Below are positions 1 through 59,521 of a stretch of DNA of 59,521 nucleotides, piece after piece. The stretch comes from Kiritimatiellia bacterium (GTDB lineage: Bacteria; Verrucomicrobiota; Kiritimatiellia; JAAZAB01). The notes beneath the pieces are model-generated. The model saw only the letters and a list, made by a program, of their open reading frames with translations. It did not search any database and was not told the DNA's origin. Location of the stretch: assembly GCA_028715905.1 (NCBI GenBank), contig JAQUQV010000007.1, forward strand, positions 1 to 59,521, written 5' to 3'. Position 1 is the first letter of the stretch. Each line of letters begins with the position of its first letter. A program made the position numbers and the translations under genes.

Positions 1-846
1 CCGCGGGGGCACAACGACCCGCAGTATCATTTTGACGAAATCATGGCGGCCCTGAAAAAAGCCGCCGGTTATCTGCCGCGCGTTGACGCCATCGGCGGTT
101 CGGCCGCCGGGATTTACGTCAATAACAGCGTGCGCATCGCCTCGCTCTTCCGCGGCGTTCCCAGGGATTTGTTTGAGAAAAAAATCCGCGGTCTCTTCGG
201 CGATATTAAGACGGCATGGAATAATATTCCTTTTGAAGTCATTAACGACGGCGAGGTAACCGCCCTGGCCGGCTCAATGTCCCTGAACGTGAATCGCATT
301 CTCGGCATTGCGATGGGGTCCAGCCTGGCGGCCGGATACGTTGACCGCCAGGGGAACGTGGTCGGCTGGCTGGACGAGCTGGCCTTCGCCCCGGTTGATT
401 ATAACCCGGCGGCTCCCGTGGACGAATGGTCGGGCGATTACGGCTGCGGCGCCATGTATTTTTCGCAGGTGGCCGTCAACCGCCTGGCCGCCAAGGCCGG
501 CATCCAGCTTGACGAAAAGCGGACATTAGCCGAGCGGCTCAAAGACGTGCAGGCCAAAGTCAATGCCGGCGACCGGAACGCCGTGAAAATATTTGAAACA
601 ATCGGCGTCTATTTCGGATGCACAATCGCCCATTACGCCGATTTCTATGATTTGGAAAACATCCTGATCCTCGGACGAGTTACCTCGGGTAAAGGCGGCG
701 ATATCCTCATTAAAACCGCCGAGGAAACTCTGAAATCCGAATTTCCGGAACTGACCGGGAAAATCCGTCTGGTTGTTCCCGACGAGGCCAGCCGGCGGGT
801 GGGGCAGGCGATTGCCGCGGCTAGTCTGCCGCAGGTACAGGGCTGA
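1..846 (+). CDS. ROK-family protein (sugar kinase/regulator type), 5' end outside window
   Basis: The reading frame is open from the first base, so the gene begins upstream; the first ATG inside the window (43) is probably internal. What remains is the C-terminal two thirds of a ROK-fold protein. It shows an INDGEVTAL segment matching the family's NDANAAAL-type stretch, a glycine-rich nucleotide-binding turn (GIAMGSSLAAGYV) and a C-terminal GQAIAAAS helix. The usual CxCGxxGC zinc motif of sugar-kinase ROK proteins is not seen; only a YGCGAM segment sits near that place. ROK proteins phosphorylate sugars or act as sugar-responsive repressors, and the helix-turn-helix that would tell them apart lies outside the window. 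The 3' end overlaps the convergent GT9 gene by 26 bases. Family call is fairly sure; substrate unknown. Confidence 0.7.
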   Translation, partial: PRGHNDPQYHFDEIMAALKKAAGYLPRVDAIGGSAAGIYVNNSVRIASLFRGVPRDLFEKKIRGLFGDIKTAWNNIPFEVINDGEVTALAGSMSLNVNRILGIAMGSSLAAGYVDRQGNVVGWLDELAFAPVDYNPAAPVDEWSGDYGCGAMYFSQVAVNRLAAKAGIQLDEKRTLAERLKDVQAKVNAGDRNAVKIFETIGVYFGCTIAHYADFYDLENILILGRVTSGKGGDILIKTAEETLKSEFPELTGKIRLVVPDEASRRVGQAIAAASLPQVQG

Positions 847-1789
847 ATAATTTTGTTTTCAAGGCGGAAAAGACGCTTTCAACGGTAATCCCGCGGAAGC
901 GTTCTGCGCCGGATGCTTGGCCTCTCATTATCAGCACGTTCTTCCCGCGCGGCGACCAGACGGCCGGGTCGGTCGGACCGAAAATCGCGACCACCGGGAT
1001 CCCCAGGGCGGCCGCCAGGTGGGTGACGCCCGAATCGTTTCCGGCAAACCCACGCGCCGCGGAAAGGACGGAGGCCGTTTCCATAAGGGGCGGATTGACG
1101 AGCGTTTTGCATTCCGGAAATAATTTCAGAATTGAAGCAACCGCCTCTCCATCCGCCTCGCCGCCGATGACCAGGGGCGCGAGTTCCGTTTCATCCGCGA
1201 TTCTTTTTGCCAGGGCGGCGTATTTTTCGCCTGCCCAGTTTTTGGCGGGCGAGCCGCTGCCGGGGTGAATAATGAAAACGTCTTTTCCGCCGGTTGCATG
1301 CCGCAGGCGTTGCCGCGCGTTTTTTTTCAGATAATCCGGCCAGGCCGGCAAAACCGGCGGGTCTTCCGGGGCGTTTATGGCCGGGGAAACGCGCCGGAAA
1401 GCATCTTTGATTGCCGCCATGAAATGGTCCGCGGCATGGCCCTTTTTTACAAGCGGGGAAACCGAAATCACCCGTTTCCCGCCGGAGGAAACAAGATTAC
1501 GGCGTAAAACCGCGTCGGGGTCGTGCAGAAAGGAAATAATCAAGTCAAAAGAGCGGATATATTCTTGCTCCGCCGGCGGCAGCGGTGATTCATCCTGGAA
1601 ATAAAACGCCATGCCGGCCGAATCAAGCGGTTTGATGCTGTCAATGATCCCCGTTATCATGGCCAGCTGGGCGTGCTTTTCATGGGCGGCCAGTTCAATG
1701 CGGGCGCGGGGACAGCGTTGGCGCAAGGCGGCGATGGCGGGAAGGGTCAGGATGAAATCCCCCAGCGCCCCGCCGCGCATGACCAGCAT
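821..1789 (-). CDS. Glycosyltransferase family 9 (heptosyltransferase-like)
   Basis: A 322-residue GT-B enzyme of the ADP-heptose:LPS heptosyltransferase family, expected to add a sugar to lipopolysaccharide core or another surface glycan at the cytoplasmic face. The N-terminus has the family's MRGGALGDFILTLPAI stretch. The C-terminal donor-binding half shows FIIHPGSGSPAKNW and GNDSGVTHLAAALGIPVVA followed by FGPTDP. The frame extends up to an ATG at 1828, but the ATG at 1789 has a GGAGAG ribosome site about 10 bases upstream while the earlier one has none, so 1789 is preferred. It is convergent with the ROK gene. Acceptor and donor sugars cannot be read from sequence. Confidence 0.85.
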   Translation of the reverse strand: MLVMRGGALGDFILTLPAIAALRQRCPRARIELAAHEKHAQLAMITGIIDSIKPLDSAGMAFYFQDESPLPPAEQEYIRSFDLIISFLHDPDAVLRRNLVSSGGKRVISVSPLVKKGHAADHFMAAIKDAFRRVSPAINAPEDPPVLPAWPDYLKKNARQRLRHATGGKDVFIIHPGSGSPAKNWAGEKYAALAKRIADETELAPLVIGGEADGEAVASILKLFPECKTLVNPPLMETASVLSAARGFAGNDSGVTHLAAALGIPVVAIFGPTDPAVWSPRGKNVLIMRGQASGAERFRGITVESVFSALKTKLFSPVPAAD

Positions 1790-1917
1790 TTTCGGTTTTC
1801 TCTCCGCGCTATCGTGACAAACGGTCATGGGAACATGATACTATTTATTGAAAATCCGGGAAGCATTTTTCACGGGGCGCTCGCCCCGCCGGTTTCCCGG
1901 ATTTTTCCCGCGTTGTC

Positions 1918-1947
1918 TTGACAAACCGGCCCGGGAAACATTATTCT
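1918..1947 (+). promoter_or_regulatory. Sigma-70-type promoter for the Gfo/Idh gene
   Basis: TTGACA at 1918-1923 and TATTCT at 1942-1947 with an 18-base spacer, about 80 bases ahead of the ATG at 2027. Prediction from consensus only. Confidence 0.5.
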
Positions 1948-2026
1948 TCGGCGAATGAAGACACAGTAACAAAACAGAGCGCCGCCATTCAACGGTATCC
2001 AGCGGCAATATAAACAGGGAGCGTTT

Positions 2027-3160
2027 ATGAAAACAGATGCGGAGCGGAAATCGGCGATCAGGAAAAACGGCGTGGTTCGTTTCGGAGTGGTGGGGGTGGG
2101 CGGAATGGGGATGGGGCATTGCCTGGCGGTCAAAAAAGTGCCCCGCGCCAAACTGACGGCGGTCTGCGACGTTAATTTTGCCGCTGCCGAAAAAGCGGCG
2201 CGCGAACTTGGCGCGCAGGCTTTTGGCGATCACCGCGCCCTCATCAAAAGCGGACTCTGCGACGTCGCGGTGATTGCCACTCCGCATCCTTTCCATCCGC
2301 CGGCGGCGATTGACTGTATGAAGGCCAGACTGCATGTGATTTCAGAAAAACCGCTTTCGGAACGGTTGTCTACCGCCGAGCGGATGGTCCGGACCGCCGA
2401 GAAGAACGGCGTGGCTTTTGCCGTTATGTTCCAGCGCCGCTTTGAGCCGGCGGTGCGCAAAGCCATGGAATTAATCCGCGCCGGGGAAATCGGCAACATC
2501 TACCGGGCGGTCCTGATCTCTCCGGAATTCCGTTCGCAGCGCTACTATGATTCCGGGACGTGGCGGGCGACCTGGCGCGGCGAGGGCGGCGGGGTTATGA
2601 TGAATCAGTCGCCGCATATCATGGACCTCTTTATCCAGATGGCGGGGATGCCGGAGGAAGTATTCGGCAATATCGCCACCCGCATGCACCGGATTGAAGT
2701 GGAAGACGAGGCCGCGGCCATGCTGCGCTATCCAAACGGCGGCATCGGCTATTTATATTGCTCCACCATTGAAGCCGGGCCGGGACAGATGATTGAAATT
2801 TTCGGCGACAAGGGCAAACTGGTCTGGCGCAACGGCGCCTTGTCTTTTTACCGGTTCCGGCCCGCCATCGGACGGGCGATAAAAAATTCCCGCAAATGGT
2901 GCGGCATTGAGGCTCTTGAAAAAAAAATGAAACTGGATGATAAACCCGGCGGGCCTGTCTGCGTCCACGGCAACATGGTGCGTCATTTGTTGCGCGGCGA
3001 AAAACTGGTTACGCCGGGCGCGAGCGGCGTGGCCTCGCTGGAACTGGCCAATGCGATCACGCTTTCCTCGTTTGAAAAGCGCTGGATCAAAATACCGATC
3101 AGCCGCCGGAAGTATGACCGCTTGCTTGCCTCGCTCCGCCGGAAATCCGGCGGTATATAG
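2027..3160 (+). CDS. Gfo/Idh/MocA family oxidoreductase
   Basis: A 377-residue NAD(P)-dependent sugar or inositol dehydrogenase-type protein. Residues about 15-130 form the Rossmann domain, opening with FGVVGVGGMGMGHCLAV and containing the family's EKP signature (SEKPLSERL). The rest is the alpha/beta substrate domain, with the GGGVMMNQSPHIMDLF stretch that carries the conserved His. The ATG is preceded by a GGGAG ribosome site. It lies 32 bases upstream of the sugar transferase on the same strand, probably one transcript. A role in making or modifying a nucleotide-sugar or other sugar for surface polysaccharide is inferred from that neighbour; the substrate is not identifiable. Confidence 0.85.
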   Translation: MKTDAERKSAIRKNGVVRFGVVGVGGMGMGHCLAVKKVPRAKLTAVCDVNFAAAEKAARELGAQAFGDHRALIKSGLCDVAVIATPHPFHPPAAIDCMKARLHVISEKPLSERLSTAERMVRTAEKNGVAFAVMFQRRFEPAVRKAMELIRAGEIGNIYRAVLISPEFRSQRYYDSGTWRATWRGEGGGVMMNQSPHIMDLFIQMAGMPEEVFGNIATRMHRIEVEDEAAAMLRYPNGGIGYLYCSTIEAGPGQMIEIFGDKGKLVWRNGALSFYRFRPAIGRAIKNSRKWCGIEALEKKMKLDDKPGGPVCVHGNMVRHLLRGEKLVTPGASGVASLELANAITLSSFEKRWIKIPISRRKYDRLLASLRRKSGGI

Positions 3161-3192
3161 GGCGGCAGATTCCAACGGCGGCGGAATAATTT

Positions 3193-4611
3193 ATGCGCGT
3201 TAAAGACACATCCGACGTTCTGGCAAGCTGTGCGGCCGTGGCCGGCGACGCCCTGGCCGTTTTCACCGGATTCATTCTGGCGACCTGGCTGCGTTTTGAC
3301 AGCGGCGTTATTCTTCTGTTCCACGACGCGCCGCCGGCCAACCTTTACCTTGTATATTCAAAGGCGGCGGCGCTTGCCGTGCTCCTTTTCGTGTTCATTT
3401 TCCACTCGCTTGATCTTTACGCGCGGCCGCAGAGCGGCGGCTTCGGCGACAAAATCCCCCGCCTGATTCGCGCCACGGGACTCGGCATTCTCCTGAGCGC
3501 GGCGCTCGCCTTTGCCATCCGCACCGAGCCGCCTTTTTCGCGGATCACGGTATTGCTGGCGTTTATTACCGTCGGATTGTGCGTTTTGCTTGAGCGTTAT
3601 CTGCTTTTCCGCTGGGAATTGTTCATGGCGCGCCGGCGTTCAAGGGTCAACCAGGTTATTATCATCGGCACCAATTCCATCGCGGCGCGGTTGCGGAAAA
3701 CCCTCCATAACGAGCCGCGGCTCGGCGCGCGGGTCGTCGGTTTTTTCCGGTCTTTTCCCGTAGCGCCCGTGCATCCTTCCATCAGCGCCGATGATATCAA
3801 GGGTGGGCTGGGCGATCTGAAAGCGTTTATTGAAAAAAAACATGTTGATCAAATCATCCTCGCCGATATGGCCGTCGGCACGGAGCGCATGATTGAACTG
3901 ATATTGCTTTGCGAACAGTCCCTGATCGCCTTCAACCTCGTGCCGGACCTCTTTCATATTCTCACCGGCGGCGTTGACATGCAGGCGATTGACGACATAC
4001 CGCTTCTGGGCGTGAGCCGCTGGCCGCTGGATAATTTCTGGAACCGGCTGGTAAAACGCGCGGCGGACATGGTCGGTGCCGCTGCGGGGCTGGCGTTGTT
4101 TGCGCCGGTGCTGCTGGTCCTGGCCTTTCTGATCAAGCGCAGTTCGCCGGGGCCGGCCTTTTTCCGCCAGGAACGCTGCGGCGAAGGCGGCCGGAAGTTT
4201 CAGATGATTAAATTCCGCACGATGCGCGTTGACGCCGAGTCCGCGACCGGGCCGGTCTGGGCCGTGGAAAACGATCCGCGGCGCACCAAAATCGGCGTCT
4301 TCCTGCGGCGTTACAACCTGGATGAACTGCCGCAATTGTGGAACGTTCTCCGGGGCGAAATGAGCCTGGTGGGGCCGCGCCCCGAGCGTCCGTTTTTCGT
4401 GGAGCAGTTCAAGGAGGATATCAACCGCTATATGTGGCGGCACGTTTCAAAGCCGGGCATTACCGGCTGGGCGCAGGTGAACGGGCTGCGGGGCAACACC
4501 GACATCGGCGAGCGGATCAAATATGATCTTTATTACCTTGAGCACTGGTCGCTGGCTTTTGATTTCAAGATCCTGCTGAAAACCTTTTTGAACCGGGAAA
4601 ATGCTTATTGA
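3193..4611 (+). CDS. Undecaprenyl-phosphate sugar phosphotransferase (polyprenyl glycosylphosphotransferase)
   Basis: A 472-residue integral membrane enzyme that starts polysaccharide repeat units by moving a sugar-1-phosphate from a nucleotide sugar to undecaprenyl phosphate. Residues about 10-140 hold four to five hydrophobic segments. Residues about 150-250 form a nucleotide-binding-like domain ([13 protein letters not shown]). After one more membrane helix (about 290-315) comes the bacterial sugar transferase domain, with [43 protein letters not shown] and [14 protein letters not shown]. All hallmark motifs are present and the length is normal for the WbaP/WcaJ type. It follows the Gfo/Idh gene closely. 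The sugar is unknown. Confidence 0.9.
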
Positions 4612-4635
4612 TCGGGAGCAGTATTTTTCGCTCCT

Positions 4636-4707
4636 CACGTCTTTCGCCGGCGGCCAATGCCCGCTTGAGCGAAAACGAATGTTGCGCGATTTTTGTGCAA
4701 TATTCGG
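4636..4707 (+). repeat. Composite palindromic intergenic repeat, copy 1
   Basis: Two adjacent palindromes. The first (4642-4674) has TTTCGC/GCGAAA arms around an inner GCGGCCAATGCCCGC hairpin. The second (about 4676-4706) runs from CGAATGTTGCGC to GTGCAATATTCG. The first palindrome recurs at 10156-10200 with about four mismatches in 45 bases, and the whole pair recurs, inverted and decayed, at 44309-44388. It lies in the gap between the convergent sugar transferase and PqiC-like genes. Confidence 0.7.
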
Positions 4708-4820
4708 GGTTCAGAATGCACGCTCTGCGCGGAAACGCGGGCTGATCCGCCCTTTGCGTGGAATATAGCGAACCGTTTGAAGCGGATAAACCCGTTGTTC
4801 GGCGGCGCGGCCGGCGTTTT

Positions 4821-5528
4821 TTATTCCGTTTTTGGCGGCGCTGTCCGCGCGGCAAGCTCCCCTGCAATTTCAGCGCTCAAAGATTCGCAGACCGCGCTCA
4901 GCGCCCCGGCCAGGCCGCGATAATCATGGGGAGCGATCGCATGGCGGAACAAAGATTTTTTCATAAGCGCCAGTTTTTCTTCGGCGGGGTTGATCACCGA
5001 CCATTGCGCGGCAAAAACCATCTCCCCGTCCAATTGGCATTCCAGCCGGGTTACGTTCACGAGCACCTGGTATTTCAGCGGCACGGCGGCGTTGCCGGGG
5101 AGCATTTCAATGTTGGCCCGCGGGAGCATGACGGAAAGGTTTTCCGTCAGCACCCGGGAAAGCGCCGCGTCCAGGGATTCTCCCCAGCGGTCAAACTGGG
5201 CAAAGGAAAGCGTTCCGTCCTGATTATGCGTGACAATCTGGGGGCGGTCCATGTATTCCGGTATTTTTACGGGGCTGACTCCGATGATGGTTTCCGGCGC
5301 AATGTCAAATTTACGGGTGTTTTTCCCATCGTCCGCCGCGCGGAGCGCATAGAAGCGCGGGACGGGGGTGTTGGCGACCGAGAGACATCCGGGCAGGGCG
5401 GCAATAAAAACCAAGCCGGCGATGATTCTGCCGAAAACGGCCGTTTTTTTTAGTTTTTCCGGGAACCCCTGTTCCATATCAGGTGCCGCCGGGGAGACTT
5501 TTGAATGCATCCATCCTTTTTTTTTCAT
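4821..5528 (-). CDS. PqiC/ABC-transport auxiliary lipoprotein-like protein
   Basis: A 235-residue predicted lipoprotein: charged start (MKKKGWMHSK), a hydrophobic segment at about residues 31-47 and a lipobox-like LPGC, so the mature protein would be membrane-anchored. The body resembles the PqiC/YmbA auxiliary lipoproteins that accompany MCE lipid transporters (PRFYALRAA near the mature N-terminus, then IGVSPVKIPEYMDRPQIV). The frame opens at an ATG at 5543, but a strong AAGGAGGAT ribosome site lies just before the ATG at 5528, so that start is chosen. The N-terminal region before the membrane segment is unusually long for a signal peptide. No pqiA/pqiB or mla genes are in the window. Confidence 0.65.
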   Translation of the reverse strand: MKKKGWMHSKVSPAAPDMEQGFPEKLKKTAVFGRIIAGLVFIAALPGCLSVANTPVPRFYALRAADDGKNTRKFDIAPETIIGVSPVKIPEYMDRPQIVTHNQDGTLSFAQFDRWGESLDAALSRVLTENLSVMLPRANIEMLPGNAAVPLKYQVLVNVTRLECQLDGEMVFAAQWSVINPAEEKLALMKKSLFRHAIAPHDYRGLAGALSAVCESLSAEIAGELAARTAPPKTE

Positions 5529-5820
5529 TTTATCCTCCTTCATGAACGAACTCGCAGGTTATTGGCCTTCCGGCGGAATGGCGAAAGCGCCGGTAATTTT
5601 TATTTTTAAATGTGCATAACGTCAAATCAGAAGGATTCATCGTATGTTACCACAATCAACAATGACGCTGGGGTCGGTTTGTTTGAAAGTATAATTGCTT
5701 AACATTAACGGACAAGATTTAAATTCCCGTGCTCTGCCGCCGCTTTCCTAACAAATTGCTTGCATTTGCTGGTTGGCGGCGTAATCTTGCGGACATTAAT
5801 TATCACCGGAGAAAATTGAC

Positions 5821-6837
5821 GTGGAAAACGCGCCGTACGGAAAAATCATAGCCGGCAGCGGGGAGGCTGTCCGCCGCGCTTACGATTCTTTTTTAACGCA
5901 GCCGGTGGATCAGGTTGTCGGCACCGGGCAGGGCGACCTGGAGGACGAGCGCCAATGCACGATTGCCCGGCCGGTTTCCGTTACGGGACCCGGCACATTT
6001 TTCAGGCGCGCGGCCCGTACGCTGATTTTTGAGCCGGCGGCGGAACAGGGCTGGTGGTTTGAAAGAACCGACCTCCCGCGGGATTTGCCGACGGCTGTTT
6101 CCGTGCGCAACGTGTGGACCACCGCGCGCAATATTGTTTTACGCAGCGGGTCTCCGCACAATTACATGCGCATGGTTGAGCATATCATTGCCCTGAAGCT
6201 CGGCCTGGGAATAGACAACCTGCTTATCAAGGCCGCCTCCGGCGATCCGCCGCTTTTTGACCGCGGCAGCATGGACATCGTGGAAGCCCTGGAAAGCGCC
6301 GGCACCCGGGAACAAAAAGCGCCGGTGGCTTATGTTACCGTCAAGGAAACCGTAACAATCGGCGGTGAAAACGGCGGTTTCCTGACTTTCATTCCGCACG
6401 CCGGCGCCGCGAGGAAACTCACCATGGACTGCGCCATTGATTTCAAGAATGCCATCGGAAAGCAGCGGGTGCAATTTGACCTGACCAAAAAGCTGTTCCG
6501 CGCCAAGGCCCTGGCCCGCACCAATACCACGACGGCCATGAAACTATACTGCCTGACCGTCGGCCAATTGTTCGCCGATATAAGGAATATGGGGTACACC
6601 AGCCGCAACATCCTGATCGCCGGCAAAAAGCGCTACCTGAACGCGCCGCGCCTCATGCAGAACGGCAAATCGCTGGAGGCGGTTTGGCACAGGGCCGTCA
6701 TGGATTTACTCGCGGCCGTCGCTTTGATTGACCGCGGCCGGTTCATCGGCCGGATTAATTCCTATAAATCCGGGCATGCCCTGGATGCGGACATGGTCCG
6801 GTTGCTTTACAAGCATGACCTGCTGACGCCGGTTTGA
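5821..6837 (+). CDS. lpxC: LpxC-like UDP-3-O-acyl-N-acetylglucosamine deacetylase (divergent)
   Basis: A 338-residue protein, GTG start with a GGAG ribosome site 9 bases upstream. It matches LpxC, the zinc enzyme for the committed step of lipid A synthesis: the VEH zinc/catalytic segment followed by LGLGIDN (about 119-133), and the C-terminal YKSGHALDADMV block (about 315-326). It is divergent in three ways. The second metal motif reads H290-RAVM-D295 (His-x4-Asp) where E. coli LpxC has His-x3-Asp. The usual DGSSAPFV block is DRGSMDIV. There are also insertions. lpxA and fabZ lie 10 kb away on the other strand rather than adjacent. It may be the true lpxC of this lineage or a paralogue. Confidence 0.75.
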   Translation: MENAPYGKIIAGSGEAVRRAYDSFLTQPVDQVVGTGQGDLEDERQCTIARPVSVTGPGTFFRRAARTLIFEPAAEQGWWFERTDLPRDLPTAVSVRNVWTTARNIVLRSGSPHNYMRMVEHIIALKLGLGIDNLLIKAASGDPPLFDRGSMDIVEALESAGTREQKAPVAYVTVKETVTIGGENGGFLTFIPHAGAARKLTMDCAIDFKNAIGKQRVQFDLTKKLFRAKALARTNTTTAMKLYCLTVGQLFADIRNMGYTSRNILIAGKKRYLNAPRLMQNGKSLEAVWHRAVMDLLAAVALIDRGRFIGRINSYKSGHALDADMVRLLYKHDLLTPV

Positions 6838-6876
6838 TTAAATGTGATTCATGTGGGCAATTTCCCGGGGGCAAAA

Positions 6877-7674
6877 ATGAAACCATTGTTACGCTTTTTA
6901 TGGCTATGCGTATTTCTCGGCGGCGTTGCCCGCCCGGCATGCTGCGGCGGGGATGAGCGCGACATGATTTTCCAGACGGCGCCTTTTCAGAGCCTGAACA
7001 AAGGCGTCTATGACGGCTTGATTTCATACGCCGTTCTGAAGGATTGCGGCGATTTCGGGCTGGGAACTTTCAACGCGCTGGACGGGGAAATGGTTTGCGT
7101 GGACGGCGTCTTTTACCAGATCAGGGCCGACGGCAAATCCGGGCCGGTGCCGGACGCGGTTTTGACGCCCTTTGCAATGCTGACTTTTTTTGACGAGGAC
7201 CGGCGGATAGAGGCCGTCAATGCCGGAAGTCTGGCGGAACTTTGCCGGATTATTGACCGCAGCCGGCCGACGAAAAATCTGTTTTATGCCCTGCGTGTGG
7301 ACGGCCGCTTTGACTATCTTAAATTACGCAGCGTGCCGCCCCAGAAAAAACCATATCCTTCCCTGGCGGAGGCGCTGAAGGGGCAAACCGTTTTTGAATA
7401 CAAGAACATAACGGGCACGCTGGCGGGATTCTGGTCGCCCTCGTTTGCGGAAAAAATCGGCGTTCCGGGCTATCATTTCCACTTTATTTCCAGGGAGAAA
7501 AACATCGGCGGACACGCGCTTGACCTCCGGTTTCACGGCCTCAACGTCCGCATGGACCGTTGCGCGGGATTAACCGTTGTTACTCCGGAAAACGGGGATT
7601 ATTTCAGCGCGGATTTGGAAGAGTCCAAGACCGCAACGCAAAACGCGCACGACCCGGCAAGCGCAAATCCTTGA
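6877..7674 (+). CDS. Alpha-acetolactate decarboxylase with signal peptide
   Basis: Acetolactate decarboxylase converts (S)-2-acetolactate to acetoin. Family hallmarks are the VDGVFYQIRADGK strand and the metal-binding cluster HFHFISREKNIGGHALDL, with three His in the expected spacing. The 265-residue protein starts at the ATG at 6877, which has a GGGGGC site; a GTG at 6844 is also in frame but would add a non-hydrophobic leader. From 6877 the N-terminus is a clear export signal (charged MK, then a hydrophobic stretch ending near ACCGG). A few family members are exported, but most are cytoplasmic. No acetolactate synthase is nearby. Confidence 0.85.
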   Translation: MKPLLRFLWLCVFLGGVARPACCGGDERDMIFQTAPFQSLNKGVYDGLISYAVLKDCGDFGLGTFNALDGEMVCVDGVFYQIRADGKSGPVPDAVLTPFAMLTFFDEDRRIEAVNAGSLAELCRIIDRSRPTKNLFYALRVDGRFDYLKLRSVPPQKKPYPSLAEALKGQTVFEYKNITGTLAGFWSPSFAEKIGVPGYHFHFISREKNIGGHALDLRFHGLNVRMDRCAGLTVVTPENGDYFSADLEESKTATQNAHDPASANP

Positions 7675-7715
7675 AGTTTTCGCGCTTTGCGGGTTTGCGC
7701 GCCGGTCTTTCCGCG

Positions 7716-8078
7716 CTATTGCCTGACCGCAAGTTCCGCCAGGGCCTTGCCTTCGCTTGCGTAAATTTTGAATAACTTGTCCAGGCCGGTTATGGCAAAA
7801 CCTTCCTTGATGAGCGGCGCCAGACCGTAAAAAGCGATCCGGGATTTTTTTTCATTCGCCTTTTTGCCGGCCGCGATGAAGGAGCGGAAAAACACGCTGG
7901 AAATTCTGGCCACCGCCCCCATGTCTATCAAAAGGGCGGGCGCGTCCTCGTCAATCCTGGCGCAGAGGCGGCGGGTAAGTTCCTCGGCCAAGCCCGGCTC
8001 TATCAGGCGCTGGTTGACGATATGCAGAATAAGAACTCCCTGCCGGTTTTCTTCCATTAACAGGACGGATTCACTCAT
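7716..8078 (-). CDS. STAS-domain anti-sigma factor antagonist
   Basis: A 120-residue single-domain STAS protein of the SpoIIAA/RsbV class. The segment LLIDMGAVARISSVFFRSFI aligns with the family's loop, where a Ser is phosphorylated by the partner kinase. The start codon overlaps the end of the upstream RsbW-like gene by 8 bases, indicating translational coupling. Together they form the core of a partner-switching module that frees or sequesters a sigma factor or other target; the target is not encoded here. Confidence 0.8.
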   Translation of the reverse strand: MSESVLLMEENRQGVLILHIVNQRLIEPGLAEELTRRLCARIDEDAPALLIDMGAVARISSVFFRSFIAAGKKANEKKSRIAFYGLAPLIKEGFAITGLDKLFKIYASEGKALAELAVRQ

Positions 8079-8553
8079 TTTTTTTATCTCCGATGTGTTT
8101 TACAAGCACAAGATGGTTGTGGTTGCCGATCCTGCGGTAATGTGTTTCGTCCATCATCTTGCGCACGAGGTGAACGCCCAGTCCGCCGATCGGCCTTTCA
8201 TCTATGCCGGCGGTTATGTCGGGGGCTGGTATGAGTAATGGATTAAAAGCAAGGCCGGCATCGGTGATTTCAACCAGAATGCGGTCATCCCGGCGTTCAA
8301 TGGTCAGGCCGAGTTTGCCTTTGGCGTTCGGATAGGCATAGAGGATGACGTTGGTAACCGCCTCGTCAACGGCAACGCAGATATGTCCGCGGTATTTGCC
8401 CCGGATACCAAGCGCGTTGAGGGCGCTCTCCACAAAATCGGCGATTTGCTGAAGGTGTCTGGTATCGGCGGGGGTTTCCAAGGTAAATTTCGCCGTTGTT
8501 GAATTGCCCCGGTTATGCGTCTTTGTGCAGACGGTATTATTGTTCATGACCAT
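8071..8553 (-). CDS. RsbW-like serine kinase/anti-sigma factor (HATPase_c)
   Basis: A GHKL ATPase of the RsbW/SpoIIAB class. It shows an N-box (HICVAVDEAVTNVILYAYP), a G1 box (VEITDAGLAFNP) and a G2 segment (PIGGLGVHLVRKMMD). The open frame runs back to 8802, but that part lies inside the gspF coding region and looks unrelated. The first plausible starts are ATGs at 8577, 8553 and 8547, none with a good ribosome site; 8553 gives a 160-residue protein of normal length. It overlaps the STAS gene by 8 bases and lies about 120 bases downstream of gspF. It should phosphorylate the STAS partner and bind an unidentified target. Confidence 0.75.
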   Translation of the reverse strand: MVMNNNTVCTKTHNRGNSTTAKFTLETPADTRHLQQIADFVESALNALGIRGKYRGHICVAVDEAVTNVILYAYPNAKGKLGLTIERRDDRILVEITDAGLAFNPLLIPAPDITAGIDERPIGGLGVHLVRKMMDETHYRRIGNHNHLVLVKHIGDKKNE

Positions 8554-8669
8554 CGGTTTTGCCGAGTAAAAAAGCATATTGCGCGGGGTGCCGTTCACTC
8601 CCTGTTTCAATGTGAATGCGTCAACCAGATTAGCCCAATCGCATCGGTCTGGCAAGTTTATCCGGTCTT

Positions 8670-9884
8670 TTACATCAATTGACGGTTCAGCGTCAGGATC
8701 GGCAGTAGAATTGAAATTACCACCAGCAGGACAAAACCGCCCACCAGCAGAATAAGCGCCGGTTCCAGCCATGCCATGAATCTTGCCAGTTGTTGTTCCC
8801 ACTGGCTCTGGTAGCGTTCTTCGGCGTTTTTCAGCATCTGTTCCAGCGCGCCGGTATTCTCGCCGATTTGAATAACGCCGGCCAGAAGTTTCCCGAGGGG
8901 ATCAATGCGCGCGACCGCTTCCGAAAGAACGGCGCCGTTCCGGACCGCTTCCGCCTCGCGCCGGCACTGGGCTTGAATTGAACAGCTTCCGGTCGTTTCC
9001 CCCGCCAGCCGGACGCTTTCAACGAGCGGCAGTCCTCCGTGCAGGAGAAGCGCCAAAGTCCGCGCAAAGCGCAGAGCGCTCAGGGTCGCATAGCACCGGC
9101 CGATGAAAGGCAGGCGGAAAATTCTGCTGTCCAGCGCCTGTTTCAGTTCAGTCCGGCCCGTTATCACGCGCCAGGCAATAAAACCCGCCGCGGCGGATAC
9201 GAGCAGCAGCGCGGGCCCCCATTTTGCCAGCATGTTTCCGATGGCGAGCATAATCCTCGTGACCAGCGGCAGGGCAATGTTCATTTCCGCCGATAAAACA
9301 TGCGTCAGGCGCGGCATGGCGAAGCCGAGCAGTCCGACGGCGATGATAATCGCCAGGATGACAATGATGGCCGGATAAATCAGCGCCGTGGCGATCCGCT
9401 CGCGCAGCCGGGTTTCCGCCGTCATGAAATCCGCCATGTTCCTGAGCGCCCACTCCAGTTCTCCGGATTTTTCCCCGGCCGCAATAAAGGATGTTTCCGC
9501 CGGCTGAATAGCGCGGCCGATGCCGGCCAGCGCCTCGGCCAGCGAACGTCCCTCCCGGATTTTATCGCGGATGGCCGCAATTTTTGTCCGCGGCGCGGTT
9601 AACTCGGGAGAGCGGAGCATTATTTCCAGCGCCGACGCGAGCGGCAGTCCCGCGCGCAGCAACGAGGCGAGTTCGCCGTAAAAAACCGCCCGGGCGGCGC
9701 GGGGGAAGGAATTTCGCGGACGGAAAGATTTTTCGCTCTGCGCCGGATCCGCCGGAGAAACGGTTTCGGCCAGGACTCCGCCGCCGGCGAGTTTTTCGCG
9801 CGCCTGCTTTTTATCCAGCGCCTCAATCAATCCCTTCCGCGTTTTGCCGGCGGTGTCATAGCCCGTGTATTCAAAAGTTTTCAT
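8670..9884 (-). CDS. gspF: Type II secretion / type IV pilus inner-membrane platform protein GspF
   Basis: A 404-residue platform protein, normal family length, with two T2SSF repeats. It opens with the MKTFEYTGYDTAGKTRKGLIEA strand, split here as MKTFEYTGYDTAGKTRKG then LIEA, that is typical of GspF. Three membrane helices are visible: about 165-190 (LIYPAIIVILAIIIAV), about 215-240, and the last at about 375-400 (LILLVGGFVLLVVISILLP). It is the partner of the GspE ATPase and GspD secretin further along the same strand, but lies 2.4 kb from them behind an SDR gene and a membrane-protein gene. The minor pseudopilin and GspG genes are not in the window. Confidence 0.9.
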   Translation of the reverse strand: MKTFEYTGYDTAGKTRKGLIEALDKKQAREKLAGGGVLAETVSPADPAQSEKSFRPRNSFPRAARAVFYGELASLLRAGLPLASALEIMLRSPELTAPRTKIAAIRDKIREGRSLAEALAGIGRAIQPAETSFIAAGEKSGELEWALRNMADFMTAETRLRERIATALIYPAIIVILAIIIAVGLLGFAMPRLTHVLSAEMNIALPLVTRIMLAIGNMLAKWGPALLLVSAAAGFIAWRVITGRTELKQALDSRIFRLPFIGRCYATLSALRFARTLALLLHGGLPLVESVRLAGETTGSCSIQAQCRREAEAVRNGAVLSEAVARIDPLGKLLAGVIQIGENTGALEQMLKNAEERYQSQWEQQLARFMAWLEPALILLVGGFVLLVVISILLPILTLNRQLM

Positions 9885-9954
9885 AAAGCTTTGTGTTGAA
9901 TAATATCATTTATTACACTCGGGAGACAATATGAATATCGCGGAGGTTTATTCC

Positions 9955-10061
9955 TGAATTTTGCACGCGAAGCGCGCAAAATTCACCCGAATGGCCGCCA
10001 CGTGAGTCGCGTTCCACGTGCCAACGTGGTCACGTGATGATGCGCCCGTAATAACGGGCGC
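9955..10061 (+). repeat. Dispersed two-hairpin repeat, copy 1 (interrupted)
   Basis: Hairpin TGAATTTTGC...GCAAAATTCA (9955-9985), then CCCGAA, then a 46-base stretch with CACGTG arms, then the hairpin GCGCCCGTAATAACGGGCGC (10042-10061). The first and last parts recur almost unchanged and closer together at 28635-28708, so the CACGTG stretch looks like an insertion in this copy or a deletion in the other. Confidence 0.65.
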
Positions 10062-10155
10062 AAACGGCGTGCCGCCGCGTTGCGGCCTACGCCGCTCACG
10101 CGGGGTTAACCACGTTGGTTTTTGAAATAACCAAATGGGTTATTTCGAAAACTTC

Positions 10156-10200
10156 ACGTCTTTCGCTGGCGGGCAATGCCCGCCTGAGCGAAAGCGAATA
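10156..10200 (+). repeat. Palindromic repeat (first half of the composite family)
   Basis: TTTCGCT GGCGGGC AAT GCCCGCC TG AGCGAAA forms a near-perfect two-step stem at 10161-10193. It matches 4636-4680 with about four mismatches and is in the same orientation. The second palindrome of the family is missing here. Confidence 0.7.
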
Positions 10201-10424
10201 ACCGACGACCTGCGTGTGCTGTCAGTAATCTGGATGCCGCTGATCTGGGATGGGTGAAACAATTATTCCAGACTGGAATCACCCAGTAATCATATTTTGC
10301 TTGAATCAACCGCGGCGCGGGCATAAACTGCAAGCTTTTGCCGTGAAATCAATTTTTGTTTTCGTGAAGCTCTCCGCGGCAAGACTGGTGAAATCTGCCG
10401 GGTGTTTTTGTGCTTTTGAATTCC

Positions 10425-10580
10425 ATGAAAAAGAAAATGTTTCCGACGTTTCGATTAAAGAATGATAAAGGTTCTTGTCAAAGGATTGAGTATGATCCAA
10501 ATCAGCCGCCTATGCCGCCGGGGTGGATTGAAAAAGTTATGGCGGAGATACGCAAAATAGGGCCGTTGCGTAAATCTTGA
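10425..10580 (+). CDS. Small hypothetical ORF, 51 residues
   Basis: An ATG at 10425 opens a 51-codon frame ending TGA at 10578. The product starts MKKKMFPTFRLKND, has a proline-rich middle (DPNQPPMPPGWI) and a short amphipathic, basic end (EKVMAEIRKIGPLRKS). The balanced composition and mid-frame proline/tryptophan motif look protein-like, but no good ribosome site precedes the ATG and I recognise no family. It lies between repeats and the 3' end of the SDR gene on the other strand. It could be a real small protein, a remnant of a longer gene, or chance. Confidence 0.3.
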   Translation: MKKKMFPTFRLKNDKGSCQRIEYDPNQPPMPPGWIEKVMAEIRKIGPLRKS

Positions 10581-10609
10581 ACGATAAGAGAACCGGCTGA
10601 ATGCGCTTG

Positions 10610-11458
10610 TTACACCCCGCAGAACGACCCGAATCCGCCGTCAATCGCCAGGCTGCTTCCGGTTACGAATGATGCGGAGGGCGAACACAGATACGCGATC
10701 CCGCCCAGCAGTTCTTCGGGCCGGCCGTATCTTTTCATCGGCGTGCCGCCGAGAATGTCCGAGCCGCGCGAAGCGGTCAGGATGCCGGGCGTTTTATTTA
10801 TCAAATCGGCGTTCTGCAGGGTGGGGAAGAAACCGGGGCGGATTTCATTGACCCTGATTTTCGGCGAATGGTTCATGGCCATGTCGGCCGCGAGCCATTT
10901 TGTGAAATTGCTTATGCCGGCCTTGGCGGCGGAATATGCCGGGGTGCGGCTCAGAGGGGTGTCGGCGCTCATGGAGGAGGTGTTGATGATGACGCCCTCG
11001 GACTGCTTGATCATCGCGCGCGCGAAAATCATGGAGGGGATCACGGTTCCGATAATGTTCAGCTCAAAAACGAAACGAATTCCGTCCGCGGTTAGATCGG
11101 TGAAATTAAATCCTTCTTCCTTCTTGGTGATCGCTTTGGGATGATTTCCGCCCGCCCCGTTGATGAGGATGTCCACGCGGTTGTATTTGGCGAGGATTTC
11201 GTCGCAGGCCTTTTGCACGCTTTCTGATTGCAGGACGTTGACTTCCAGACCGACGGCCTCGCCGCCGTCTTTCAGAATATCATCCGCGGTCTTTTGCGCT
11301 TCGTTCAGTCTTAAATCCATGGCGGCGATTTTAACGCCCATTTCGGCCAGCCCCCGGGCGACCGCGCCGAAAAGCACCCCGCCGGCGCCGGTAACGGCCG
11401 CCACCTTTCCTTTCAGCGAAAACATCTCGTTCAATTTCTTATCGGTATTGCAGCTCAT
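10610..11458 (-). CDS. SDR-family oxidoreductase, D-mannonate/fructuronate reductase-like
   Basis: A 282-residue classical short-chain dehydrogenase. The NAD(P) motif is VTGAGGVLFGAVARGLAEMG at about residues 22-41, then NGAGGN at about 100, the catalytic Ser in INTSSMSADTPLSRTP and the catalytic pair YSAAK. The C-terminal end has IDGGFGSF. The extended TGAGGVLFG start and the NHPKAITKKEE insert are reminiscent of the UxuB/YjmF-type D-mannonate oxidoreductases of hexuronate catabolism, but uxaC/uxuA are not nearby, so that function is an inference. A GGAG ribosome site precedes the ATG. The upstream same-strand gene encodes a membrane protein with no obvious link. Confidence 0.8.
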   Translation of the reverse strand: MSCNTDKKLNEMFSLKGKVAAVTGAGGVLFGAVARGLAEMGVKIAAMDLRLNEAQKTADDILKDGGEAVGLEVNVLQSESVQKACDEILAKYNRVDILINGAGGNHPKAITKKEEGFNFTDLTADGIRFVFELNIIGTVIPSMIFARAMIKQSEGVIINTSSMSADTPLSRTPAYSAAKAGISNFTKWLAADMAMNHSPKIRVNEIRPGFFPTLQNADLINKTPGILTASRGSDILGGTPMKRYGRPEELLGGIAYLCSPSASFVTGSSLAIDGGFGSFCGV

Positions 11459-11473
11459 GTGGTCAGTCTCCGT

Positions 11474-11968
11474 TTATATTGTTTTATCCTTTGCGGCGGT
11501 TTCAGCGCCGCCCGCTGCCCGCTTGCGCTTCAAACGTTTGCGGTATTCGGCGGCGCCGTAAAAATGTTTGCCCGAGAAACCATGCAGCATGCGATAGGAA
11601 AGGAAATAAGCCAGCCGGCTGTGGTCGTTGAAGAAATGATCCAGCAGCAGGTGGACGAGCAGGCCGATGCCGGCTCCGATCGCGACCGGCTGCCAGTCTA
11701 CCAGCCACAGGAGCGCCAGATAAATAACGACAAATTCCCAGGAATGAAGAAAAACAAAGATATTTTCAAAGGCCTCGTATTCAAACGCCTTGAACAAATG
11801 CCTGATCCTGATCCGCCCCCCGTAATTGATGGCGTAATCAATTAAATGGTCTATATCCAGGAAAACGCCGGTGGCGAAACAGGCCGCCGCCGCGGTGAAC
11901 GAGCGGAAAACCACCCAGACCAGCGCCGAAACGCAGAGCGAAATCACGACATGATACTGTAGCTTCAT
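11474..11968 (-). CDS. Predicted membrane protein, YdjM/DUF457-like
   Basis: The ATG at 11968 gives a 164-residue protein starting MKLQYHVVISLCVSAL; the frame runs back to 12067 but the added 33 residues look non-coding. There are four hydrophobic segments. Two acidic/His motifs at helix ends, FLDIDHLIDY (about residue 37) and HLLLDHFFND (about 110), match the pattern of the YdjM/DUF457 inner-membrane proteins, annotated as metal-dependent hydrolase-like. The C-terminus is basic. Function is unknown. It ends 15 bases before the SDR start on the same strand, so the two may be cotranscribed. Confidence 0.55.
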   Translation of the reverse strand: MKLQYHVVISLCVSALVWVVFRSFTAAAACFATGVFLDIDHLIDYAINYGGRIRIRHLFKAFEYEAFENIFVFLHSWEFVVIYLALLWLVDWQPVAIGAGIGLLVHLLLDHFFNDHSRLAYFLSYRMLHGFSGKHFYGAAEYRKRLKRKRAAGGAETAAKDKTI

Positions 11969-12029
11969 TGCGATTATTCTATGGTTTTTCTCCCGTTGCG
12001 TCCAGATAAAATATTGCAGAGATATTAAT

Positions 12030-12057
12030 TTGACTGTTTGATTATATCCGCTATCCT
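12030..12057 (+). promoter_or_regulatory. Promoter of tRNA-Pro(CGG)
   Basis: TTGACT at 12030-12035 and TATCCT at 12052-12057, 16-base spacer, ending 17 bases before the first base of the tRNA. Consensus-based prediction. Confidence 0.5.
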
Positions 12058-12074
12058 TGTTTGTCACTTCTTAT

Positions 12075-12148
12075 CGGGGTGTAGCGCAGACTGGTAGCGC
12101 GTTTGGTTCGGGACCAAAAGGTCGAGGGTTCAAATCCCTCCGCCCCGA
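12075..12148 (+). tRNA. tRNA-Pro(CGG)
   Basis: A complete cloverleaf: acceptor CGGGGTG pairs with CGCCCCG, D-arm GCGCAGACTGGTAGCGC, anticodon stem TTTGG/CCAAA around loop TTCGGGA (anticodon CGG), T-arm GAGGGTTCAAATCCCTC, discriminator A. CCA is not encoded. Closely similar in the D-arm and T-arm to the tRNA-Pro(GGG) at 19967-20040. Confidence 0.95.
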
Positions 12149-12159
12149 TACACTTCCCC

Positions 12160-12299
12160 GGTAAAACAAGTGTGGGCAGAACCACCGCCGTCGTTGGCGG
12201 CGGCGTTTCTTTATTCGCCGGCGGCTGCTGCTGGGAATGCCCGGCCAGCAGTTTCATCCAGCGCCACAGATTATACGCCAGCATGATGGTCAATCAGGC
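12160..12299 (-). pseudogene. Possible transposase C-terminal remnant
   Basis: Immediately downstream of the gspE stop, in the same direction, a stop-bounded stretch reads LTIMLAYNLWRWMKLLAG followed by a Gln/Pro-rich tail. A hydrophobic AYNLWRWMK-type helix is characteristic of the C-terminal end of IS4/IS1380-type transposases, so this may be the tail of a decayed insertion sequence. It runs directly toward the 3' end of tRNA-Pro(CGG). The rest of the transposase is absent and no inverted repeats were identified. Weak call. Confidence 0.2.
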
Positions 12300-12303
12300 A
12301 TGA

Positions 12304-13887
12304 TTAACCCGCGCGGCCCATTGCGCGCAATACTTCCTGCGGGGAGGTTTCGCCGGCAAGCATTTTTTCCAGGCCGTCATCCAGCATGGTTTTCATCCCC
12401 TGTTTCCGGCCCAGAGCGCGGAGCGCGGCGGTATTGGCGTGTTCCGCTCGGATTGTTTCCGCAAGTTCGGGGGTTATTTCCATCAGTTCAAAAAGCCCGG
12501 TCCGGCCGTGAAAACCATCGCGGCAATCATGGCATCCCTTTGGAATCCAGGCTGGTTTCCCGGCGAGCTGTGCCGCGCCTGCTCCAAAACCGGCAGCTTC
12601 TTCCGGCGCTAACGGTGTCCGGACTTTGCAGGCCCGGCATAATCGCCGCACGAGACGCTGGGCGATGGCCGCCCGCAGTGAAGCGGCGCAAAGATAGGGG
12701 GGAATGCCCATATCGGTCAATCTGGTTACGGCGCTGGGCGCGTCGTTGGTGTGCAGGGTGCTGAAAACGATGTGGCCGGTCAGGGAGGCGCGGATGGCTA
12801 TCTCCGCCGTTTCCAGGTCGCGGATTTCTCCCACCAAAATGACGTCGGGATCCTGCCGCAGAATGTGCCTGAGTCCTCCGGCGAATGTCAGGCCGATTTT
12901 TGGTTTGACCTGCATCTGGCCGATATCGGCCAGTTGATATTCAACCGGGTCTTCAATCGTCAGGATATTGAGCCGGGTTTTGTCAAGCTGCTGAAGGGCC
13001 GCGTAAAGGGTGGTGGTTTTGCCGCTGCCCGTCGGCCCGCAAACCAGGATAATCCCGTTCGGTTCCTTGATTAAACGGTCAAAGTTTTCCATGAGGCCCC
13101 GTCCGAGGCCGAGGCCGGAGAGCGGTAGAAGTGTGGAACCGCGGTCCAGCAGGCGCAAAACAACCCTTTCGCCCTCGGCGATCGGAACGGTTGAAATACG
13201 GATATCTATTTCCCTTTTGCCGATATGCACCCGCGCCACTCCGTCCTGGGGGAGGCGCCTTTCGGCGATATCCATGTGGGCCATGACCTTCAGGCGCGAA
13301 ACGAGGGCCAGTTCCATATGCTTCGGGGGTGAGACCTGCTCGTAAAGCAATCCGTCAATCCGGTAGCGGATTTTGAGGCGGGATTCATACGGCTCAATAT
13401 GCACGTCGGAGGCCCTGGCCTTGACGGCTTCCAGCAGGATGAGGTTGATCAACTGGGTAACCGGGGCATTTTCAGCCATCTGCAGGAGGTCGTTGGCGGG
13501 CCGGCGGTCGGCCTCGGAGCCGGGCGCAGGACCGCGCAATTCGCGGATAAACTCGCCGGCCGTTTCCTTGCGGCGGAAATAACAACGCTCAATGGTGTTG
13601 AGGATGGTTTCCCTGGCGGCCAGCAGGGGGGTGAGTTCCCGATTGAGCAGAAGCTGCAACTGTTTCTGGGCGTTGATGTTTCCGGGATCGGCAACCAGGA
13701 CGTGGAATTTATCGCCCTTTTTTACGGGAAGCATCTGGTGCGTGCGCGCCCATTCAACCGGCAGTTCGGCCACCAGAAGTGGATCCAGCATTTCATCCGG
13801 CACCTCGCTTATCAGTTCAAGATGAAATTGAGCGGCCAGTTGGCCGAGCCGTGAAACATCATCGGGTGAATTTTGATTGTTTTCCAT
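12304..13887 (-). CDS. gspE: Type II secretion / pilus assembly ATPase GspE
   Basis: A 527-residue hexameric ATPase that powers pseudopilus assembly. It has an N-terminal GspE/MshE-N domain (about 1-150). The ATPase core shows Walker A GPTGSGKTTTLYA, an Asp box (LNILTIEDPVEYQL), Walker B (RQDPDVILVGEIRD), a His box (STLHTNDAPSAVTRL) and a four-Cys zinc motif (CRAC ... CHDC) near residues 440-480. All catalytic elements are intact. It follows gspD by 36 bases in the same direction, clearly one operon; gspF is 2.4 kb further on. Confidence 0.93.
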   Translation of the reverse strand: MENNQNSPDDVSRLGQLAAQFHLELISEVPDEMLDPLLVAELPVEWARTHQMLPVKKGDKFHVLVADPGNINAQKQLQLLLNRELTPLLAARETILNTIERCYFRRKETAGEFIRELRGPAPGSEADRRPANDLLQMAENAPVTQLINLILLEAVKARASDVHIEPYESRLKIRYRIDGLLYEQVSPPKHMELALVSRLKVMAHMDIAERRLPQDGVARVHIGKREIDIRISTVPIAEGERVVLRLLDRGSTLLPLSGLGLGRGLMENFDRLIKEPNGIILVCGPTGSGKTTTLYAALQQLDKTRLNILTIEDPVEYQLADIGQMQVKPKIGLTFAGGLRHILRQDPDVILVGEIRDLETAEIAIRASLTGHIVFSTLHTNDAPSAVTRLTDMGIPPYLCAASLRAAIAQRLVRRLCRACKVRTPLAPEEAAGFGAGAAQLAGKPAWIPKGCHDCRDGFHGRTGLFELMEITPELAETIRAEHANTAALRALGRKQGMKTMLDDGLEKMLAGETSPQEVLRAMGRAG

Positions 13888-13923
13888 AACTGATGCGCCG
13901 GCGGGCCGGCCGCCTTTGCGGCG

Positions 13924-15975
13924 CTATTCATCCTCCACCGGCTTTTCGGGCTGCATGCCTTCCAGCGCGGTGCGCGAGGTGATCTCCTGGTCAAGTTCCG
14001 CCCTTTTCAGCGCATTCGTGGTTGCGTGCGGCGTGACGAAGATAAGCAGATTGGTCCGCTCAATTTCCTCTTTCGTGTAGCGGAACAGGTATCCGAGCAG
14101 GGGAATTGAGCCGAGGATCGGGATTTTTGTTTCGCTGGCGATGTTGTCCTCGCGGATCAAGCCGCTGATGATGACCGTATCGCCGTCGGGCACGGTAATG
14201 GCGGTGGTTACCTCGCGCTTTGCAATCGTGGGGGTGAAGGCCTTGCCGTCGGTGGTCTGCTCAATAACCGCCTCTATGCTCGGATTGAGCTTCATCAGAA
14301 TTTCGTTGTTCGGATTGACGTGCGGGGTAACCGTCAGCTTTATGCCGACGTCAAGGCGCTCAATGTTTTCAATATAATCGCGCGAGGTCCCCGATCCGCC
14401 CGCCACGGTTGATTTCAGCACGGGAATATTTTTGCCGATGGTAACGGTGGCCTGCTGGTTGTTCTGCGTCCAGAGCGGCAGGTTGGAAAGAATTTTCATT
14501 TTGCCTTTGCTCTTCAGGGCCACGATATTAAGCAGGGCCGGAATGCGCGCGACAACGTTGCCGTCGGCGTCCACGTAACTTCCTTTGGCGATTCCGAAGG
14601 TCAAGCCCTTGGGCACAACGCCGGACATCACTCTGGACATGAGGTCGCTGTCGCTTTCCGTGGGATTCATTCCGCCGAGCGCGATCGTGGACCCTTCGGA
14701 CGGCGTTCCGGCCGCCATGAATTCCGCGCCCAGTTCCTTGCCTTTGGCAAGGGTCAGTTCGGCGATCATCACTTCCACCAGCACCTGCTGGGGCGGGTTA
14801 TCCAGTTCGTCTATGAGTTGTTTGACCATCTCAAAATCCTGCGGCGCGGCATCAATCATCAGGGCGTTGTTCGCCAGGCTGGCTTCAATGGCGATGGTCT
14901 GGTTCTGGGGTTTGTCAACCCCGCGCGCCAGGAGCGCGGTCAGGCTTTTGGCGGCCTCGTCCGCCGCCAGGTATTTCAAATGAATGGCCTTCAGATGGCC
15001 GTGGCCTGATTTGGGCTCCACATCCATGCTGGCGATAATCCGTTTTATATCGGCCAGCTGGGCCGGAGTGCCGACCAGGATCAGGCTGTTGGAGTGGGGG
15101 GCGGCCACGATAATCGCGTCGCCGGGCACGGGCGTGGACGACGAATCCGCGGGGCGCGGCAGGCGTTGGCGGATACGGTCCCCGGCCGTTTCCGGCTTGG
15201 CGGGCGAGGACCCGGCCATGGCCTGGTTGAGTTCGCCCGCCATTTGGGCGGCAATGGCGTATCGCAGACGGTAGACCTCAATCACGCGCGCCATGCCCGG
15301 CTTGTCAATCTGCATGATAAGTTGCTCAATCCGGCGCAGATTATCGGCCGTATCGGTGATGATCAGATGGTTGGTGCTTTCCAGGAGGCCGATGGCGCCG
15401 GTCTTGCCCTGGTCAACCATTGGCTCAAGTATTTTTTTGATCTCGGAGGCGTTCAGGTGGGTAATGCGGAAAACCCTGGTAATCATGCCGGAATGAATGT
15501 TTTTTTCTCCCGCGCCGATTACCGGAGCGATCGGAGTCTGCCGCCGCTCGCGGGCCACGACATGCGAAATGCCGTCCTGTTCCACCACGGCGCAGCCGCC
15601 CGCCTCAAGAATGGAGAGAAAGAGCGGATAGACCTCGCCGAGCGGAATCTGCGGCGGGGTGATCACGGTAACCTTGCCGTCTATTTCCTTGTCAATGACG
15701 AATTTTTTGCCGGTCAGTTCCCCGACCAGCTTGACCAGAAATTTTATCTCCACCTGGTCAAAATTAAAATTGACGAAGGTGCCCGGCTGGCCGGCTTGGA
15801 CTGCCGGTGAACCCGGACCGGGCGCCAACGCGGATGCCGCCGGGGGGTTCCCGGCGGGGAAAACGCCCGTCCCGGCGGAAGGCGGCGGATTTGTCTGCGC
15901 CGCCAACGGCGCGGCCAGCATAATAACGGCGGCAAAGCCCGCGATAAACCGGAGCGGATGAAAAAAATTAATCAT
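13924..15975 (-). CDS. gspD: Type II secretion outer-membrane secretin GspD
   Basis: A 683-residue secretin. The signal peptide (to about residue 27, ...APLAAQ) is followed by a Pro/Ala-rich linker, then the N0 domain (VNFNFDQVEIKFLVKLVGEL), the N1-N2 repeats (VFRITHLNASEIKKILEPM; VIEVYRLRYAIAAQMAGEL; LKAIHLKYLAADEAAKSL) and the C-terminal secretin barrel, ending TVIISGLIRED and KIPILGSIPLLGYLFRY. It forms the outer-membrane channel for folded exoproteins. It lies 61 bases after lpxA and 36 bases before gspE. An exported caspase-like protein, LamG protein and FG-GAP proteins in this window are plausible clients, by inference only. Confidence 0.93.
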   Translation of the reverse strand: MINFFHPLRFIAGFAAVIMLAAPLAAQTNPPPSAGTGVFPAGNPPAASALAPGPGSPAVQAGQPGTFVNFNFDQVEIKFLVKLVGELTGKKFVIDKEIDGKVTVITPPQIPLGEVYPLFLSILEAGGCAVVEQDGISHVVARERRQTPIAPVIGAGEKNIHSGMITRVFRITHLNASEIKKILEPMVDQGKTGAIGLLESTNHLIITDTADNLRRIEQLIMQIDKPGMARVIEVYRLRYAIAAQMAGELNQAMAGSSPAKPETAGDRIRQRLPRPADSSSTPVPGDAIIVAAPHSNSLILVGTPAQLADIKRIIASMDVEPKSGHGHLKAIHLKYLAADEAAKSLTALLARGVDKPQNQTIAIEASLANNALMIDAAPQDFEMVKQLIDELDNPPQQVLVEVMIAELTLAKGKELGAEFMAAGTPSEGSTIALGGMNPTESDSDLMSRVMSGVVPKGLTFGIAKGSYVDADGNVVARIPALLNIVALKSKGKMKILSNLPLWTQNNQQATVTIGKNIPVLKSTVAGGSGTSRDYIENIERLDVGIKLTVTPHVNPNNEILMKLNPSIEAVIEQTTDGKAFTPTIAKREVTTAITVPDGDTVIISGLIREDNIASETKIPILGSIPLLGYLFRYTKEEIERTNLLIFVTPHATTNALKRAELDQEITSRTALEGMQPEKPVEDE

Positions 15976-16036
15976 TGCGCATTATTCTTATCCCATTTTC
16001 AATTGACGCCGTCAATACGAAACAGAACAAATCCGC

Positions 16037-16810
16037 CTAGCGGGCGATGCCGCGTTCGGATGAGGCAATGAACGCTGTCAGGTGCTCCAGTTCCGGGCAG
16101 GGGGAAAGTTCTTTTTTGATTTTTTCAAGGGCCTGTTGCACGGTCAGATTCTGGCGGAAAATAATACGGTGCGCCTTTTTCAGGGTATTCTGTGTTTCCG
16201 GGGGCACGTTGCGTCTTTGCAGGCCGACCGTGTTCAGGCCGTGGATGGCGGCCGGGTTGCCGTCCGCCATCATAAAGGGGGCGATGTCCTGGTTCGCCTT
16301 GGAGCATCCGCCGATGATGCACATGCGGCCGACCCGGACAAACTGATGGATGCCGCAGAGTCCGCCGATGATGGCGCCGTCCTCAACGACGACGTGCCCG
16401 GCCAGGGTGCCCGCATTAGAAATGATGACCTCGTTGCCGATCAGGCACTGGTGGGCAACATGGGAATAAGCCATGATATGGCAGCGCGCTCCGACGCGGG
16501 TCACGTCGCCTTCATTGGTGCCGGAATTGACCGTAACGTATTCGCGCAGGGTCGTCTTTTCCCCGATTTCAACGAAGGTAATCCCCCCCTTGTATTTCAG
16601 GTCCTGGGTTTGAGTGCCGATGCTGGCAAACGGGAAAATGACGCACTGCGGGCCGATGGTTGTCCAGCCGTCAAGATAAACATGCCCCATGATTTTTGTT
16701 TCCCGGCCGATCTTGACGTGCGGGCCGATGACACAATAAGGGCCGACGGCCACCTCCGCGTCAATTTCAGCGCCTTTCTGCACGATGGCGGTTGGATGGA
16801 TATCGGTCAT
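16037..16810 (-). CDS. lpxA: Acyl-ACP--UDP-N-acetylglucosamine O-acyltransferase LpxA
   Basis: Catalyses the first step of lipid A synthesis. The 257-residue protein is a left-handed beta-helix with hexapeptide repeats from the start (IHPTAIVQKGAEIDAEVAVGP and onward). It shows the GTNEGD loop and catalytic-type His in the MAYSHVAHQCLIGN segment, and a C-terminal helical domain that begins at the LQRRNVPPE region. The ATG overlaps the fabZ stop by four bases (ATGA), so translation is coupled. The same fabZ-lpxA order occurs in many Gram-negative bacteria, often with lpxC beside it; here lpxC is distant. Confidence 0.95.
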   Translation of the reverse strand: MTDIHPTAIVQKGAEIDAEVAVGPYCVIGPHVKIGRETKIMGHVYLDGWTTIGPQCVIFPFASIGTQTQDLKYKGGITFVEIGEKTTLREYVTVNSGTNEGDVTRVGARCHIMAYSHVAHQCLIGNEVIISNAGTLAGHVVVEDGAIIGGLCGIHQFVRVGRMCIIGGCSKANQDIAPFMMADGNPAAIHGLNTVGLQRRNVPPETQNTLKKAHRIIFRQNLTVQQALEKIKKELSPCPELEHLTAFIASSERGIAR

Positions 16811-17253
16811 GAATGCAGCTTGTCGTTGGTAAGCATAAACAGCAGTTCGGCCTCCGAGGCCAGCTGGCCGTCGGTGAGGACCTTGCCCTGGATTTTCATG
16901 ACGCGCGCGCGGCGGGTGATCGTGCGCACTTCAATGCGCATCTGGTCGCCCGGCAAAATTGCCTTGCGGAATCTGGCCTTGTCAATCGCCATGAAGAGCG
17001 GGATGTAACTGCGTTCGCCCGTTATGCGGTTCAACAGCACGCCGCCGGCCTGGGCCATGGCTTCCAGCTGGAGCACTCCCGGCATGATGGGCATGTTCTG
17101 AAAATGACCCTGGAAAAAATGTTCGTTGATGGTGACGTTTTTAACGGCCACGATATATGATTTGTCGTCGCATTCAATCACGCGGTCAATCAGCAGCATC
17201 GGGTAGCGATGCGGCAGAATTTGCATTATTTCTTTTATCTCAATAATTGCCAT
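16807..17253 (-). CDS. fabZ: 3-hydroxyacyl-ACP dehydratase FabZ
   Basis: A 148-residue hot-dog-fold dehydratase that removes water from (3R)-hydroxyacyl-ACP in fatty acid elongation. Hallmarks: LPHRYPMLLIDRV, the catalytic His in NEHFFQGHF, the partner Glu in MPGVLQLEAMAQAGGVLL, and AIDKARFRKAILPGDQ. Length and motifs are standard. First gene of the fabZ-lpxA-gspD-gspE run; the 112 bases up to the divergent yihY gene must hold its promoter. Confidence 0.95.
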   Translation of the reverse strand: MAIIEIKEIMQILPHRYPMLLIDRVIECDDKSYIVAVKNVTINEHFFQGHFQNMPIMPGVLQLEAMAQAGGVLLNRITGERSYIPLFMAIDKARFRKAILPGDQMRIEVRTITRRARVMKIQGKVLTDGQLASEAELLFMLTNDKLHS

Positions 17254-17365
17254 GGCGTTTTTTTTTACTCCTCGTTCCTCATGTATTCATGGTTTTTACA
17301 GTTGCCGATTGAAAAAAAATGTATATCATAATCAATTGCGCGCGTAAACCAAAAATTGTCACAAC

Positions 17366-18670
17366 TTGAAAAACAAAAGATTCCAACTGCTTTCGCGTCT
17401 GCTGGCCGGGCTGGCTCATCGCGCGGCGTTTGTCTGGCTTATCCTGCGCGAATCAATCAAGGCTTTTGTTTCCGACATAAATTTTGAATTTGCGGCCACT
17501 TTGACTTATTATGGTTTTCTCTCGCTCATGCCTTTCCTGCTGCTGGTTTTCTATCTGATGGGGCTCTTCCTGCGGTCGTCGGACGCGGTTCTTGCCACGG
17601 TAACCGAAATGGTGCATTCGTTTTTTCCCGCTTTTACCTACGATATTCTCAACGAGTTGATGGCCCTCTCGCACCGCCGGACGTGGGGAATCGTCGGCGT
17701 CGTGCTTTTGCTCTGGGCCGTTGTGCCCTTTGCCGGGACAATCCGGTTCGCTTTCGGCCGCATATTCAAGACCGCGCGGAAATACAATTTCATGGTCAAC
17801 AAGCTGTTTGACATGGCGGCGGTAATGGCCCTCCTTGCCCTCTTCATGATGCTGGTGGCCGGAAAAATTTTCTACGCGTTGAAGGCCGGCGTTGTCTCGG
17901 CAAAAATGGGCGCCGTTTTTCCGATCTTCAATTTTATCGTGGCGCCCGCTCTGCTTCTGGCGGGGCTGGCGTTTTTTTACCTTGTCTTCTGTCCGGTCCG
18001 TCCGCGTCTGGCGGAGATTATGACCGGGGCCATCCTGGTGGCCGCGCTGCTGGGGATTATCCGCCCGCTCTTCGGCGTTTTTCTGCGCATCAACCCCGGT
18101 TACGGCTACGCCTTCGGCTCTTTGAAGACCATTTTCCTGATTTTGATCTGGATTTATTGCACGTTTGTGGTTATCCTGCTCGGCGCGGTCGTGATCGCCG
18201 TCATCCGCCGCCGGGAGGCTTTGTTGTTAAAGGGGCTGTTTCACGGCGCGCATCACGGCAAAAACAGGTTGTCCTGTCTCCTGTTGAACAAGTTGATCAG
18301 GGAGTATGATCCGGGCGATGTGGTTTTTTCCGAGGACGAGCCGGGCGGTGAAATGTATTTTGTTTTTGACGGCGGGGTGGATTTATCCAAGGCCGGCCGC
18401 ATTCTGAAACGCGTCGGGCCCGGCGAATATTTCGGCGAAATGTCCATGTTGATCAACACCCCGCGCACCGCCACCGCCACGGTGGTTTCCGAGGATACCC
18501 AGCTGATCGGCGTCAACGCCGGCAACTTTGACGCGATTATGCGGGAAAATCCGGATATTGTCCTGGCGCTCCTTAAAGAAATGGCCGAACGGTTGAAAGC
18601 GATGAATTTCGCCCTGATGGCCGGACCGGCTCCGGCCGGATTAACAAAACGGGCGTGTCAAATAAAATGA
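17366..18670 (+). CDS. YihY/BrkB membrane protein fused to a cyclic nucleotide-binding domain
   Basis: 434 residues. The N-terminal 290 match the YihY/virulence factor BrkB family: six hydrophobic helices including LTYYGFLSLMPFLLLVFYLM and WGIVGVVLLLWAVVPF, and an ending of YGYAFGSLKTIFLILIWIY. The last 130 residues are a cNMP-binding domain: GDVVFSEDEPGGEMYFVFDGGVD... then the phosphate-binding cassette FGEMSMLINTPRTATATV, close to the CRP/PKA consensus with Glu and Arg in place. The start appears to be TTG at 17366, without a clear ribosome site. The fusion suggests a membrane protein gated or regulated by a cyclic nucleotide; this is an inference from domain order. Confidence 0.8.
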   Translation: MKNKRFQLLSRLLAGLAHRAAFVWLILRESIKAFVSDINFEFAATLTYYGFLSLMPFLLLVFYLMGLFLRSSDAVLATVTEMVHSFFPAFTYDILNELMALSHRRTWGIVGVVLLLWAVVPFAGTIRFAFGRIFKTARKYNFMVNKLFDMAAVMALLALFMMLVAGKIFYALKAGVVSAKMGAVFPIFNFIVAPALLLAGLAFFYLVFCPVRPRLAEIMTGAILVAALLGIIRPLFGVFLRINPGYGYAFGSLKTIFLILIWIYCTFVVILLGAVVIAVIRRREALLLKGLFHGAHHGKNRLSCLLLNKLIREYDPGDVVFSEDEPGGEMYFVFDGGVDLSKAGRILKRVGPGEYFGEMSMLINTPRTATATVVSEDTQLIGVNAGNFDAIMRENPDIVLALLKEMAERLKAMNFALMAGPAPAGLTKRACQIK

Positions 18671-18726
18671 CGCTTTAACTGGAGACACATGAATTTCAAT
18701 CGTGCCGCAAAAAACGCGGAATTGGG

Positions 18727-18836
18727 GTAGGATCCGAACCCCTGTTCGGCGATGTATGTTTCGCCGTCCGGAATCGCCGCATGGGGATGCGGCTCCTACG
18801 TCTATCAAATACAGTTGCCGCTTTTGCGGTCTAATT
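18727..18836 (+). repeat. 110-base dispersed repeat, copy 1
   Basis: Starts GTAGGATCCGAACCCCTGTTCGGC and ends near TTTTGCGGTCTAATT, with partly palindromic ends (GTAGGA..CC against GGCTCCTAC). A second copy with only about a dozen differences lies at 51897-52006 in the same orientation. This copy ends four bases before tRNA-Ser. Confidence 0.75.
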
Positions 18837-18840
18837 AACT

Positions 18841-18928
18841 GGAGAGGTGGCAGAGTGGCCTAATGCGGCGGTCTTGAAAACCGTTGACCCGCAAGGGTCC
18901 GGGGGTTCGAATCCCTCCCTCTCCGCCA
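18841..18928 (+). tRNA. tRNA-Ser(TGA)
   Basis: Class II tRNA of 88 bases including an encoded CCA. Acceptor GGAGAGG pairs with CCTCTCC, anticodon loop CTTGAAA (anticodon TGA), long variable arm GACCCGCAAGGGTC, T-arm with GGTTCGAATCC, discriminator G. Confidence 0.97.
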
Positions 18929-18954
18929 GTTTTCATTTTCAGAGTTTTGAGCTA

Positions 18955-19182
18955 TTATTCACACCGCAATACCCATGCAACATTGCCGAACAACGCAAAA
19001 GGCCACAGCAGGAGTAGCCGGGTTAAACCACCTTCCGTCTCGCTGTCAAAGCCTGTTCCTTTCTGATGCTGGAGTAAAATGGCCGCCACCGTCGCGGCCA
19101 CGGACGCAATGAAACCCAACGGAAACCGCCGGATGCCTCCGATCGGAAACTGCAGAAATATTGCTCGGAATTTATTTTTCAT
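18955..19182 (-). pseudogene. Truncated membrane-protein gene (N-terminal fragment, DUF4153-like)
   Basis: An AAGGAGA ribosome site precedes an ATG at 19182. The 75-residue product begins MKNKFRAIFLQFPIGGIRRFPLGFIA, written here only in part, and resembles the first 70-odd residues of DUF4153-type multi-helix membrane proteins (RRFPL followed by a first helix). It stops at 18955, 27 bases from the 3' end of the opposite-strand tRNA-Ser, with the second helix only just complete. Either a deletion at the tRNA removed the rest or it is a genuine small membrane protein; I favour truncation. Confidence 0.4.
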
Positions 19183-19454
19183 CCTTTGGTCTCCTTTCAA
19201 TTCTTTTGTATCCAGCATACACAATGTTCGTTTTCTCTATTGAATCCAATTTGTCACGGTCAATTTCTTTCTGCCAGCAGTTTTAACGCACGCGCCTTAT
19301 CCTGTTTCTAGGTATTCCGGGTCATCCCATCAATGATTTCCCTTCATTGCTCATCCCGGCTTTTTGCCCCGTTCATCAGCAGTTTCGGCATGGCCGCCTA
19401 GAGCGCTACCCTGAATTGCTCACGGCCGGGATGGCGGCAACGAGACGCCTTTTT

Positions 19455-19963
19455 TCATTCATCCCTATAAACCGTGTCCCAGAACAGATATTCAAATTCC
19501 ACGCCCCGTTTATATGCGGCCCTCATTTTTTCCCTGAGTTCTTCGGCGGCGTTTTTCATGTGATACTCGACCAAATCAACGAAAGCCCTGGTGTCGCTTT
19601 CCTCCCAGGATATTGTTCCGTATTCGTCAATCCATTCCTGGTAGGGATTGCCCTCGACTTGTTTTGATTCCTTCATGTCGTGTGCGACCTGGTAGTAAAT
19701 CCAATTGCACGGCAAGGATTGCCGTCAATCCAACTGCAAACGGCTCGCAATCTGCGGTTTTTATCAGATACGAATTATACGATTCCGTTGCCGGGTTTGG
19801 AGCAGACTCCAGCAAGTCCCGGTTCGTGATATTGTATTTTTCAAAATAGACCATATGCACGGCGGCGATTTCCCCGTCGATTCCTTTTAGCGCCGCAACA
19901 ATGAATTCCCTTCCCCGCTCGTCCGGCGATTTTGCCAGCAGTATCTCGTAGACCCTTTTGGAA
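19455..19963 (-). pseudogene. TenA/thiaminase-II family gene, 5'-truncated and frameshifted
   Basis: Two overlapping frames join into one TenA-like sequence. The first part (19963 to about 19712) includes HMVYFEKYNIT and NPATESYNSYL, then EPFAVGLTAIL. The second (about 19713 to 19455) continues PCNWIYYQVAHDM, then GNPYQEWIDEYG and FEYLFWDTVYRDE. An extra C near 19712 breaks the frame between LTAIL and PCNW. The first 50-60 residues of TenA are missing: homology begins right where the tRNA-Pro(GGG) CCA end stops. TenA proteins salvage or degrade thiamine; this copy should be dead. Confidence 0.7.
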
Positions 19964-20040
19964 TGGTCGGAGCGGAGGGATTTGAACCCTCGACCTTTTG
20001 CACCCCAAGCAAACGCGCTACCAGTCTGCGCTACGCCCCG
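19964..20040 (-). tRNA. tRNA-Pro(GGG)
   Basis: On the minus strand: acceptor CGGGGCG pairs with CGCTCCG (one G-T), D-arm GCGCAGACTGGTAGCGC, anticodon stem TTTGC/GCAAA around TTGGGGT (anticodon GGG), T-arm GAGGGTTCAAATCCCTC, discriminator A, and an encoded CCA at 19964-19966. A 150-codon frame over this gene is not a protein start. Confidence 0.95.
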
Positions 20041-20164
20041 ATAACCAGGCAGGATAGGGGGTAAGCGCAGAAAAGTCAATTTTAATTGCCCCCGCTTTTG
20101 GGTGTAGATTCAATTTCAGTGTTGATGACAGCCCTGTTTGCGGCTACTCTGGCTTTCACGCGCC

Positions 20165-21049
20165 ATGACCGGTATAACACAATCAAACAAACTGCTCGTC
20201 GCCGACCAATGGGTTGACTACGCACTGCTGGACTGCGGCGAAGGGCAGAAGCTTGAGCGCTGGGGGAAATATGTCTTCATCCGGCCCGATCCGCAGGTCA
20301 TCTGGCCGAAAGTTTCTCCCGGCTTGTGGAAGAATCCCGACGCGGTTTACCGCCGAAGTCCCAGCGGCGGCGGCGCCTGGAATTTTATCCATCCGCTCCC
20401 CCCCTGTTGGACGATAAATTACCGCGCCTTGAAATTCAAAGTGAAGCCCACGGGCTTCAAACATCTCGGGCTCTTTCCGGAACAGCAGGCCAACTGGGAC
20501 TGGATCATAACCGCGGTACAAACCGCGCGCCGGCCTGTTTCGGTCCTGAATCTTTTCGGATACACCGGCGGCGCGACAATGGCGGCGGCCTCGGCCGGGG
20601 CGATGGTCTGCCACGTTGACGCCGCGCGGGGCATGGTGGACTGGTGCCGCGAAAACGCCGGTTTGTGCGGCCTGGCCGATGCGCCGATAAAATACATTGT
20701 GGACGATTGCCTTGCTTTTATCCGGCGCGAAATCCGGCGCGGGAAATCTTACGATGCGATCGTCATGGACCCGCCCTCGTTCGGACGCGGTAAACGCGGC
20801 GAGGTCTGGAAACTGGAGGATAATTTGTGGGAACTGCTGGATGAATGCCGGAAATTATTGTCTTCCAATCCGCTTTTCATGCTCATTAACGCCTATACCG
20901 CTAACCTTTCGCCGCTGGTGCCGGCCAATATGGCGCGGGCCGTTTTGCGCGGCCGCGGCGGCCTGCTGGAGAGCGGCGAAATCGGCTTGCCGTCCAAAAG
21001 CGACGACAAAATCCTGCCCTGCGGCATTTACTGCCGCTGGCAGGCGTGA
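20165..21049 (+). CDS. SAM-dependent methyltransferase, RlmI-like class
   Basis: A 294-residue class I methyltransferase related to the C-terminal catalytic part of rRNA m5C methyltransferases of the RlmI group. Motif I is VLNLFGYTGGATMAAASAGA, an acidic VD follows at the next strand, and motif IV is DPPSFGRG. An N-terminal beta region of about 100 residues (LLDCGEGQKLERWG...) replaces the PUA domain. The frame extends to a TTG at 20138, but the ATG at 20165 is the natural start. An rRNA target is likely from family membership, not proven. Stands alone, next to the convergent addA-like gene. Confidence 0.8.
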   Translation: MTGITQSNKLLVADQWVDYALLDCGEGQKLERWGKYVFIRPDPQVIWPKVSPGLWKNPDAVYRRSPSGGGAWNFIHPLPPCWTINYRALKFKVKPTGFKHLGLFPEQQANWDWIITAVQTARRPVSVLNLFGYTGGATMAAASAGAMVCHVDAARGMVDWCRENAGLCGLADAPIKYIVDDCLAFIRREIRRGKSYDAIVMDPPSFGRGKRGEVWKLEDNLWELLDECRKLLSSNPLFMLINAYTANLSPLVPANMARAVLRGRGGLLESGEIGLPSKSDDKILPCGIYCRWQA

Positions 21050-21139
21050 GAAGCGGATTGTTTTGCGCCTTTATCAGAGTCTATACCGTTCCATTAGACC
21101 CCATTTCTCAAAGCATGCTTTTTTTGCACGATATCCGGA

Positions 21140-24100
21140 TTAACCAGTCACAATTTTTCCCGAAACCGTGAAGAGCAGGCAGGCTTCAATATCGCTTTCG
21201 CGCAGATTGAGCAAGGACGCCAGTGCGCGGCGGTAAAGGGCGATTTGTGGCTTGTAACCGAGGCTGATTTCACTGATTTTTTCGGGAGCGGTCGCCCGGT
21301 TGCTTTTATAGTCAATGATTTTTGCCGAGATGGGCGCGCCGCTGTCCGCGCGCCGGATAACCACACGGTCAAAAATGCCTGAGACCCATTTGCCGGCCAG
21401 AATTACGTCAAAGCTTTTTTCGCGCCACAATTCGGCCGGCCCGGCGGGTTGGGCGAGGGCGGCCCTGATTTCGGTTCCGGCCATCGCGCGCAAAAATTGT
21501 TTTTTGACGTCGCGTATAACCTTGTCCGGGCAGGAGGGCGCGGGCTGCCAGGCGCGGATGATTTCATCCGGCCGGGCGTTATCGCTCCATTCCACCCGGC
21601 GGAAAAGCTCATGGATGGCGCTGCCGAAATGCAGGACTTCCGCGCTTTCATCCTTGAAGAGCCAGGCGGCGTTCAGCGGGATTTTTTCCTCAAGCGATGG
21701 TTCTGTTTTTTCCAGAAACGCGCGCCGCGCTTTTCCGGGAGTTGCGTTTTTCTTCCGCTCCGGCGTTTCCGGCGTGGGAAATTGGCCGGGCTTTTCTTTT
21801 TCAAACCAGCGCGGGCTGCCAATTTCATAAAGGAGTTCCGCGGGTGTCCGGCGCGGCCCGCTTCCAATGATGATATTCCGCGGCGGCGTATTTGCCGGCA
21901 ATTGTTCTTCAAGGAACGCCGCCATGTTGAAGCATTTTCTTTTCTGTGTCCGCGTGAGGAGGTAGAGCGCCTTTTTCGCGCGGGTCATTGCCACGTACAA
22001 AAGGCATAAATTGTCAAGCGCCGCCAGATTATCGGCCTCGTCCAGGCTTTGTTTCAGGACCGGGTCGCAGGCGGCGGTTTTCCGGTCGGGCATTGTCAGT
22101 ATCCAGCCCGGAGAATCGGGCCCCCGGGCGCTCCCGGTCAGGAAGTCAATCGCGCCGGCGCTGTTCATTTTCTCGCCGGCGTTCAGGTCGGGCAGGATAA
22201 CGAGGTCAAACCCGAGTCCCTTTGAGGAGTGAATGGTCATGATATGGACGCAGCCTTTTGCGTCGGAGGCTTCGCGCAGGCCGTATGATTCCACGGTTTT
22301 TATGAACAGGCCGATGTTCCGGTCGCAGCGGCTGTCAAACTGGCCGGCGATTTCCAGCATCTGTTCCAGGCGCAGCCGGCCGAAATCGTTGAGCGCGCCG
22401 ATTTTGTCCGCCCAGAAACGAATGGCCGGCTTAAAGCCCTCGTTTTGTATTTTGCCGAGGAGCATGAAAGGAAGCTCTTCCGGGGAAAGTTTGTTCTTAT
22501 TCAGCCAGCCGCCCAGCGGGCTCATCAGCAGGTGCTGGCGCGCGAAATTATCGGCGGGGTGTTCCGCGTAGCGGAAAAGGTCCAGGATGACCGTAACGAG
22601 CGGGCTGTCAAGCAGGACGGTTTCGCCTTCATAGGATATGTTCAGGCCGGGACAGCGTTGGCGCAGGAAATCGGTGATGGTTTTGCCGGTTTTATTCTTG
22701 CGCACGAGGATGGCGGCGCTCAATCCCCTTGCCGGCGGGTTAATATGTTCTAGGAGCGCCGCCAGCAGTTCAAATTGTTCTGTTTCCTCGTGGTATTCGG
22801 CGTTTTGCGGCGGAGCCGGACGGATGAGGGCGGTATAGCCGTCCGCCGGCGCCTGTTTCCCGCATTTGTGCTTTTGCCATGCGGCGCTCCAATTCGCGCG
22901 CGCCGCGGACGGGATGGCCGGTTCGGATTTTACACCCCATGTTTCCGGCAGACGGGAGAAAACTATATTTACCGTCTCCATGACCGGGGGGGCCGAGCGC
23001 TGGGTTTCGTTCAACGGCTCATTGACGATTTTTTTACCGTAGCGTTTCAGGACGCCCGCGAACAGCTCCGGATTGCCGCCGCGCCAGCGGTAAATGGTCT
23101 GTTTCACGTCGCCGACGTAGAAGAAACTGCGCGTGCCGGTGTCATCCTGCAGGATTTCGTCCGCCAGGTTTTGCAGGACCTGCCATTGCAAATTGCTGGT
23201 ATCCTGAAACTCGTCAATGAGCCAGTGGTCAAATTTTGCGTCAAGCCGGTAATCAATGAAAATGCGGTTTTCCCCGGCCGCGCTTTCGGCCGTCTCCGGC
23301 GGTTGACGGCGGCTGATGACGGCTCCGCCGGAAGCAAAGCCGCGCGGAACAAGGATCAACTGGGCGTCGGTAAAGGTCAGGCGGCCGGTCTGGAGGAGCG
23401 CTTTCTCATACTCCCTTTCATACATGGCCATCACTTTGAACATGCCCCCGGTCCTTTTGAGCAGGCGCGAGAAATGGATATAAAAAAGGTTGTGATAGAA
23501 GCGGCGGAATGCGCGGGCGATTTCATCCGGCAGGAGATATTCCCGGCGGTTGTATTCAATTTTCAGCTTAACGGCCTTTCTGTTAATTATGTTTTCAACG
23601 AGCTGGCTTTGGATTCTGCCGTTAATGAACAGGTCCGCGTTCCATTCCGAACCGGCGTCAAAGGCCGTTAGGTTTTCCGCCAGTTTCAACAGGCTGTTTT
23701 TCATAGCCGCATGCCAGCCGGTCAGGCCGTCTATAATGCGCGCGGTTTCCGCCGCGTTTTCAGGCGTTGTCCCCGCCGGCGGGTTCAGCCACCAGGGGGG
23801 ATCTTCCCAAATAAGGCCGGGATTGCCCCATGAATTCTCCTCCGGCAGGTTGATAAAGGCCGTGCGGTAATCGTTCAGGAAGCCGAAAAGGCTGTCGGCG
23901 AATGATTTTTTCTCCATGCCGAGCGTGGCCTGCCGCAATGATTCCAGAAAAATATCCGCGCCGGCTTTCCCGATTTTTTTTGTATTGCAGACGGCCGCCA
24001 TGACTTCCTCGCGGAAAAATTCCGCGTCGGCGCTGTCATTATCCATCAGGTCAAATTCTGCGCCGTTCAGGCCGAGTTCCAGCGGAAAAACCCGGATAAT

Positions 24101-24433
24101 GCCGACGATAAAACCGTCAATCGTGCCGATATTGACCGCTGGCAGGTTTTCCACAAAAGAGCGCAGGATGGCGCGGTATTGACCGGCGGTTATCCGTCCG
24201 GCTTCCATGTATTGCGCTGAAAGCTTTGCCCGTTCCGGGCTTTGCGACGCCCCGGCCAGGTAACGCACGATGGCGTCAAAGATTTCGCCGGCGGCCTTGC
24301 GCGAAAAAGTCAAAGCGCAAATACGGTCGGGCGGCACGCCGCGGGCGAGGAGGCCCATGTAGCGGTGGGCAAGCCGGAAAGTCTTGCCGGAGCCGGCCGA
24401 GGCGGATATGGCTTTATGTTGAAAAGGCGTCAT
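21140..24433 (-). CDS. addA: UvrD-type helicase/nuclease, AddA-like
   Basis: A 1097-residue superfamily 1A helicase with a C-terminal nuclease. Walker A (SASAGSGKTFRL) is at about 11-22, motif Ia at ALTFSRKAAGEI, motif II at IDEFQDTSNLQW, motif V/VI at MTIHSSKGLGFDLVILPD and LLYVAMTRAKKALYLL. The last 150 residues hold a RecB-type nuclease domain (HFGSAIHELFRRV, IFDRVVIRR, IIDYKSNRA). It would process double-strand breaks for homologous recombination with its partner. The ATG overlaps the stop of the upstream addB-like gene by four bases, so the two are translationally coupled. Confidence 0.85.
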   Translation of the reverse strand: MTPFQHKAISASAGSGKTFRLAHRYMGLLARGVPPDRICALTFSRKAAGEIFDAIVRYLAGASQSPERAKLSAQYMEAGRITAGQYRAILRSFVENLPAVNIGTIDGFIVGIIRVFPLELGLNGAEFDLMDNDSADAEFFREEVMAAVCNTKKIGKAGADIFLESLRQATLGMEKKSFADSLFGFLNDYRTAFINLPEENSWGNPGLIWEDPPWWLNPPAGTTPENAAETARIIDGLTGWHAAMKNSLLKLAENLTAFDAGSEWNADLFINGRIQSQLVENIINRKAVKLKIEYNRREYLLPDEIARAFRRFYHNLFYIHFSRLLKRTGGMFKVMAMYEREYEKALLQTGRLTFTDAQLILVPRGFASGGAVISRRQPPETAESAAGENRIFIDYRLDAKFDHWLIDEFQDTSNLQWQVLQNLADEILQDDTGTRSFFYVGDVKQTIYRWRGGNPELFAGVLKRYGKKIVNEPLNETQRSAPPVMETVNIVFSRLPETWGVKSEPAIPSAARANWSAAWQKHKCGKQAPADGYTALIRPAPPQNAEYHEETEQFELLAALLEHINPPARGLSAAILVRKNKTGKTITDFLRQRCPGLNISYEGETVLLDSPLVTVILDLFRYAEHPADNFARQHLLMSPLGGWLNKNKLSPEELPFMLLGKIQNEGFKPAIRFWADKIGALNDFGRLRLEQMLEIAGQFDSRCDRNIGLFIKTVESYGLREASDAKGCVHIMTIHSSKGLGFDLVILPDLNAGEKMNSAGAIDFLTGSARGPDSPGWILTMPDRKTAACDPVLKQSLDEADNLAALDNLCLLYVAMTRAKKALYLLTRTQKRKCFNMAAFLEEQLPANTPPRNIIIGSGPRRTPAELLYEIGSPRWFEKEKPGQFPTPETPERKKNATPGKARRAFLEKTEPSLEEKIPLNAAWLFKDESAEVLHFGSAIHELFRRVEWSDNARPDEIIRAWQPAPSCPDKVIRDVKKQFLRAMAGTEIRAALAQPAGPAELWREKSFDVILAGKWVSGIFDRVVIRRADSGAPISAKIIDYKSNRATAPEKISEISLGYKPQIALYRRALASLLNLRESDIEACLLFTVSGKIVTG

Positions 24434-27258
24434 TTTTTTGCGTCAAAAAGCGCGGCGATTTTTTCCCCCTCAAAATAAGCGCGCATGTCTTTGCCGAAAA
24501 GCTCCTCAAAATCGTCGTAGGGGACGTTGGCGGCCGGCGGCCAGAAGACGCCCCGCTGGATTCGTTCAATTATTTTTGCGGCGGCCTTTCCGGCCGATTC
24601 CGCCAGCGCTCCGTCAAAATTTTCCCATGGCGCGATGCCGGATTCGGAGGCCGCCCGCGGCAGGTTAAAGTAACAGAGCTCCGCCGTTGTTTTTTTTCTG
24701 GACAAGTCCGTGTCCCGGAACATCAGCAGGTACAGAGGCAATTGCAGGTCCAGCCACCGTTCGTTGCCGTTTTGCCCGGCCATGGCGTAATCCGGTATTT
24801 CCTTGAAAAATTTCCTGATATGGGCCTGGGCGGGATTTATTGCGGAGTCGGAGGTTTTGTAGTCAATAATCCGCGTCTTGCCGGTGTTCCGGTTGACGTC
24901 AATCCGGTCAATTTTGCAGGCGATTTGAACGCCCGCTATTGTCAGGCGGCCGGCCAGCTCGCGCGCGGCGATCTCCCAGCCTTCGGACGCCGAGCGGGCC
25001 TGGCATCTGGCGAAGGCCTTCAAGCGTTGATCGGCCACGGCGCGCGCGTAGCGGATTGGGAAAGAGTCGTTTGTCCCGTAAATTTTTTTAAAGTAATTAT
25101 GCATGAGGCCGTGCAGATATTTTCCGAGCGTATTCTGGTCGGCGGAATTTCTGATTTCAGGGTTTGCGGCGAATTTTTCAAGGACGGCGTGGATCATGGT
25201 GCCAAAGTCCGGCGCGTCCAGCTCGCGCTTGCTTCCGGTCCGTTTCATTCTTAAAATATGTTTTAAATAAAACCGGAAAGGGCAGGCGAGGTAGTCGCGG
25301 AACTGGGTGGCGTGCAGTTCGGCCGGCCAGGGTGGTTCCTTGTTGCCGGCCAGGGGCGCGGCCGGGTCAAGCTTGAAGGTTATTGAAAACGGCGGCTTGT
25401 GAGGATTGTCTTTCGCCTTGCCGAAGATCAATCCGGCCCTTTCGGCCAGTTGTTCGTCCGGGCAGCGGAAGAGCAGACGGGAAGGTTTCAGCGGGTCGCC
25501 TGCCGCGGTTGTTTTGCCAACGATCAGGATAATCCTTCCGTGTTGGCCGCGGGAAGCTGTTATTAATGAGAGCAAATAAGCGTCCCGCGCGAAGCGCGTT
25601 TTGTTGTTCCGCAGGCCGAGGATTTCCTTGAGCGAATCCGGCAGGAAAATATCGCTTTTTTTTGTGTCCGGCACCCGGCCCTCGTTGAATCCGGTGATAA
25701 TCATGAGGGGGGCGTCGTTCCAAGCCAGTTCCAGCCAGCCGTTGAGGTCAAGCATGGCTCCTTCGCGCCGGCGCGGCAGAGAAATTTCATCCAGGCCGGC
25801 GATGATCAGTTGATTGATGAGCCGGGGCGGCAATTCCTTTATGTACGGCCAAGCATAGGTTATTTCATTGAGAGTTTCGGCAATGCCGGCGGCCGCGGCC
25901 TTGAAATCAAGCTCCGCGCTGGATTCTCCGGCGATTGTTTTTGAGGAAAAAGTCTGTGCGAGGAACAGGCGCAGCGCCTCCTGGGGCGGATTTGTTTTTG
26001 CCGCCGCCAGTATTTCGTTGATATATTTCAAGGCGATTTCCAGGTTGGGAAAATCATTATTCTTTTTCAGCGCCGTTTCCATGTCTCCCAGGGACTGCGG
26101 CAGAGTTCGGTTTTGAAGCCGGTCCAGTTCCGCCAGCAATGCGGAACAATCAACTTGGCGCTTTTCCCGCAGATAATTGAGGGTATCCGTCCCGTGCAAA
26201 AAAACGGCGGCATCGGCGAAGGACGAATTCTCAACCATTCGGCGCCAGGATTGGACCAGCCAGTACAAATGGTGGTCCTTAAGGGGGCGGTCCGCCGGGT
26301 CAAAGGTTGTGATTTTTTCATTTGCCAGTTTGTCCTGCAGGCAGGGGATAACATCGCGGTCGGGGACGCCGATACATATGTCGGCCGCGGCGTATCCGGC
26401 GCGCCGGATCAGGTCCATGACGCATTGCGCCTGGTCGGCCGGCTGGCCGGCAACGATGATGTTTTTTTCCGGCGCGGGAATCTCAATAATCCGCTCCGGC
26501 CATTTTTCCGGCAGGGGGCGTCCGAAATCGTCAAAATGGTCTTTCAGTTCTTCGGGCGCCATGACCAGGATTTCAATTTCCATCCTTTCCGATAATTTAT
26601 TGAGGGCTGCCAGCGCCAGCAAAGAGGGGTCCGGCACGGAAACCATTACGATTTTATTGACGCCTTCGGGCGGAACGGGCGCGCGGGCGGCGGCCAGTTT
26701 GAGCGCAATCGGATCGGCGTCGCCGGTCGTTTTCAGGTTTTCCAGGTATGATTTTTCTATGCCGGCGAGGTCCTGCCAACGCGGCAGTTCCTGCAGGCGG
26801 GCGGCGTATTTTTCAAGCACGGCGTTGACGGAAAACCCTCCGTCGGAGAGTTCATCGCGCAGGCGTTGAATAAGGCCGGCGATTGCGCCCGCCCGCCGGT
26901 TGTTGCTTTGCGGCCCGCCGCGCGGGAAAAGAGCGGGACAATCGTCCGGGCGCAGGTTGAGCAGGGTTTTTATGAGGCTGCTTTGAACGATCGGGGCGGC
27001 GGCCGGACGTTTCGCATCCCCCGCCGTCTGGACAAAAAAAAGGGGCGTAACGATGCGCGCGCCGAGCAGGGCGGTTTTTTTCAGCTGGCAGAGAAGCGTC
27101 ATTTTTTCGCGCAGCCGGCGGCCAGCCTCGCGGGTTGGCGCAACAATGAGGGCTTTTTCCATGTTTGCCAGCGGCGGGGCGGCGTCCTTGAGGATGAAAC
27201 TTGCGGCGGCTTCGGCAACCGGTTCATTCCATCCCAGAAAATGGATTGTTTTGGACAT
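24430..27258 (-). CDS. addB: PD-(D/E)XK nuclease, AddB-like
   Basis: A 942-residue partner of the AddA-like helicase. The N-terminal part looks like an inactive helicase (IVAPTREAGRRLREKM in the place of motif I, without a proper GKT). The C-terminal 220 residues carry a RecB-type nuclease: LHATQFRDYLACPFRFYLKHIL, then FGTMIHAVLEKFA, then ACKIDRIDVNRNTGKTRIIDYKTSD with the D/D-x-K catalytic set. Only one Cys of the four that ligate an iron-sulfur cluster in Bacillus AddB is obvious. Start codon without a strong ribosome site. Confidence 0.8.
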   Translation of the reverse strand: MSKTIHFLGWNEPVAEAAASFILKDAAPPLANMEKALIVAPTREAGRRLREKMTLLCQLKKTALLGARIVTPLFFVQTAGDAKRPAAAPIVQSSLIKTLLNLRPDDCPALFPRGGPQSNNRRAGAIAGLIQRLRDELSDGGFSVNAVLEKYAARLQELPRWQDLAGIEKSYLENLKTTGDADPIALKLAAARAPVPPEGVNKIVMVSVPDPSLLALAALNKLSERMEIEILVMAPEELKDHFDDFGRPLPEKWPERIIEIPAPEKNIIVAGQPADQAQCVMDLIRRAGYAAADICIGVPDRDVIPCLQDKLANEKITTFDPADRPLKDHHLYWLVQSWRRMVENSSFADAAVFLHGTDTLNYLREKRQVDCSALLAELDRLQNRTLPQSLGDMETALKKNNDFPNLEIALKYINEILAAAKTNPPQEALRLFLAQTFSSKTIAGESSAELDFKAAAAGIAETLNEITYAWPYIKELPPRLINQLIIAGLDEISLPRRREGAMLDLNGWLELAWNDAPLMIITGFNEGRVPDTKKSDIFLPDSLKEILGLRNNKTRFARDAYLLSLITASRGQHGRIILIVGKTTAAGDPLKPSRLLFRCPDEQLAERAGLIFGKAKDNPHKPPFSITFKLDPAAPLAGNKEPPWPAELHATQFRDYLACPFRFYLKHILRMKRTGSKRELDAPDFGTMIHAVLEKFAANPEIRNSADQNTLGKYLHGLMHNYFKKIYGTNDSFPIRYARAVADQRLKAFARCQARSASEGWEIAARELAGRLTIAGVQIACKIDRIDVNRNTGKTRIIDYKTSDSAINPAQAHIRKFFKEIPDYAMAGQNGNERWLDLQLPLYLLMFRDTDLSRKKTTAELCYFNLPRAASESGIAPWENFDGALAESAGKAAAKIIERIQRGVFWPPAANVPYDDFEELFGKDMRAYFEGEKIAALFDAKK

Positions 27259-27695
27259 GGCGGATAAAAATCACCTGTCTTTCTATATTTTTACAATAGC
27301 GGTCGGAGGGAATTCTGTCAAATTCAAGTTTTGGGCCGGCATTTCATGCGATTTGTTCCGTGTTGACATTTCCGCAAGGAAAACGTTTGATATGAATAAC
27401 CGTGGTTGCGGAACGTTGATCAATTACGAGCGTTGCCGTAAAGTTTGATGACGGGAAAAAGGCATAAATTGGGTTGCGGGCATAAGCCCGCCTGAAACCG
27501 TTCCATTTAAACATGATACACTTTTGCGTAGAAGTTTAAATAAGACCGGCGGATCGCCAGCCGGGAAAGTTTTGGATGGCGGCGCTGCCGCCTTAGACAG
27601 GTCGCATTTTGCGCGCGTCCCGGAAATATCTTTTTTCCTCTTCGGCCAGCCTGGCGCGCGGTAAAAAGCGCATGCCGTCCCGGATATGAGAAGAT
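27259..27695. other. Intergenic region between addB-like and AraC-type genes
   Basis: About 440 bases with no convincing gene. It holds a possible plus-strand promoter at 27363-27391 and a small GCGGGC/GCCCGC hairpin near 27474-27490, whose inner part resembles the composite palindromic repeat. Frames on the minus strand here look random in composition. Confidence 0.5.
27363..27391 (+). promoter_or_regulatory. Possible promoter upstream of the PocR-AraC gene
   Basis: Perfect TTGACA (27363-27368), 17-base spacer, TTTGAT (27386-27391). It would give a leader of about 300 bases before the gene at 27696, which is long, so the target is uncertain. Confidence 0.3.
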
Positions 27696-28523
27696 ATGTC
27701 TGAAACAAATGTCTTTATTTTCGCCGACCTGATGCGCTGGGTTGAGGAGGAAACCGGCTGCGTGGTCAATTTCCACGAGCTTCTGCCCCTTTCCGAGATC
27801 CCGGCCCTGAAACTACCACAAGAACTTTACGGCCATCACGGCCCATTCTGCGAATTCGTCAAGCTGCAGGGCAACATGGCGCGGTGTCTTTCCGAAAAAC
27901 AAAAGAGCCTGACGCGCGCCATCTCCGGCCGCCCCTTTGAAAACATCTGCCGTTACGGCTTATGGGACTTGTGTTATCCGGTCGTCTTTGAAGGAAAAAC
28001 TGTCGGCGTGTTGTATCTGGGCAGCTTGCCTTCCGGACGAACAATCAAAACACTCGGCGGTAAAGCCTACTCCGGCCCCGCCCTTCCTCGGGTCACCACA
28101 GAAAAGAAAAAATTACTGAAGCGGAAGGCTGAATTCCTGGCGGATTTCATAAAGCTGGCGCTCGCGCGCCGCCGCAGACAGGGGCTTGAAATTCCGCTCC
28201 GGAAAAAGAAGGGATTTTATGTTCAGACAGTTGAGACTTTTATTAACAATCATTACCGAGAGGATATTTCCCTGCATGACTTGGCCATGCGGCTAAACTG
28301 CCATCCGAATTATCTTGGCCGCATGATCCGGCGCGCCAGCGGGAAAAACTTTCGCCGGCTTCTGGCGGAATTCCGGGTTAAGAAAGCCAAGCCGCTCCTG
28401 GCGGTGGAACATTACAGCGTGACCGATGCCGCCATTGCCTGCGGGTTTGCGGACGTAAATTATTTCAGCGCCGTGTTTCACCGCCTGACGGGCATGACGC
28501 CGAAAGAATTTGCCGGGTCATAA
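27696..28523 (+). CDS. AraC-family regulator with PocR sensory domain
   Basis: A 275-residue transcription factor. Residues about 8-150 match the PocR ligand-binding domain: HHGPFCEFVKL, a Cys in ARCLSEKQ, CRYGLWDLCYPVVFEGKTVGV and YLGSLPSG. Residues about 175-275 are a two-part AraC helix-turn-helix (DISLHDLAMRLNCHPNYLGRM; YSVTDAAIACGFADVNYFSAVF then the FHRLTGMTPKEF signature). PocR domains sense small molecules such as diols or hydrocarbons. The regulated genes are not evident; the downstream MDR dehydrogenase is convergent. Confidence 0.85.
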   Translation: MSETNVFIFADLMRWVEEETGCVVNFHELLPLSEIPALKLPQELYGHHGPFCEFVKLQGNMARCLSEKQKSLTRAISGRPFENICRYGLWDLCYPVVFEGKTVGVLYLGSLPSGRTIKTLGGKAYSGPALPRVTTEKKKLLKRKAEFLADFIKLALARRRRQGLEIPLRKKKGFYVQTVETFINNHYREDISLHDLAMRLNCHPNYLGRMIRRASGKNFRRLLAEFRVKKAKPLLAVEHYSVTDAAIACGFADVNYFSAVFHRLTGMTPKEFAGS

Positions 28524-28560
28524 CCGCATGGCGTTATAATGCCATGCGGTTTCTTTTTTC
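28522..28560 (+). terminator. Intrinsic terminator after the AraC-type gene
   Basis: AACCGCATGGC (28522-28532) pairs perfectly with GCCATGCGGTT (28541-28551), eight-base loop, followed by TCTTTTTTC. It begins right at the stop codon. Confidence 0.85.
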
Positions 28561-28874
28561 AATCCAACGCTCCCGCATGCGCTTAACGGCGCGGCGCTTT
28601 GTGTATCTGTTATCAATAACAAAAAATAATGTATGTGAATTTTGCACGCGAAGCGCGCAAAATTCACCCGAAGGACCGTGATGCGCCCGTAATAACGGGC
28701 GCAAACGGGTATGAACAAAGCGGAGAATGTAAAATCCTGGTGGCGGCTAACGATGCAGTGCTCTTGCACATAAGCAAGCCGTGATTGCAACGCGATCAAA
28801 TGTCCTTGCCTCTATTTTGGAACCACTTTTAAGACTGTTTTGAGCTGAGGCTCGTTGGGCTTTTGACACGGTGA
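28561..28874. other. Intergenic region with repeat, no gene seen
   Basis: A 314-base gap between convergent genes. Apart from the two-hairpin repeat at 28635-28708 nothing gene-like is visible. Confidence 0.5.
28635..28708 (+). repeat. Dispersed two-hairpin repeat, copy 2
   Basis: Hairpin GTGAATTTTGC...GCAAAATTCAC (28635-28667), then CCCGAAGGACCGTGAT, then GCGCCCGTAATAACGGGCGC (28683-28702) and CAAACGG. Both hairpins are identical to those at 9955-10061, without the extra CACGTG-containing stretch. Confidence 0.7.
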
Positions 28875-29879
28875 TTACCATTCAAAAACAATGCCCATTT
28901 CGCGCGATATATTCTGAAGCAGCTCATCGTATATTCGCGGGGCATCCTTATAGAAAACACGTTTTGTAATCAGCCGCTCAATGGAAATCGCGTTGTCGCG
29001 GACAAAATCAAAAAACAGCGCCGTATGCCGCGGGATGGTCCAGGGATTGTCAGGCGTGGCTATAGGCGGATGGGAAAAGTTATGCGCCCCGATAATCGTA
29101 TGGCTCGGCGCGTTGCATAGATCATGCAAATCCAATGTGGTTTTGCCGCGCGGGCTGCTCAAAATGACGAAACGGCCTTGTGTTTTCAGCGGCTCGAATT
29201 CTGAAGGAATCAGTTCCGCATTGCCGGTCAACTCAACGACCACGTCCGCCATACGGCCGCGCGTCAGATCACGGACGCGGTCGGCAATTTTTTCTCGTGT
29301 CGGATCCAGGCGCGTTATTCCGGGTTTTTCCGGCAATAACCCCAGTCGGAAATTGGAAATATCAACGCCAATCACCGGCCGCGCGCCAGCCAGATAACAG
29401 AACTGCGCGGTCATCTGTCCTAAAAGACCAAGACCATAAATTACCACGCTTTCACCCCACGTTATTTTCGCCCGGCGCAGGCCGTTCATGACAATATGGG
29501 CAATGGTGAAGAATACGGCATGGTCTTCGGACACTCCTTCCGGCACGGGCACGGCATCGGTTGTTTCCACAACAACATGGCTGGCATGGATCCCATGACT
29601 GGCCACGATTTTTCCCAGCCAGGTCTCGTCAACCCCTTCGCCATATCCCACGACTTCGCCAATATTGCTGTAACCCGGCTGGTGCGGAAAAGAAAAATGC
29701 TGAGCCCAGTTGCTGTCAGGCGGATAATCCGCCTTGAGCGCTGTTAGTTCCGTGCCGATACTGATCAGCGACCGCCTGGTTTTGACAAGCAGTTGCCCCG
29801 GCCCGGGGACCGGCACGGGCATGTTTTCAACCGCCGCCTGATTCGGAGCAGTAAATACAATAAATTTACATTCGTTCAT
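28875..29879 (-). CDS. MDR-superfamily dehydrogenase (zinc-type alcohol dehydrogenase-like)
   Basis: A 334-residue medium-chain dehydrogenase. It has an N-terminal GroES-like domain (PVPVPGPGQLLVKTRRSLISIGTE, then QPGYSNIGEVVGYG) and a Rossmann domain with VVIYGLGLLGQMTAQFCYLAGA and an acidic VD at the end of the next strand. The Cys/His ligands of the catalytic zinc and the four-Cys lobe of classical alcohol dehydrogenases are not apparent, so it may be zinc-independent, similar to BchC-type or sugar-oxidising MDR enzymes. A GAAGG ribosome site precedes the ATG. Substrate unknown. Confidence 0.75.
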   Translation of the reverse strand: MNECKFIVFTAPNQAAVENMPVPVPGPGQLLVKTRRSLISIGTELTALKADYPPDSNWAQHFSFPHQPGYSNIGEVVGYGEGVDETWLGKIVASHGIHASHVVVETTDAVPVPEGVSEDHAVFFTIAHIVMNGLRRAKITWGESVVIYGLGLLGQMTAQFCYLAGARPVIGVDISNFRLGLLPEKPGITRLDPTREKIADRVRDLTRGRMADVVVELTGNAELIPSEFEPLKTQGRFVILSSPRGKTTLDLHDLCNAPSHTIIGAHNFSHPPIATPDNPWTIPRHTALFFDFVRDNAISIERLITKRVFYKDAPRIYDELLQNISREMGIVFEW

Positions 29880-30048
29880 TTTGCCTTCATTTCCGCATGG
29901 TTACCCCCGGGGTGAAAACAAACACAATATATGCCATAAGTCATTGTTAGGCAAGAGAATATTTCCCGGCGGGGGCGGTTGTTTCCCGGCTGGTTAAAGC
30001 CCCTTCTCAAGTCTGATGAAAAACACGGTTGCCGGCCCGGCGGCGTTG

Positions 30049-31254
30049 TTATTTCTTGAAGATTTTTTTGAATTCGGCGGTCAGGGCGGGAATGATTGTG
30101 AAGAGGTCGCCGACAATGCCCCAGGTGGCGTATTTGAAAATGGGCGCTTCGGGGTCCTTGTTGATCGCCACGATAATGTCAGCCGAAGACATGCCGGCCA
30201 GGTGCTGGATCTGGCCGCTGATGCCGCAGGCAAAGTATATTTTTGGGCAGACCGTTTTGCCGGTTTGTCCCACCTGGTGGGAGTAGGGGATCCAGCCCGC
30301 ATCAACCGCGGCGCGCGATGCGCCCACGCCCGCTCCCAGAACCTCCGCCAGTTCGCGGATAACGGCAAAATTTTCCGGCGACTGCAAGCCGCGTCCGCCG
30401 GAGACAATCAGGTTGGCCTCGGCGATGTTCATGGTCGTTTCCTGTTCCGGAGTGAACTGCAGCCGTTTTGTCCGGCTCTTCAGGATTTCATCGGCAACCT
30501 GTTCCAGAACCGTTTCGCCGGTGCGGCCGGTGTCGGGAACGGCTTCTTTCATGACCTTATGGCGGACCGTGGCCATCTGCGGCCGGTGGTTGGGGGTAAC
30601 GATCGTGGCCATGATGTTGCCGCCGAAAGCGGGACGGGTCTGCAGAAGGTTCTTCGTTTCCGGATCAATGGCCAGGCCGGTGCAGTCGGCCGTCAGACCG
30701 GCTTTAACCGTTACGGCCACCCGCGAAACCAGGCTGCGGCCGATGGTGGTGGCGCCGCAGAGCATGATGGCGGGATGGTGGCGGCGGATCAGCTCAATCA
30801 GCACGGCGGCATAGGGTTCATCCTGGAAATATTCCAGCTCTGGGCGGTCAACGGCGTAGACAATGTCGGCGCCGCGGCTGACGAGTTCCCCGGCGGCGGC
30901 GCGCGCGTTACTGCCCAGAATGACCGCCGCCAGGCGCATGCCCAGCTGGTCGGCCAGTTTGCGGCCTTCGCCGAGGAGTTCATAAGTGATGGATTGCACC
31001 TTGCCGTCTTTCTGCTCGGCAAAAATCCAGACGTCCCGGTAGGCGCTCAAATCCCGCCGGGGGGCGTTTTTTTTGCGAAGTTCAATCGCGGCGAACTTGC
31101 AGGCCGCAACACAGGCGCCGCAAAGCGTGCATCTGGCAAGATCAATGACCGCCAGCTTTTCCTTTACCTCAATGGCGCCGAACGGACAGGCCTTGACGCA
31201 CAGTTTGCACCCCACGCATTTTTCGGCTATGACCATTATTGGGACATGAGTCAT
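30049..31254 (-). CDS. etfA: Electron transfer flavoprotein alpha subunit with N-terminal ferredoxin domain
   Basis: 401 residues. The first 60 carry two 4Fe-4S motifs, CVGCKLCVKACPFGAIE and CTLCGACVAACKFAAIE. The ETF alpha N-domain follows, then the FAD-binding C-domain with VSGGRGLQSPENF, SRAAVDAGWIPYSHQVGQTGK and CGISGQIQHLAGM. ETF passes electrons between a flavin dehydrogenase and another acceptor; the ferredoxin-domain form is typical of anaerobes. It lies about 100 bases downstream of etfB in the same direction, with an AGGAG/AAGGA ribosome site. No acyl-CoA or 2-hydroxyacid dehydrogenase is adjacent. Confidence 0.92.
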   Translation of the reverse strand: MTHVPIMVIAEKCVGCKLCVKACPFGAIEVKEKLAVIDLARCTLCGACVAACKFAAIELRKKNAPRRDLSAYRDVWIFAEQKDGKVQSITYELLGEGRKLADQLGMRLAAVILGSNARAAAGELVSRGADIVYAVDRPELEYFQDEPYAAVLIELIRRHHPAIMLCGATTIGRSLVSRVAVTVKAGLTADCTGLAIDPETKNLLQTRPAFGGNIMATIVTPNHRPQMATVRHKVMKEAVPDTGRTGETVLEQVADEILKSRTKRLQFTPEQETTMNIAEANLIVSGGRGLQSPENFAVIRELAEVLGAGVGASRAAVDAGWIPYSHQVGQTGKTVCPKIYFACGISGQIQHLAGMSSADIIVAINKDPEAPIFKYATWGIVGDLFTIIPALTAEFKKIFKK

Positions 31255-31357
31255 CTGTTATCCTTCTCCTGTAATTTCGCGGATAGGCGTTTATCCTGCC
31301 CGAGCGGTGTCCTGGATTTTCCTATACGCTATACGCCAACCGCTCTACACTGCTTTA

Positions 31358-32152
31358 TCACGCCGAAGCCGCGATGACGGCATCTTTCAGTTTTTCGGCC
31401 AACTGCCGGACCGCTTCCTCCGGCTCTCCCTTCAGAATTTCGCCGCCGGCGCGCGGCGGCGGGCTGAAAATTTTCACGACCTTGGTGGGCGAACCGTCCA
31501 GTCCCAAACCGGCCGGGTCGCAGGCGAGATCGGCGCTTTTCCAGAGGGTGATCAGCGCTTTTTTTGCGGCCAGTTTCCCTTTCAGGGAGGGGATGCGGGG
31601 TTCGTTGATTTCCTTGACCACGGTCAGCAGGCAGGGCAGGGGGGCGCGGATTATTTCCGTGCCGTCTTCCAGGAGGCGTTCGGCGGCGATATAATCATTG
31701 CCCAGTTCCGCGATTTTACGGACATAAGTGATTTGCGGAAGGTCCAGGTGGGCGGCAATGCCGGGGCCAACCTGGGCCGTATCGCCGTCGGAGGCCTGTT
31801 TCCCGCAGACGACAAGATTGAATGCCCCGATTTTTTTCAGGGCCATGGCGAGCGTATAACTGGTGGCCCAGGTGTCGCTGCCGGCAAAGGCCCGGTCGGA
31901 AAGAAGGATGGCGTTGTCAACGCCCATGGCAACGGCCTCGCGCAAGGCGGTTTCCGCCTGCGGCGGCCCCATGGTTAACGCCGTTACCTTGCCGCCGGTT
32001 TTTTCCTTGATGCGGATGCTTTCCTCAATGGCATACATGTCAAATGGATTGATGATGGACGCCACCCCTTCGCGGATGAGGGTGTTGGTCTTCGGGTCTA
32101 TTTTTACGTCGGTTGTATCGGGCACCTGTTTTATGCAGACAACAATGTTCAT
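31358..32152 (-). CDS. etfB: Electron transfer flavoprotein beta subunit
   Basis: A 264-residue ETF beta protein. Hallmarks: IVVCIKQVPDTTDVKIDPKT at the start, DMYAIEESIRIKEK, VTALTMGPPQAETALREAVAMG, then CGKQASDGDTAQVGPGIAAHL, the nucleotide-binding segment. A GGAG ribosome site lies 6 bases before the ATG. First gene of the etfB-etfA pair. Length and motifs normal. Confidence 0.93.
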   Translation of the reverse strand: MNIVVCIKQVPDTTDVKIDPKTNTLIREGVASIINPFDMYAIEESIRIKEKTGGKVTALTMGPPQAETALREAVAMGVDNAILLSDRAFAGSDTWATSYTLAMALKKIGAFNLVVCGKQASDGDTAQVGPGIAAHLDLPQITYVRKIAELGNDYIAAERLLEDGTEIIRAPLPCLLTVVKEINEPRIPSLKGKLAAKKALITLWKSADLACDPAGLGLDGSPTKVVKIFSPPPRAGGEILKGEPEEAVRQLAEKLKDAVIAASA

Positions 32153-32178
32153 TCTTTGCTCCGATATTTAAATTAGGT

Positions 32179-32285
32179 CCCTGAAGTATGCGCTTCGCTT
32201 AACTTCAGGGCAACTATTATTTTTCGCATGTAGGGGGCGTGCTTGTCGCGCCCCTTCAGAGGGCTTCGACGAGCGAAGCCCCTAC
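32179..32285. repeat. Hairpin cluster between etfB and the histidine kinase gene
   Basis: CCCTGAAGT/ACTTCAGGG (32179-32187 with 32202-32210) is followed by a larger palindrome with GTAGGGG/CCCCTAC ends (32230-32236 with 32279-32285) that encloses GGGCTTCG/CGAAGCCC. The end sequences resemble the GTAGGA/TCCTAC ends of the 110-base repeat. The first hairpin could serve as a terminator, though it lacks a T-run. Confidence 0.5.
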
Positions 32286-32431
32286 AAAAAACAGACAACA
32301 TTGAAATTCCCATACGTCAAGCTTCCCGCGCTGGAGCGTGGAAAACTGTATTTATATTTCCGTTGCCGGAAATTGCAAGCTGATTTTGTTTGAATTTTTT
32401 TCGGCGCGCCGCATAATTGACGACAACGACG

Positions 32432-33814
32432 ATGCAAACCTGCGCCAGAAAGTTTTCGGGCAATTCCGTCCGCCAACGCCTGCCCTTGTCGCTGATTGCT
32501 TCCGGTCTGATTATCCTGATCGCGGCCGCGGCCCTGTTTTATCTCCAGTTTCTGGCCGCGCTCTATGAAAAAGCATCCCGCACGTCGGCCGCGAAATCCG
32601 TCGTTGATCAGGGCGCCTATATTTCCCAATTGCTGAGAGAGCATCCCTATTTTTGCGGAATACAGGCCGCAAAAGAAGACCGTGAGGATTTTGACCGGAC
32701 CGTCGGCTGGTTGCAGAAAATGGAAAACGCCGTGCAATATGTGTCCGTCAGCGAAGACGGCGTCATTTTATTTCAAAAACAAATCGCCGGCCCCGCGGCG
32801 GGCTACGGGGAGGAGCGCGAGCCGCAACGCGGGCGGACGGTTGTCGGCCGCAAAAAACTTGTTCTTGGCGATGAGGTCGTGCCGGTTATCACGTTTTCCA
32901 TGGCGCAAACGATTCCGACCGGACAGAAACGCGTCCTGGAAATCGGCCTGAACAAGGCAATTGTTGAACGGCGGAACGCCGCCGCCGCGTCGGCTTTGAG
33001 GGGAATGTTCTGTTTTTCACTGGCGGCGGTTGCCGTCGCGTTTGCGGTTTGCCTGGGGGCGATTGTCGGATTGGTTCACCGGGAAATGCTCTGGCAGAAA
33101 AGAATCCGGCTGGACGAACATCTGTCTTTTGCCGGCGCGGTGGCCGGGAGCTTGATGCATGACTTCAGAAACCCGTTGTCGGCCATGCGCCTGGATGCCC
33201 AGCTTTTGCAGGGCGAGGCGGCAAAAGGGAACGAATGCCGGCCGGAACGCCTGGCGGAACTTTCCGGCCGGATTGTAAAGACAATTGACCGCCTGGACGG
33301 TTTGCTGGCCGAGTTTCTTGTTATGTCCCGGCCCGAGAGCGGCGAGCGGGAAACATTTGAGATCAATGCCTGTGTCCTTGACTGCATTGAAATGCTGAAA
33401 ATGCGTTTTCAAAAGGCGGGGCTCGTTTTTCAGGCGGACCTCGCCCCGGGCCGCCTGATAATCCGGGGGTTCCCCGCGCAGTTTAAAAGGGCGCTTTTGA
33501 ACATCATGACCAATGCCGAACAGTTGTCGCCCCCGGCCGGCAAAGTAACGATCCAAACCAGAATAGAAAAAAAATACGCGCTTGTTAAAATAATGGATGA
33601 AGGCCCGGGCATCCCCTATCCGGAAAGGAAAAAAATATTTGAGCTTTTTTATTCAAACCGCCCGGGCGGAACGGGAATCGGCCTGGCGCTGGCCAGGACG
33701 GCCATTGAAAACTGCGGCGGTGAAATTGAATGTCAAACTCCGCCGGCCGGCAAAGGGGCTTTATTTGCCATCAGAATCCCCGCGGCGGAGATTGCCAGGC
33801 GTGTTCCGGTTTAA
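32432..33814 (+). CDS. Membrane sensor histidine kinase (NtrB/AtoS type)
   Basis: About 460 residues. One membrane helix at about 20-42 (LIASGLIILIAAAALFYL), a roughly 145-residue extracytoplasmic sensor region, then a second helix near 190-215. The H-box is AGSLMHDFRNPLSAMRL, with the phospho-accepting His. The ATPase domain has an N-box (LLNIMTNAEQLS), G1 (IMDEGPGIPYPE) and G2 (GGTGIGLALARTAI). The ATG at 32432 is taken as start; a TTG at 32417 is also in frame, and neither has a clear ribosome site. The likely partner is the sigma-54 response regulator at 34669, beyond two opposite-strand genes. Confidence 0.85.
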   Translation: MQTCARKFSGNSVRQRLPLSLIASGLIILIAAAALFYLQFLAALYEKASRTSAAKSVVDQGAYISQLLREHPYFCGIQAAKEDREDFDRTVGWLQKMENAVQYVSVSEDGVILFQKQIAGPAAGYGEEREPQRGRTVVGRKKLVLGDEVVPVITFSMAQTIPTGQKRVLEIGLNKAIVERRNAAAASALRGMFCFSLAAVAVAFAVCLGAIVGLVHREMLWQKRIRLDEHLSFAGAVAGSLMHDFRNPLSAMRLDAQLLQGEAAKGNECRPERLAELSGRIVKTIDRLDGLLAEFLVMSRPESGERETFEINACVLDCIEMLKMRFQKAGLVFQADLAPGRLIIRGFPAQFKRALLNIMTNAEQLSPPAGKVTIQTRIEKKYALVKIMDEGPGIPYPERKKIFELFYSNRPGGTGIGLALARTAIENCGGEIECQTPPAGKGALFAIRIPAAEIARRVPV

Positions 33815-33821
33815 AAACGGA

Positions 33822-34202
33822 TTATATTCCGATTTTTCCGGCCACAAAAGCGTTAATCAACTGCGCCGTTTTTAACGCGCCAACCGCTTCTTCCACGGAA
33901 GGAAAATAAAAGTCGTCAGGATATCGGATTGTCACGGCATACGAACTCAGGTCGCCTATATCAAGTTTTGCAAAAGAACCATCTTTTTGGAGGCAGAGAT
34001 TGCTGAGGTATTCAAGGTCATGAACTTTTTCAAAAGCGACGCCATGAAATGAAAGGAAGGCCTTAAAAGCTTTTTCCGCGGCCTGTTGGCAGTGGAAACA
34101 GACCGCGTCGGTAGCCGGATTTTTTGTTTTAAGCTCGTCCTCGGCAATCTTTAAATCGCTTTTGGCCTTAAGTATCCACAGGCGTGCGTATTCATCGTTC
34201 AT
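33822..34202 (-). CDS. HEPN-domain protein
   Basis: A 126-residue all-helical protein of the HEPN family (Pfam HEPN type): LWILKAKSDLKIAEDEL, then CFHCQQAAEKAFKAFLSFHG, then HDLEYL. HEPN proteins next to a minimal nucleotidyltransferase form two-gene toxin-antitoxin or defence modules. The R-x4-6-H RNase motif of many toxic HEPN proteins is not obvious here: the expected region reads IRYPDDFYF with no His. Its ATG overlaps the upstream nucleotidyltransferase gene by 11 bases. Its 3' end is 7 bases from the end of the convergent histidine kinase gene. Confidence 0.8.
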   Translation of the reverse strand: MNDEYARLWILKAKSDLKIAEDELKTKNPATDAVCFHCQQAAEKAFKAFLSFHGVAFEKVHDLEYLSNLCLQKDGSFAKLDIGDLSSYAVTIRYPDDFYFPSVEEAVGALKTAQLINAFVAGKIGI

Positions 34203-34506
34203 AAATTATTTTTCCTTCTCTCTTCACCGTTGAATTGAAGGAAAAAGAAATATCAGCCCATCGGTTGAATTCTTCCGGTGTAAGCACGAGTATGTCTTTA
34301 GGAAAAGGCTGGTTTGAAAGAAGTTTTCTTAATTTTCTTGATCTTTGCGGGGAGGGCAGTTCTGTTTGCTTTATGACAAGTATGTCAAGATCGCTGCCAT
34401 GCTTATCGTCGCCGCGTGCGCAGGAACCGAAGATAATAATTTTCTCCGGTTCTTCAGCATCAATAATTATATTTCTAACCTCCTGAATGTTTTTAGCGGC
34501 AATCAT
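34192..34506 (-). CDS. Minimal nucleotidyltransferase (MNT) domain protein
   Basis: 104 residues from the ATG at 34506; the open frame runs to 34590, but the added part looks unlike this family. The catalytic pattern is complete: IIIFGSCARGDDKHGSDLDILVI (GS-x10-D-x-D, shown across 23 positions as GSCARGDD then SDLDILV), with a third Asp in KDILVLTPEEF. MNT proteins of such pairs AMPylate or otherwise neutralise the HEPN partner. First gene of the MNT-HEPN pair. Confidence 0.82.
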   Translation of the reverse strand: MIAAKNIQEVRNIIIDAEEPEKIIIFGSCARGDDKHGSDLDILVIKQTELPSPQRSRKLRKLLSNQPFPKDILVLTPEEFNRWADISFSFNSTVKREGKIIYER

Positions 34507-34616
34507 AGTGTTTGTTTTTAAATATTGATTGTAACGCCGGCTTTTGGGCTGCTTTCCGCCCGGAAGGCAACCTGAAATTATTTTTACCATTCATTCATTC
34601 CGGAGTCAATATTTTC

Positions 34617-34645
34617 TTGAAGGTAATTACACCCGCCGGTATAGT
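34617..34645 (+). promoter_or_regulatory. Promoter of the response regulator gene
   Basis: TTGAAG (34617-34622), 17-base spacer, TATAGT (34640-34645), 23 bases ahead of the ATG at 34669. It gives the regulator its own start independent of the distant kinase gene. Confidence 0.55.
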
Positions 34646-34668
34646 GATAAATACAAGCCTGATATTTC

Positions 34669-36021
<1,353 letters not shown>

Positions 36022-36162
36022 GGCGGCAATCGTGCCCCCAAGGAAAATTACCCGCGGCGGCTCGTTGCGCATAAAGTTTTTCGCAGACGCGCGTCTTTTT
36101 GCGGGAAAAGCCAGGGGGGACAGGCCCGAATGCGAAATGCGTTTTTTCCGGGCGATTCGTGG

Positions 36163-36191
36163 TTGACAAGCATTATGGCAAATGATAAAAC
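36163..36191 (+). promoter_or_regulatory. Promoter of the DksA-like gene
   Basis: TTGACA (36163-36168), 17-base spacer, TAAAAC (36186-36191), about 75 bases ahead of the ATG at 36267. Confidence 0.45.
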
Positions 36192-36266
36192 AACGCGGTT
36201 TTGAAAATTTTGTCAGGGAATATCATTGAAAGCAACGGCGGGTTGCGTTAAAAATAAGAAATAGAA

Positions 36267-36902
36267 ATGAGCAAAGCAAAACAAAAAAAGAGACCAAATA
36301 AAACGCCGCCGCAAAAAAAGCGCGCGGCGCGCGGCGCGCCTTCGTCCGCCCGGTCGGCCAAGCCTGCCGCAAAAGCGAAAAAAAGCGCGGCGTCATCCCG
36401 TCCGCTTTTAACCGTTGCCCATCTGTCAAAAACCGGCGCAGCGGTGAAAGGCAATAAATACCTGACGGCTGCGGAGGCCAGGGAAAAACGCGATCTTTTG
36501 CTGCGCCTGCGCGATCAGATCACAGGCCAGATCAATTTCCTGGCCACGGATAACATCAGCCGTTCTGAAAATGACGAGGATATCAGCTACCGGTCGGAGG
36601 AACAGGGCACTGATAATTTTGACCGCGATTTCGCGCTGAACCGGGTCAGTCTGGACCAGGACATTTTATTTGAAATAGACGAGGCCTTGAATCGCCTTGT
36701 GCTGGGCACCTACGGGGTTTGCGAAAGTTGCGGACGGGGAATTGAGAAACTGCGGATGAAGGCGGTGCCGTATTCCAGAATGTGCGTCGCCTGTAAATCG
36801 CAGGATGGCAGCAATCGGAAGATATTTCGCGCGCCGGGAGCTTCCGAAACTCTTTATAATGCCGATAAAACCGCCGCCGAGCCGGAACCGGAAGAGGAAT
36901 AA
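36267..36902 (+). CDS. TraR/DksA-type zinc-finger protein with long basic N-terminal tail
   Basis: 211 residues. About 60-70 N-terminal residues are Lys/Ala/Pro/Arg-rich and unstructured, like a histone H1-type tail. Residues about 70-200 are a DksA-like domain: a coiled coil (EAREKRDLLLRLRDQITGQINFL and after), then the finger CESCGRGIEKLRMKAVPYSRMCVACK, a C-x2-C-x17-C-x2-C set. An acidic tail closes the protein (EPEPEEE). DksA-like proteins bind the RNA polymerase secondary channel. The DksA-like gene next to lspA is a common arrangement. The basic tail suggests nucleic-acid binding, by inference. Confidence 0.85.
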   Translation: MSKAKQKKRPNKTPPQKKRAARGAPSSARSAKPAAKAKKSAASSRPLLTVAHLSKTGAAVKGNKYLTAAEAREKRDLLLRLRDQITGQINFLATDNISRSENDEDISYRSEEQGTDNFDRDFALNRVSLDQDILFEIDEALNRLVLGTYGVCESCGRGIEKLRMKAVPYSRMCVACKSQDGSNRKIFRAPGASETLYNADKTAAEPEPEEE

Positions 36903-36938
36903 AGGTTTTTCGCCGCGGTCAAAGCATGGGATGGTTGT

Positions 36939-37436
36939 GTGCCTGCCAGATACCGCCTATTAACGTTGACGCTGATTTTGGTTTCGGCCGTCATGGTCCT
37001 GGATCAGGCAACGAAATGTGCGGTCCGATCATATCTTTCCCCGGGCGAGTCTGAAATCATTGCCTCTTTTTTTAACCTGGCCCATGTGCGCAACACCGGG
37101 GCCGTCTGGGGCTGTTTCCAGCATCAGAATGAATGGCTGGCGGTAATTTCGGCGGCGGTTCTTTTTTTGCTCGCTCTCTTTTACCGCTGCCTTTCCGGCA
37201 ATCGGGCGGTCGGCGCCGCGGCGGTCGGTCTGATTGCCGGCGGCATTATCGGAAATCTGATTGACCGGATCAAGCTGGGCTGGGTTGTGGATTTCCTTGA
37301 TTTTTACTGGCGCGACTGGCATTGGCCGGCGTTCAATGTCGCCGATGCGGCCATCTGCGCGGGCGTGTTTTTGTATTTGCTTTCTTCACTGCCGCGTTTT
37401 CCGCCAAACAAGCAGGATTTCCATTCCCGTGCATGA
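36939..37436 (+). CDS. lspA: Prolipoprotein signal peptidase (signal peptidase II)
   Basis: 165 residues, GTG start. Four membrane helices and the conserved blocks of LspA: VLDQATKCAVR, VRNTGAVWG, the catalytic Asp in GNLIDRIKLGWVVDF and the second in FNVADAAICAG. It cleaves the signal peptide of diacylglyceryl-modified lipoproteins, such as the PqiC-like protein here. The last eight bases overlap the GTG start of miaA. Confidence 0.93.
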   Translation: MPARYRLLTLTLILVSAVMVLDQATKCAVRSYLSPGESEIIASFFNLAHVRNTGAVWGCFQHQNEWLAVISAAVLFLLALFYRCLSGNRAVGAAAVGLIAGGIIGNLIDRIKLGWVVDFLDFYWRDWHWPAFNVADAAICAGVFLYLLSSLPRFPPNKQDFHSRA

Positions 37437-38400
37437 TTTAAAGGCTTTTTTTCTGGTCGGACCTACCGCCGCCGGCAAAACTTCCGTGAGCCAGTGGATC
37501 GCCGAAAGGCATCCGTATGATATTTTATCGGCGGATGCCATGATGGTTTATCGCGGGATGGATATCGGCACGGCCAAGCCGGAAAAAACGTTGCGCGCTG
37601 GCGTCCGTTATTGGGGGCTGGATCTGGTCCCGCCCCGTTCCGCTTTCAGTGTCGGCCGGTACCGCGAGCATGCCCTTGCCGCTATCCGCGCGGCAACGGC
37701 CCCCGACCGCCGGATGATTGTAACCGGCGGCACCGGGCTTTACATAAAAAGTCTTACCCATGGTTTAACCCTTCTGCCGGCGGCCAATGCCGCGCTCAGG
37801 GAAGAAGCCGAGGCATTGTTTCAGAAAAGCGGTCTCGGCGCCCTGCAGGAATGGGCCAAAACCCTTGCGCCGGAGCAATACGAAGCGCTGGCCGATAAAC
37901 AGAATCCGCGGCGCCTTGTGCGCGCGGTTGAAACCGCGCAAAATTCCGTTGCCCGCCAGGGGGGGGGCTGGCGGCTCCTCGGAAAGGGGCCGAAAATAAC
38001 CGGGCTGGCGATGCCGAAAGAAATGCTTTGCGAACGGATCAAACAGCGCGTTGACGAAATGTATGCGAAGGGGTTGCTTGCGGAAACGGAGCGGCTTTTA
38101 AAAGACAATCTTTCCGCCGGGGACGCCCCTGCCTCCGGTCTGGAATTTTCGCCGACCGCCGGCAAGGCCATCGGTTACGCCGAGGCCATCGCTTTCCTGC
38201 GCGGACAGATGCCGCTGGAAAAGGCCAGAGAATTGACAATTGCGCGAACCTGCCGCCTGGCGAAACGGCAGATGACGTGGTTCCGGAACCAGGCGAACGT
38301 GGAGTGGGTTACGATCAATCCCGGGACGACGATCGCCCGGACAGCGCAGATGGTTCTGGAATGCTGGGAAAAAACCGGGCCCGCGCCCATATCCGTTTGA
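37429..38400 (+). CDS. miaA: tRNA dimethylallyltransferase MiaA
   Basis: A 323-residue enzyme that prenylates A37 of tRNAs reading UNN codons. Walker A-like loop FLVGPTAAGKTSVSQ, substrate segments DILSADAMMVYRGMDIGTAKP and VTGGTGLYIKSLTHGL, and the C-terminal KRQMTWFRNQ. The frame is open from 37261, inside lspA, but homology begins at the GTG at 37429 (VHDLKAFFLVGP), which overlaps lspA by eight bases and gives the usual length. Part of the dksA-like-lspA-miaA run. Confidence 0.93.
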   Translation: MHDLKAFFLVGPTAAGKTSVSQWIAERHPYDILSADAMMVYRGMDIGTAKPEKTLRAGVRYWGLDLVPPRSAFSVGRYREHALAAIRAATAPDRRMIVTGGTGLYIKSLTHGLTLLPAANAALREEAEALFQKSGLGALQEWAKTLAPEQYEALADKQNPRRLVRAVETAQNSVARQGGGWRLLGKGPKITGLAMPKEMLCERIKQRVDEMYAKGLLAETERLLKDNLSAGDAPASGLEFSPTAGKAIGYAEAIAFLRGQMPLEKARELTIARTCRLAKRQMTWFRNQANVEWVTINPGTTIARTAQMVLECWEKTGPAPISV

Positions 38401-38481
38401 TCTTTCGGGATTGCGCCGCCGGAGACATTCTGTTAATTTTCACCACTTCATGTGCTTCGTGATAATAATTCAAGGGGTTTT

Positions 38482-40422
38482 ATGAGCGCAGGCATTGCGG
38501 AAAAAATCATCAAGGAACACCTGGTCAAGGGGAAGTATTCCCCCGGCCGGGAAATAGGCATAACGATTGATCAGACCCTGACCCAGGACGCGACCGGCAC
38601 TTTTGTGTGCCTGCAGTTTGAAACTTTCGGCATGGCAAAGGTGCAAACCGGGCTTTCGGTCAGTTACGTTGACCATAACACCATCCAGGACGGGTTTGAA
38701 AACGCCGACGACCATAAATATCTCCAGAGTGTCGCCGCGAAATACGGTCTTTATTTTTCACGGGCCGGCAACGGCATCTGCCATCAGGTTCATCTGGAAA
38801 GATTTGCCGCGCCCGGCAAAACCCTGCTGGGGTCCGATTCGCATACTCCCACCGGCGGCGGACTGGGCATGCTGGCGATCGGCGCCGGCGGGATTGACGT
38901 GGCGCTCGCCATGGCCGGCGCGCCGTTTTACCTGGAATGCCCGAAAATAATCCGGGTTGATCTGCGCGGCGCCCTGCGGCCATGGTCCTCGGCCAAGGAC
39001 ATCATCCTGGAAGTTCTGCGTCGGCTCACCACCAAGGGCAATACCGGGGCGTTGATTGAATACGGCGGGGACGGCGTCGCCTCGCTCTCCGTTCAGGAAC
39101 GCGCAACCATCACGAATATGGGCGCGGAACTCGGCGTAACCACCTCGGTTTTTCCGAGCGACGCCGTTACGCGCGCTTTCCTGAAAGCACAGGGCCGCGA
39201 AGAATGCTGGCGGGAGATATTGCCGGATGCCGGCGCTCAATATGACCATGCCATTGAGCTTGACCTTGCTTCCATCCATCCGCTGGCGGCCAAACCAGAC
39301 AGCCCGGACAACGTCGTGCCGGTCGCCGAAATTGCCGGTATAAAAGTTGACCAGGTGGCCATCGGCAGCTGTACCAACGCCTCTTGTCAGGACCTCATGA
39401 AAGTCGCCGCCGTTCTCAAGGGGCGCAAAGCTCATCCGGATGTAAGCCTGGTTATAGCGCCGGCTTCGCGCCAGACGTTTTCCCTGCTGGCGAAAAACGG
39501 AGCGCTGGAAATATTCCTGTCCGCCGGCGCGAGAATTCTGGAGCCGGTTTGCGGCTTCTGCATCGGCAATTGCCACGCGCCCCGGACGGAAGGGGTAAGC
39601 CTGCGGACCACCAACCGGAATTTCCGGGGAAGATCGGGGACCAAGTCGGCGAAGGTTTATCTGGTCAGTCCGGAAACGGCGGCGGTTTCAGCGGTGCTGG
39701 GGGTGATTGCCGACCCCGCCGCCGCGGGTTTTGAATGCCCGCCGCGCGCCGCGCCCGAGATTTTTCCGATTGACGACAGCATGATCAGCGCTCCGTTGCC
39801 GGAAGCCGGGCGCGCGGCAGTGGAAATTCTGCGCGGGCCGAACATTGGCCGGCCGCTTGCGCTGGAGCCGCTGGCCGACGCTATCACTGGGAAAATAGAG
39901 TTGAAAACCGGAGACAAGGTTACCACCGATGACATTATGCCGGCCGGCGCCCGCTTGAAATACCGCTCCAACATAGAAAAGTATGCGCAATTCGTCTTTG
40001 AACACGTTGACGCCGGTTTCAGCCGGCGCTGCCTTGAGAATAAAAAGAAAAACATTGATTCAGTTATTATCGGCGGATTGAGTTACGGGCAGGGGTCCTC
40101 GCGCGAGCATGCCGCGGTTTGCCCGCGCTATCTCGGCGTGAAGGCCGTGATCGCCAGATCGTTTGAGCGAATCCACCTTGCCAACCTGGTAAATTACGGC
40201 ATTGTGCCTCTCGTTTTTGCCGTTCCGGAAGATTATGAGCGGTTCAATCAGTCGGATGAAATTGAAATCAACGGTCTGCGCAACGCCGTTAAGGACGGGG
40301 GGAAAATACAAGTCTTAAACAGGACGAAAAACCTGAAAATAGAAGCCAGTCTTTTATTGAGCGCCAGACAGCGCGAAATTCTGCTGGCGGGAGGAGCGTT
40401 AAATCATGCAGGCAAAAAATAA
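38482..40422 (+). CDS. acn: Aconitate hydratase
   Basis: A 646-residue single-chain aconitase (citrate to isocitrate). The large domain carries the 4Fe-4S ligands, one Cys in [13 protein letters not shown] and two in [43 protein letters not shown] binds substrate. The swivel domain at about 480-640 has [22 protein letters not shown] and [15 protein letters not shown]. The ATG at 38482 has an AAGGGG site; the frame extends to 38452 without one. Immediately followed, with a 17-base overlap, by isocitrate dehydrogenase, so the two consecutive TCA-cycle steps are cotranscribed. Confidence 0.93.
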
Positions 40423-41584
40423 TGCTGAAAAAATACGGTTTGAAAATATTGCCGGAAAATGCAAAGTCCCCGATCATCCTGTTATTCCCTTCATTGAAGG
40501 CGACGGCACGGGGCCGGATATCTGGAAGGCGTCGGTCCGAGTGTTTGATGCGGCCGTGGAAAAAGCGTACGGCGGCAAGCGCAAGATAGCCTGGAAAGAG
40601 GCGCTGGCCGGCGAAAAGGCCTTTCGCCGGGTGGGCACATGGCTGCCCGAGGAAACGGTTGCGGCTTTTAATGATTACCTGGTGGGAATCAAGGGGCCTT
40701 TGACAACGCCGATCGGCGGCGGCCACCGCAGTCTGAATGTGGCCTTGCGCCAGCAGCTTGACTTGTTTGTCTGCCTGCGTCCCGTGCGCTGGTTTGAAGG
40801 CGTGCCGAGTCCGGTCAAATGTCCGGGAAAAGTGAACATGATCGTGTTCCGTGAAAACACGGAGGATGTTTACGCCGGACTGGAAGTGCCGGCGGGGAGC
40901 CAGGAGGCCGCGCGGCTGATTGGTTTTCTCAAGAAGGAATACGGCTGGAACATCCGCGCCGATTCGGGGCTGGGAATAAAACCGATCAGCGAGGCGGCCA
41001 GCAAGCGCTTAATCCGCGCGGCCTTTGAGTATGCCGTTAAAAATAACCGCCGCAGCGTTACGCTTGTGCACAAGGGCAACATCCAGAAATTCACCGAGGG
41101 CGCCTTCAAGGCCTGGGGCTATGACGTGGCGCGGGAATACGAGGGAAAAGTCGCGGTCAGGGATGTTATTGCCGACATATTTTTCCAGCAGGCGCTCACC
41201 CGGCCCGAGGAATTTGACGTGATTGCCACCATGAACCTCAACGGCGATTATATGTCCGACGCGCTCGCGGCGCAGGTCGGCGGGATCGGCATCGCGCCGG
41301 GGGCGAACATCAATTATGAGACCGGTTGCGCCGTTTTTGAGGCCACCCACGGCACCGCCCCGAAATACGCCGGCCAGGACAAGGTCAATCCCGGCTCGGT
41401 GATCCTCTCCGGGGAAATGATGTTCAGGTACATGGGCTGGATTGAGGCGGCCGACCTGATTATTGCGGGCATCAGCCGCGCAATCAAGAACAAGACGGTT
41501 ACCTATGACTTTCACCGCCTCATGGAAAACGCCACGTTGTTGAAATGTTCCGAGTTCGGCGGAGAAATCATAAGGAACATGTGA
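40406..41584 (+). CDS. icd: Isocitrate dehydrogenase
   Basis: A 392-residue beta-decarboxylating dehydrogenase (isocitrate to 2-oxoglutarate). Family blocks: [94 protein letters not shown] and [18 protein letters not shown]. The Lys-x6-Tyr cofactor pattern of NADP-dependent bacterial enzymes seems to apply. A GGAGGAG ribosome site lies within the end of acn. The last 17 bases overlap the convergent KamA-like gene. Confidence 0.93.
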
Positions 41585-42644
41585 TTTCCGGTGTCGTTCC
41601 GGCGCGGGGTGTTTCTCGGCGCCGTGCGCATTCCAGCGGGATTTTGCTTTTCCGTCCGGGAAGGTCGGCCACAAACAACGGCATGCTCAATCCCCCCAGG
41701 GTCTGTCTCAGGCGCGCCGATAATTCAGCGCTTGCGGATTTGCGCGTGATGAAATGCCGGACGCCGCGGACCGGGTCGCAACGAAAGGCGTAATAGGGCC
41801 GGACCATGATGCGCTGCAGATTGTTAAACAGCTTTGCCAGGACCGGCAGAGAATCATTGACGCCCCGCAGGAGAACCGTCTGGTTGGAGACCGGCAGGCC
41901 GGATTGCTGAAGAGAACGGCACGCTTTTTCCGCTTCCGCGGTAATTTCGCGCGGATGGTTGAACTGGGTGTTTATCCAGAGCGGCCGGTGCTTTGCCAGG
42001 CAGGCGCACAATTCAGCGTCAATCCGCATCGGCAAAACCACCGGCGCGCGGGTCCCGATCCGCAGAACTTCCACGTGCTTGATCGCGGTCAGTTCCGCCA
42101 TAACCCCGTCCAATACGGCGGTTTCCAGCAGAAGCGGGTCGCCGCCCGAGAGGATTACTTCCCGGATTTTCTTCTTCCGGCGGATGTATTTCAGGATTTG
42201 CGGCAGGCGGCTCTCAATGTTTTCCGCCGGGGAACGGTTAAGGCTGTTTTTTCGTGTGCAATGCCGGCAGCGCACCGCGCAATTGTTCGTGACCAGAACG
42301 ACCACGCGGTTGCGGTAACGGTGAATCAGGCCGGGCACGGGTTCGTACGCCTTTTCGCCGAGCGGGTCCGCCGGCGTGTCTTTATCCGCCAGTTCGCGGA
42401 TGTCGGGCAGAAACTGGCGCAGGACCGGGTCGCGTTTGTCGCCGGGATGGCACAGGGAGAAATAATACGGCGTTACGCAAAAAGGATAGCGCGCCGCCGC
42501 CGTTTTTAAAGCGGCCAGCTGTTTCGGGTGAATCTCAATCCAATCCGCCAGACAGGCTGGGTTTGCAATCCGGTTTACCATCTGCCAGCGCCAGTCATGC
42601 CAATGGCGGTTATGTTTCAGCGGAAAATTGTTTTGCGCGCGCAT
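41568..42644 (-). CDS. KamA-family radical SAM aminomutase-like protein
   Basis: A 358-residue radical SAM enzyme of the lysine 2,3-aminomutase family. [14 protein letters not shown] opens the protein, the 4Fe-4S motif is [14 protein letters not shown] (C-x3-C-x2-C), and [12 protein letters not shown] and [12 protein letters not shown] follow. The PLP-lysine region, PGGGGK-IP in clostridial KamA, reads [11 protein letters not shown] here, and the protein ends about 20 residues later, shorter than the 416-residue KamA and closer to EpmB size. It could act in beta-lysine formation or translation-factor lysylation; no efp, epmA or kamD/E gene is nearby. Confidence 0.8.
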
Positions 42645-42770
42645 AATCCGGGATCATGCCGCATTCTTGAGGAAAAATCAACTGTGCGCGCGAATAATCA
42701 TCCGGAATAATCTTGACCGCGCCGGATGATTTGTTGCATTATAAATTTCAATTTTCAGGAGGGTTCATTA

Positions 42771-44294
42771 ATGAAAATTCTTGCCGGTATTGTGGTTTTT
42801 ATTTTTTATGCCGCTTTGTGCGGAGCCCAGCCCCTTCCGCCGCCCGCGGCCGCGCCGATCGGCGGCTCAGCCTCGGAACAGGGCGCTCCGTCGGCGACCA
42901 ACCTTCCGCCGCCCGCGCCGCCCAAAGACCCGGCGCAGTGCGTAATTGCCCGTTTCAGTTTTGAAAACACCGTTCAGCCGGATATTGGCGGCGGCGCCAC
43001 AATCCCGGTAACATTTGCCCGGGAATCCGCGGCTTATCTTGAGGGCGCGCCGGTGGCCGAGGGCGCGCCGCGCTTTGTGGAAGGCCGCTCCGGCCGGGCC
43101 ATTCTCCTGGAATCGGCTTATGAAAACATGTTTTCCATCGGCCTCTCCTGCGCCGAGGACGCGACTTCTTTCCGGCCGCTTCCAGGTGCCGAACTTGCGT
43201 TGTCTTCCGAACGCCCCTGGCAGGGCAAAACGGCGCTTTCCGTAACGACGAAGGGCGAGAACGCCGAGGAGGGTTTTTGCGCCGAGGTTCGGGTTGAAAA
43301 GGCGCTTTATACCAAAGAAAGTTCGCCGGCCATTGCGCCGGCTTTTTACCTGGCATCCCTTTACCTCAAGGGCCGGGGCAACATTAAAATCACGCTCAAG
43401 GACGTTGAAAGCGGCGAATGCGGGGAAACGGTCTATGCGGAATTGTCGGATAATTGGCAGAGGTTTTCCTGCTCGTTCGCCTATGCCTTCAAGCGCGTCA
43501 ACATCGGCGCCAATCACGAAACGGATTGGAAGAAATCTCTTCCTCCGGAAGCCGGCCTTGACGCCAGACTGCAATTGATTTGCGCTACGGTGGACAGCCA
43601 GAAACTGGATTTTCTCGCAGACGGCCTTCAGCTTGAACAGCGGTATGCCGCCGGCCGGAACGCGGAACTTTCGCCGCATTCCTGGGTCATGGGCGCCTTC
43701 CGGGCCGCTCATGAACAAATGACAATTGACATCCGGAACGATTATTTCAACTCCTGGAAGAAATCCGGAAGCATCGCGTTCTGGTTCAAGCCGATGTGGG
43801 ATGCGCGCGACGGCGGCGCGGAGCTTATTCTGCAAATCGCGACAAACCAGCTCGTTTTATCCCATCGCGGACAGAAAATCGTTTTTGCGCCGGCCGGCGT
43901 TTCCTTCACGCCCTATGACTGGAAAAACAACTGGCATTATTTCGTGCTGGCCTGGAACGAAACCGGCGAACGCATGCTTTACGTGGACGGCATGGATTAT
44001 CCGAACCCCGCCGGCGAAACGCGGTTGATGAAAAAGCCCGAGTTTGTTGTCGCCGGCGATTTTTTTAAAAACCTTTCACCCAATGGCGCCATTGACGAGC
44101 TGATCTTTTACAATATCGCGCTCAATTCAGAGCAGGCAAGATCCCTGGCCGCCGCGGAACCCGCGCCAGACCGGTTGGCCCCGGTACCCGCGCCTGCCGC
44201 AGCGCCGCTTCCCGCCTCCGGGCCGCCCGCCGTTTCCAACGCGCCGCCGCCTGCCGCAGCCGGACAGGATGAGTCCGAAGAAGAAGAAGAGTGA
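42771..44294 (+). CDS. Secreted LamG/concanavalin-like domain protein
   Basis: 507 residues. Signal peptide (MKILAGIVVFIFYAALCGAQ) followed by a Pro/Ala-rich linker, a central beta-rich region of about 280 residues with a carbohydrate-binding-module look (ALSVTTKGENAEEGF; SLYLKGRGNIKITLKD), and a LamG-like domain at about 315-470 (GSIAFWFKPMWDARDG, WHYFVLAWNETGERMLYVDG, IDELIFYNIALNSEQARSL). A Pro/Ala-rich tail ends in poly-Glu. An AGGAGG ribosome site sets the ATG at 42771. Probably surface or extracellular and sugar-binding; no catalytic motif is recognised. Stands alone. Confidence 0.75.
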   Translation: MKILAGIVVFIFYAALCGAQPLPPPAAAPIGGSASEQGAPSATNLPPPAPPKDPAQCVIARFSFENTVQPDIGGGATIPVTFARESAAYLEGAPVAEGAPRFVEGRSGRAILLESAYENMFSIGLSCAEDATSFRPLPGAELALSSERPWQGKTALSVTTKGENAEEGFCAEVRVEKALYTKESSPAIAPAFYLASLYLKGRGNIKITLKDVESGECGETVYAELSDNWQRFSCSFAYAFKRVNIGANHETDWKKSLPPEAGLDARLQLICATVDSQKLDFLADGLQLEQRYAAGRNAELSPHSWVMGAFRAAHEQMTIDIRNDYFNSWKKSGSIAFWFKPMWDARDGGAELILQIATNQLVLSHRGQKIVFAPAGVSFTPYDWKNNWHYFVLAWNETGERMLYVDGMDYPNPAGETRLMKKPEFVVAGDFFKNLSPNGAIDELIFYNIALNSEQARSLAAAEPAPDRLAPVPAPAAAPLPASGPPAVSNAPPPAAAGQDESEEEEE

Positions 44295-44308
44295 CTTTTG
44301 TTAACACC

Positions 44309-44388
44309 CGAATATTGCGCGAAAAATCGTGTAATATTCGTCCAGGCAGGTATTGCCCGCTGATGAAAGATCGTCTACGTCAGGCATC
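44309..44388 (-). repeat. Composite palindromic repeat, inverted copy
   Basis: CGAATATT (44309-44316) pairs with AATATTCG (44333-44340). It is followed by AGGCAGGTATTGCCCGCTGA and GAAAGAtCGT, a decayed reverse complement of the TTTCGCT/GGCGGGC palindrome. The order is the exact reverse of 4636-4707. It sits between the convergent LamG and TrpB2 genes. Confidence 0.6.
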
Positions 44389-44420
44389 ATTGGTGGCATG
44401 GGGCCGGACAGACGCGGCGG

Positions 44421-45812
44421 TCACAGCGCCGGCGGGGTTGGCAGTCCTTCCAATATTTTCAGTGAATTTTGCAGATCTTTTTCCGGAAGTTCGGCGTCGG
44501 ACAATTTTCCGGCTTGATACGCGGCATATCCGGTCAGGTCCATGAGGCCGTGCCCGGACCAATTCATTAAAATGACCCTTTCTTTCCCTTCCTCTTTGGC
44601 TTTCGCGGCTTCCCGGGCGGCCGCCGCGATGGCGTGAGCCGTTTCCGGGGCCGGGATAAATCCTTCCGTGTTGGCCCATAAGAGCGCCGTTTTATAGCAT
44701 TCCATCTGTTGGAGAGCGCACGCTTCAATGAGACCTTCGCGCCTGACGTGGCTGACCAGCGGGGCCATGCCGTGGTAACGGAGTCCGCCGGCATGGATTG
44801 GACGGGGCACGAAGCCGTGTCCCAGGCTGTGCATGGCAAGGAGCGGCGTCATCATGGCGACGTCGCCGGAATCATAGACAAACGGACCGCGGGTAAGGGT
44901 CGGGCAGGCCGCCGGCTCAACCGCGACAAGACGGACTTCTTTGCCGTGGATTTTGTCGCAGATGAACGGGAAAGCGATGCCGGCGAAATTGGAGCCGCCG
45001 CCCACGCAGCCGATGACGACATCCGGGTATTCCGCGATCATTTTCATCTGTTTCTGTGCCTCAAGCCCGATGATGGTCTGATGCAGGAGCACGTGGTTGA
45101 GCACACTGCCGAGCGCGTAACGGGTGTCTTGGGAAGTGACGGCGTCTTCAATGGCTTCGCTGATGGCGATTGCCAGGCTGCCGGGGGTGTCGGGGTTTTT
45201 TGCGAGTATTTCGCGTCCGGACTTGGTCTGGCTGCTGGGGCTGGCAACGCATTCCGCCCCCCAGACATTCATCATCATTTTGCGCAAGGGTTTTTGTTCA
45301 AAGCTGATTTTAACCATGTAAACCTTGCAAACGAGGCCGAAAAGCTGGCAGGCGAATGAAAGCGCGCTGCCCCACTGGCCGGCTCCGGTTTCGGTTGTCA
45401 ACCGCTTGATGCCGAACGCCCGGTTGTAATATGCCTGTGGAACGGCCGTGTTGGTTTTATGGCTGCCGGCCGGCGACCAACCCTCGTTTTTGTAATAAAT
45501 TCTCGCGGGCGTGCCGAGCGCCTTTTCAAATGCGCGCGCGCGGCAGAGGGGCGTGGGCCTCCACAAGAGGAGCTTTTCCATGACCTCTTCCGGTATGTCA
45601 ATCCAGCGCTGGGCGCTGACTTCCTGTTCAATGAGGTTCATGGGGAAAACCGGGGCGAGCGCGTCGGGGCCGATCGGCTTGCCGTTTTTATCCACCGGCG
45701 GCGGGAGAGGGTGGGGCAGGTCGGCCTGGATGTTATACCACTGGCGCGGCATGTCTTTTTCGTCCAGAAAGATTTTTACCGTGTTTTCGGCGCGACTGAT
45801 CCGCTTGTTCAT
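44421..45812 (-). CDS. Tryptophan synthase beta-like PLP enzyme (TrpB2 class)
   Basis: 463 residues, the longer TrpB2 type. The PLP lysine is in [17 protein letters not shown], the [12 protein letters not shown] segment follows, the glycine-rich phosphate loop is [11 protein letters not shown], and the C-terminal end has [19 protein letters not shown]. TrpB2 enzymes make tryptophan from serine and indole, often without a TrpA partner; no other trp gene is in the window. A GAGG ribosome site lies 9 bases before the ATG. Confidence 0.9.
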
Positions 45813-45852
45813 GTTTTTTTCCTCTAATGTTTCATACTTGGCTTGCCTTCAA

Positions 45853-46059
45853 TCATATGCGCGCCGGCATAATGCCCCGGCGGCGGGCATTGACTTCCCG
45901 TGCGCCGAGCGATTCTCCGCACACCCGGCAACGATAATCGTAAAGTTCGCCGGCCGGCAGGACGAGCAGCAGGCGCTCGCGCACCGGCCGCAACTGACGG
46001 CATTTCGGGCAGTACAATTCCGAGGCCGTCAAATTTTCAAATTGCCGCTTTGTCCGCAT
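45853..46059 (-). CDS. Small zinc-ribbon protein
   Basis: 68 residues with two Cys pairs, LYCPKCRQLRPVRER and DYRCRVCGESLG, a typical zinc ribbon. Similar small conserved proteins of unknown function occur in other genomes. No strong ribosome site. It lies upstream of, and in the same direction as, the TrpB2 gene but separated by 40 bases. Confidence 0.6.
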   Translation of the reverse strand: MRTKRQFENLTASELYCPKCRQLRPVRERLLLVLPAGELYDYRCRVCGESLGAREVNARRRGIMPARI

Positions 46060-46139
46060 GAATTTGAATTAAACGCTTGAGATAAATCCACTTTAATTTA
46101 AGATAATTCCCGGCTGTGTCAATATGCAAAAGGAGAAAA

Positions 46140-47228
46140 TTGAAAATCTGCGTTGATATCCAGGCGGCGGTTGCCCAGGGCGCGGGCGTCGGGCGTTACA
46201 CGCGGCTCCTGGCTGAAAACCTGTCCGGGATAGCGGGGAGCGACCGGTTGTCCTTTTTTTATTTTGATTTCATGCGGCGGGGATTATCGTCGCCTTTGCC
46301 CGGCAGCCGCGCGGTGCGCTGGTGTCCGGGACGGCTTGCGCAGTCCTGCTGGAAACGGATGGACTGGCCGCCTTATGACTGGTTCGCGGGCAGGGCCGAC
46401 GTGTATCATTTTACCAACTTCATCATCCCCCCCCTTTCCGGCGGAAAAAAAGCGGTGACGATTTATGACGCCAGTTTCCTGCGCTGTCCGGAATTCACCG
46501 AGAGCCGCAATCTCGCCTTTTTGAGCGCCAAAATCAGCGACACGGTTAAAAGGGCCGACGCCATCATCACTATTTCGCATTTCAGCGCCGCGGAACTTGC
46601 CTGTTTTTTTCCGCAGGCCCGGGGCCGAATCCATGTGATTTATCCCGGGGTCGCGCAACAAGCGCCGCCGGCGATTCAAAACCGCCCTAAAATGGCTGAG
46701 CCGCCGTATATCCTTACGGTCGGCACGATTGAACCGCGTAAAAACATCGCCTTTTTGGTGGAAATTTTTGAAAAAATGCGGGCATTCAAAGGGCGGCTGG
46801 TCATTGCCGGACGGCTTGGATGGAAATATTCTCCGATTCTTGAACGCCTCCGCGCTTCACCGCGCGCGGCCGACATCCGCCTGCTGGAGAATGTAAATGA
46901 CGGCGAATTGGCTTCCCTTTATGCCGGGGCCGAGGCGTTTGTTTTTCCTTCGCTTTACGAGGGGTTTGGTTTCCCGCCGCTGGAGGCCGCGGCCTGCGGC
47001 GCGCCGGTGGTCTCCTCCGCGGCGGGCTCCTTGCGGGAAGTTCTGGGAAATGGAGCGCTCCTGATTGACAAATACGACGCCGGACAATGGGCCGAGGCGG
47101 TAATGGGGATTATCAACGACGTCTCCCGCCGCCGGGCGCTGGTTGACCGGGGCCGCCTTCAGGCCGCCCGCTACACATGGGCGGAAACCGCAAGGAAAAC
47201 CATGGAGCTTTACCGGAGTTTGGCCTGA
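46140..47228 (+). CDS. Glycosyltransferase family 4 (first of three)
   Basis: 362 residues, GT-B fold. N-terminal KICVDIQAAVAQGAGVGRYTRLL, donor-site blocks YILTVGTIEPRKNIAFLVEI and FPSLYEGFGFPPLEAAACG (E-x7-E). A GTG at 46116 is in frame, but the TTG at 46140 has an AAGGAG site four bases upstream, so TTG is chosen. The stop overlaps the next start (ATGA). Probably builds a surface polysaccharide with its two downstream neighbours; linkage and sugar unknown. Confidence 0.85.
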   Translation: MKICVDIQAAVAQGAGVGRYTRLLAENLSGIAGSDRLSFFYFDFMRRGLSSPLPGSRAVRWCPGRLAQSCWKRMDWPPYDWFAGRADVYHFTNFIIPPLSGGKKAVTIYDASFLRCPEFTESRNLAFLSAKISDTVKRADAIITISHFSAAELACFFPQARGRIHVIYPGVAQQAPPAIQNRPKMAEPPYILTVGTIEPRKNIAFLVEIFEKMRAFKGRLVIAGRLGWKYSPILERLRASPRAADIRLLENVNDGELASLYAGAEAFVFPSLYEGFGFPPLEAAACGAPVVSSAAGSLREVLGNGALLIDKYDAGQWAEAVMGIINDVSRRRALVDRGRLQAARYTWAETARKTMELYRSLA

Positions 47229-48397
47229 TGAAAATAGGAATTGACGCGCGTTGGATTTTCAATGAAACGTCCGGAATCGGCGTTTATACCGCCGAGTTGG
47301 CGCGTCATCTGGCACAAATTGACAAGCGGAACCAATATGTCCTCTTTTTCCGCGACGGCGGCCTGATGAACACGATCATGGCCGGAATCAAACCCTGCGG
47401 TGCGGAGAATTTTACGGGGCATCTTCTGGATTTCGGCGTCTTTTCAGTCAAAAATCAATTCGTCATGCCGGCGCTTATCAGGAAGCTCGGCCTGGACCTG
47501 TTTCATTCAACCAATTACATGATTCCGATGCTGTCCTTTCCCCGAGATTGTTGCGGCGCTCCGGCTTGCGTGATAAACATCCACGACCTTATTCCCCTGG
47601 TTTTACCGGAGGCCGCCCCGCGCGCTCTCAAGGCAAAATTTCCTCCGCTCTACCGCTGGGTGATGAAAGAAGTGGCCGCGCGGAGCAGCCTGATCATCAC
47701 CGGCAGCCAGTCTTCGCGCGGTGACATAATCAATCTGCTGCGCTGCCGCCCGGAGCGCGTCGCGGCAATTCCAGACGGAGTTTCGGCGAGCTTTCGTCCG
47801 CCTGAAACGGGCGTTCCGCCGTCAACCTATCCCCGCCGCCTGCGGCAAAAAAAGATCGTTCTCTGGGTCGGCCGCCGCGACCCTTATAAAAACCTGGCCG
47901 GCCTGGTCCGGGCGTTTTCCATCCTGCGCTCAAATTACGCCGGGCCGCTTGAACTGCGCCTGGTTGGGCCGGATGATTCCCGGTATCCGGAGGCTCCCCG
48001 GAGCGTCGTTGCGCTCGGCCTTGCGGATGCGGTCAGATGGGTTGGCCATGTTTCCGCGGAGGAACTGGTCCGCGAATATCAGAATGCCGACGTGTTTGTC
48101 ATGCCGTCGCGTTACGAGGGGTTTGGGCTGCCCGTTCTTGAGGCTTTTGCCTGCGGCACGCCGGTGATCTGCAGCAACAGGAGCTCTTTGCCAGAAATAT
48201 GCGGTTCCGCCGCTCTCCAGGTTGACCCGGATGACGCCGCCGCGCTTGCGGACGCGATGCGGCGCGTGTTGACGGATTTCAGCCTGGCCGACGGCATGAC
48301 GGAGCGCGGCATTCGCCAGGCGGCCGGATACACCTGGCTTGAAACCGCCCGGCGGACTCTCCAAGCTTATGAACAGGTTGCGATGGTTCAAGAATGA
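47228..48397 (+). CDS. Glycosyltransferase family 4 (second of three)
   Basis: 389 residues. MKIGIDARWIFNETSGIGVYTAELARHL, given here in part as MKIGIDARWIFNETSGIG, is a standard opening for mannosyl- or rhamnosyl-type GT4 enzymes. The donor site has VLWVGRRDPYKNLAGLV and MPSRYEGFGLPVLEAFACG. The ATG overlaps the upstream stop, and its own stop overlaps the next start, so all three genes are translationally coupled. Specificity unknown. Confidence 0.87.
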   Translation: MKIGIDARWIFNETSGIGVYTAELARHLAQIDKRNQYVLFFRDGGLMNTIMAGIKPCGAENFTGHLLDFGVFSVKNQFVMPALIRKLGLDLFHSTNYMIPMLSFPRDCCGAPACVINIHDLIPLVLPEAAPRALKAKFPPLYRWVMKEVAARSSLIITGSQSSRGDIINLLRCRPERVAAIPDGVSASFRPPETGVPPSTYPRRLRQKKIVLWVGRRDPYKNLAGLVRAFSILRSNYAGPLELRLVGPDDSRYPEAPRSVVALGLADAVRWVGHVSAEELVREYQNADVFVMPSRYEGFGLPVLEAFACGTPVICSNRSSLPEICGSAALQVDPDDAAALADAMRRVLTDFSLADGMTERGIRQAAGYTWLETARRTLQAYEQVAMVQE

Positions 48398-49509
48398 TTG
48401 ACGGGACACAGATAAAAGTCGTGCTTGCGCATGACTGGTTGACTGGCATGCGCGGCGGCGAGCGCGTGCTGGAATACCTCTGCCGGATGTTTCCGCGCGC
48501 GCCGATTTACACTCTTGTTTATAATCCGGCCGCCGTTTCGGACGTTATCAACCGCCACCCGGTGAAAACTTCCTGGCTTCAGAAAATTCCGGGCGCTTTT
48601 AAATATTACCGCAGTTTTCTGCCGTTTTTTCCCGGCGCCATTGAGGGGTTGCGGGTTGAAGAACCCGCCGATCTTGTCATCAGTCTTTCGCATTGCGTCG
48701 CCAAGGGGCTGATTCCGCCGGCCGGCGCGCGCCATTTGTGTTATTGTTTCACGCCCATGCGTTACGCCTGGGTTTTTTACGGCGAATATTTCGGGAGCAA
48801 TCCGCTCAAAAAAGCAACGCTCGCGCCGGTCCTGCGGCGTCTCCGCCAATGGGATAAAGCCAGCTCGGCGCGGGTGGATTCTTTTGTTACGCTCAGCGAA
48901 CACGTCCGGAAAAGAATCGGGGATTTTTACAACCGCGAGGCCGCCGTGGTCTATCCGCCCGTTGATCTCTCGTTCTGGAAGCCGGCCGGCGGCGCCCCGG
49001 CCGGCCGGCCGGGAGATTACGACCTGGTTGTCTCCGCCCTGGTGCCCTACAAACGGATTGACATTGCCGTCCGGGCTTATACGCAGTCGGGGTTTCCTTT
49101 GAAAATCGCCGGCGGCGGTCCGGAAAGCCGGAAATTGAAGAGGCTGGCCGGCAAAAACATCGTTTTTCTCGGACGCGTAACCGACGGACAGCTCCTTGAG
49201 TTGTACCGCAATTGCCGCGCCCTGGTTTTCCCGGGCGAAGAGGATTTCGGTATTGTGCCGGTTGAAGCCCAGGCCTGCGGCCGGCCGGTTGTGGCTTATG
49301 CGCGGGGCGGGGCGTTGGAAACCGTGGCGGACGGCGCGACCGGGGTTTTTTTTGAACAACAGGACGAAAAATCACTGCTGGCGGCCGTGGAAAAATGCGC
49401 CGCCGCGCGGTGGGACGCGGAGGTTATCCGGGCAAACGCCGCGCGATTCAGCGGGCAGAATTTTATTGCGGGGTTGCGGGCCAATATCATGAAATGTCTG
49501 GAGGGATAA
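48394..49509 (+). CDS. Glycosyltransferase family 4 (third of three)
   Basis: 371 residues. VVLAHDWLTGMRGGERVLE, then CYCFTPMRYAWVFYGEYF, are typical of a WbaZ/mannosyltransferase-like GT4 subgroup. The C-terminal donor half has VVSALVPYKRIDIAVRAY and FPGEEDFGIVPVEAQACGRPVVAY. Coupled to the preceding gene by an ATGA overlap. The rhomboid gene follows after 5 bases, so the transcript probably continues. Confidence 0.87.
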   Translation: MIDGTQIKVVLAHDWLTGMRGGERVLEYLCRMFPRAPIYTLVYNPAAVSDVINRHPVKTSWLQKIPGAFKYYRSFLPFFPGAIEGLRVEEPADLVISLSHCVAKGLIPPAGARHLCYCFTPMRYAWVFYGEYFGSNPLKKATLAPVLRRLRQWDKASSARVDSFVTLSEHVRKRIGDFYNREAAVVYPPVDLSFWKPAGGAPAGRPGDYDLVVSALVPYKRIDIAVRAYTQSGFPLKIAGGGPESRKLKRLAGKNIVFLGRVTDGQLLELYRNCRALVFPGEEDFGIVPVEAQACGRPVVAYARGGALETVADGATGVFFEQQDEKSLLAAVEKCAAARWDAEVIRANAARFSGQNFIAGLRANIMKCLEG

Positions 49510-49514
49510 GGCCG

Positions 49515-50393
49515 ATGTATTATCAATCTTTCAACGGATTTATGCGCGGGATACTGACGCCGTCCGTGCGGTTTCTGCTGGCGGCCACCGGCGTCGTTTT
49601 CCTGGTCCAGTTGCTCGTTGATCCCCTGCTCGGCGGCCGGGTCACTTTGCTTTTCAGCCTGAGCTGGGCCGGAATTAAACATTTTCTGTTCTGGCAGCTT
49701 GCCACTTATATTTTCATGCACGGCGGGCTTTTGCATCTCATCCTGAACATGCTGGGCCTTTTCTTTTTCGGCCCGGAGACCGAGCGCGCGCTCGGTTCAA
49801 AACAGTTCATGATGCTCTACCTGGCCTGCGGGGTCCTGGGCGGCCTTGGCTGGCTGCTGTTTACCAGCAGCCACACGGCGGCAATCTGCCTGGGCGCTTC
49901 CGGCGCCGTTTTCGGAATTTTAGGCGCTTTTGCCGCCCTTTTTCCCAACCGCCCCGTAACGATTTTGGTGTTTTTTGTCCTGCCGGTAACCATGAAGGCC
50001 CGTTCGCTGGCGATTGCCCTGGCCGTGTTCACATTGCTGGCCACAATCAGCCAGCCGGGCAATATCGCTTATGCCGCCCATCTCGCCGGGGGGCTGGCCG
50101 GTTATTTTTATATCGTCCTGTTTCATGCCGGCAAAAATTTTGTCCGCCCCACCTTGCGTCAGATGGCCAACGATTTGCTCTGGCGCTGGCACCGGCGCAA
50201 ATTCAAAGTCATGCGCGGCGATGCTCACGGGTTTGACGATGCGGATGATTTTCCGACGAATGACGAAGTGAACGCCGTGCTTGAAAAAATCAGCAGATAT
50301 GGCATAAAGAGCCTGACGCCGCGCGAACACGAAATATTGAAACGCGCCAGCCGCGCGCGACGGCCGGAAAACAGAGGTTGGCGGCGCGAATGA
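49515..50393 (+). CDS. Rhomboid-family intramembrane serine protease
   Basis: 292 residues with six membrane helices in the first 215. Catalytic Ser in LGASGAVFGILGA, catalytic His in YAAHLAGGLAGYFY, and HGGLLHLILNMLGL in helix 2. A cytoplasmic tail of about 75 residues is basic then mixed (DDADDFPTNDEVNAVLEKISRYG, RAP-type ending LTPREHEILKRAS). That end resembles the DUF6576/C-terminal segment found on some rhomboids. The ATG at 49515 fits the homology; the frame runs back to 49395 inside the GT gene. Substrate unknown. Confidence 0.88.
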   Translation: MYYQSFNGFMRGILTPSVRFLLAATGVVFLVQLLVDPLLGGRVTLLFSLSWAGIKHFLFWQLATYIFMHGGLLHLILNMLGLFFFGPETERALGSKQFMMLYLACGVLGGLGWLLFTSSHTAAICLGASGAVFGILGAFAALFPNRPVTILVFFVLPVTMKARSLAIALAVFTLLATISQPGNIAYAAHLAGGLAGYFYIVLFHAGKNFVRPTLRQMANDLLWRWHRRKFKVMRGDAHGFDDADDFPTNDEVNAVLEKISRYGIKSLTPREHEILKRASRARRPENRGWRRE

Positions 50394-50400
50394 GAACTTC

Positions 50401-51108
50401 ATGAAAAAAATTACGGCGGTAACGTTGATCGCGCTGGCGGGCATGGCCGTCTGCCGGGCGGACAACGGAACGAATGCGGCCGCGGCATCGCCGCGGCGGG
50501 AGGAGGCACAGATGAAGATAATTGAACGTTGCAGCGGCGCCTGGCGGCCCAATCTTTCCGAAAAGGAAAAGAACACGCTCTTTGCCGTTGCCCGGGACAC
50601 CCTGCGCTGGTGCGTGGAGCAAAAAGGCGGGAAATTTCCGATGGAAAAATACGAGCTCACGCCGAAACTGAAGATTGCCACGGCCACTTTTGTAACGCTT
50701 AAAACAAGGGGTGAACTGCGCGGATGCATCGGCTCGCTGGCGCCTTCCGAGCCGCTTTATCTTTCCGTCCATCAAAACGCAATTAATGCCGCCCTGCATG
50801 ACTATCGTTTTCAGCCGGTTACGGCCGGCGAATTGGATTCCATTTCGGTGGATGTTTCCATCTTGAGCCCTATCCGCGACATTCCTTCGCTGGATGAATT
50901 CAAACTGGGTGCGCAGGGAATCATCATGAGCAAGGGCATGGCCCGGTCGGTCTTTTTGCCGGAAGTCGCCCTTGAGCAGAAATGGACCAAGGAGGAAACT
51001 TGCACGCATCTGGCGTTGAAGGCCGGGCTTGAGCCGGATGCCTGGAAAAAAAATACCCGTTTCCAGGTGTTTGAGAGCGTGGTGCTCTCGCGCGCGGGGG
51101 AGGAATAG
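50401..51108 (+). CDS. AMMECR1-domain protein with signal peptide
   Basis: 235 residues. The first 20 (MKKITAVTLIALAGMAVCRA) are a classical export signal, unusual for this family. Residues about 50-230 are an AMMECR1/AmmeMemoRadiSam-A domain, with the signature LRGCIGSLAPSEPLYLSV, then ALHDYRFQPVT, VDVSILSP and GIIMSKGMARSVFLPEV. The family's usual partners, the Memo-like protein and a radical SAM protein, are not nearby. Function in bacteria is poorly known. Seven bases downstream of the rhomboid gene. Confidence 0.82.
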   Translation: MKKITAVTLIALAGMAVCRADNGTNAAAASPRREEAQMKIIERCSGAWRPNLSEKEKNTLFAVARDTLRWCVEQKGGKFPMEKYELTPKLKIATATFVTLKTRGELRGCIGSLAPSEPLYLSVHQNAINAALHDYRFQPVTAGELDSISVDVSILSPIRDIPSLDEFKLGAQGIIMSKGMARSVFLPEVALEQKWTKEETCTHLALKAGLEPDAWKKNTRFQVFESVVLSRAGEE

Positions 51109-51732
51109 TTATTGGCCGGCAAATGCGGGCGCGATTGCCAGGACGCCGTAGCGGATCATCATGACCGCATAAGCGGCCAGGATGAGCATGAACACTTTTG
51201 AAACCGCCATGGCGACCGACCGCCCCAGTTTTTGTATCAGCCATTCGGCCGCGAAGAGACAAATGCCGATAATCACCAGGTTGGCGGCCAGCGCCGCCAG
51301 GACCGGCCAGAATTCCGGCAGACAGCCCCAGAAGGGAGTATCGGGACGGCTGTGCATGAGGAGCGTCGTAATCGCGCCCGGCCCGATGATGAGCGGCGTG
51401 CCGAGCGGGACGACCCCGAACTGTTCGGTCAATTTCACGGCTTCCTCGGTCTTGTCGCGCACTATGTCCTGCAATGACATCCAGAGGAGAACAATTCCGC
51501 CGGCAATTTGCAAATCGGCCACTTCAATGCCGATGGCTTTCAGGAGGACATGGCCGAAGAAAGTGAAAACCAGGCCGAGGATCAGGGCCGTTGCCAGCGC
51601 CTGCAAGACCATCTTTTTTTTGGCTGCCTTGGCTGTCTCGGCCGAAAGCGCCGCAAAAATCGCGGTGGTCCCGATCGGGTCCAGGACTACCAGCAGGGGA
51701 AAAAAAACGCCGGCAAAGGTTGCGATGCCCAT
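51109..51732 (-). CDS. MarC-family membrane protein
   Basis: 207 residues, six hydrophobic helices. MarC/UPF0056 hallmarks: FFPLLVVLDPIGTTAIFAAL near the N-terminus, QIAGGIVLLWMSLQDI in the middle, then TPLIIGPGAITTLL. The frame is open up to 51978, but the extra 82 residues are unlike the family; the ATG at 51732 matches normal length. No strong ribosome site. Function unknown despite the historical link to antibiotic resistance. Convergent with the AMMECR1 gene. Confidence 0.85.
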   Translation of the reverse strand: MGIATFAGVFFPLLVVLDPIGTTAIFAALSAETAKAAKKKMVLQALATALILGLVFTFFGHVLLKAIGIEVADLQIAGGIVLLWMSLQDIVRDKTEEAVKLTEQFGVVPLGTPLIIGPGAITTLLMHSRPDTPFWGCLPEFWPVLAALAANLVIIGICLFAAEWLIQKLGRSVAMAVSKVFMLILAAYAVMMIRYGVLAIAPAFAGQ

Positions 51733-51896
51733 ATACCGAAAAATGATATGATCCCGGCCTGAATAAGCAAGCCAATTTCTCCCGGCGCCTGGCGGAATCG
51801 GATGGGGCGGGGAGGAGCACGAAAAATATTTTGCTGGCGGAATGCGCCCTGCGGGAACTGGCGGAAAATCTTGCCGCAAAAAAGCGCAAAATAAAG

Positions 51897-52006
51897 GTAG
51901 GAGCCGAACCCCTGTTCGGCGATATATGTTTTGTTGTCCGGAATCGCCGCATGGGGATGCGGCTCCTACATCTTTCAAATACAGTTGCCGCTCCTGCGGA
52001 CCAAAT
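51897..52006 (+). repeat. 110-base dispersed repeat, copy 2
   Basis: Matches 18727-18836 over about 110 bases with roughly a dozen substitutions and no obvious indels. Ends GTAGGAGCCG and CGGCTCCTAC form an inverted pair (51897-51906 with about 51970-51979). It lies just past the 3' end of the caspase-like gene. Confidence 0.75.
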
Positions 52007-52012
52007 TTGATC

Positions 52013-55000
52013 TTACCACATCGGCAGGACGGGGGCCCAGCCGGGGCCGCCGAGGTTAATGATGAACGAAGTATTGTCGTTTACGGCGCGCAGAAGCCAG
52101 TTGCCGGTGCTTTCCTGATAAACCACAAGGTCGCATACGCCGTCGCCGTCATAGTCGCCCGGCACCGGTATATATCCGGGGCCACCGAACGGAACTCCAT
52201 CGGCAATCAAGGCCGATCGTTTGCAGGACCAGATATACCAGCGGCCGGTTGATTCCTGGTAGACCGCCAGGTCGGAACAGCCGTCGCCGTCAAAGTCGCC
52301 GGAAACCGGAACGGCGTTTTCAACGCCCCAGAGAGTGCCCCATGTGATTTCGGTGCCGGACATGGCCATGATGTACCAGTATCTCATGGCGGTGTTATAC
52401 ATCGCCAAATCGGATATGCGGTCGCCGTCGTAGTCGCCTGATGCGGGAACGAATCCCATTCCGGTCAGCGATTCGCCCCAGAGCAGCGGCGTGCCCGCCG
52501 TGGTAACGATATACCAGAAACTTTCCGGGGACTGGCAGAGGGCGCCCTCGTAGATTTTGTCGCCGTCGTAGTCGCCGGAAACCGGTCTCTGGGTCGGCCC
52601 GCCGAATGATGCGGATGGAATGAGCACAGCCCAGCGGCTCAGGGAGGCGATCTTCCACAACCCCAGCGTTTCATTATAAACGGCGCAATCGCTGGTGCGG
52701 TCGCCGTCGTAATCGCCATTGATTGGCCGGTATCCGGGCCCGCCCCAGGAAATGTCCCAGACGAGCCGGCACCAGCGCCGGATTGAGCCGACGCGCCAGT
52801 TGCCGTTGTAGATGTTGTAGACTGCCAGATCGGAGCAGGAATCGCCGTCAAAATCGTTGTATTTAATGTGGGTTCTAACCACCGCGTTGGTGCCGAGCGC
52901 CCGGGCGATGGTGTTTTCCAGAAGCGAGGCGTGGTAAGTCTGCGCGTGCTGAGCCGGGGTTTCGGCGGCCGATTTTTCGGCGGCGTAATTATGCAGTTCC
53001 AGGAAATTGAGCTGGCCGCTGTTGTTGGTGTCAACCGCCTGCACGTTGCAGCCCTCAATCAGGTATCCGATATAGCGGCTGTAGAAATCGCTGGTGTAAC
53101 TTAACTCGTCGTAATTGCAGGCGGTCATGAAGGCGATATTCTGGCCGAGTTCTTTCGGCGCCTTCAGCCCCCGGCTTTTCAGCCGGGCGGCCTTGATGCG
53201 CCGGTAATTTTCCATTGTTTCTTCCGCGAAACGCCATGGCGGCGGATTGGCGCCGGCGAGCCGGTACATTCCGCCGGAATAACAGGCGTCAATAATAACG
53301 ATGATTTTTGTTTCGCTGTTAAAAACGGTTAAATCGTCAGCCAGCTCGGCGGCGGTATAATTGGCGTCATAAGCGCAGACAAAAGTGTTTGCTCCGCCCG
53401 GTGTTCCGCCCGACGAACCGCCGTGGCTGGAATGCGCGTAGACCACGATATCGCCGGCGCCGCTGGCCGCGGCCAGGGAATGCAGGGCGTTCTGGATGGT
53501 TAGCTTTGTGGCCTGCCGGTCGGTATAAGAGGTTATGTTGGTGGTGGCCCAGCGATTGGAGGGGTCGCCCAGGAAAAATATGTCGCGCATGCCGTTCGCG
53601 TCGTTGGTGCAGGTGGTCAGCGACGAAGGGCCGTATGAAGGCGAATAATTGTCAAGCCCGACCAGCAGTACCCGGCGGTTGGCGGAAACCGTTGAAGTCC
53701 CGCACCAGCCCTCGGCCGCATTGCTGTAATTGGAGCTGGCGCCGTAAGTGTTGCGCGACCGGACGCGGTAATAGTAGTGCGTTCCGGGGATAACATCGTA
53801 GTCCGAGTAGGCCAGCGCCATGATATTGGTGTGAATTTGAACGGCGTTGTTTGTGCCGTAACTGCGCCACAGGTCATAGCCGGTTGCGCCCTCGGCCGCG
53901 CTCCAGGTTATATCAATACGGTTTGAGTATGATCCCTGGGAGGCCGAAACGGTTGCGGGCGGTTCTGGAATATTGGCAAGGCTGGGACTGCCGGGCATGA
54001 AATTGAATTCCAACGTATAGGAGACATTGTAACGGTCTTCCTTGTCCTTGCAGACAATGCTGTAGACACCGTTGGAAGCAATGGCGTTGGAAATGAAGGC
54101 GCAGGTTTCAAATACGTCCGTGGTCCGCGCCAGCATTTCGCCGCTCGGACTGTAAAATTCCATGACGGGGATCATGTCCGCGTCAATATCCCGCATGGTG
54201 ATGGTAACCGTGTCGCCGCTGACCGCCTGGAACATGGCGACATCCAGGTCGCCCGGCAGGTTTATTGTGCCGGTTTTCTGCTCGCCGCTGATGATCGTGC
54301 CGATATCGGTGTCCGTGCCGCTGATCGTTCCGGGGATCTGGATCATGGTGAGCGCATATTCTCCCTCAGCGTTGAATTTGTCGGAACAGACCACGGTATA
54401 GACGCCCTGATTGGTGAGTTCGGCGGTAATTTCAGAGCGGTAATCAGTCGGGAAATCGTTGGTTACCAGTGTGCCGTCGGGCGCATAGATTTGAATGTTC
54501 GGCACAAGGAAGACTGATTTCTGCCCCATGCGGATCTGCATGGTGCTCGGGACGTTTGAAACGGCAAAGAAACCGGCATCCAGGTCGGAACTGACGTCAA
54601 TTTTGCCGGTCTTTGACTGCCCGATTGTCAAATTGCCCACGTCAGGGTCATCATAGGAAAGCGGAAGGTTCGGCGTGCGGAGCATGGAGCAGTTATAGGT
54701 CATATTGCTTATCCCGTCGGGGATCGTGCAGGTAAAAGTGTACCATCCGTTATCCGCCGGTTGGGCGGCGGTCCAGCCGTTGGTGATAACACTCAGGTGG
54801 TATTCATTGGCGCTGACCGGGGGGCAGTTGGTCTGGGTGCCGTTGGGATTATAAAGCGCAAAATCGGGGTAGGGATCGTGCTCGGCATGCCCAAGCCGGA
54901 TGATGACGGTTTCACCCGGGTTGGCGTAAAAAGTGTAGGCGGCTGTTTTTTCCGATGTGGTATTGGTGGTAAGGGTGTCTTCAAAATATTGCCCGGATTC

Positions 55001-55093
55001 TATGGCGGTCTGTGCCGGCAAAAAAGGGGCGGCGCAGACCGCCATCATGAAAACGGCGGCTGGCAGAAAAAGGCGGATTTTTTTTTCAGGCAT
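52013..55093 (-). CDS. Exported caspase-like (C14-type) protease with PPC, FN3 and FG-GAP-like repeats
   Basis: 1026 residues. Signal peptide (MPEKKIRLFLPAAVFMMAV...PAQ), then three PPC-like beta domains (about 35-370; e.g. YTFYANPGETVIIRLG), a fibronectin-III-like domain (about 385-465), and a caspase-fold domain (about 470-740) with catalytic His in VVYAHSSHGG (near 554) and Cys in IIDACYSGG (near 604). The C-terminal 280 residues hold six repeats of about 45-50 residues, each centred on a calcium-type D-x-D-x-D loop (DFDGDSCSD, DYDGDRTSD and so on). The ATG at 55093 follows AGGG and the promoter; an ATG at 55120 is also in frame. Likely secreted or surface-bound. Confidence 0.82.
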   Translation of the reverse strand: MPEKKIRLFLPAAVFMMAVCAAPFLPAQTAIESGQYFEDTLTTNTTSEKTAAYTFYANPGETVIIRLGHAEHDPYPDFALYNPNGTQTNCPPVSANEYHLSVITNGWTAAQPADNGWYTFTCTIPDGISNMTYNCSMLRTPNLPLSYDDPDVGNLTIGQSKTGKIDVSSDLDAGFFAVSNVPSTMQIRMGQKSVFLVPNIQIYAPDGTLVTNDFPTDYRSEITAELTNQGVYTVVCSDKFNAEGEYALTMIQIPGTISGTDTDIGTIISGEQKTGTINLPGDLDVAMFQAVSGDTVTITMRDIDADMIPVMEFYSPSGEMLARTTDVFETCAFISNAIASNGVYSIVCKDKEDRYNVSYTLEFNFMPGSPSLANIPEPPATVSASQGSYSNRIDITWSAAEGATGYDLWRSYGTNNAVQIHTNIMALAYSDYDVIPGTHYYYRVRSRNTYGASSNYSNAAEGWCGTSTVSANRRVLLVGLDNYSPSYGPSSLTTCTNDANGMRDIFFLGDPSNRWATTNITSYTDRQATKLTIQNALHSLAAASGAGDIVVYAHSSHGGSSGGTPGGANTFVCAYDANYTAAELADDLTVFNSETKIIVIIDACYSGGMYRLAGANPPPWRFAEETMENYRRIKAARLKSRGLKAPKELGQNIAFMTACNYDELSYTSDFYSRYIGYLIEGCNVQAVDTNNSGQLNFLELHNYAAEKSAAETPAQHAQTYHASLLENTIARALGTNAVVRTHIKYNDFDGDSCSDLAVYNIYNGNWRVGSIRRWCRLVWDISWGGPGYRPINGDYDGDRTSDCAVYNETLGLWKIASLSRWAVLIPSASFGGPTQRPVSGDYDGDKIYEGALCQSPESFWYIVTTAGTPLLWGESLTGMGFVPASGDYDGDRISDLAMYNTAMRYWYIMAMSGTEITWGTLWGVENAVPVSGDFDGDGCSDLAVYQESTGRWYIWSCKRSALIADGVPFGGPGYIPVPGDYDGDGVCDLVVYQESTGNWLLRAVNDNTSFIINLGGPGWAPVLPMW

Positions 55094-55132
55094 TATTTTT
55101 CCCTGTGAAAAAGGCCTCATTGTTTATCGCCA

Positions 55133-55160
55133 AGCATAGCGTTTTCCGGTGAAGTGTCAA
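55133..55160 (-). promoter_or_regulatory. Promoter of the caspase-like gene
   Basis: On the minus strand, TTGACA (55160-55155), 16-base spacer, TATGCT (55138-55133). Transcription would start near 55126, favouring translation from 55093. Back to back with the cobalamin-riboswitch promoter 80 bases away. Confidence 0.55.
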
Positions 55161-55239
55161 TATGTTTTTTGCCGGCCGCCGGGCCGGCCGTGTGCCGTCC
55201 ATTTTTTTCCGCACCCCCCGAAAAATTAAAAAAATTGCA

Positions 55240-55269
55240 TTGACAAATCCGCCGGGCCTGTGTTATACG
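55240..55269 (+). promoter_or_regulatory. Promoter of the cobalamin-riboswitch transcript
   Basis: TTGACA (55240-55245), 18-base spacer, TATACG (55264-55269) with an upstream TGT giving an extended -10. It sits just upstream of the aptamer. Confidence 0.6.
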
Positions 55270-55297
55270 CATCAACAGTTCTTTGGAATAAATTTTG

Positions 55298-55437
55298 TTT
55301 GCGGAAAGAGTACGGAAATCCGTGAAAATCGGATACGGTCGCGCCACTGTGACCGGCTGCGAAACTTCAAATGCCATTCCGACGCGGGTCGGGAGAAGGC
55401 GAAGGAGTAGGTTTGAGGCCGGAAGTCAGGAGACGTT
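55298..55437 (+). ncRNA. Cobalamin (B12) riboswitch aptamer
   Basis: The conserved elements occur in order. GGAAATCCGTGAAAATCGG (55314-55332) is followed by GCGCCACTGTGACCGG (55341-55356, with the near-invariant GCCACTGT), a variable peripheral region, then the B12 box GGAAGTCAGGAGACG (55421-55435). The order, spacing and GCCACTGT/AGTCAGGAGAC pair identify the cobalamin class. Ends are approximate. A G/C-rich hairpin (55453-55476) and an intrinsic terminator follow, so the likely mode is transcription attenuation when B12 is plentiful. The controlled gene is at 55644. Confidence 0.93.
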
Positions 55438-55517
55438 TCTTTTCATGCTCTTAGGCGGCGGTTAAAACCGTTGCCGGCTCCTTCGCTTGAAAGGGGGATG
55501 AGGGATGTTTTTATTTT

Positions 55518-55568
55518 AAGCCTTCAGGCTCTTTCTCGGGAGCCGGAAGGCTTTTTTGTTTTTTATCC
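55518..55568 (+). terminator. Intrinsic terminator of the riboswitch expression platform
   Basis: AAGCCTTC-A-GGCTC (55518-55531) pairs with GAGCC-G-GAAGGCTT (55540-55553), followed by a T-rich run to 55565. It lies 76 bases before the gene start. A second hairpin CACCGGC/GCCGGTG is at 55596-55617. Confidence 0.88.
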
Positions 55569-55643
55569 CTGCCCGGGCATATTTTTTTTGCGAAACACCG
55601 GCTTTAAAGGGCCGGTGGAAAGATGTTTTTTTTGGAGAGAATA

Positions 55644-57908
55644 ATGGCAAAGATTTATACAGGAATAATTGCGGGCGTTGTTTGTTGCGCCGCGCTTGGC
55701 TGTTTCCTGGCGGCCCAGGCTCGCCGCGGCGGACCGGATGTCCCCGCCTCCGGCGGCGCGGGCGAGCCGGAACGCGGCCGCCCGGCCGTCACAGTTTCTG
55801 CTTGCGGCGCCGGGGAACCGTCCGCCGCCAGCGGCGAGCTCTGGAAAACCAATGCCGGAATATCCGCCGAAGGACTTGAAGGGGATGCCGCTTTGCCGGA
55901 ACAGGGCGGTTTGCCCGACTGTTCGGATGAAAACGCGGAAAAGGAAAACGGGCTGGAAGACGAAGAATACAGTCCCGAAGAGATTGCCGCGTTCAAGGAG
56001 CAATTCATGCGGAAACGTTTCGGCGTTGTGCGGCGGCAGGGGAAATGGATTCCGACGATTGACGGCGCCTCGAACCTGGTCTATATCACCACCGGATCGC
56101 TTCCGCCGGGCCGGGTCGGCGAGGTCTATGAAGCGCAATTCTCGGCGGCGAGCGGTTGTCCGCCGTATGCCTGGAAAATCGTTTCCGGCGAATTGCCGCA
56201 ATCATTTTTGTTTGACGGTTATTCGGGCAAACTCGCCGGCGTCCCCGAGGAACCCGTTACCGCGCGCTTTTTTATTGAGGTCACCGACAGCCGGGGCGCC
56301 AAGGATATGGCGGAATATGCGTTGACGTTTCAGCCGGAGCGCCCCCTTGCAATAGCAACCGAGATTCTGCCCGCAGCCGTTCCCGGCGAGGACTATTTTT
56401 GCCAGCTGCAGGTGTCCGGCGGGATTCCTCCGTACACGTGGGGCGCGGCCGGCAATATTGACGGGGAAATCGGGGCGCTTGTCATTGATGTGAACAACGG
56501 CCAGATCAGCGGGCGGATTGCCGATAACGCGCCGCAAATTGATGTGCCGCTGGTTTTCTGGTTGAGCGACGCGCAGGTCAGCGTTTCAAAGGAATTAACC
56601 TTCCGCGTCCGGTCCGCGCCGAGCATACTGAATGCTCCTCAATCCCCGCTTTACGAGTCGGAGTTGTTTGAGTTTGTTTTTCAGGCGGCCGGCGGAAGAG
56701 AGCCATATCTCTGGAGTGCGGGCGGCCTTCTGCCGCCCGGCCTTGAATTTTCAGCGGACGGGCTTTTATCCGGCCGGCCCTCGGAACCCGGCCTCTACGA
56801 AAACAGCGTCCAGATTCAGGACGCCGACGGCAGGTTGGCTGCCGTAACCTTTGCCTTGGAGGTTTTGTCCCGCGCCCCCGCGCTTTCCGATTTCCGGGCG
56901 CTCTTGAGCCGCAACAGCGTGGCTTTGAAATGGGAACTGCCGCCGGCGGATGGAAAGATCGGCGTCCGGATTGTCAGAAATTCCGCGCGGAAACCGTTGA
57001 CGCCGGCGGACGGTAAAGCCGTGTATTACGGGCCCGGAACATCCTGCCTTGACGGCGATGTCGGCCGCGGCCGTTATTACTATGCCGCCTTCCTTGAAGA
57101 AAACGGAACAACGGTAACCTCGGCGGCGCCGCCGGCGCTTTGCGTGACGCTGCCGCCGGAAACAGACCCGTTCGCGGATAAAGTCGCGAGCAGCAAACTG
57201 CTTCATCCGAATGCCTTCCGGTCGTCCGAACTGCCCCGGATTGTTCTCGGCGCCCCCCGCGGCACGGGGCTTGCCTCGGGATCGGCGGACGTTGTTTCTC
57301 TGGGCGCCGCCATCAACAACGACAACGGGGGCTCGGCGCCGTATGGCGGCTCAATAATATTGGAGTTTGTGGATAACGTTGTGTGGGACGGGCCGGGCGC
57401 CGACTTTACGATTTTTGAAAATGTCTTTTATATTTGCAACGATGCCGGCGTGCTTGACCCCGAAACCCGTTTTATGGAGCCGGCCGTTGTGGCCGTCAGC
57501 CAGGATGGCGTGAACTGGCGGCAATTCCCGATTGACTTCTCGCCGCGCTATTATCCCGGGAGCGGAAAGCTCAATGTCCGTCATCCTTATTGTTACAATT
57601 CCGGTTTCGCCGGCGTAAATCCCGTCATGAGCAACGGCTGCGACCCGGACCCCACTGACCCCGCCCTGTCGGGGGGCGACAGCTTTGATATTTCCGCGCT
57701 GGGATTGGACTGGATCAGGTATGTCCTTATCCAGTCTGTCGGAAGCCGCTGGCTTGCCGATAAGGACGGCGAACTCGTCTGCCATAATGAGGAAACCGGC
57801 GCCGCGGATCGGAACAATAACAAGTCGGGGTTTGATTTGGATGCCGTAACGGCGATTTGGATGCAGAAAGTTGCGGCGTCCGACGGCGCGGGTGGAGGAA
57901 GCCAATGA
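55644..57908 (+). CDS. Riboswitch-controlled exported Ig-like surface protein
   Basis: 754 residues; the ATG at 55644 has a GGAGAG site (an ATG at 55623 does not). An N-terminal membrane/export segment (MAKIYTGIIAGVVCCAALGC) has a possible but non-canonical lipid-attachment Cys. Then an acidic low-complexity region to about 120, three He_PIG-type Ig domains (about 140-410: GCPPYAWKI, GGIPPYTWG, GGREPYLWS then LPPGLEFSADGLLSGRP), an FN3-like domain, and a C-terminal domain of about 210 residues with GGSIILEFVDNVVWDGPG, DFTIFENVFY, VAVSQDGVNW and SGFDLDAV. That last domain resembles cell-surface proteins often seen beside cobalamin uptake genes (from memory, not searched). Function unknown; B12 control comes from the leader. 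Confidence 0.8.
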   Translation: MAKIYTGIIAGVVCCAALGCFLAAQARRGGPDVPASGGAGEPERGRPAVTVSACGAGEPSAASGELWKTNAGISAEGLEGDAALPEQGGLPDCSDENAEKENGLEDEEYSPEEIAAFKEQFMRKRFGVVRRQGKWIPTIDGASNLVYITTGSLPPGRVGEVYEAQFSAASGCPPYAWKIVSGELPQSFLFDGYSGKLAGVPEEPVTARFFIEVTDSRGAKDMAEYALTFQPERPLAIATEILPAAVPGEDYFCQLQVSGGIPPYTWGAAGNIDGEIGALVIDVNNGQISGRIADNAPQIDVPLVFWLSDAQVSVSKELTFRVRSAPSILNAPQSPLYESELFEFVFQAAGGREPYLWSAGGLLPPGLEFSADGLLSGRPSEPGLYENSVQIQDADGRLAAVTFALEVLSRAPALSDFRALLSRNSVALKWELPPADGKIGVRIVRNSARKPLTPADGKAVYYGPGTSCLDGDVGRGRYYYAAFLEENGTTVTSAAPPALCVTLPPETDPFADKVASSKLLHPNAFRSSELPRIVLGAPRGTGLASGSADVVSLGAAINNDNGGSAPYGGSIILEFVDNVVWDGPGADFTIFENVFYICNDAGVLDPETRFMEPAVVAVSQDGVNWRQFPIDFSPRYYPGSGKLNVRHPYCYNSGFAGVNPVMSNGCDPDPTDPALSGGDSFDISALGLDWIRYVLIQSVGSRWLADKDGELVCHNEETGAADRNNNKSGFDLDAVTAIWMQKVAASDGAGGGSQ

Positions 57909-58084
57909 CATATTTTCGCTTGTTTTTCAGACGCGGCGGGGCGGGGGGCGGAGGTTTTCCCGGCCGCGCGATCAGGAAGGGAAAGGAGGTGCCGCGGCGC
58001 AGACCGTCAAACCGGAAAACCAGCGTGTGAAAATCCGTGCAAAAAAGAAAATAAAAAATAATCATAGGAGGATAAATCAGAAAA

Positions 58085-59521
58085 ATGAAAGCGATGATTA
58101 AACTGTTTATGGGCGTGTGCCTGATGGCGCTTGCCGGGCATGCGCCCGCCATGGTCATAGGAGGCAGCAATTATGTGGCGCAGACGTTTTACGCGAATCC
58201 GCATGCGGGAGAGACCTTGGTGGCGTTTGACTGGGACGAATATAACAATCTGTATTATTCAACCGGCCGCCCGGATTGGTCTCTGGGTTTTTCGGTTTAC
58301 CGCTACGACGACCAAACGGCATTGAATCTCTACACGGACGAGAACGCCTTCGCCGGTTCGCGCGTAACGGCGATCAACGGATACGTTTATTTCAATGACG
58401 GCGGAACTTACGAGCGTTGGACATGCGACTATTTTCGCTATGATCCGGCCAAAAGCACAACCCCGGCCAATATGGGGGTTTTAAGCGACATATACGGTCT
58501 CGCCACGCGGGATGGAACCGATTTTTGGGCCGCCGGCGGGTACTTCGCCGCGATCTATTACAGTTCCCTGGACGCGCATGGCGATCTGGTGAATAACCCG
58601 CTGGTGAATCTCGGCGCCATCGGCAATGCGACCGGCCCGATTGCTTTTGATGCCGGCGGCAATCTCTATTATGCCGAAGGTTACGTCGCCCAGGGCAATC
58701 CGACCGTGTACCGTTGGAGCGCCGCGGAAATCGCCGCGGCCATCGCCGATCCCGCGGGCCATCCTTTGGTCCCGGATGGGCACGCATGGGTAACACTGCC
58801 GTCGGGCGATGGAGTGTCCGGCATGGCAGTGGACCACAATGGAAACCTGATCGTTACCGCGACCTCGTTCGCGAATCCAAGCCAGTTACAGCGCCTGTTT
58901 GTGACCAACGGCCTTTGCGCGGGGTATGAGGTTCTGGCCCGGTCGGACGAGCGGCTGGAAACTGTCCGCGTGCGCGCCGGCAGAATCTATGTGAGTTCTT
59001 CCGATGGAATATTCACTGTTCTTCCCGTTCAGGCGGATACACATGTCGTTAATGATTATGACTATGACGGCAAGTCCGATCTTGCGGTATACCGCGCCGG
59101 TTATTGGTCCATCTATTCCCTGGTGAACGGAGTGATCCTGAACAACGAGGGGGTGTGGGGCGGGGCGGACGGCGTGCCGGTGTCCGGAGATTACGACGGG
59201 GACGGCAAGTCCGATCTTGCGGTATACCGCGCCGGTTATTGGTCCATTTATTCCCTGGCGAACGGAGTGATCCTGAACAACGAGGGGGTGTGGGGCGGGG
59301 CGGATGGCGTGCCGGTGTCCGGAGATTACGACGGGGACGGCAAATCCGACCTTGCGGTATACCGCGCCGGTTATTGGTCCATCTATTCCCTGGTGAACGG
59401 AGTGATCCTGAACAACGAGGGAGTGTGGGGCGGGGCGGACGGCGTGCCGGTGTCCGGAGATTACGACGGGGACGGCAAATCCGACCTTGCGGTATACCGC
59501 GCCGGTTATTGGTCCATTTAT
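58085..59521 (+). CDS. Exported propeller-like protein with FG-GAP tandem repeats, 3' end outside window
   Basis: The frame is open to the last base (479 residues visible). AGGAGG lies 13 bases before the ATG. Signal peptide MKAMIKLFMGVCLMALAGHAPA. Residues about 25-320 consist of short beta-rich units (VAFDWDEYNNLYYSTG, GPIAFDAGGNLYYAEG, SGMAVDHNGNLIVTAT) typical of a beta-propeller. From about 325 a 45-residue repeat begins, each with a DYDGDGKSDLAVYRAG calcium-type loop. It starts 176 bases after the previous gene in the same direction, with no clear terminator between, so it is probably on the same B12-controlled transcript. Role inferred only: surface binding. Confidence 0.8.
   Translation, partial: MKAMIKLFMGVCLMALAGHAPAMVIGGSNYVAQTFYANPHAGETLVAFDWDEYNNLYYSTGRPDWSLGFSVYRYDDQTALNLYTDENAFAGSRVTAINGYVYFNDGGTYERWTCDYFRYDPAKSTTPANMGVLSDIYGLATRDGTDFWAAGGYFAAIYYSSLDAHGDLVNNPLVNLGAIGNATGPIAFDAGGNLYYAEGYVAQGNPTVYRWSAAEIAAAIADPAGHPLVPDGHAWVTLPSGDGVSGMAVDHNGNLIVTATSFANPSQLQRLFVTNGLCAGYEVLARSDERLETVRVRAGRIYVSSSDGIFTVLPVQADTHVVNDYDYDGKSDLAVYRAGYWSIYSLVNGVILNNEGVWGGADGVPVSGDYDGDGKSDLAVYRAGYWSIYSLANGVILNNEGVWGGADGVPVSGDYDGDGKSDLAVYRAGYWSIYSLVNGVILNNEGVWGGADGVPVSGDYDGDGKSDLAVYRAGYWSIY
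59069..59521 (+). repeat. 135-base tandem repeat within the FG-GAP region
   Basis: Units start at 59069, 59204, 59339 and 59474 (the last cut by the window edge), exactly 135 bases or 45 codons apart. They differ at only a handful of positions (e.g. GTG/GCG for Val/Ala in the SLVNG segment, and synonymous changes in GGCAAGTCCGAT/GGCAAATCCGAC). Confidence 0.95.

Follow-up and report, generated by a model that had tools for sequence, protein, structure and literature searches.

Why should a cobalamin riboswitch precede two genes that encode exported proteins of no familiar function, with no transporter gene in sight? The question is raised by one end of a contig from a Kiritimatiellia bacterium; this contig, 59,521 b in all, is called here the window, and no sequence is available past position 59521. 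Surface capture of B12 has been described mainly in gut Bacteroides, DUF4465 being the one domain known from experiment to extend to other phyla. Our reading, to which we give a probability of about 0.78, is that the two genes form an operon, repressed by B12 and without transporter genes, for the extracellular capture of cobamides. Regulation by the riboswitch is well supported, and so is the link to B12 uptake of the protein family to which the C-terminal domain (CTD) of the first gene product, ORF1, belongs. Binding of B12 by ORF1 or by the second product, ORF2, hand-over of the ligand to BtuB and the exact location of both proteins in the cell are inferred.

The leader region

An earlier note, made without database searches, had described a promoter, a cobalamin riboswitch, an attenuator and two genes for exported proteins, and this arrangement is confirmed, the promoter being its weak element (Table 1). 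The covariance model RF00174 covers the full aptamer with 76.9 bits, for a gathering score of 31.5 bits, and the riboswitch claim thus held, as did those of an exported Ig-domain protein (He_PIG, E 6e-11) and of an FG-GAP protein (E 4e-14 in Pfam). The promoter-like TTGACA/TTATAC pair was not picked by a stricter consensus scanner and is therefore only weak evidence for a promoter.

The attenuator is a model prediction, but a real and strong one: the region 55440-55575 folds 4.3 standard deviations better than its shuffles (z -4.3). The octamer CCGGCUCC, which shares bases with the P13-like hairpin, is complementary to GGAGCCGG (55539-55546) in the 3′ arm of the terminator, and the corresponding duplex is worth -19.6 kcal/mol. 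We infer that the terminator and this competing antiterminator strand form a plausible switching expression platform, the switching itself being unmeasured. When cobamide is scarce, the octamer would pair with the 3′ arm of the terminator and the genes would be transcribed; when cobamide is bound, the hairpin after the aptamer would form, the terminator would fold and transcription would stop.

Table 1. Features of the locus (all on the forward strand of the window)
Feature	Coordinates	Strand	Evidence or remarks
Promoter-like element, TTGACA (55240-55245) and TTATAC (55263-55268)	55240..55268	+	Spacing 17, read from sequence
Cobalamin riboswitch aptamer	55273..55454	+	RF00174, 76.9 bits, E 3.2e-17, model 1-189
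P13-like hairpin 3′ of the aptamer	55454..55475	+	9 pairs, -13.6 kcal/mol
Putative antiterminator strand, CCGGCUCC	55474..55481	+	Role inferred
Intrinsic terminator/attenuator	55518..55564	+	15-pair stem 55518-55553, U-rich tail to 55564, -22.5 kcal/mol
ORF1, exported or membrane-anchored, He_PIG Ig domains and C-terminal BtuH-like domain	55644..57908	+	
Ig-like (He_PIG) region of ORF1, approximate	56080..56880	+	PF05345 E 6.3e-11, two stretches, best 56619-56864
ORF1 CTD, divergent BtuH-like domain with FENVF motif	57174..57878	+	Family membership and BtuH kinship
ORF2, incomplete (contig end), signal peptide, propeller-like domain and FG-GAP repeats	58085..59521	+	
Propeller-like N-terminal domain of ORF2	58145..59038	+	39% to the L138 protein; E 9e-33 to L058
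135-nt tandem repeat encoding FG-GAP repeats	59066..59521	+	TRF 3.4 copies, 96% matches

The two exported proteins

For ORF1 the likely start is the ATG at 55644, which is preceded by GGAGAG (55634-55639), gives a protein of 754 aa and was preferred over 55623. The N-terminus is hydrophobic and carries ALGC, not a standard lipobox, so that a lipoprotein signal remains uncertain. The He_PIG Ig domains are the only Pfam matches in ORF1; the CTD is without any Pfam model, and PF14717 (DUF4465) found no match in ORF1 or ORF2.

ORF2 starts with the ATG at 58085, with AGGAGG upstream, and its frame is still open at 59521; since the contig ends inside the 135-nt repeat, ORF2 is truncated and its anchor is not visible. 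The earlier note had spoken of a propeller-like FG-GAP protein, and this part has to be corrected: the FG-GAP repeats are those of the C-terminal tandem repeat, and what is propeller-like is a separate N-terminal domain, whose propeller nature we infer from repeat-like sequence and weak matches. Between ORF1 and ORF2 there are 176 nt without predicted terminator, and it is on this gap that the inferred co-transcription of the two genes rests. On the other strand (52013-55120), a divergently transcribed gene encodes an exported protein of 1035 aa that has a caspase/C13-like domain, recognized by weak matches only, and bears FG-GAP repeats of the same kind as those of ORF2.

The CTD family and its link to B12

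CTD genes were collected by protein similarity alone. The search of 288 genomes of the class found the CTD in 31, the window's own included, and in 28 of the 30 others a B12 riboswitch lies upstream of the CTD gene, with a chance expectation of about 0.0007 per random gene. Twenty-four of these riboswitches exceed the RF00174 cut-off and four (in G113, G135, G179 and G191) that of RF01482; the two exceptions are one genome scoring 30.4 against the cut-off of 31.5 (G162) and one whose contig ends too soon (G224). The median distance from riboswitch to CTD gene is 936 nt over 27 RF00174 placements. Another genome, G153, had been a candidate for a case without riboswitch, as RF00174 gave none there, but RF01482 matches it and the candidate was dropped.

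Among 84,980 species genomes at least 467 CTD relatives were confirmed, of which the best 80 were kept; these distant loci were thus selected for match quality rather than at random, with each species counted separately even if others are related to it. A B12 riboswitch was found upstream in 65 of the 80, DUF4465 in 45 and BtuB in 43, and 70 have one or more of these three or BtuF. Covariance-model scans (Rfam) of 21 of these loci matched the mapped riboswitch positions in every case, and a check by regular expression proved too strict (32/80). The nearest named relatives of the CTD are from Lentisphaerae/Kiritimatiellae MAGs, and the family is found behind B12 riboswitches in Betaproteobacteria, Gammaproteobacteria, Verrucomicrobiota, Planctomycetota, Bacteroidota, Spirochaetes and others. 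In six loci (L052, L082, L138, L141, L142 and L144), belonging to one genus (g46) and a Kiritimatiellales MAG, the AdoCbl model RF01482 replaces RF00174, and surveys restricted to the latter therefore miss them.

The partners of the CTD point in the same direction as the riboswitches. In many relatives the CTD is fused C-terminally to DUF4465/PF14717 (E 1e-27 to 1e-51), a domain of which eight members, only distantly related to one another, have been reported to bind B12 in vitro (PMC13398666). In L040-L042 the CTD follows a propeller-like domain in the same protein, and in L052 it belongs to a DUF4465-BtuB-CTD operon. In several loci the gene directly 3′ of the riboswitch encodes a CTD protein without DUF4465.

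Two side observations concern the DUF4465 loci. In Rhodopirellula, frames of about 2000 aa behind a cobalamin riboswitch (L063, 5836-11886; L077, 5785-11619) contain a single CTD and, after it, three DUF4465 domains, and are apparently multi-site B12-binding giants. In L079, a c-di-GMP-I-GGC riboswitch (4886-4961) is located 350 nt behind the cobalamin riboswitch, at the start of a DUF4465 frame, and the tandem could be a double-input leader for B12 capture genes.

The CTD of ORF1 is of a divergent type, lacking the WA motif, the AGKYR loop, D175 and DP of the canonical family, and one may ask whether the linkage extends to it. L098 contains a nearly full-length homologue of ORF1 (33% over 646 aa, E 1e-78), with Ig domains and a CTD of the same divergent type, in the order cobalamin riboswitch, gene with canonical CTD and propeller-like region, ORF1 homologue; L035, in the same family, contains a partial homologue, with a riboswitch at 6736-6921. 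Because both homologues sit behind riboswitches, the divergent type is B12-riboswitch-linked as well.

Clear homologues of the ORF2 propeller are rare, and within the class this domain occurs in only 3 of the 288 genomes. In L138 the homologous gene, whose product is 39% identical to the propeller domain of ORF2, lies between an AdoCbl riboswitch and BtuB and is followed by a CTD gene; in L058 a single open frame, immediately 3′ of a cobalamin riboswitch, encodes a homologous domain (E 9e-33) together with a CTD. Whether this frame is a genuine fusion or a pair of genes lacking an intervening stop is in doubt, because each half bears its own PEP-CTERM-like tail: positions 1525-3372 encode propeller and PEP-CTERM tail, then a second signal peptide, the CTD and its own PEP-CTERM tail. 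Altogether, two cobalamin riboswitches and three CTDs are present in the L058 locus. In L140 and L038 a propeller/FG-GAP gene comes first after the riboswitch and a CTD gene second, which is the window's pair in reverse order. The similarity of the ORF2 propeller to L140, L038 and L040 is weak, and the case of L140 and L038 rests on architecture and position.

The earlier note had inferred a system for capture or display of B12, analogous to that of Bacteroides, and had named two outcomes that would speak against it: a riboswitch model search without cobalamin match, and homologues of both proteins that are common yet show no association with B12 leaders. Neither came about. The riboswitch model matches strongly, the association held for the CTD (28/30 and 65/80), and in L138 and L058 the clear homologues of the ORF2 propeller immediately follow a B12 riboswitch and have BtuB or a CTD as neighbour. 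The inference is thus supported, B12 binding remaining untested.

Kinship of the CTD to BtuH

A plain PDB search with the ORF1 CTD alone gave chance matches only, and the structure model of this domain is poor (pLDDT 61.8); its fold match to BtuG1 ranks second, with an E-value of 0.07, and comes from that weak model. We therefore folded, with an alignment-based model, a canonical CTD relative instead, which reached a pLDDT of 95.7. Its first three fold matches in the PDB are to 8blw_B (E 3.8e-4), a BtuG1 chain that includes the BtuH domain, and to 7biz (E 8e-4 to 1e-3), the B12-bound BtuH2, all with a probability of 1.00; next, with slightly lower scores, come discoidin/CBM32 domains, a group with many sugar binders. 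In profile searches the sole PDB match below an E-value of 1 was again 8blw_B, at its BtuH domain (E 0.0054, 0.0057 and 0.0015). Direct comparison with BtuH segments by hhalign gave E 8.5e-7 for the CTD family and E 6e-5 for ORF1 alone. By fold and by sequence profile the CTD is thus related to the domain with which BtuH binds B12, but distantly (sequence E of about 1e-3, TM-score 0.45).

In BtuH2, Asn399 and Phe401 contact the phosphate and lower ligand of B12 (PMC8941943). The GNAF motif of 7BIZ, which we take to carry both residues (the numbering was deduced from chain positions), aligns with the FEN-x-F motif of the family, where the N is present in 80 of 80 sequences and the F in 72 of 80; both are kept in ORF1 (FENVF). 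At the other BtuH2 contacts, Tyr510, Trp511, Trp577, His476 and Gln333, no reliable alignment could be made.

The transporter and the genome

The earlier note had seen no btuB, btuF, btuC or btuD in the window, and this held: up to the contig end, the locus contains no btuB. A second cobalamin riboswitch, the only other one in the genome, lies on a different contig (C2) and is followed by btuF, btuB, btuC and btuD; the names were assigned from sequence, and these genes served as queries. In L004, the btuD-like gene of the btuF-B-C-D locus (4338-5957, minus strand) has a C-terminal extension which, as read from its sequence, resembles an ATP-pyrophosphatase/diphthine-ammonia-ligase domain. Eight B12-binding domains exceed their cut-offs in the genome, CbiD was not found in it and DUF4465 (PF14717) was not found in the whole assembly (G000); we conclude that the organism is a B12 user and, as seems likely, a scavenger, although absence of CbiD alone does not exclude other routes.

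Comparison with known systems

The system is of a known kind, that of BtuG, BtuH and BtuJ in Bacteroides. The closest parallel is BtuH2 (BT_1956 of Bacteroides thetaiotaomicron, 7BIZ): like ORF1 it has Ig-like domains at the N-terminus and a BtuH-type domain at the C-terminus, it is riboswitch-controlled (PMC8941943), and the predicted fold of the canonical CTD is the same, with the Asn399/Phe401 contacts falling on FEN-x-F. ORF1 differs in having He_PIG where BtuH2 has PKD domains, in a kinship that is visible at the profile level only, its CTD being divergent and its B12 binding untested, and in an operon without btuB. Presence of btuB in the operon is usual but not universal for btuH homologues, being observed for more than 80% of them (PMC8941943).

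BtuG1 (BtuGH, BT_1490, 8BLW) is a propeller fused to a BtuH domain; ORF2 and ORF1 offer the same combination as two genes, and L040-L042 and L098 have it, as BtuG1 does, in a single gene. Identification of ORF2 as BtuG by sequence was tried and rejected: there is no DUF5074 or YncE-like match in Pfam and no BtuG in the PDB profile search, and ORF2, unlike BtuG1, carries FG-GAP repeats. The analogy with BtuG put forward in the earlier note needs correction in one respect: the demonstrable kinship to a Bacteroides B12-capture protein is that of ORF1, and not of the propeller, and the protein in question is BtuH. The jellyroll family DUF4465/BtuJ (PF14717) is found in loci of this kind, where relatives have it as a neighbour of the CTD or in one protein with it; it is absent from ORF1, ORF2 and the assembly.

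The LIC_13355 lipoproteins of Leptospira (NCBIfam NF033170), studied for their binding activities toward host components (PMC11891782), have the core of the CTD (57174-57878 in the window) in common with ORF1 (E 1.7e-11). ORF1 is not a member of NF033170, with 43.9 bits for a family cut-off of 120, and control by a B12 riboswitch has not been reported for LIC_13355, unlike ORF1. As a B12-riboswitch gene LIC_13355 is no more than a lead, the Leptospira paper placing the two cobalamin riboswitches at btuB and LIC20135.

What is new is the occurrence across phyla of a BtuH-like domain that has no Pfam model, the two-gene layout without transporter, and the propeller family of ORF2. No earlier report of such a CTD/propeller capture pair was found in the literature searched, which left out most subscription papers.

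A proposed capture operon and its rivals

In our reading, the CTD of ORF1 would bind cobamide and would be held off the envelope by the Ig domains, as BtuH2 is by its PKD domains. The ORF2 propeller would be a second binder or a docking partner, as BtuG is to BtuH, and the captured cobamide would be passed on to the BtuB whose gene lies with btuF-C-D at the other locus, likewise under a cobalamin riboswitch.

A first alternative, which we find unlikely, is that the CTD is a docking module or a sugar/glycan-binding (CBM32-like) module that positions the real binders, DUF4465 or propellers, on the surface or on BtuB; in the window, ORF2 would then be the binder and ORF1 the scaffold. In its favour, discoidin/CBM32 domains are the next fold matches, the CTD is so often found with DUF4465 that an adaptor role is conceivable, and two proteins of the B. 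theta B12 loci, BtuL and BtuK2, did not bind cobalamin (PMC12751083). Against it, the B12-binding BtuH domains match best, ahead of CBM32, the Asn which contacts the B12 phosphate in BtuH2 is invariant in the family, and several loci have a CTD protein without DUF4465 as the very gene that follows the riboswitch.

A second possibility, with little to recommend it, is that only ORF1 belongs to a B12 system and that ORF2 is an unrelated FG-GAP surface protein, downstream by chance. The rarity of the propeller in the class and the FG-GAP repeats of the unrelated neighbouring caspase-like gene would fit, but in L138 and L058, which are of unrelated lineages, clear homologues stand behind a B12 riboswitch with BtuB and/or a CTD as neighbour, and L140 and L038 again have the pair of propeller/FG-GAP gene and CTD gene after a riboswitch. 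Finally, the idea that B12 is an environmental signal, the riboswitch controlling adhesins or matrix proteins unrelated to B12 uptake, can draw on the lack of a transporter gene, on Ig and FG-GAP modules that are typical of adhesion proteins and on the related Leptospira lipoprotein studied for binding, but is hard to reconcile with the fact that, in several phyla, DUF4465 and BtuB are time and again fused to the CTD or share an operon with it, and with the kinship to BtuH, both of which point to uptake.

The capture operon is thus the reading we retain, and a bolder version of it may be put forward, for which, taken as a whole, we see slightly more to be said against than for. The CTD would represent an unnamed, multi-phylum superfamily of cobamide-binding domains that includes BtuH and reaches LIC_13355 of Leptospira, and a BtuH-like protein with a new propeller family would form a stand-alone, riboswitch-controlled pair that supplies a distant BtuB. 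It is even conceivable that the pair acts as a shared or released cobamide scavenger.

The CTD family gives hundreds of 'hypothetical surface proteins' a role that can be tested, and its spread suggests that extracellular capture of cobamides is a general strategy rather than a speciality of the gut.
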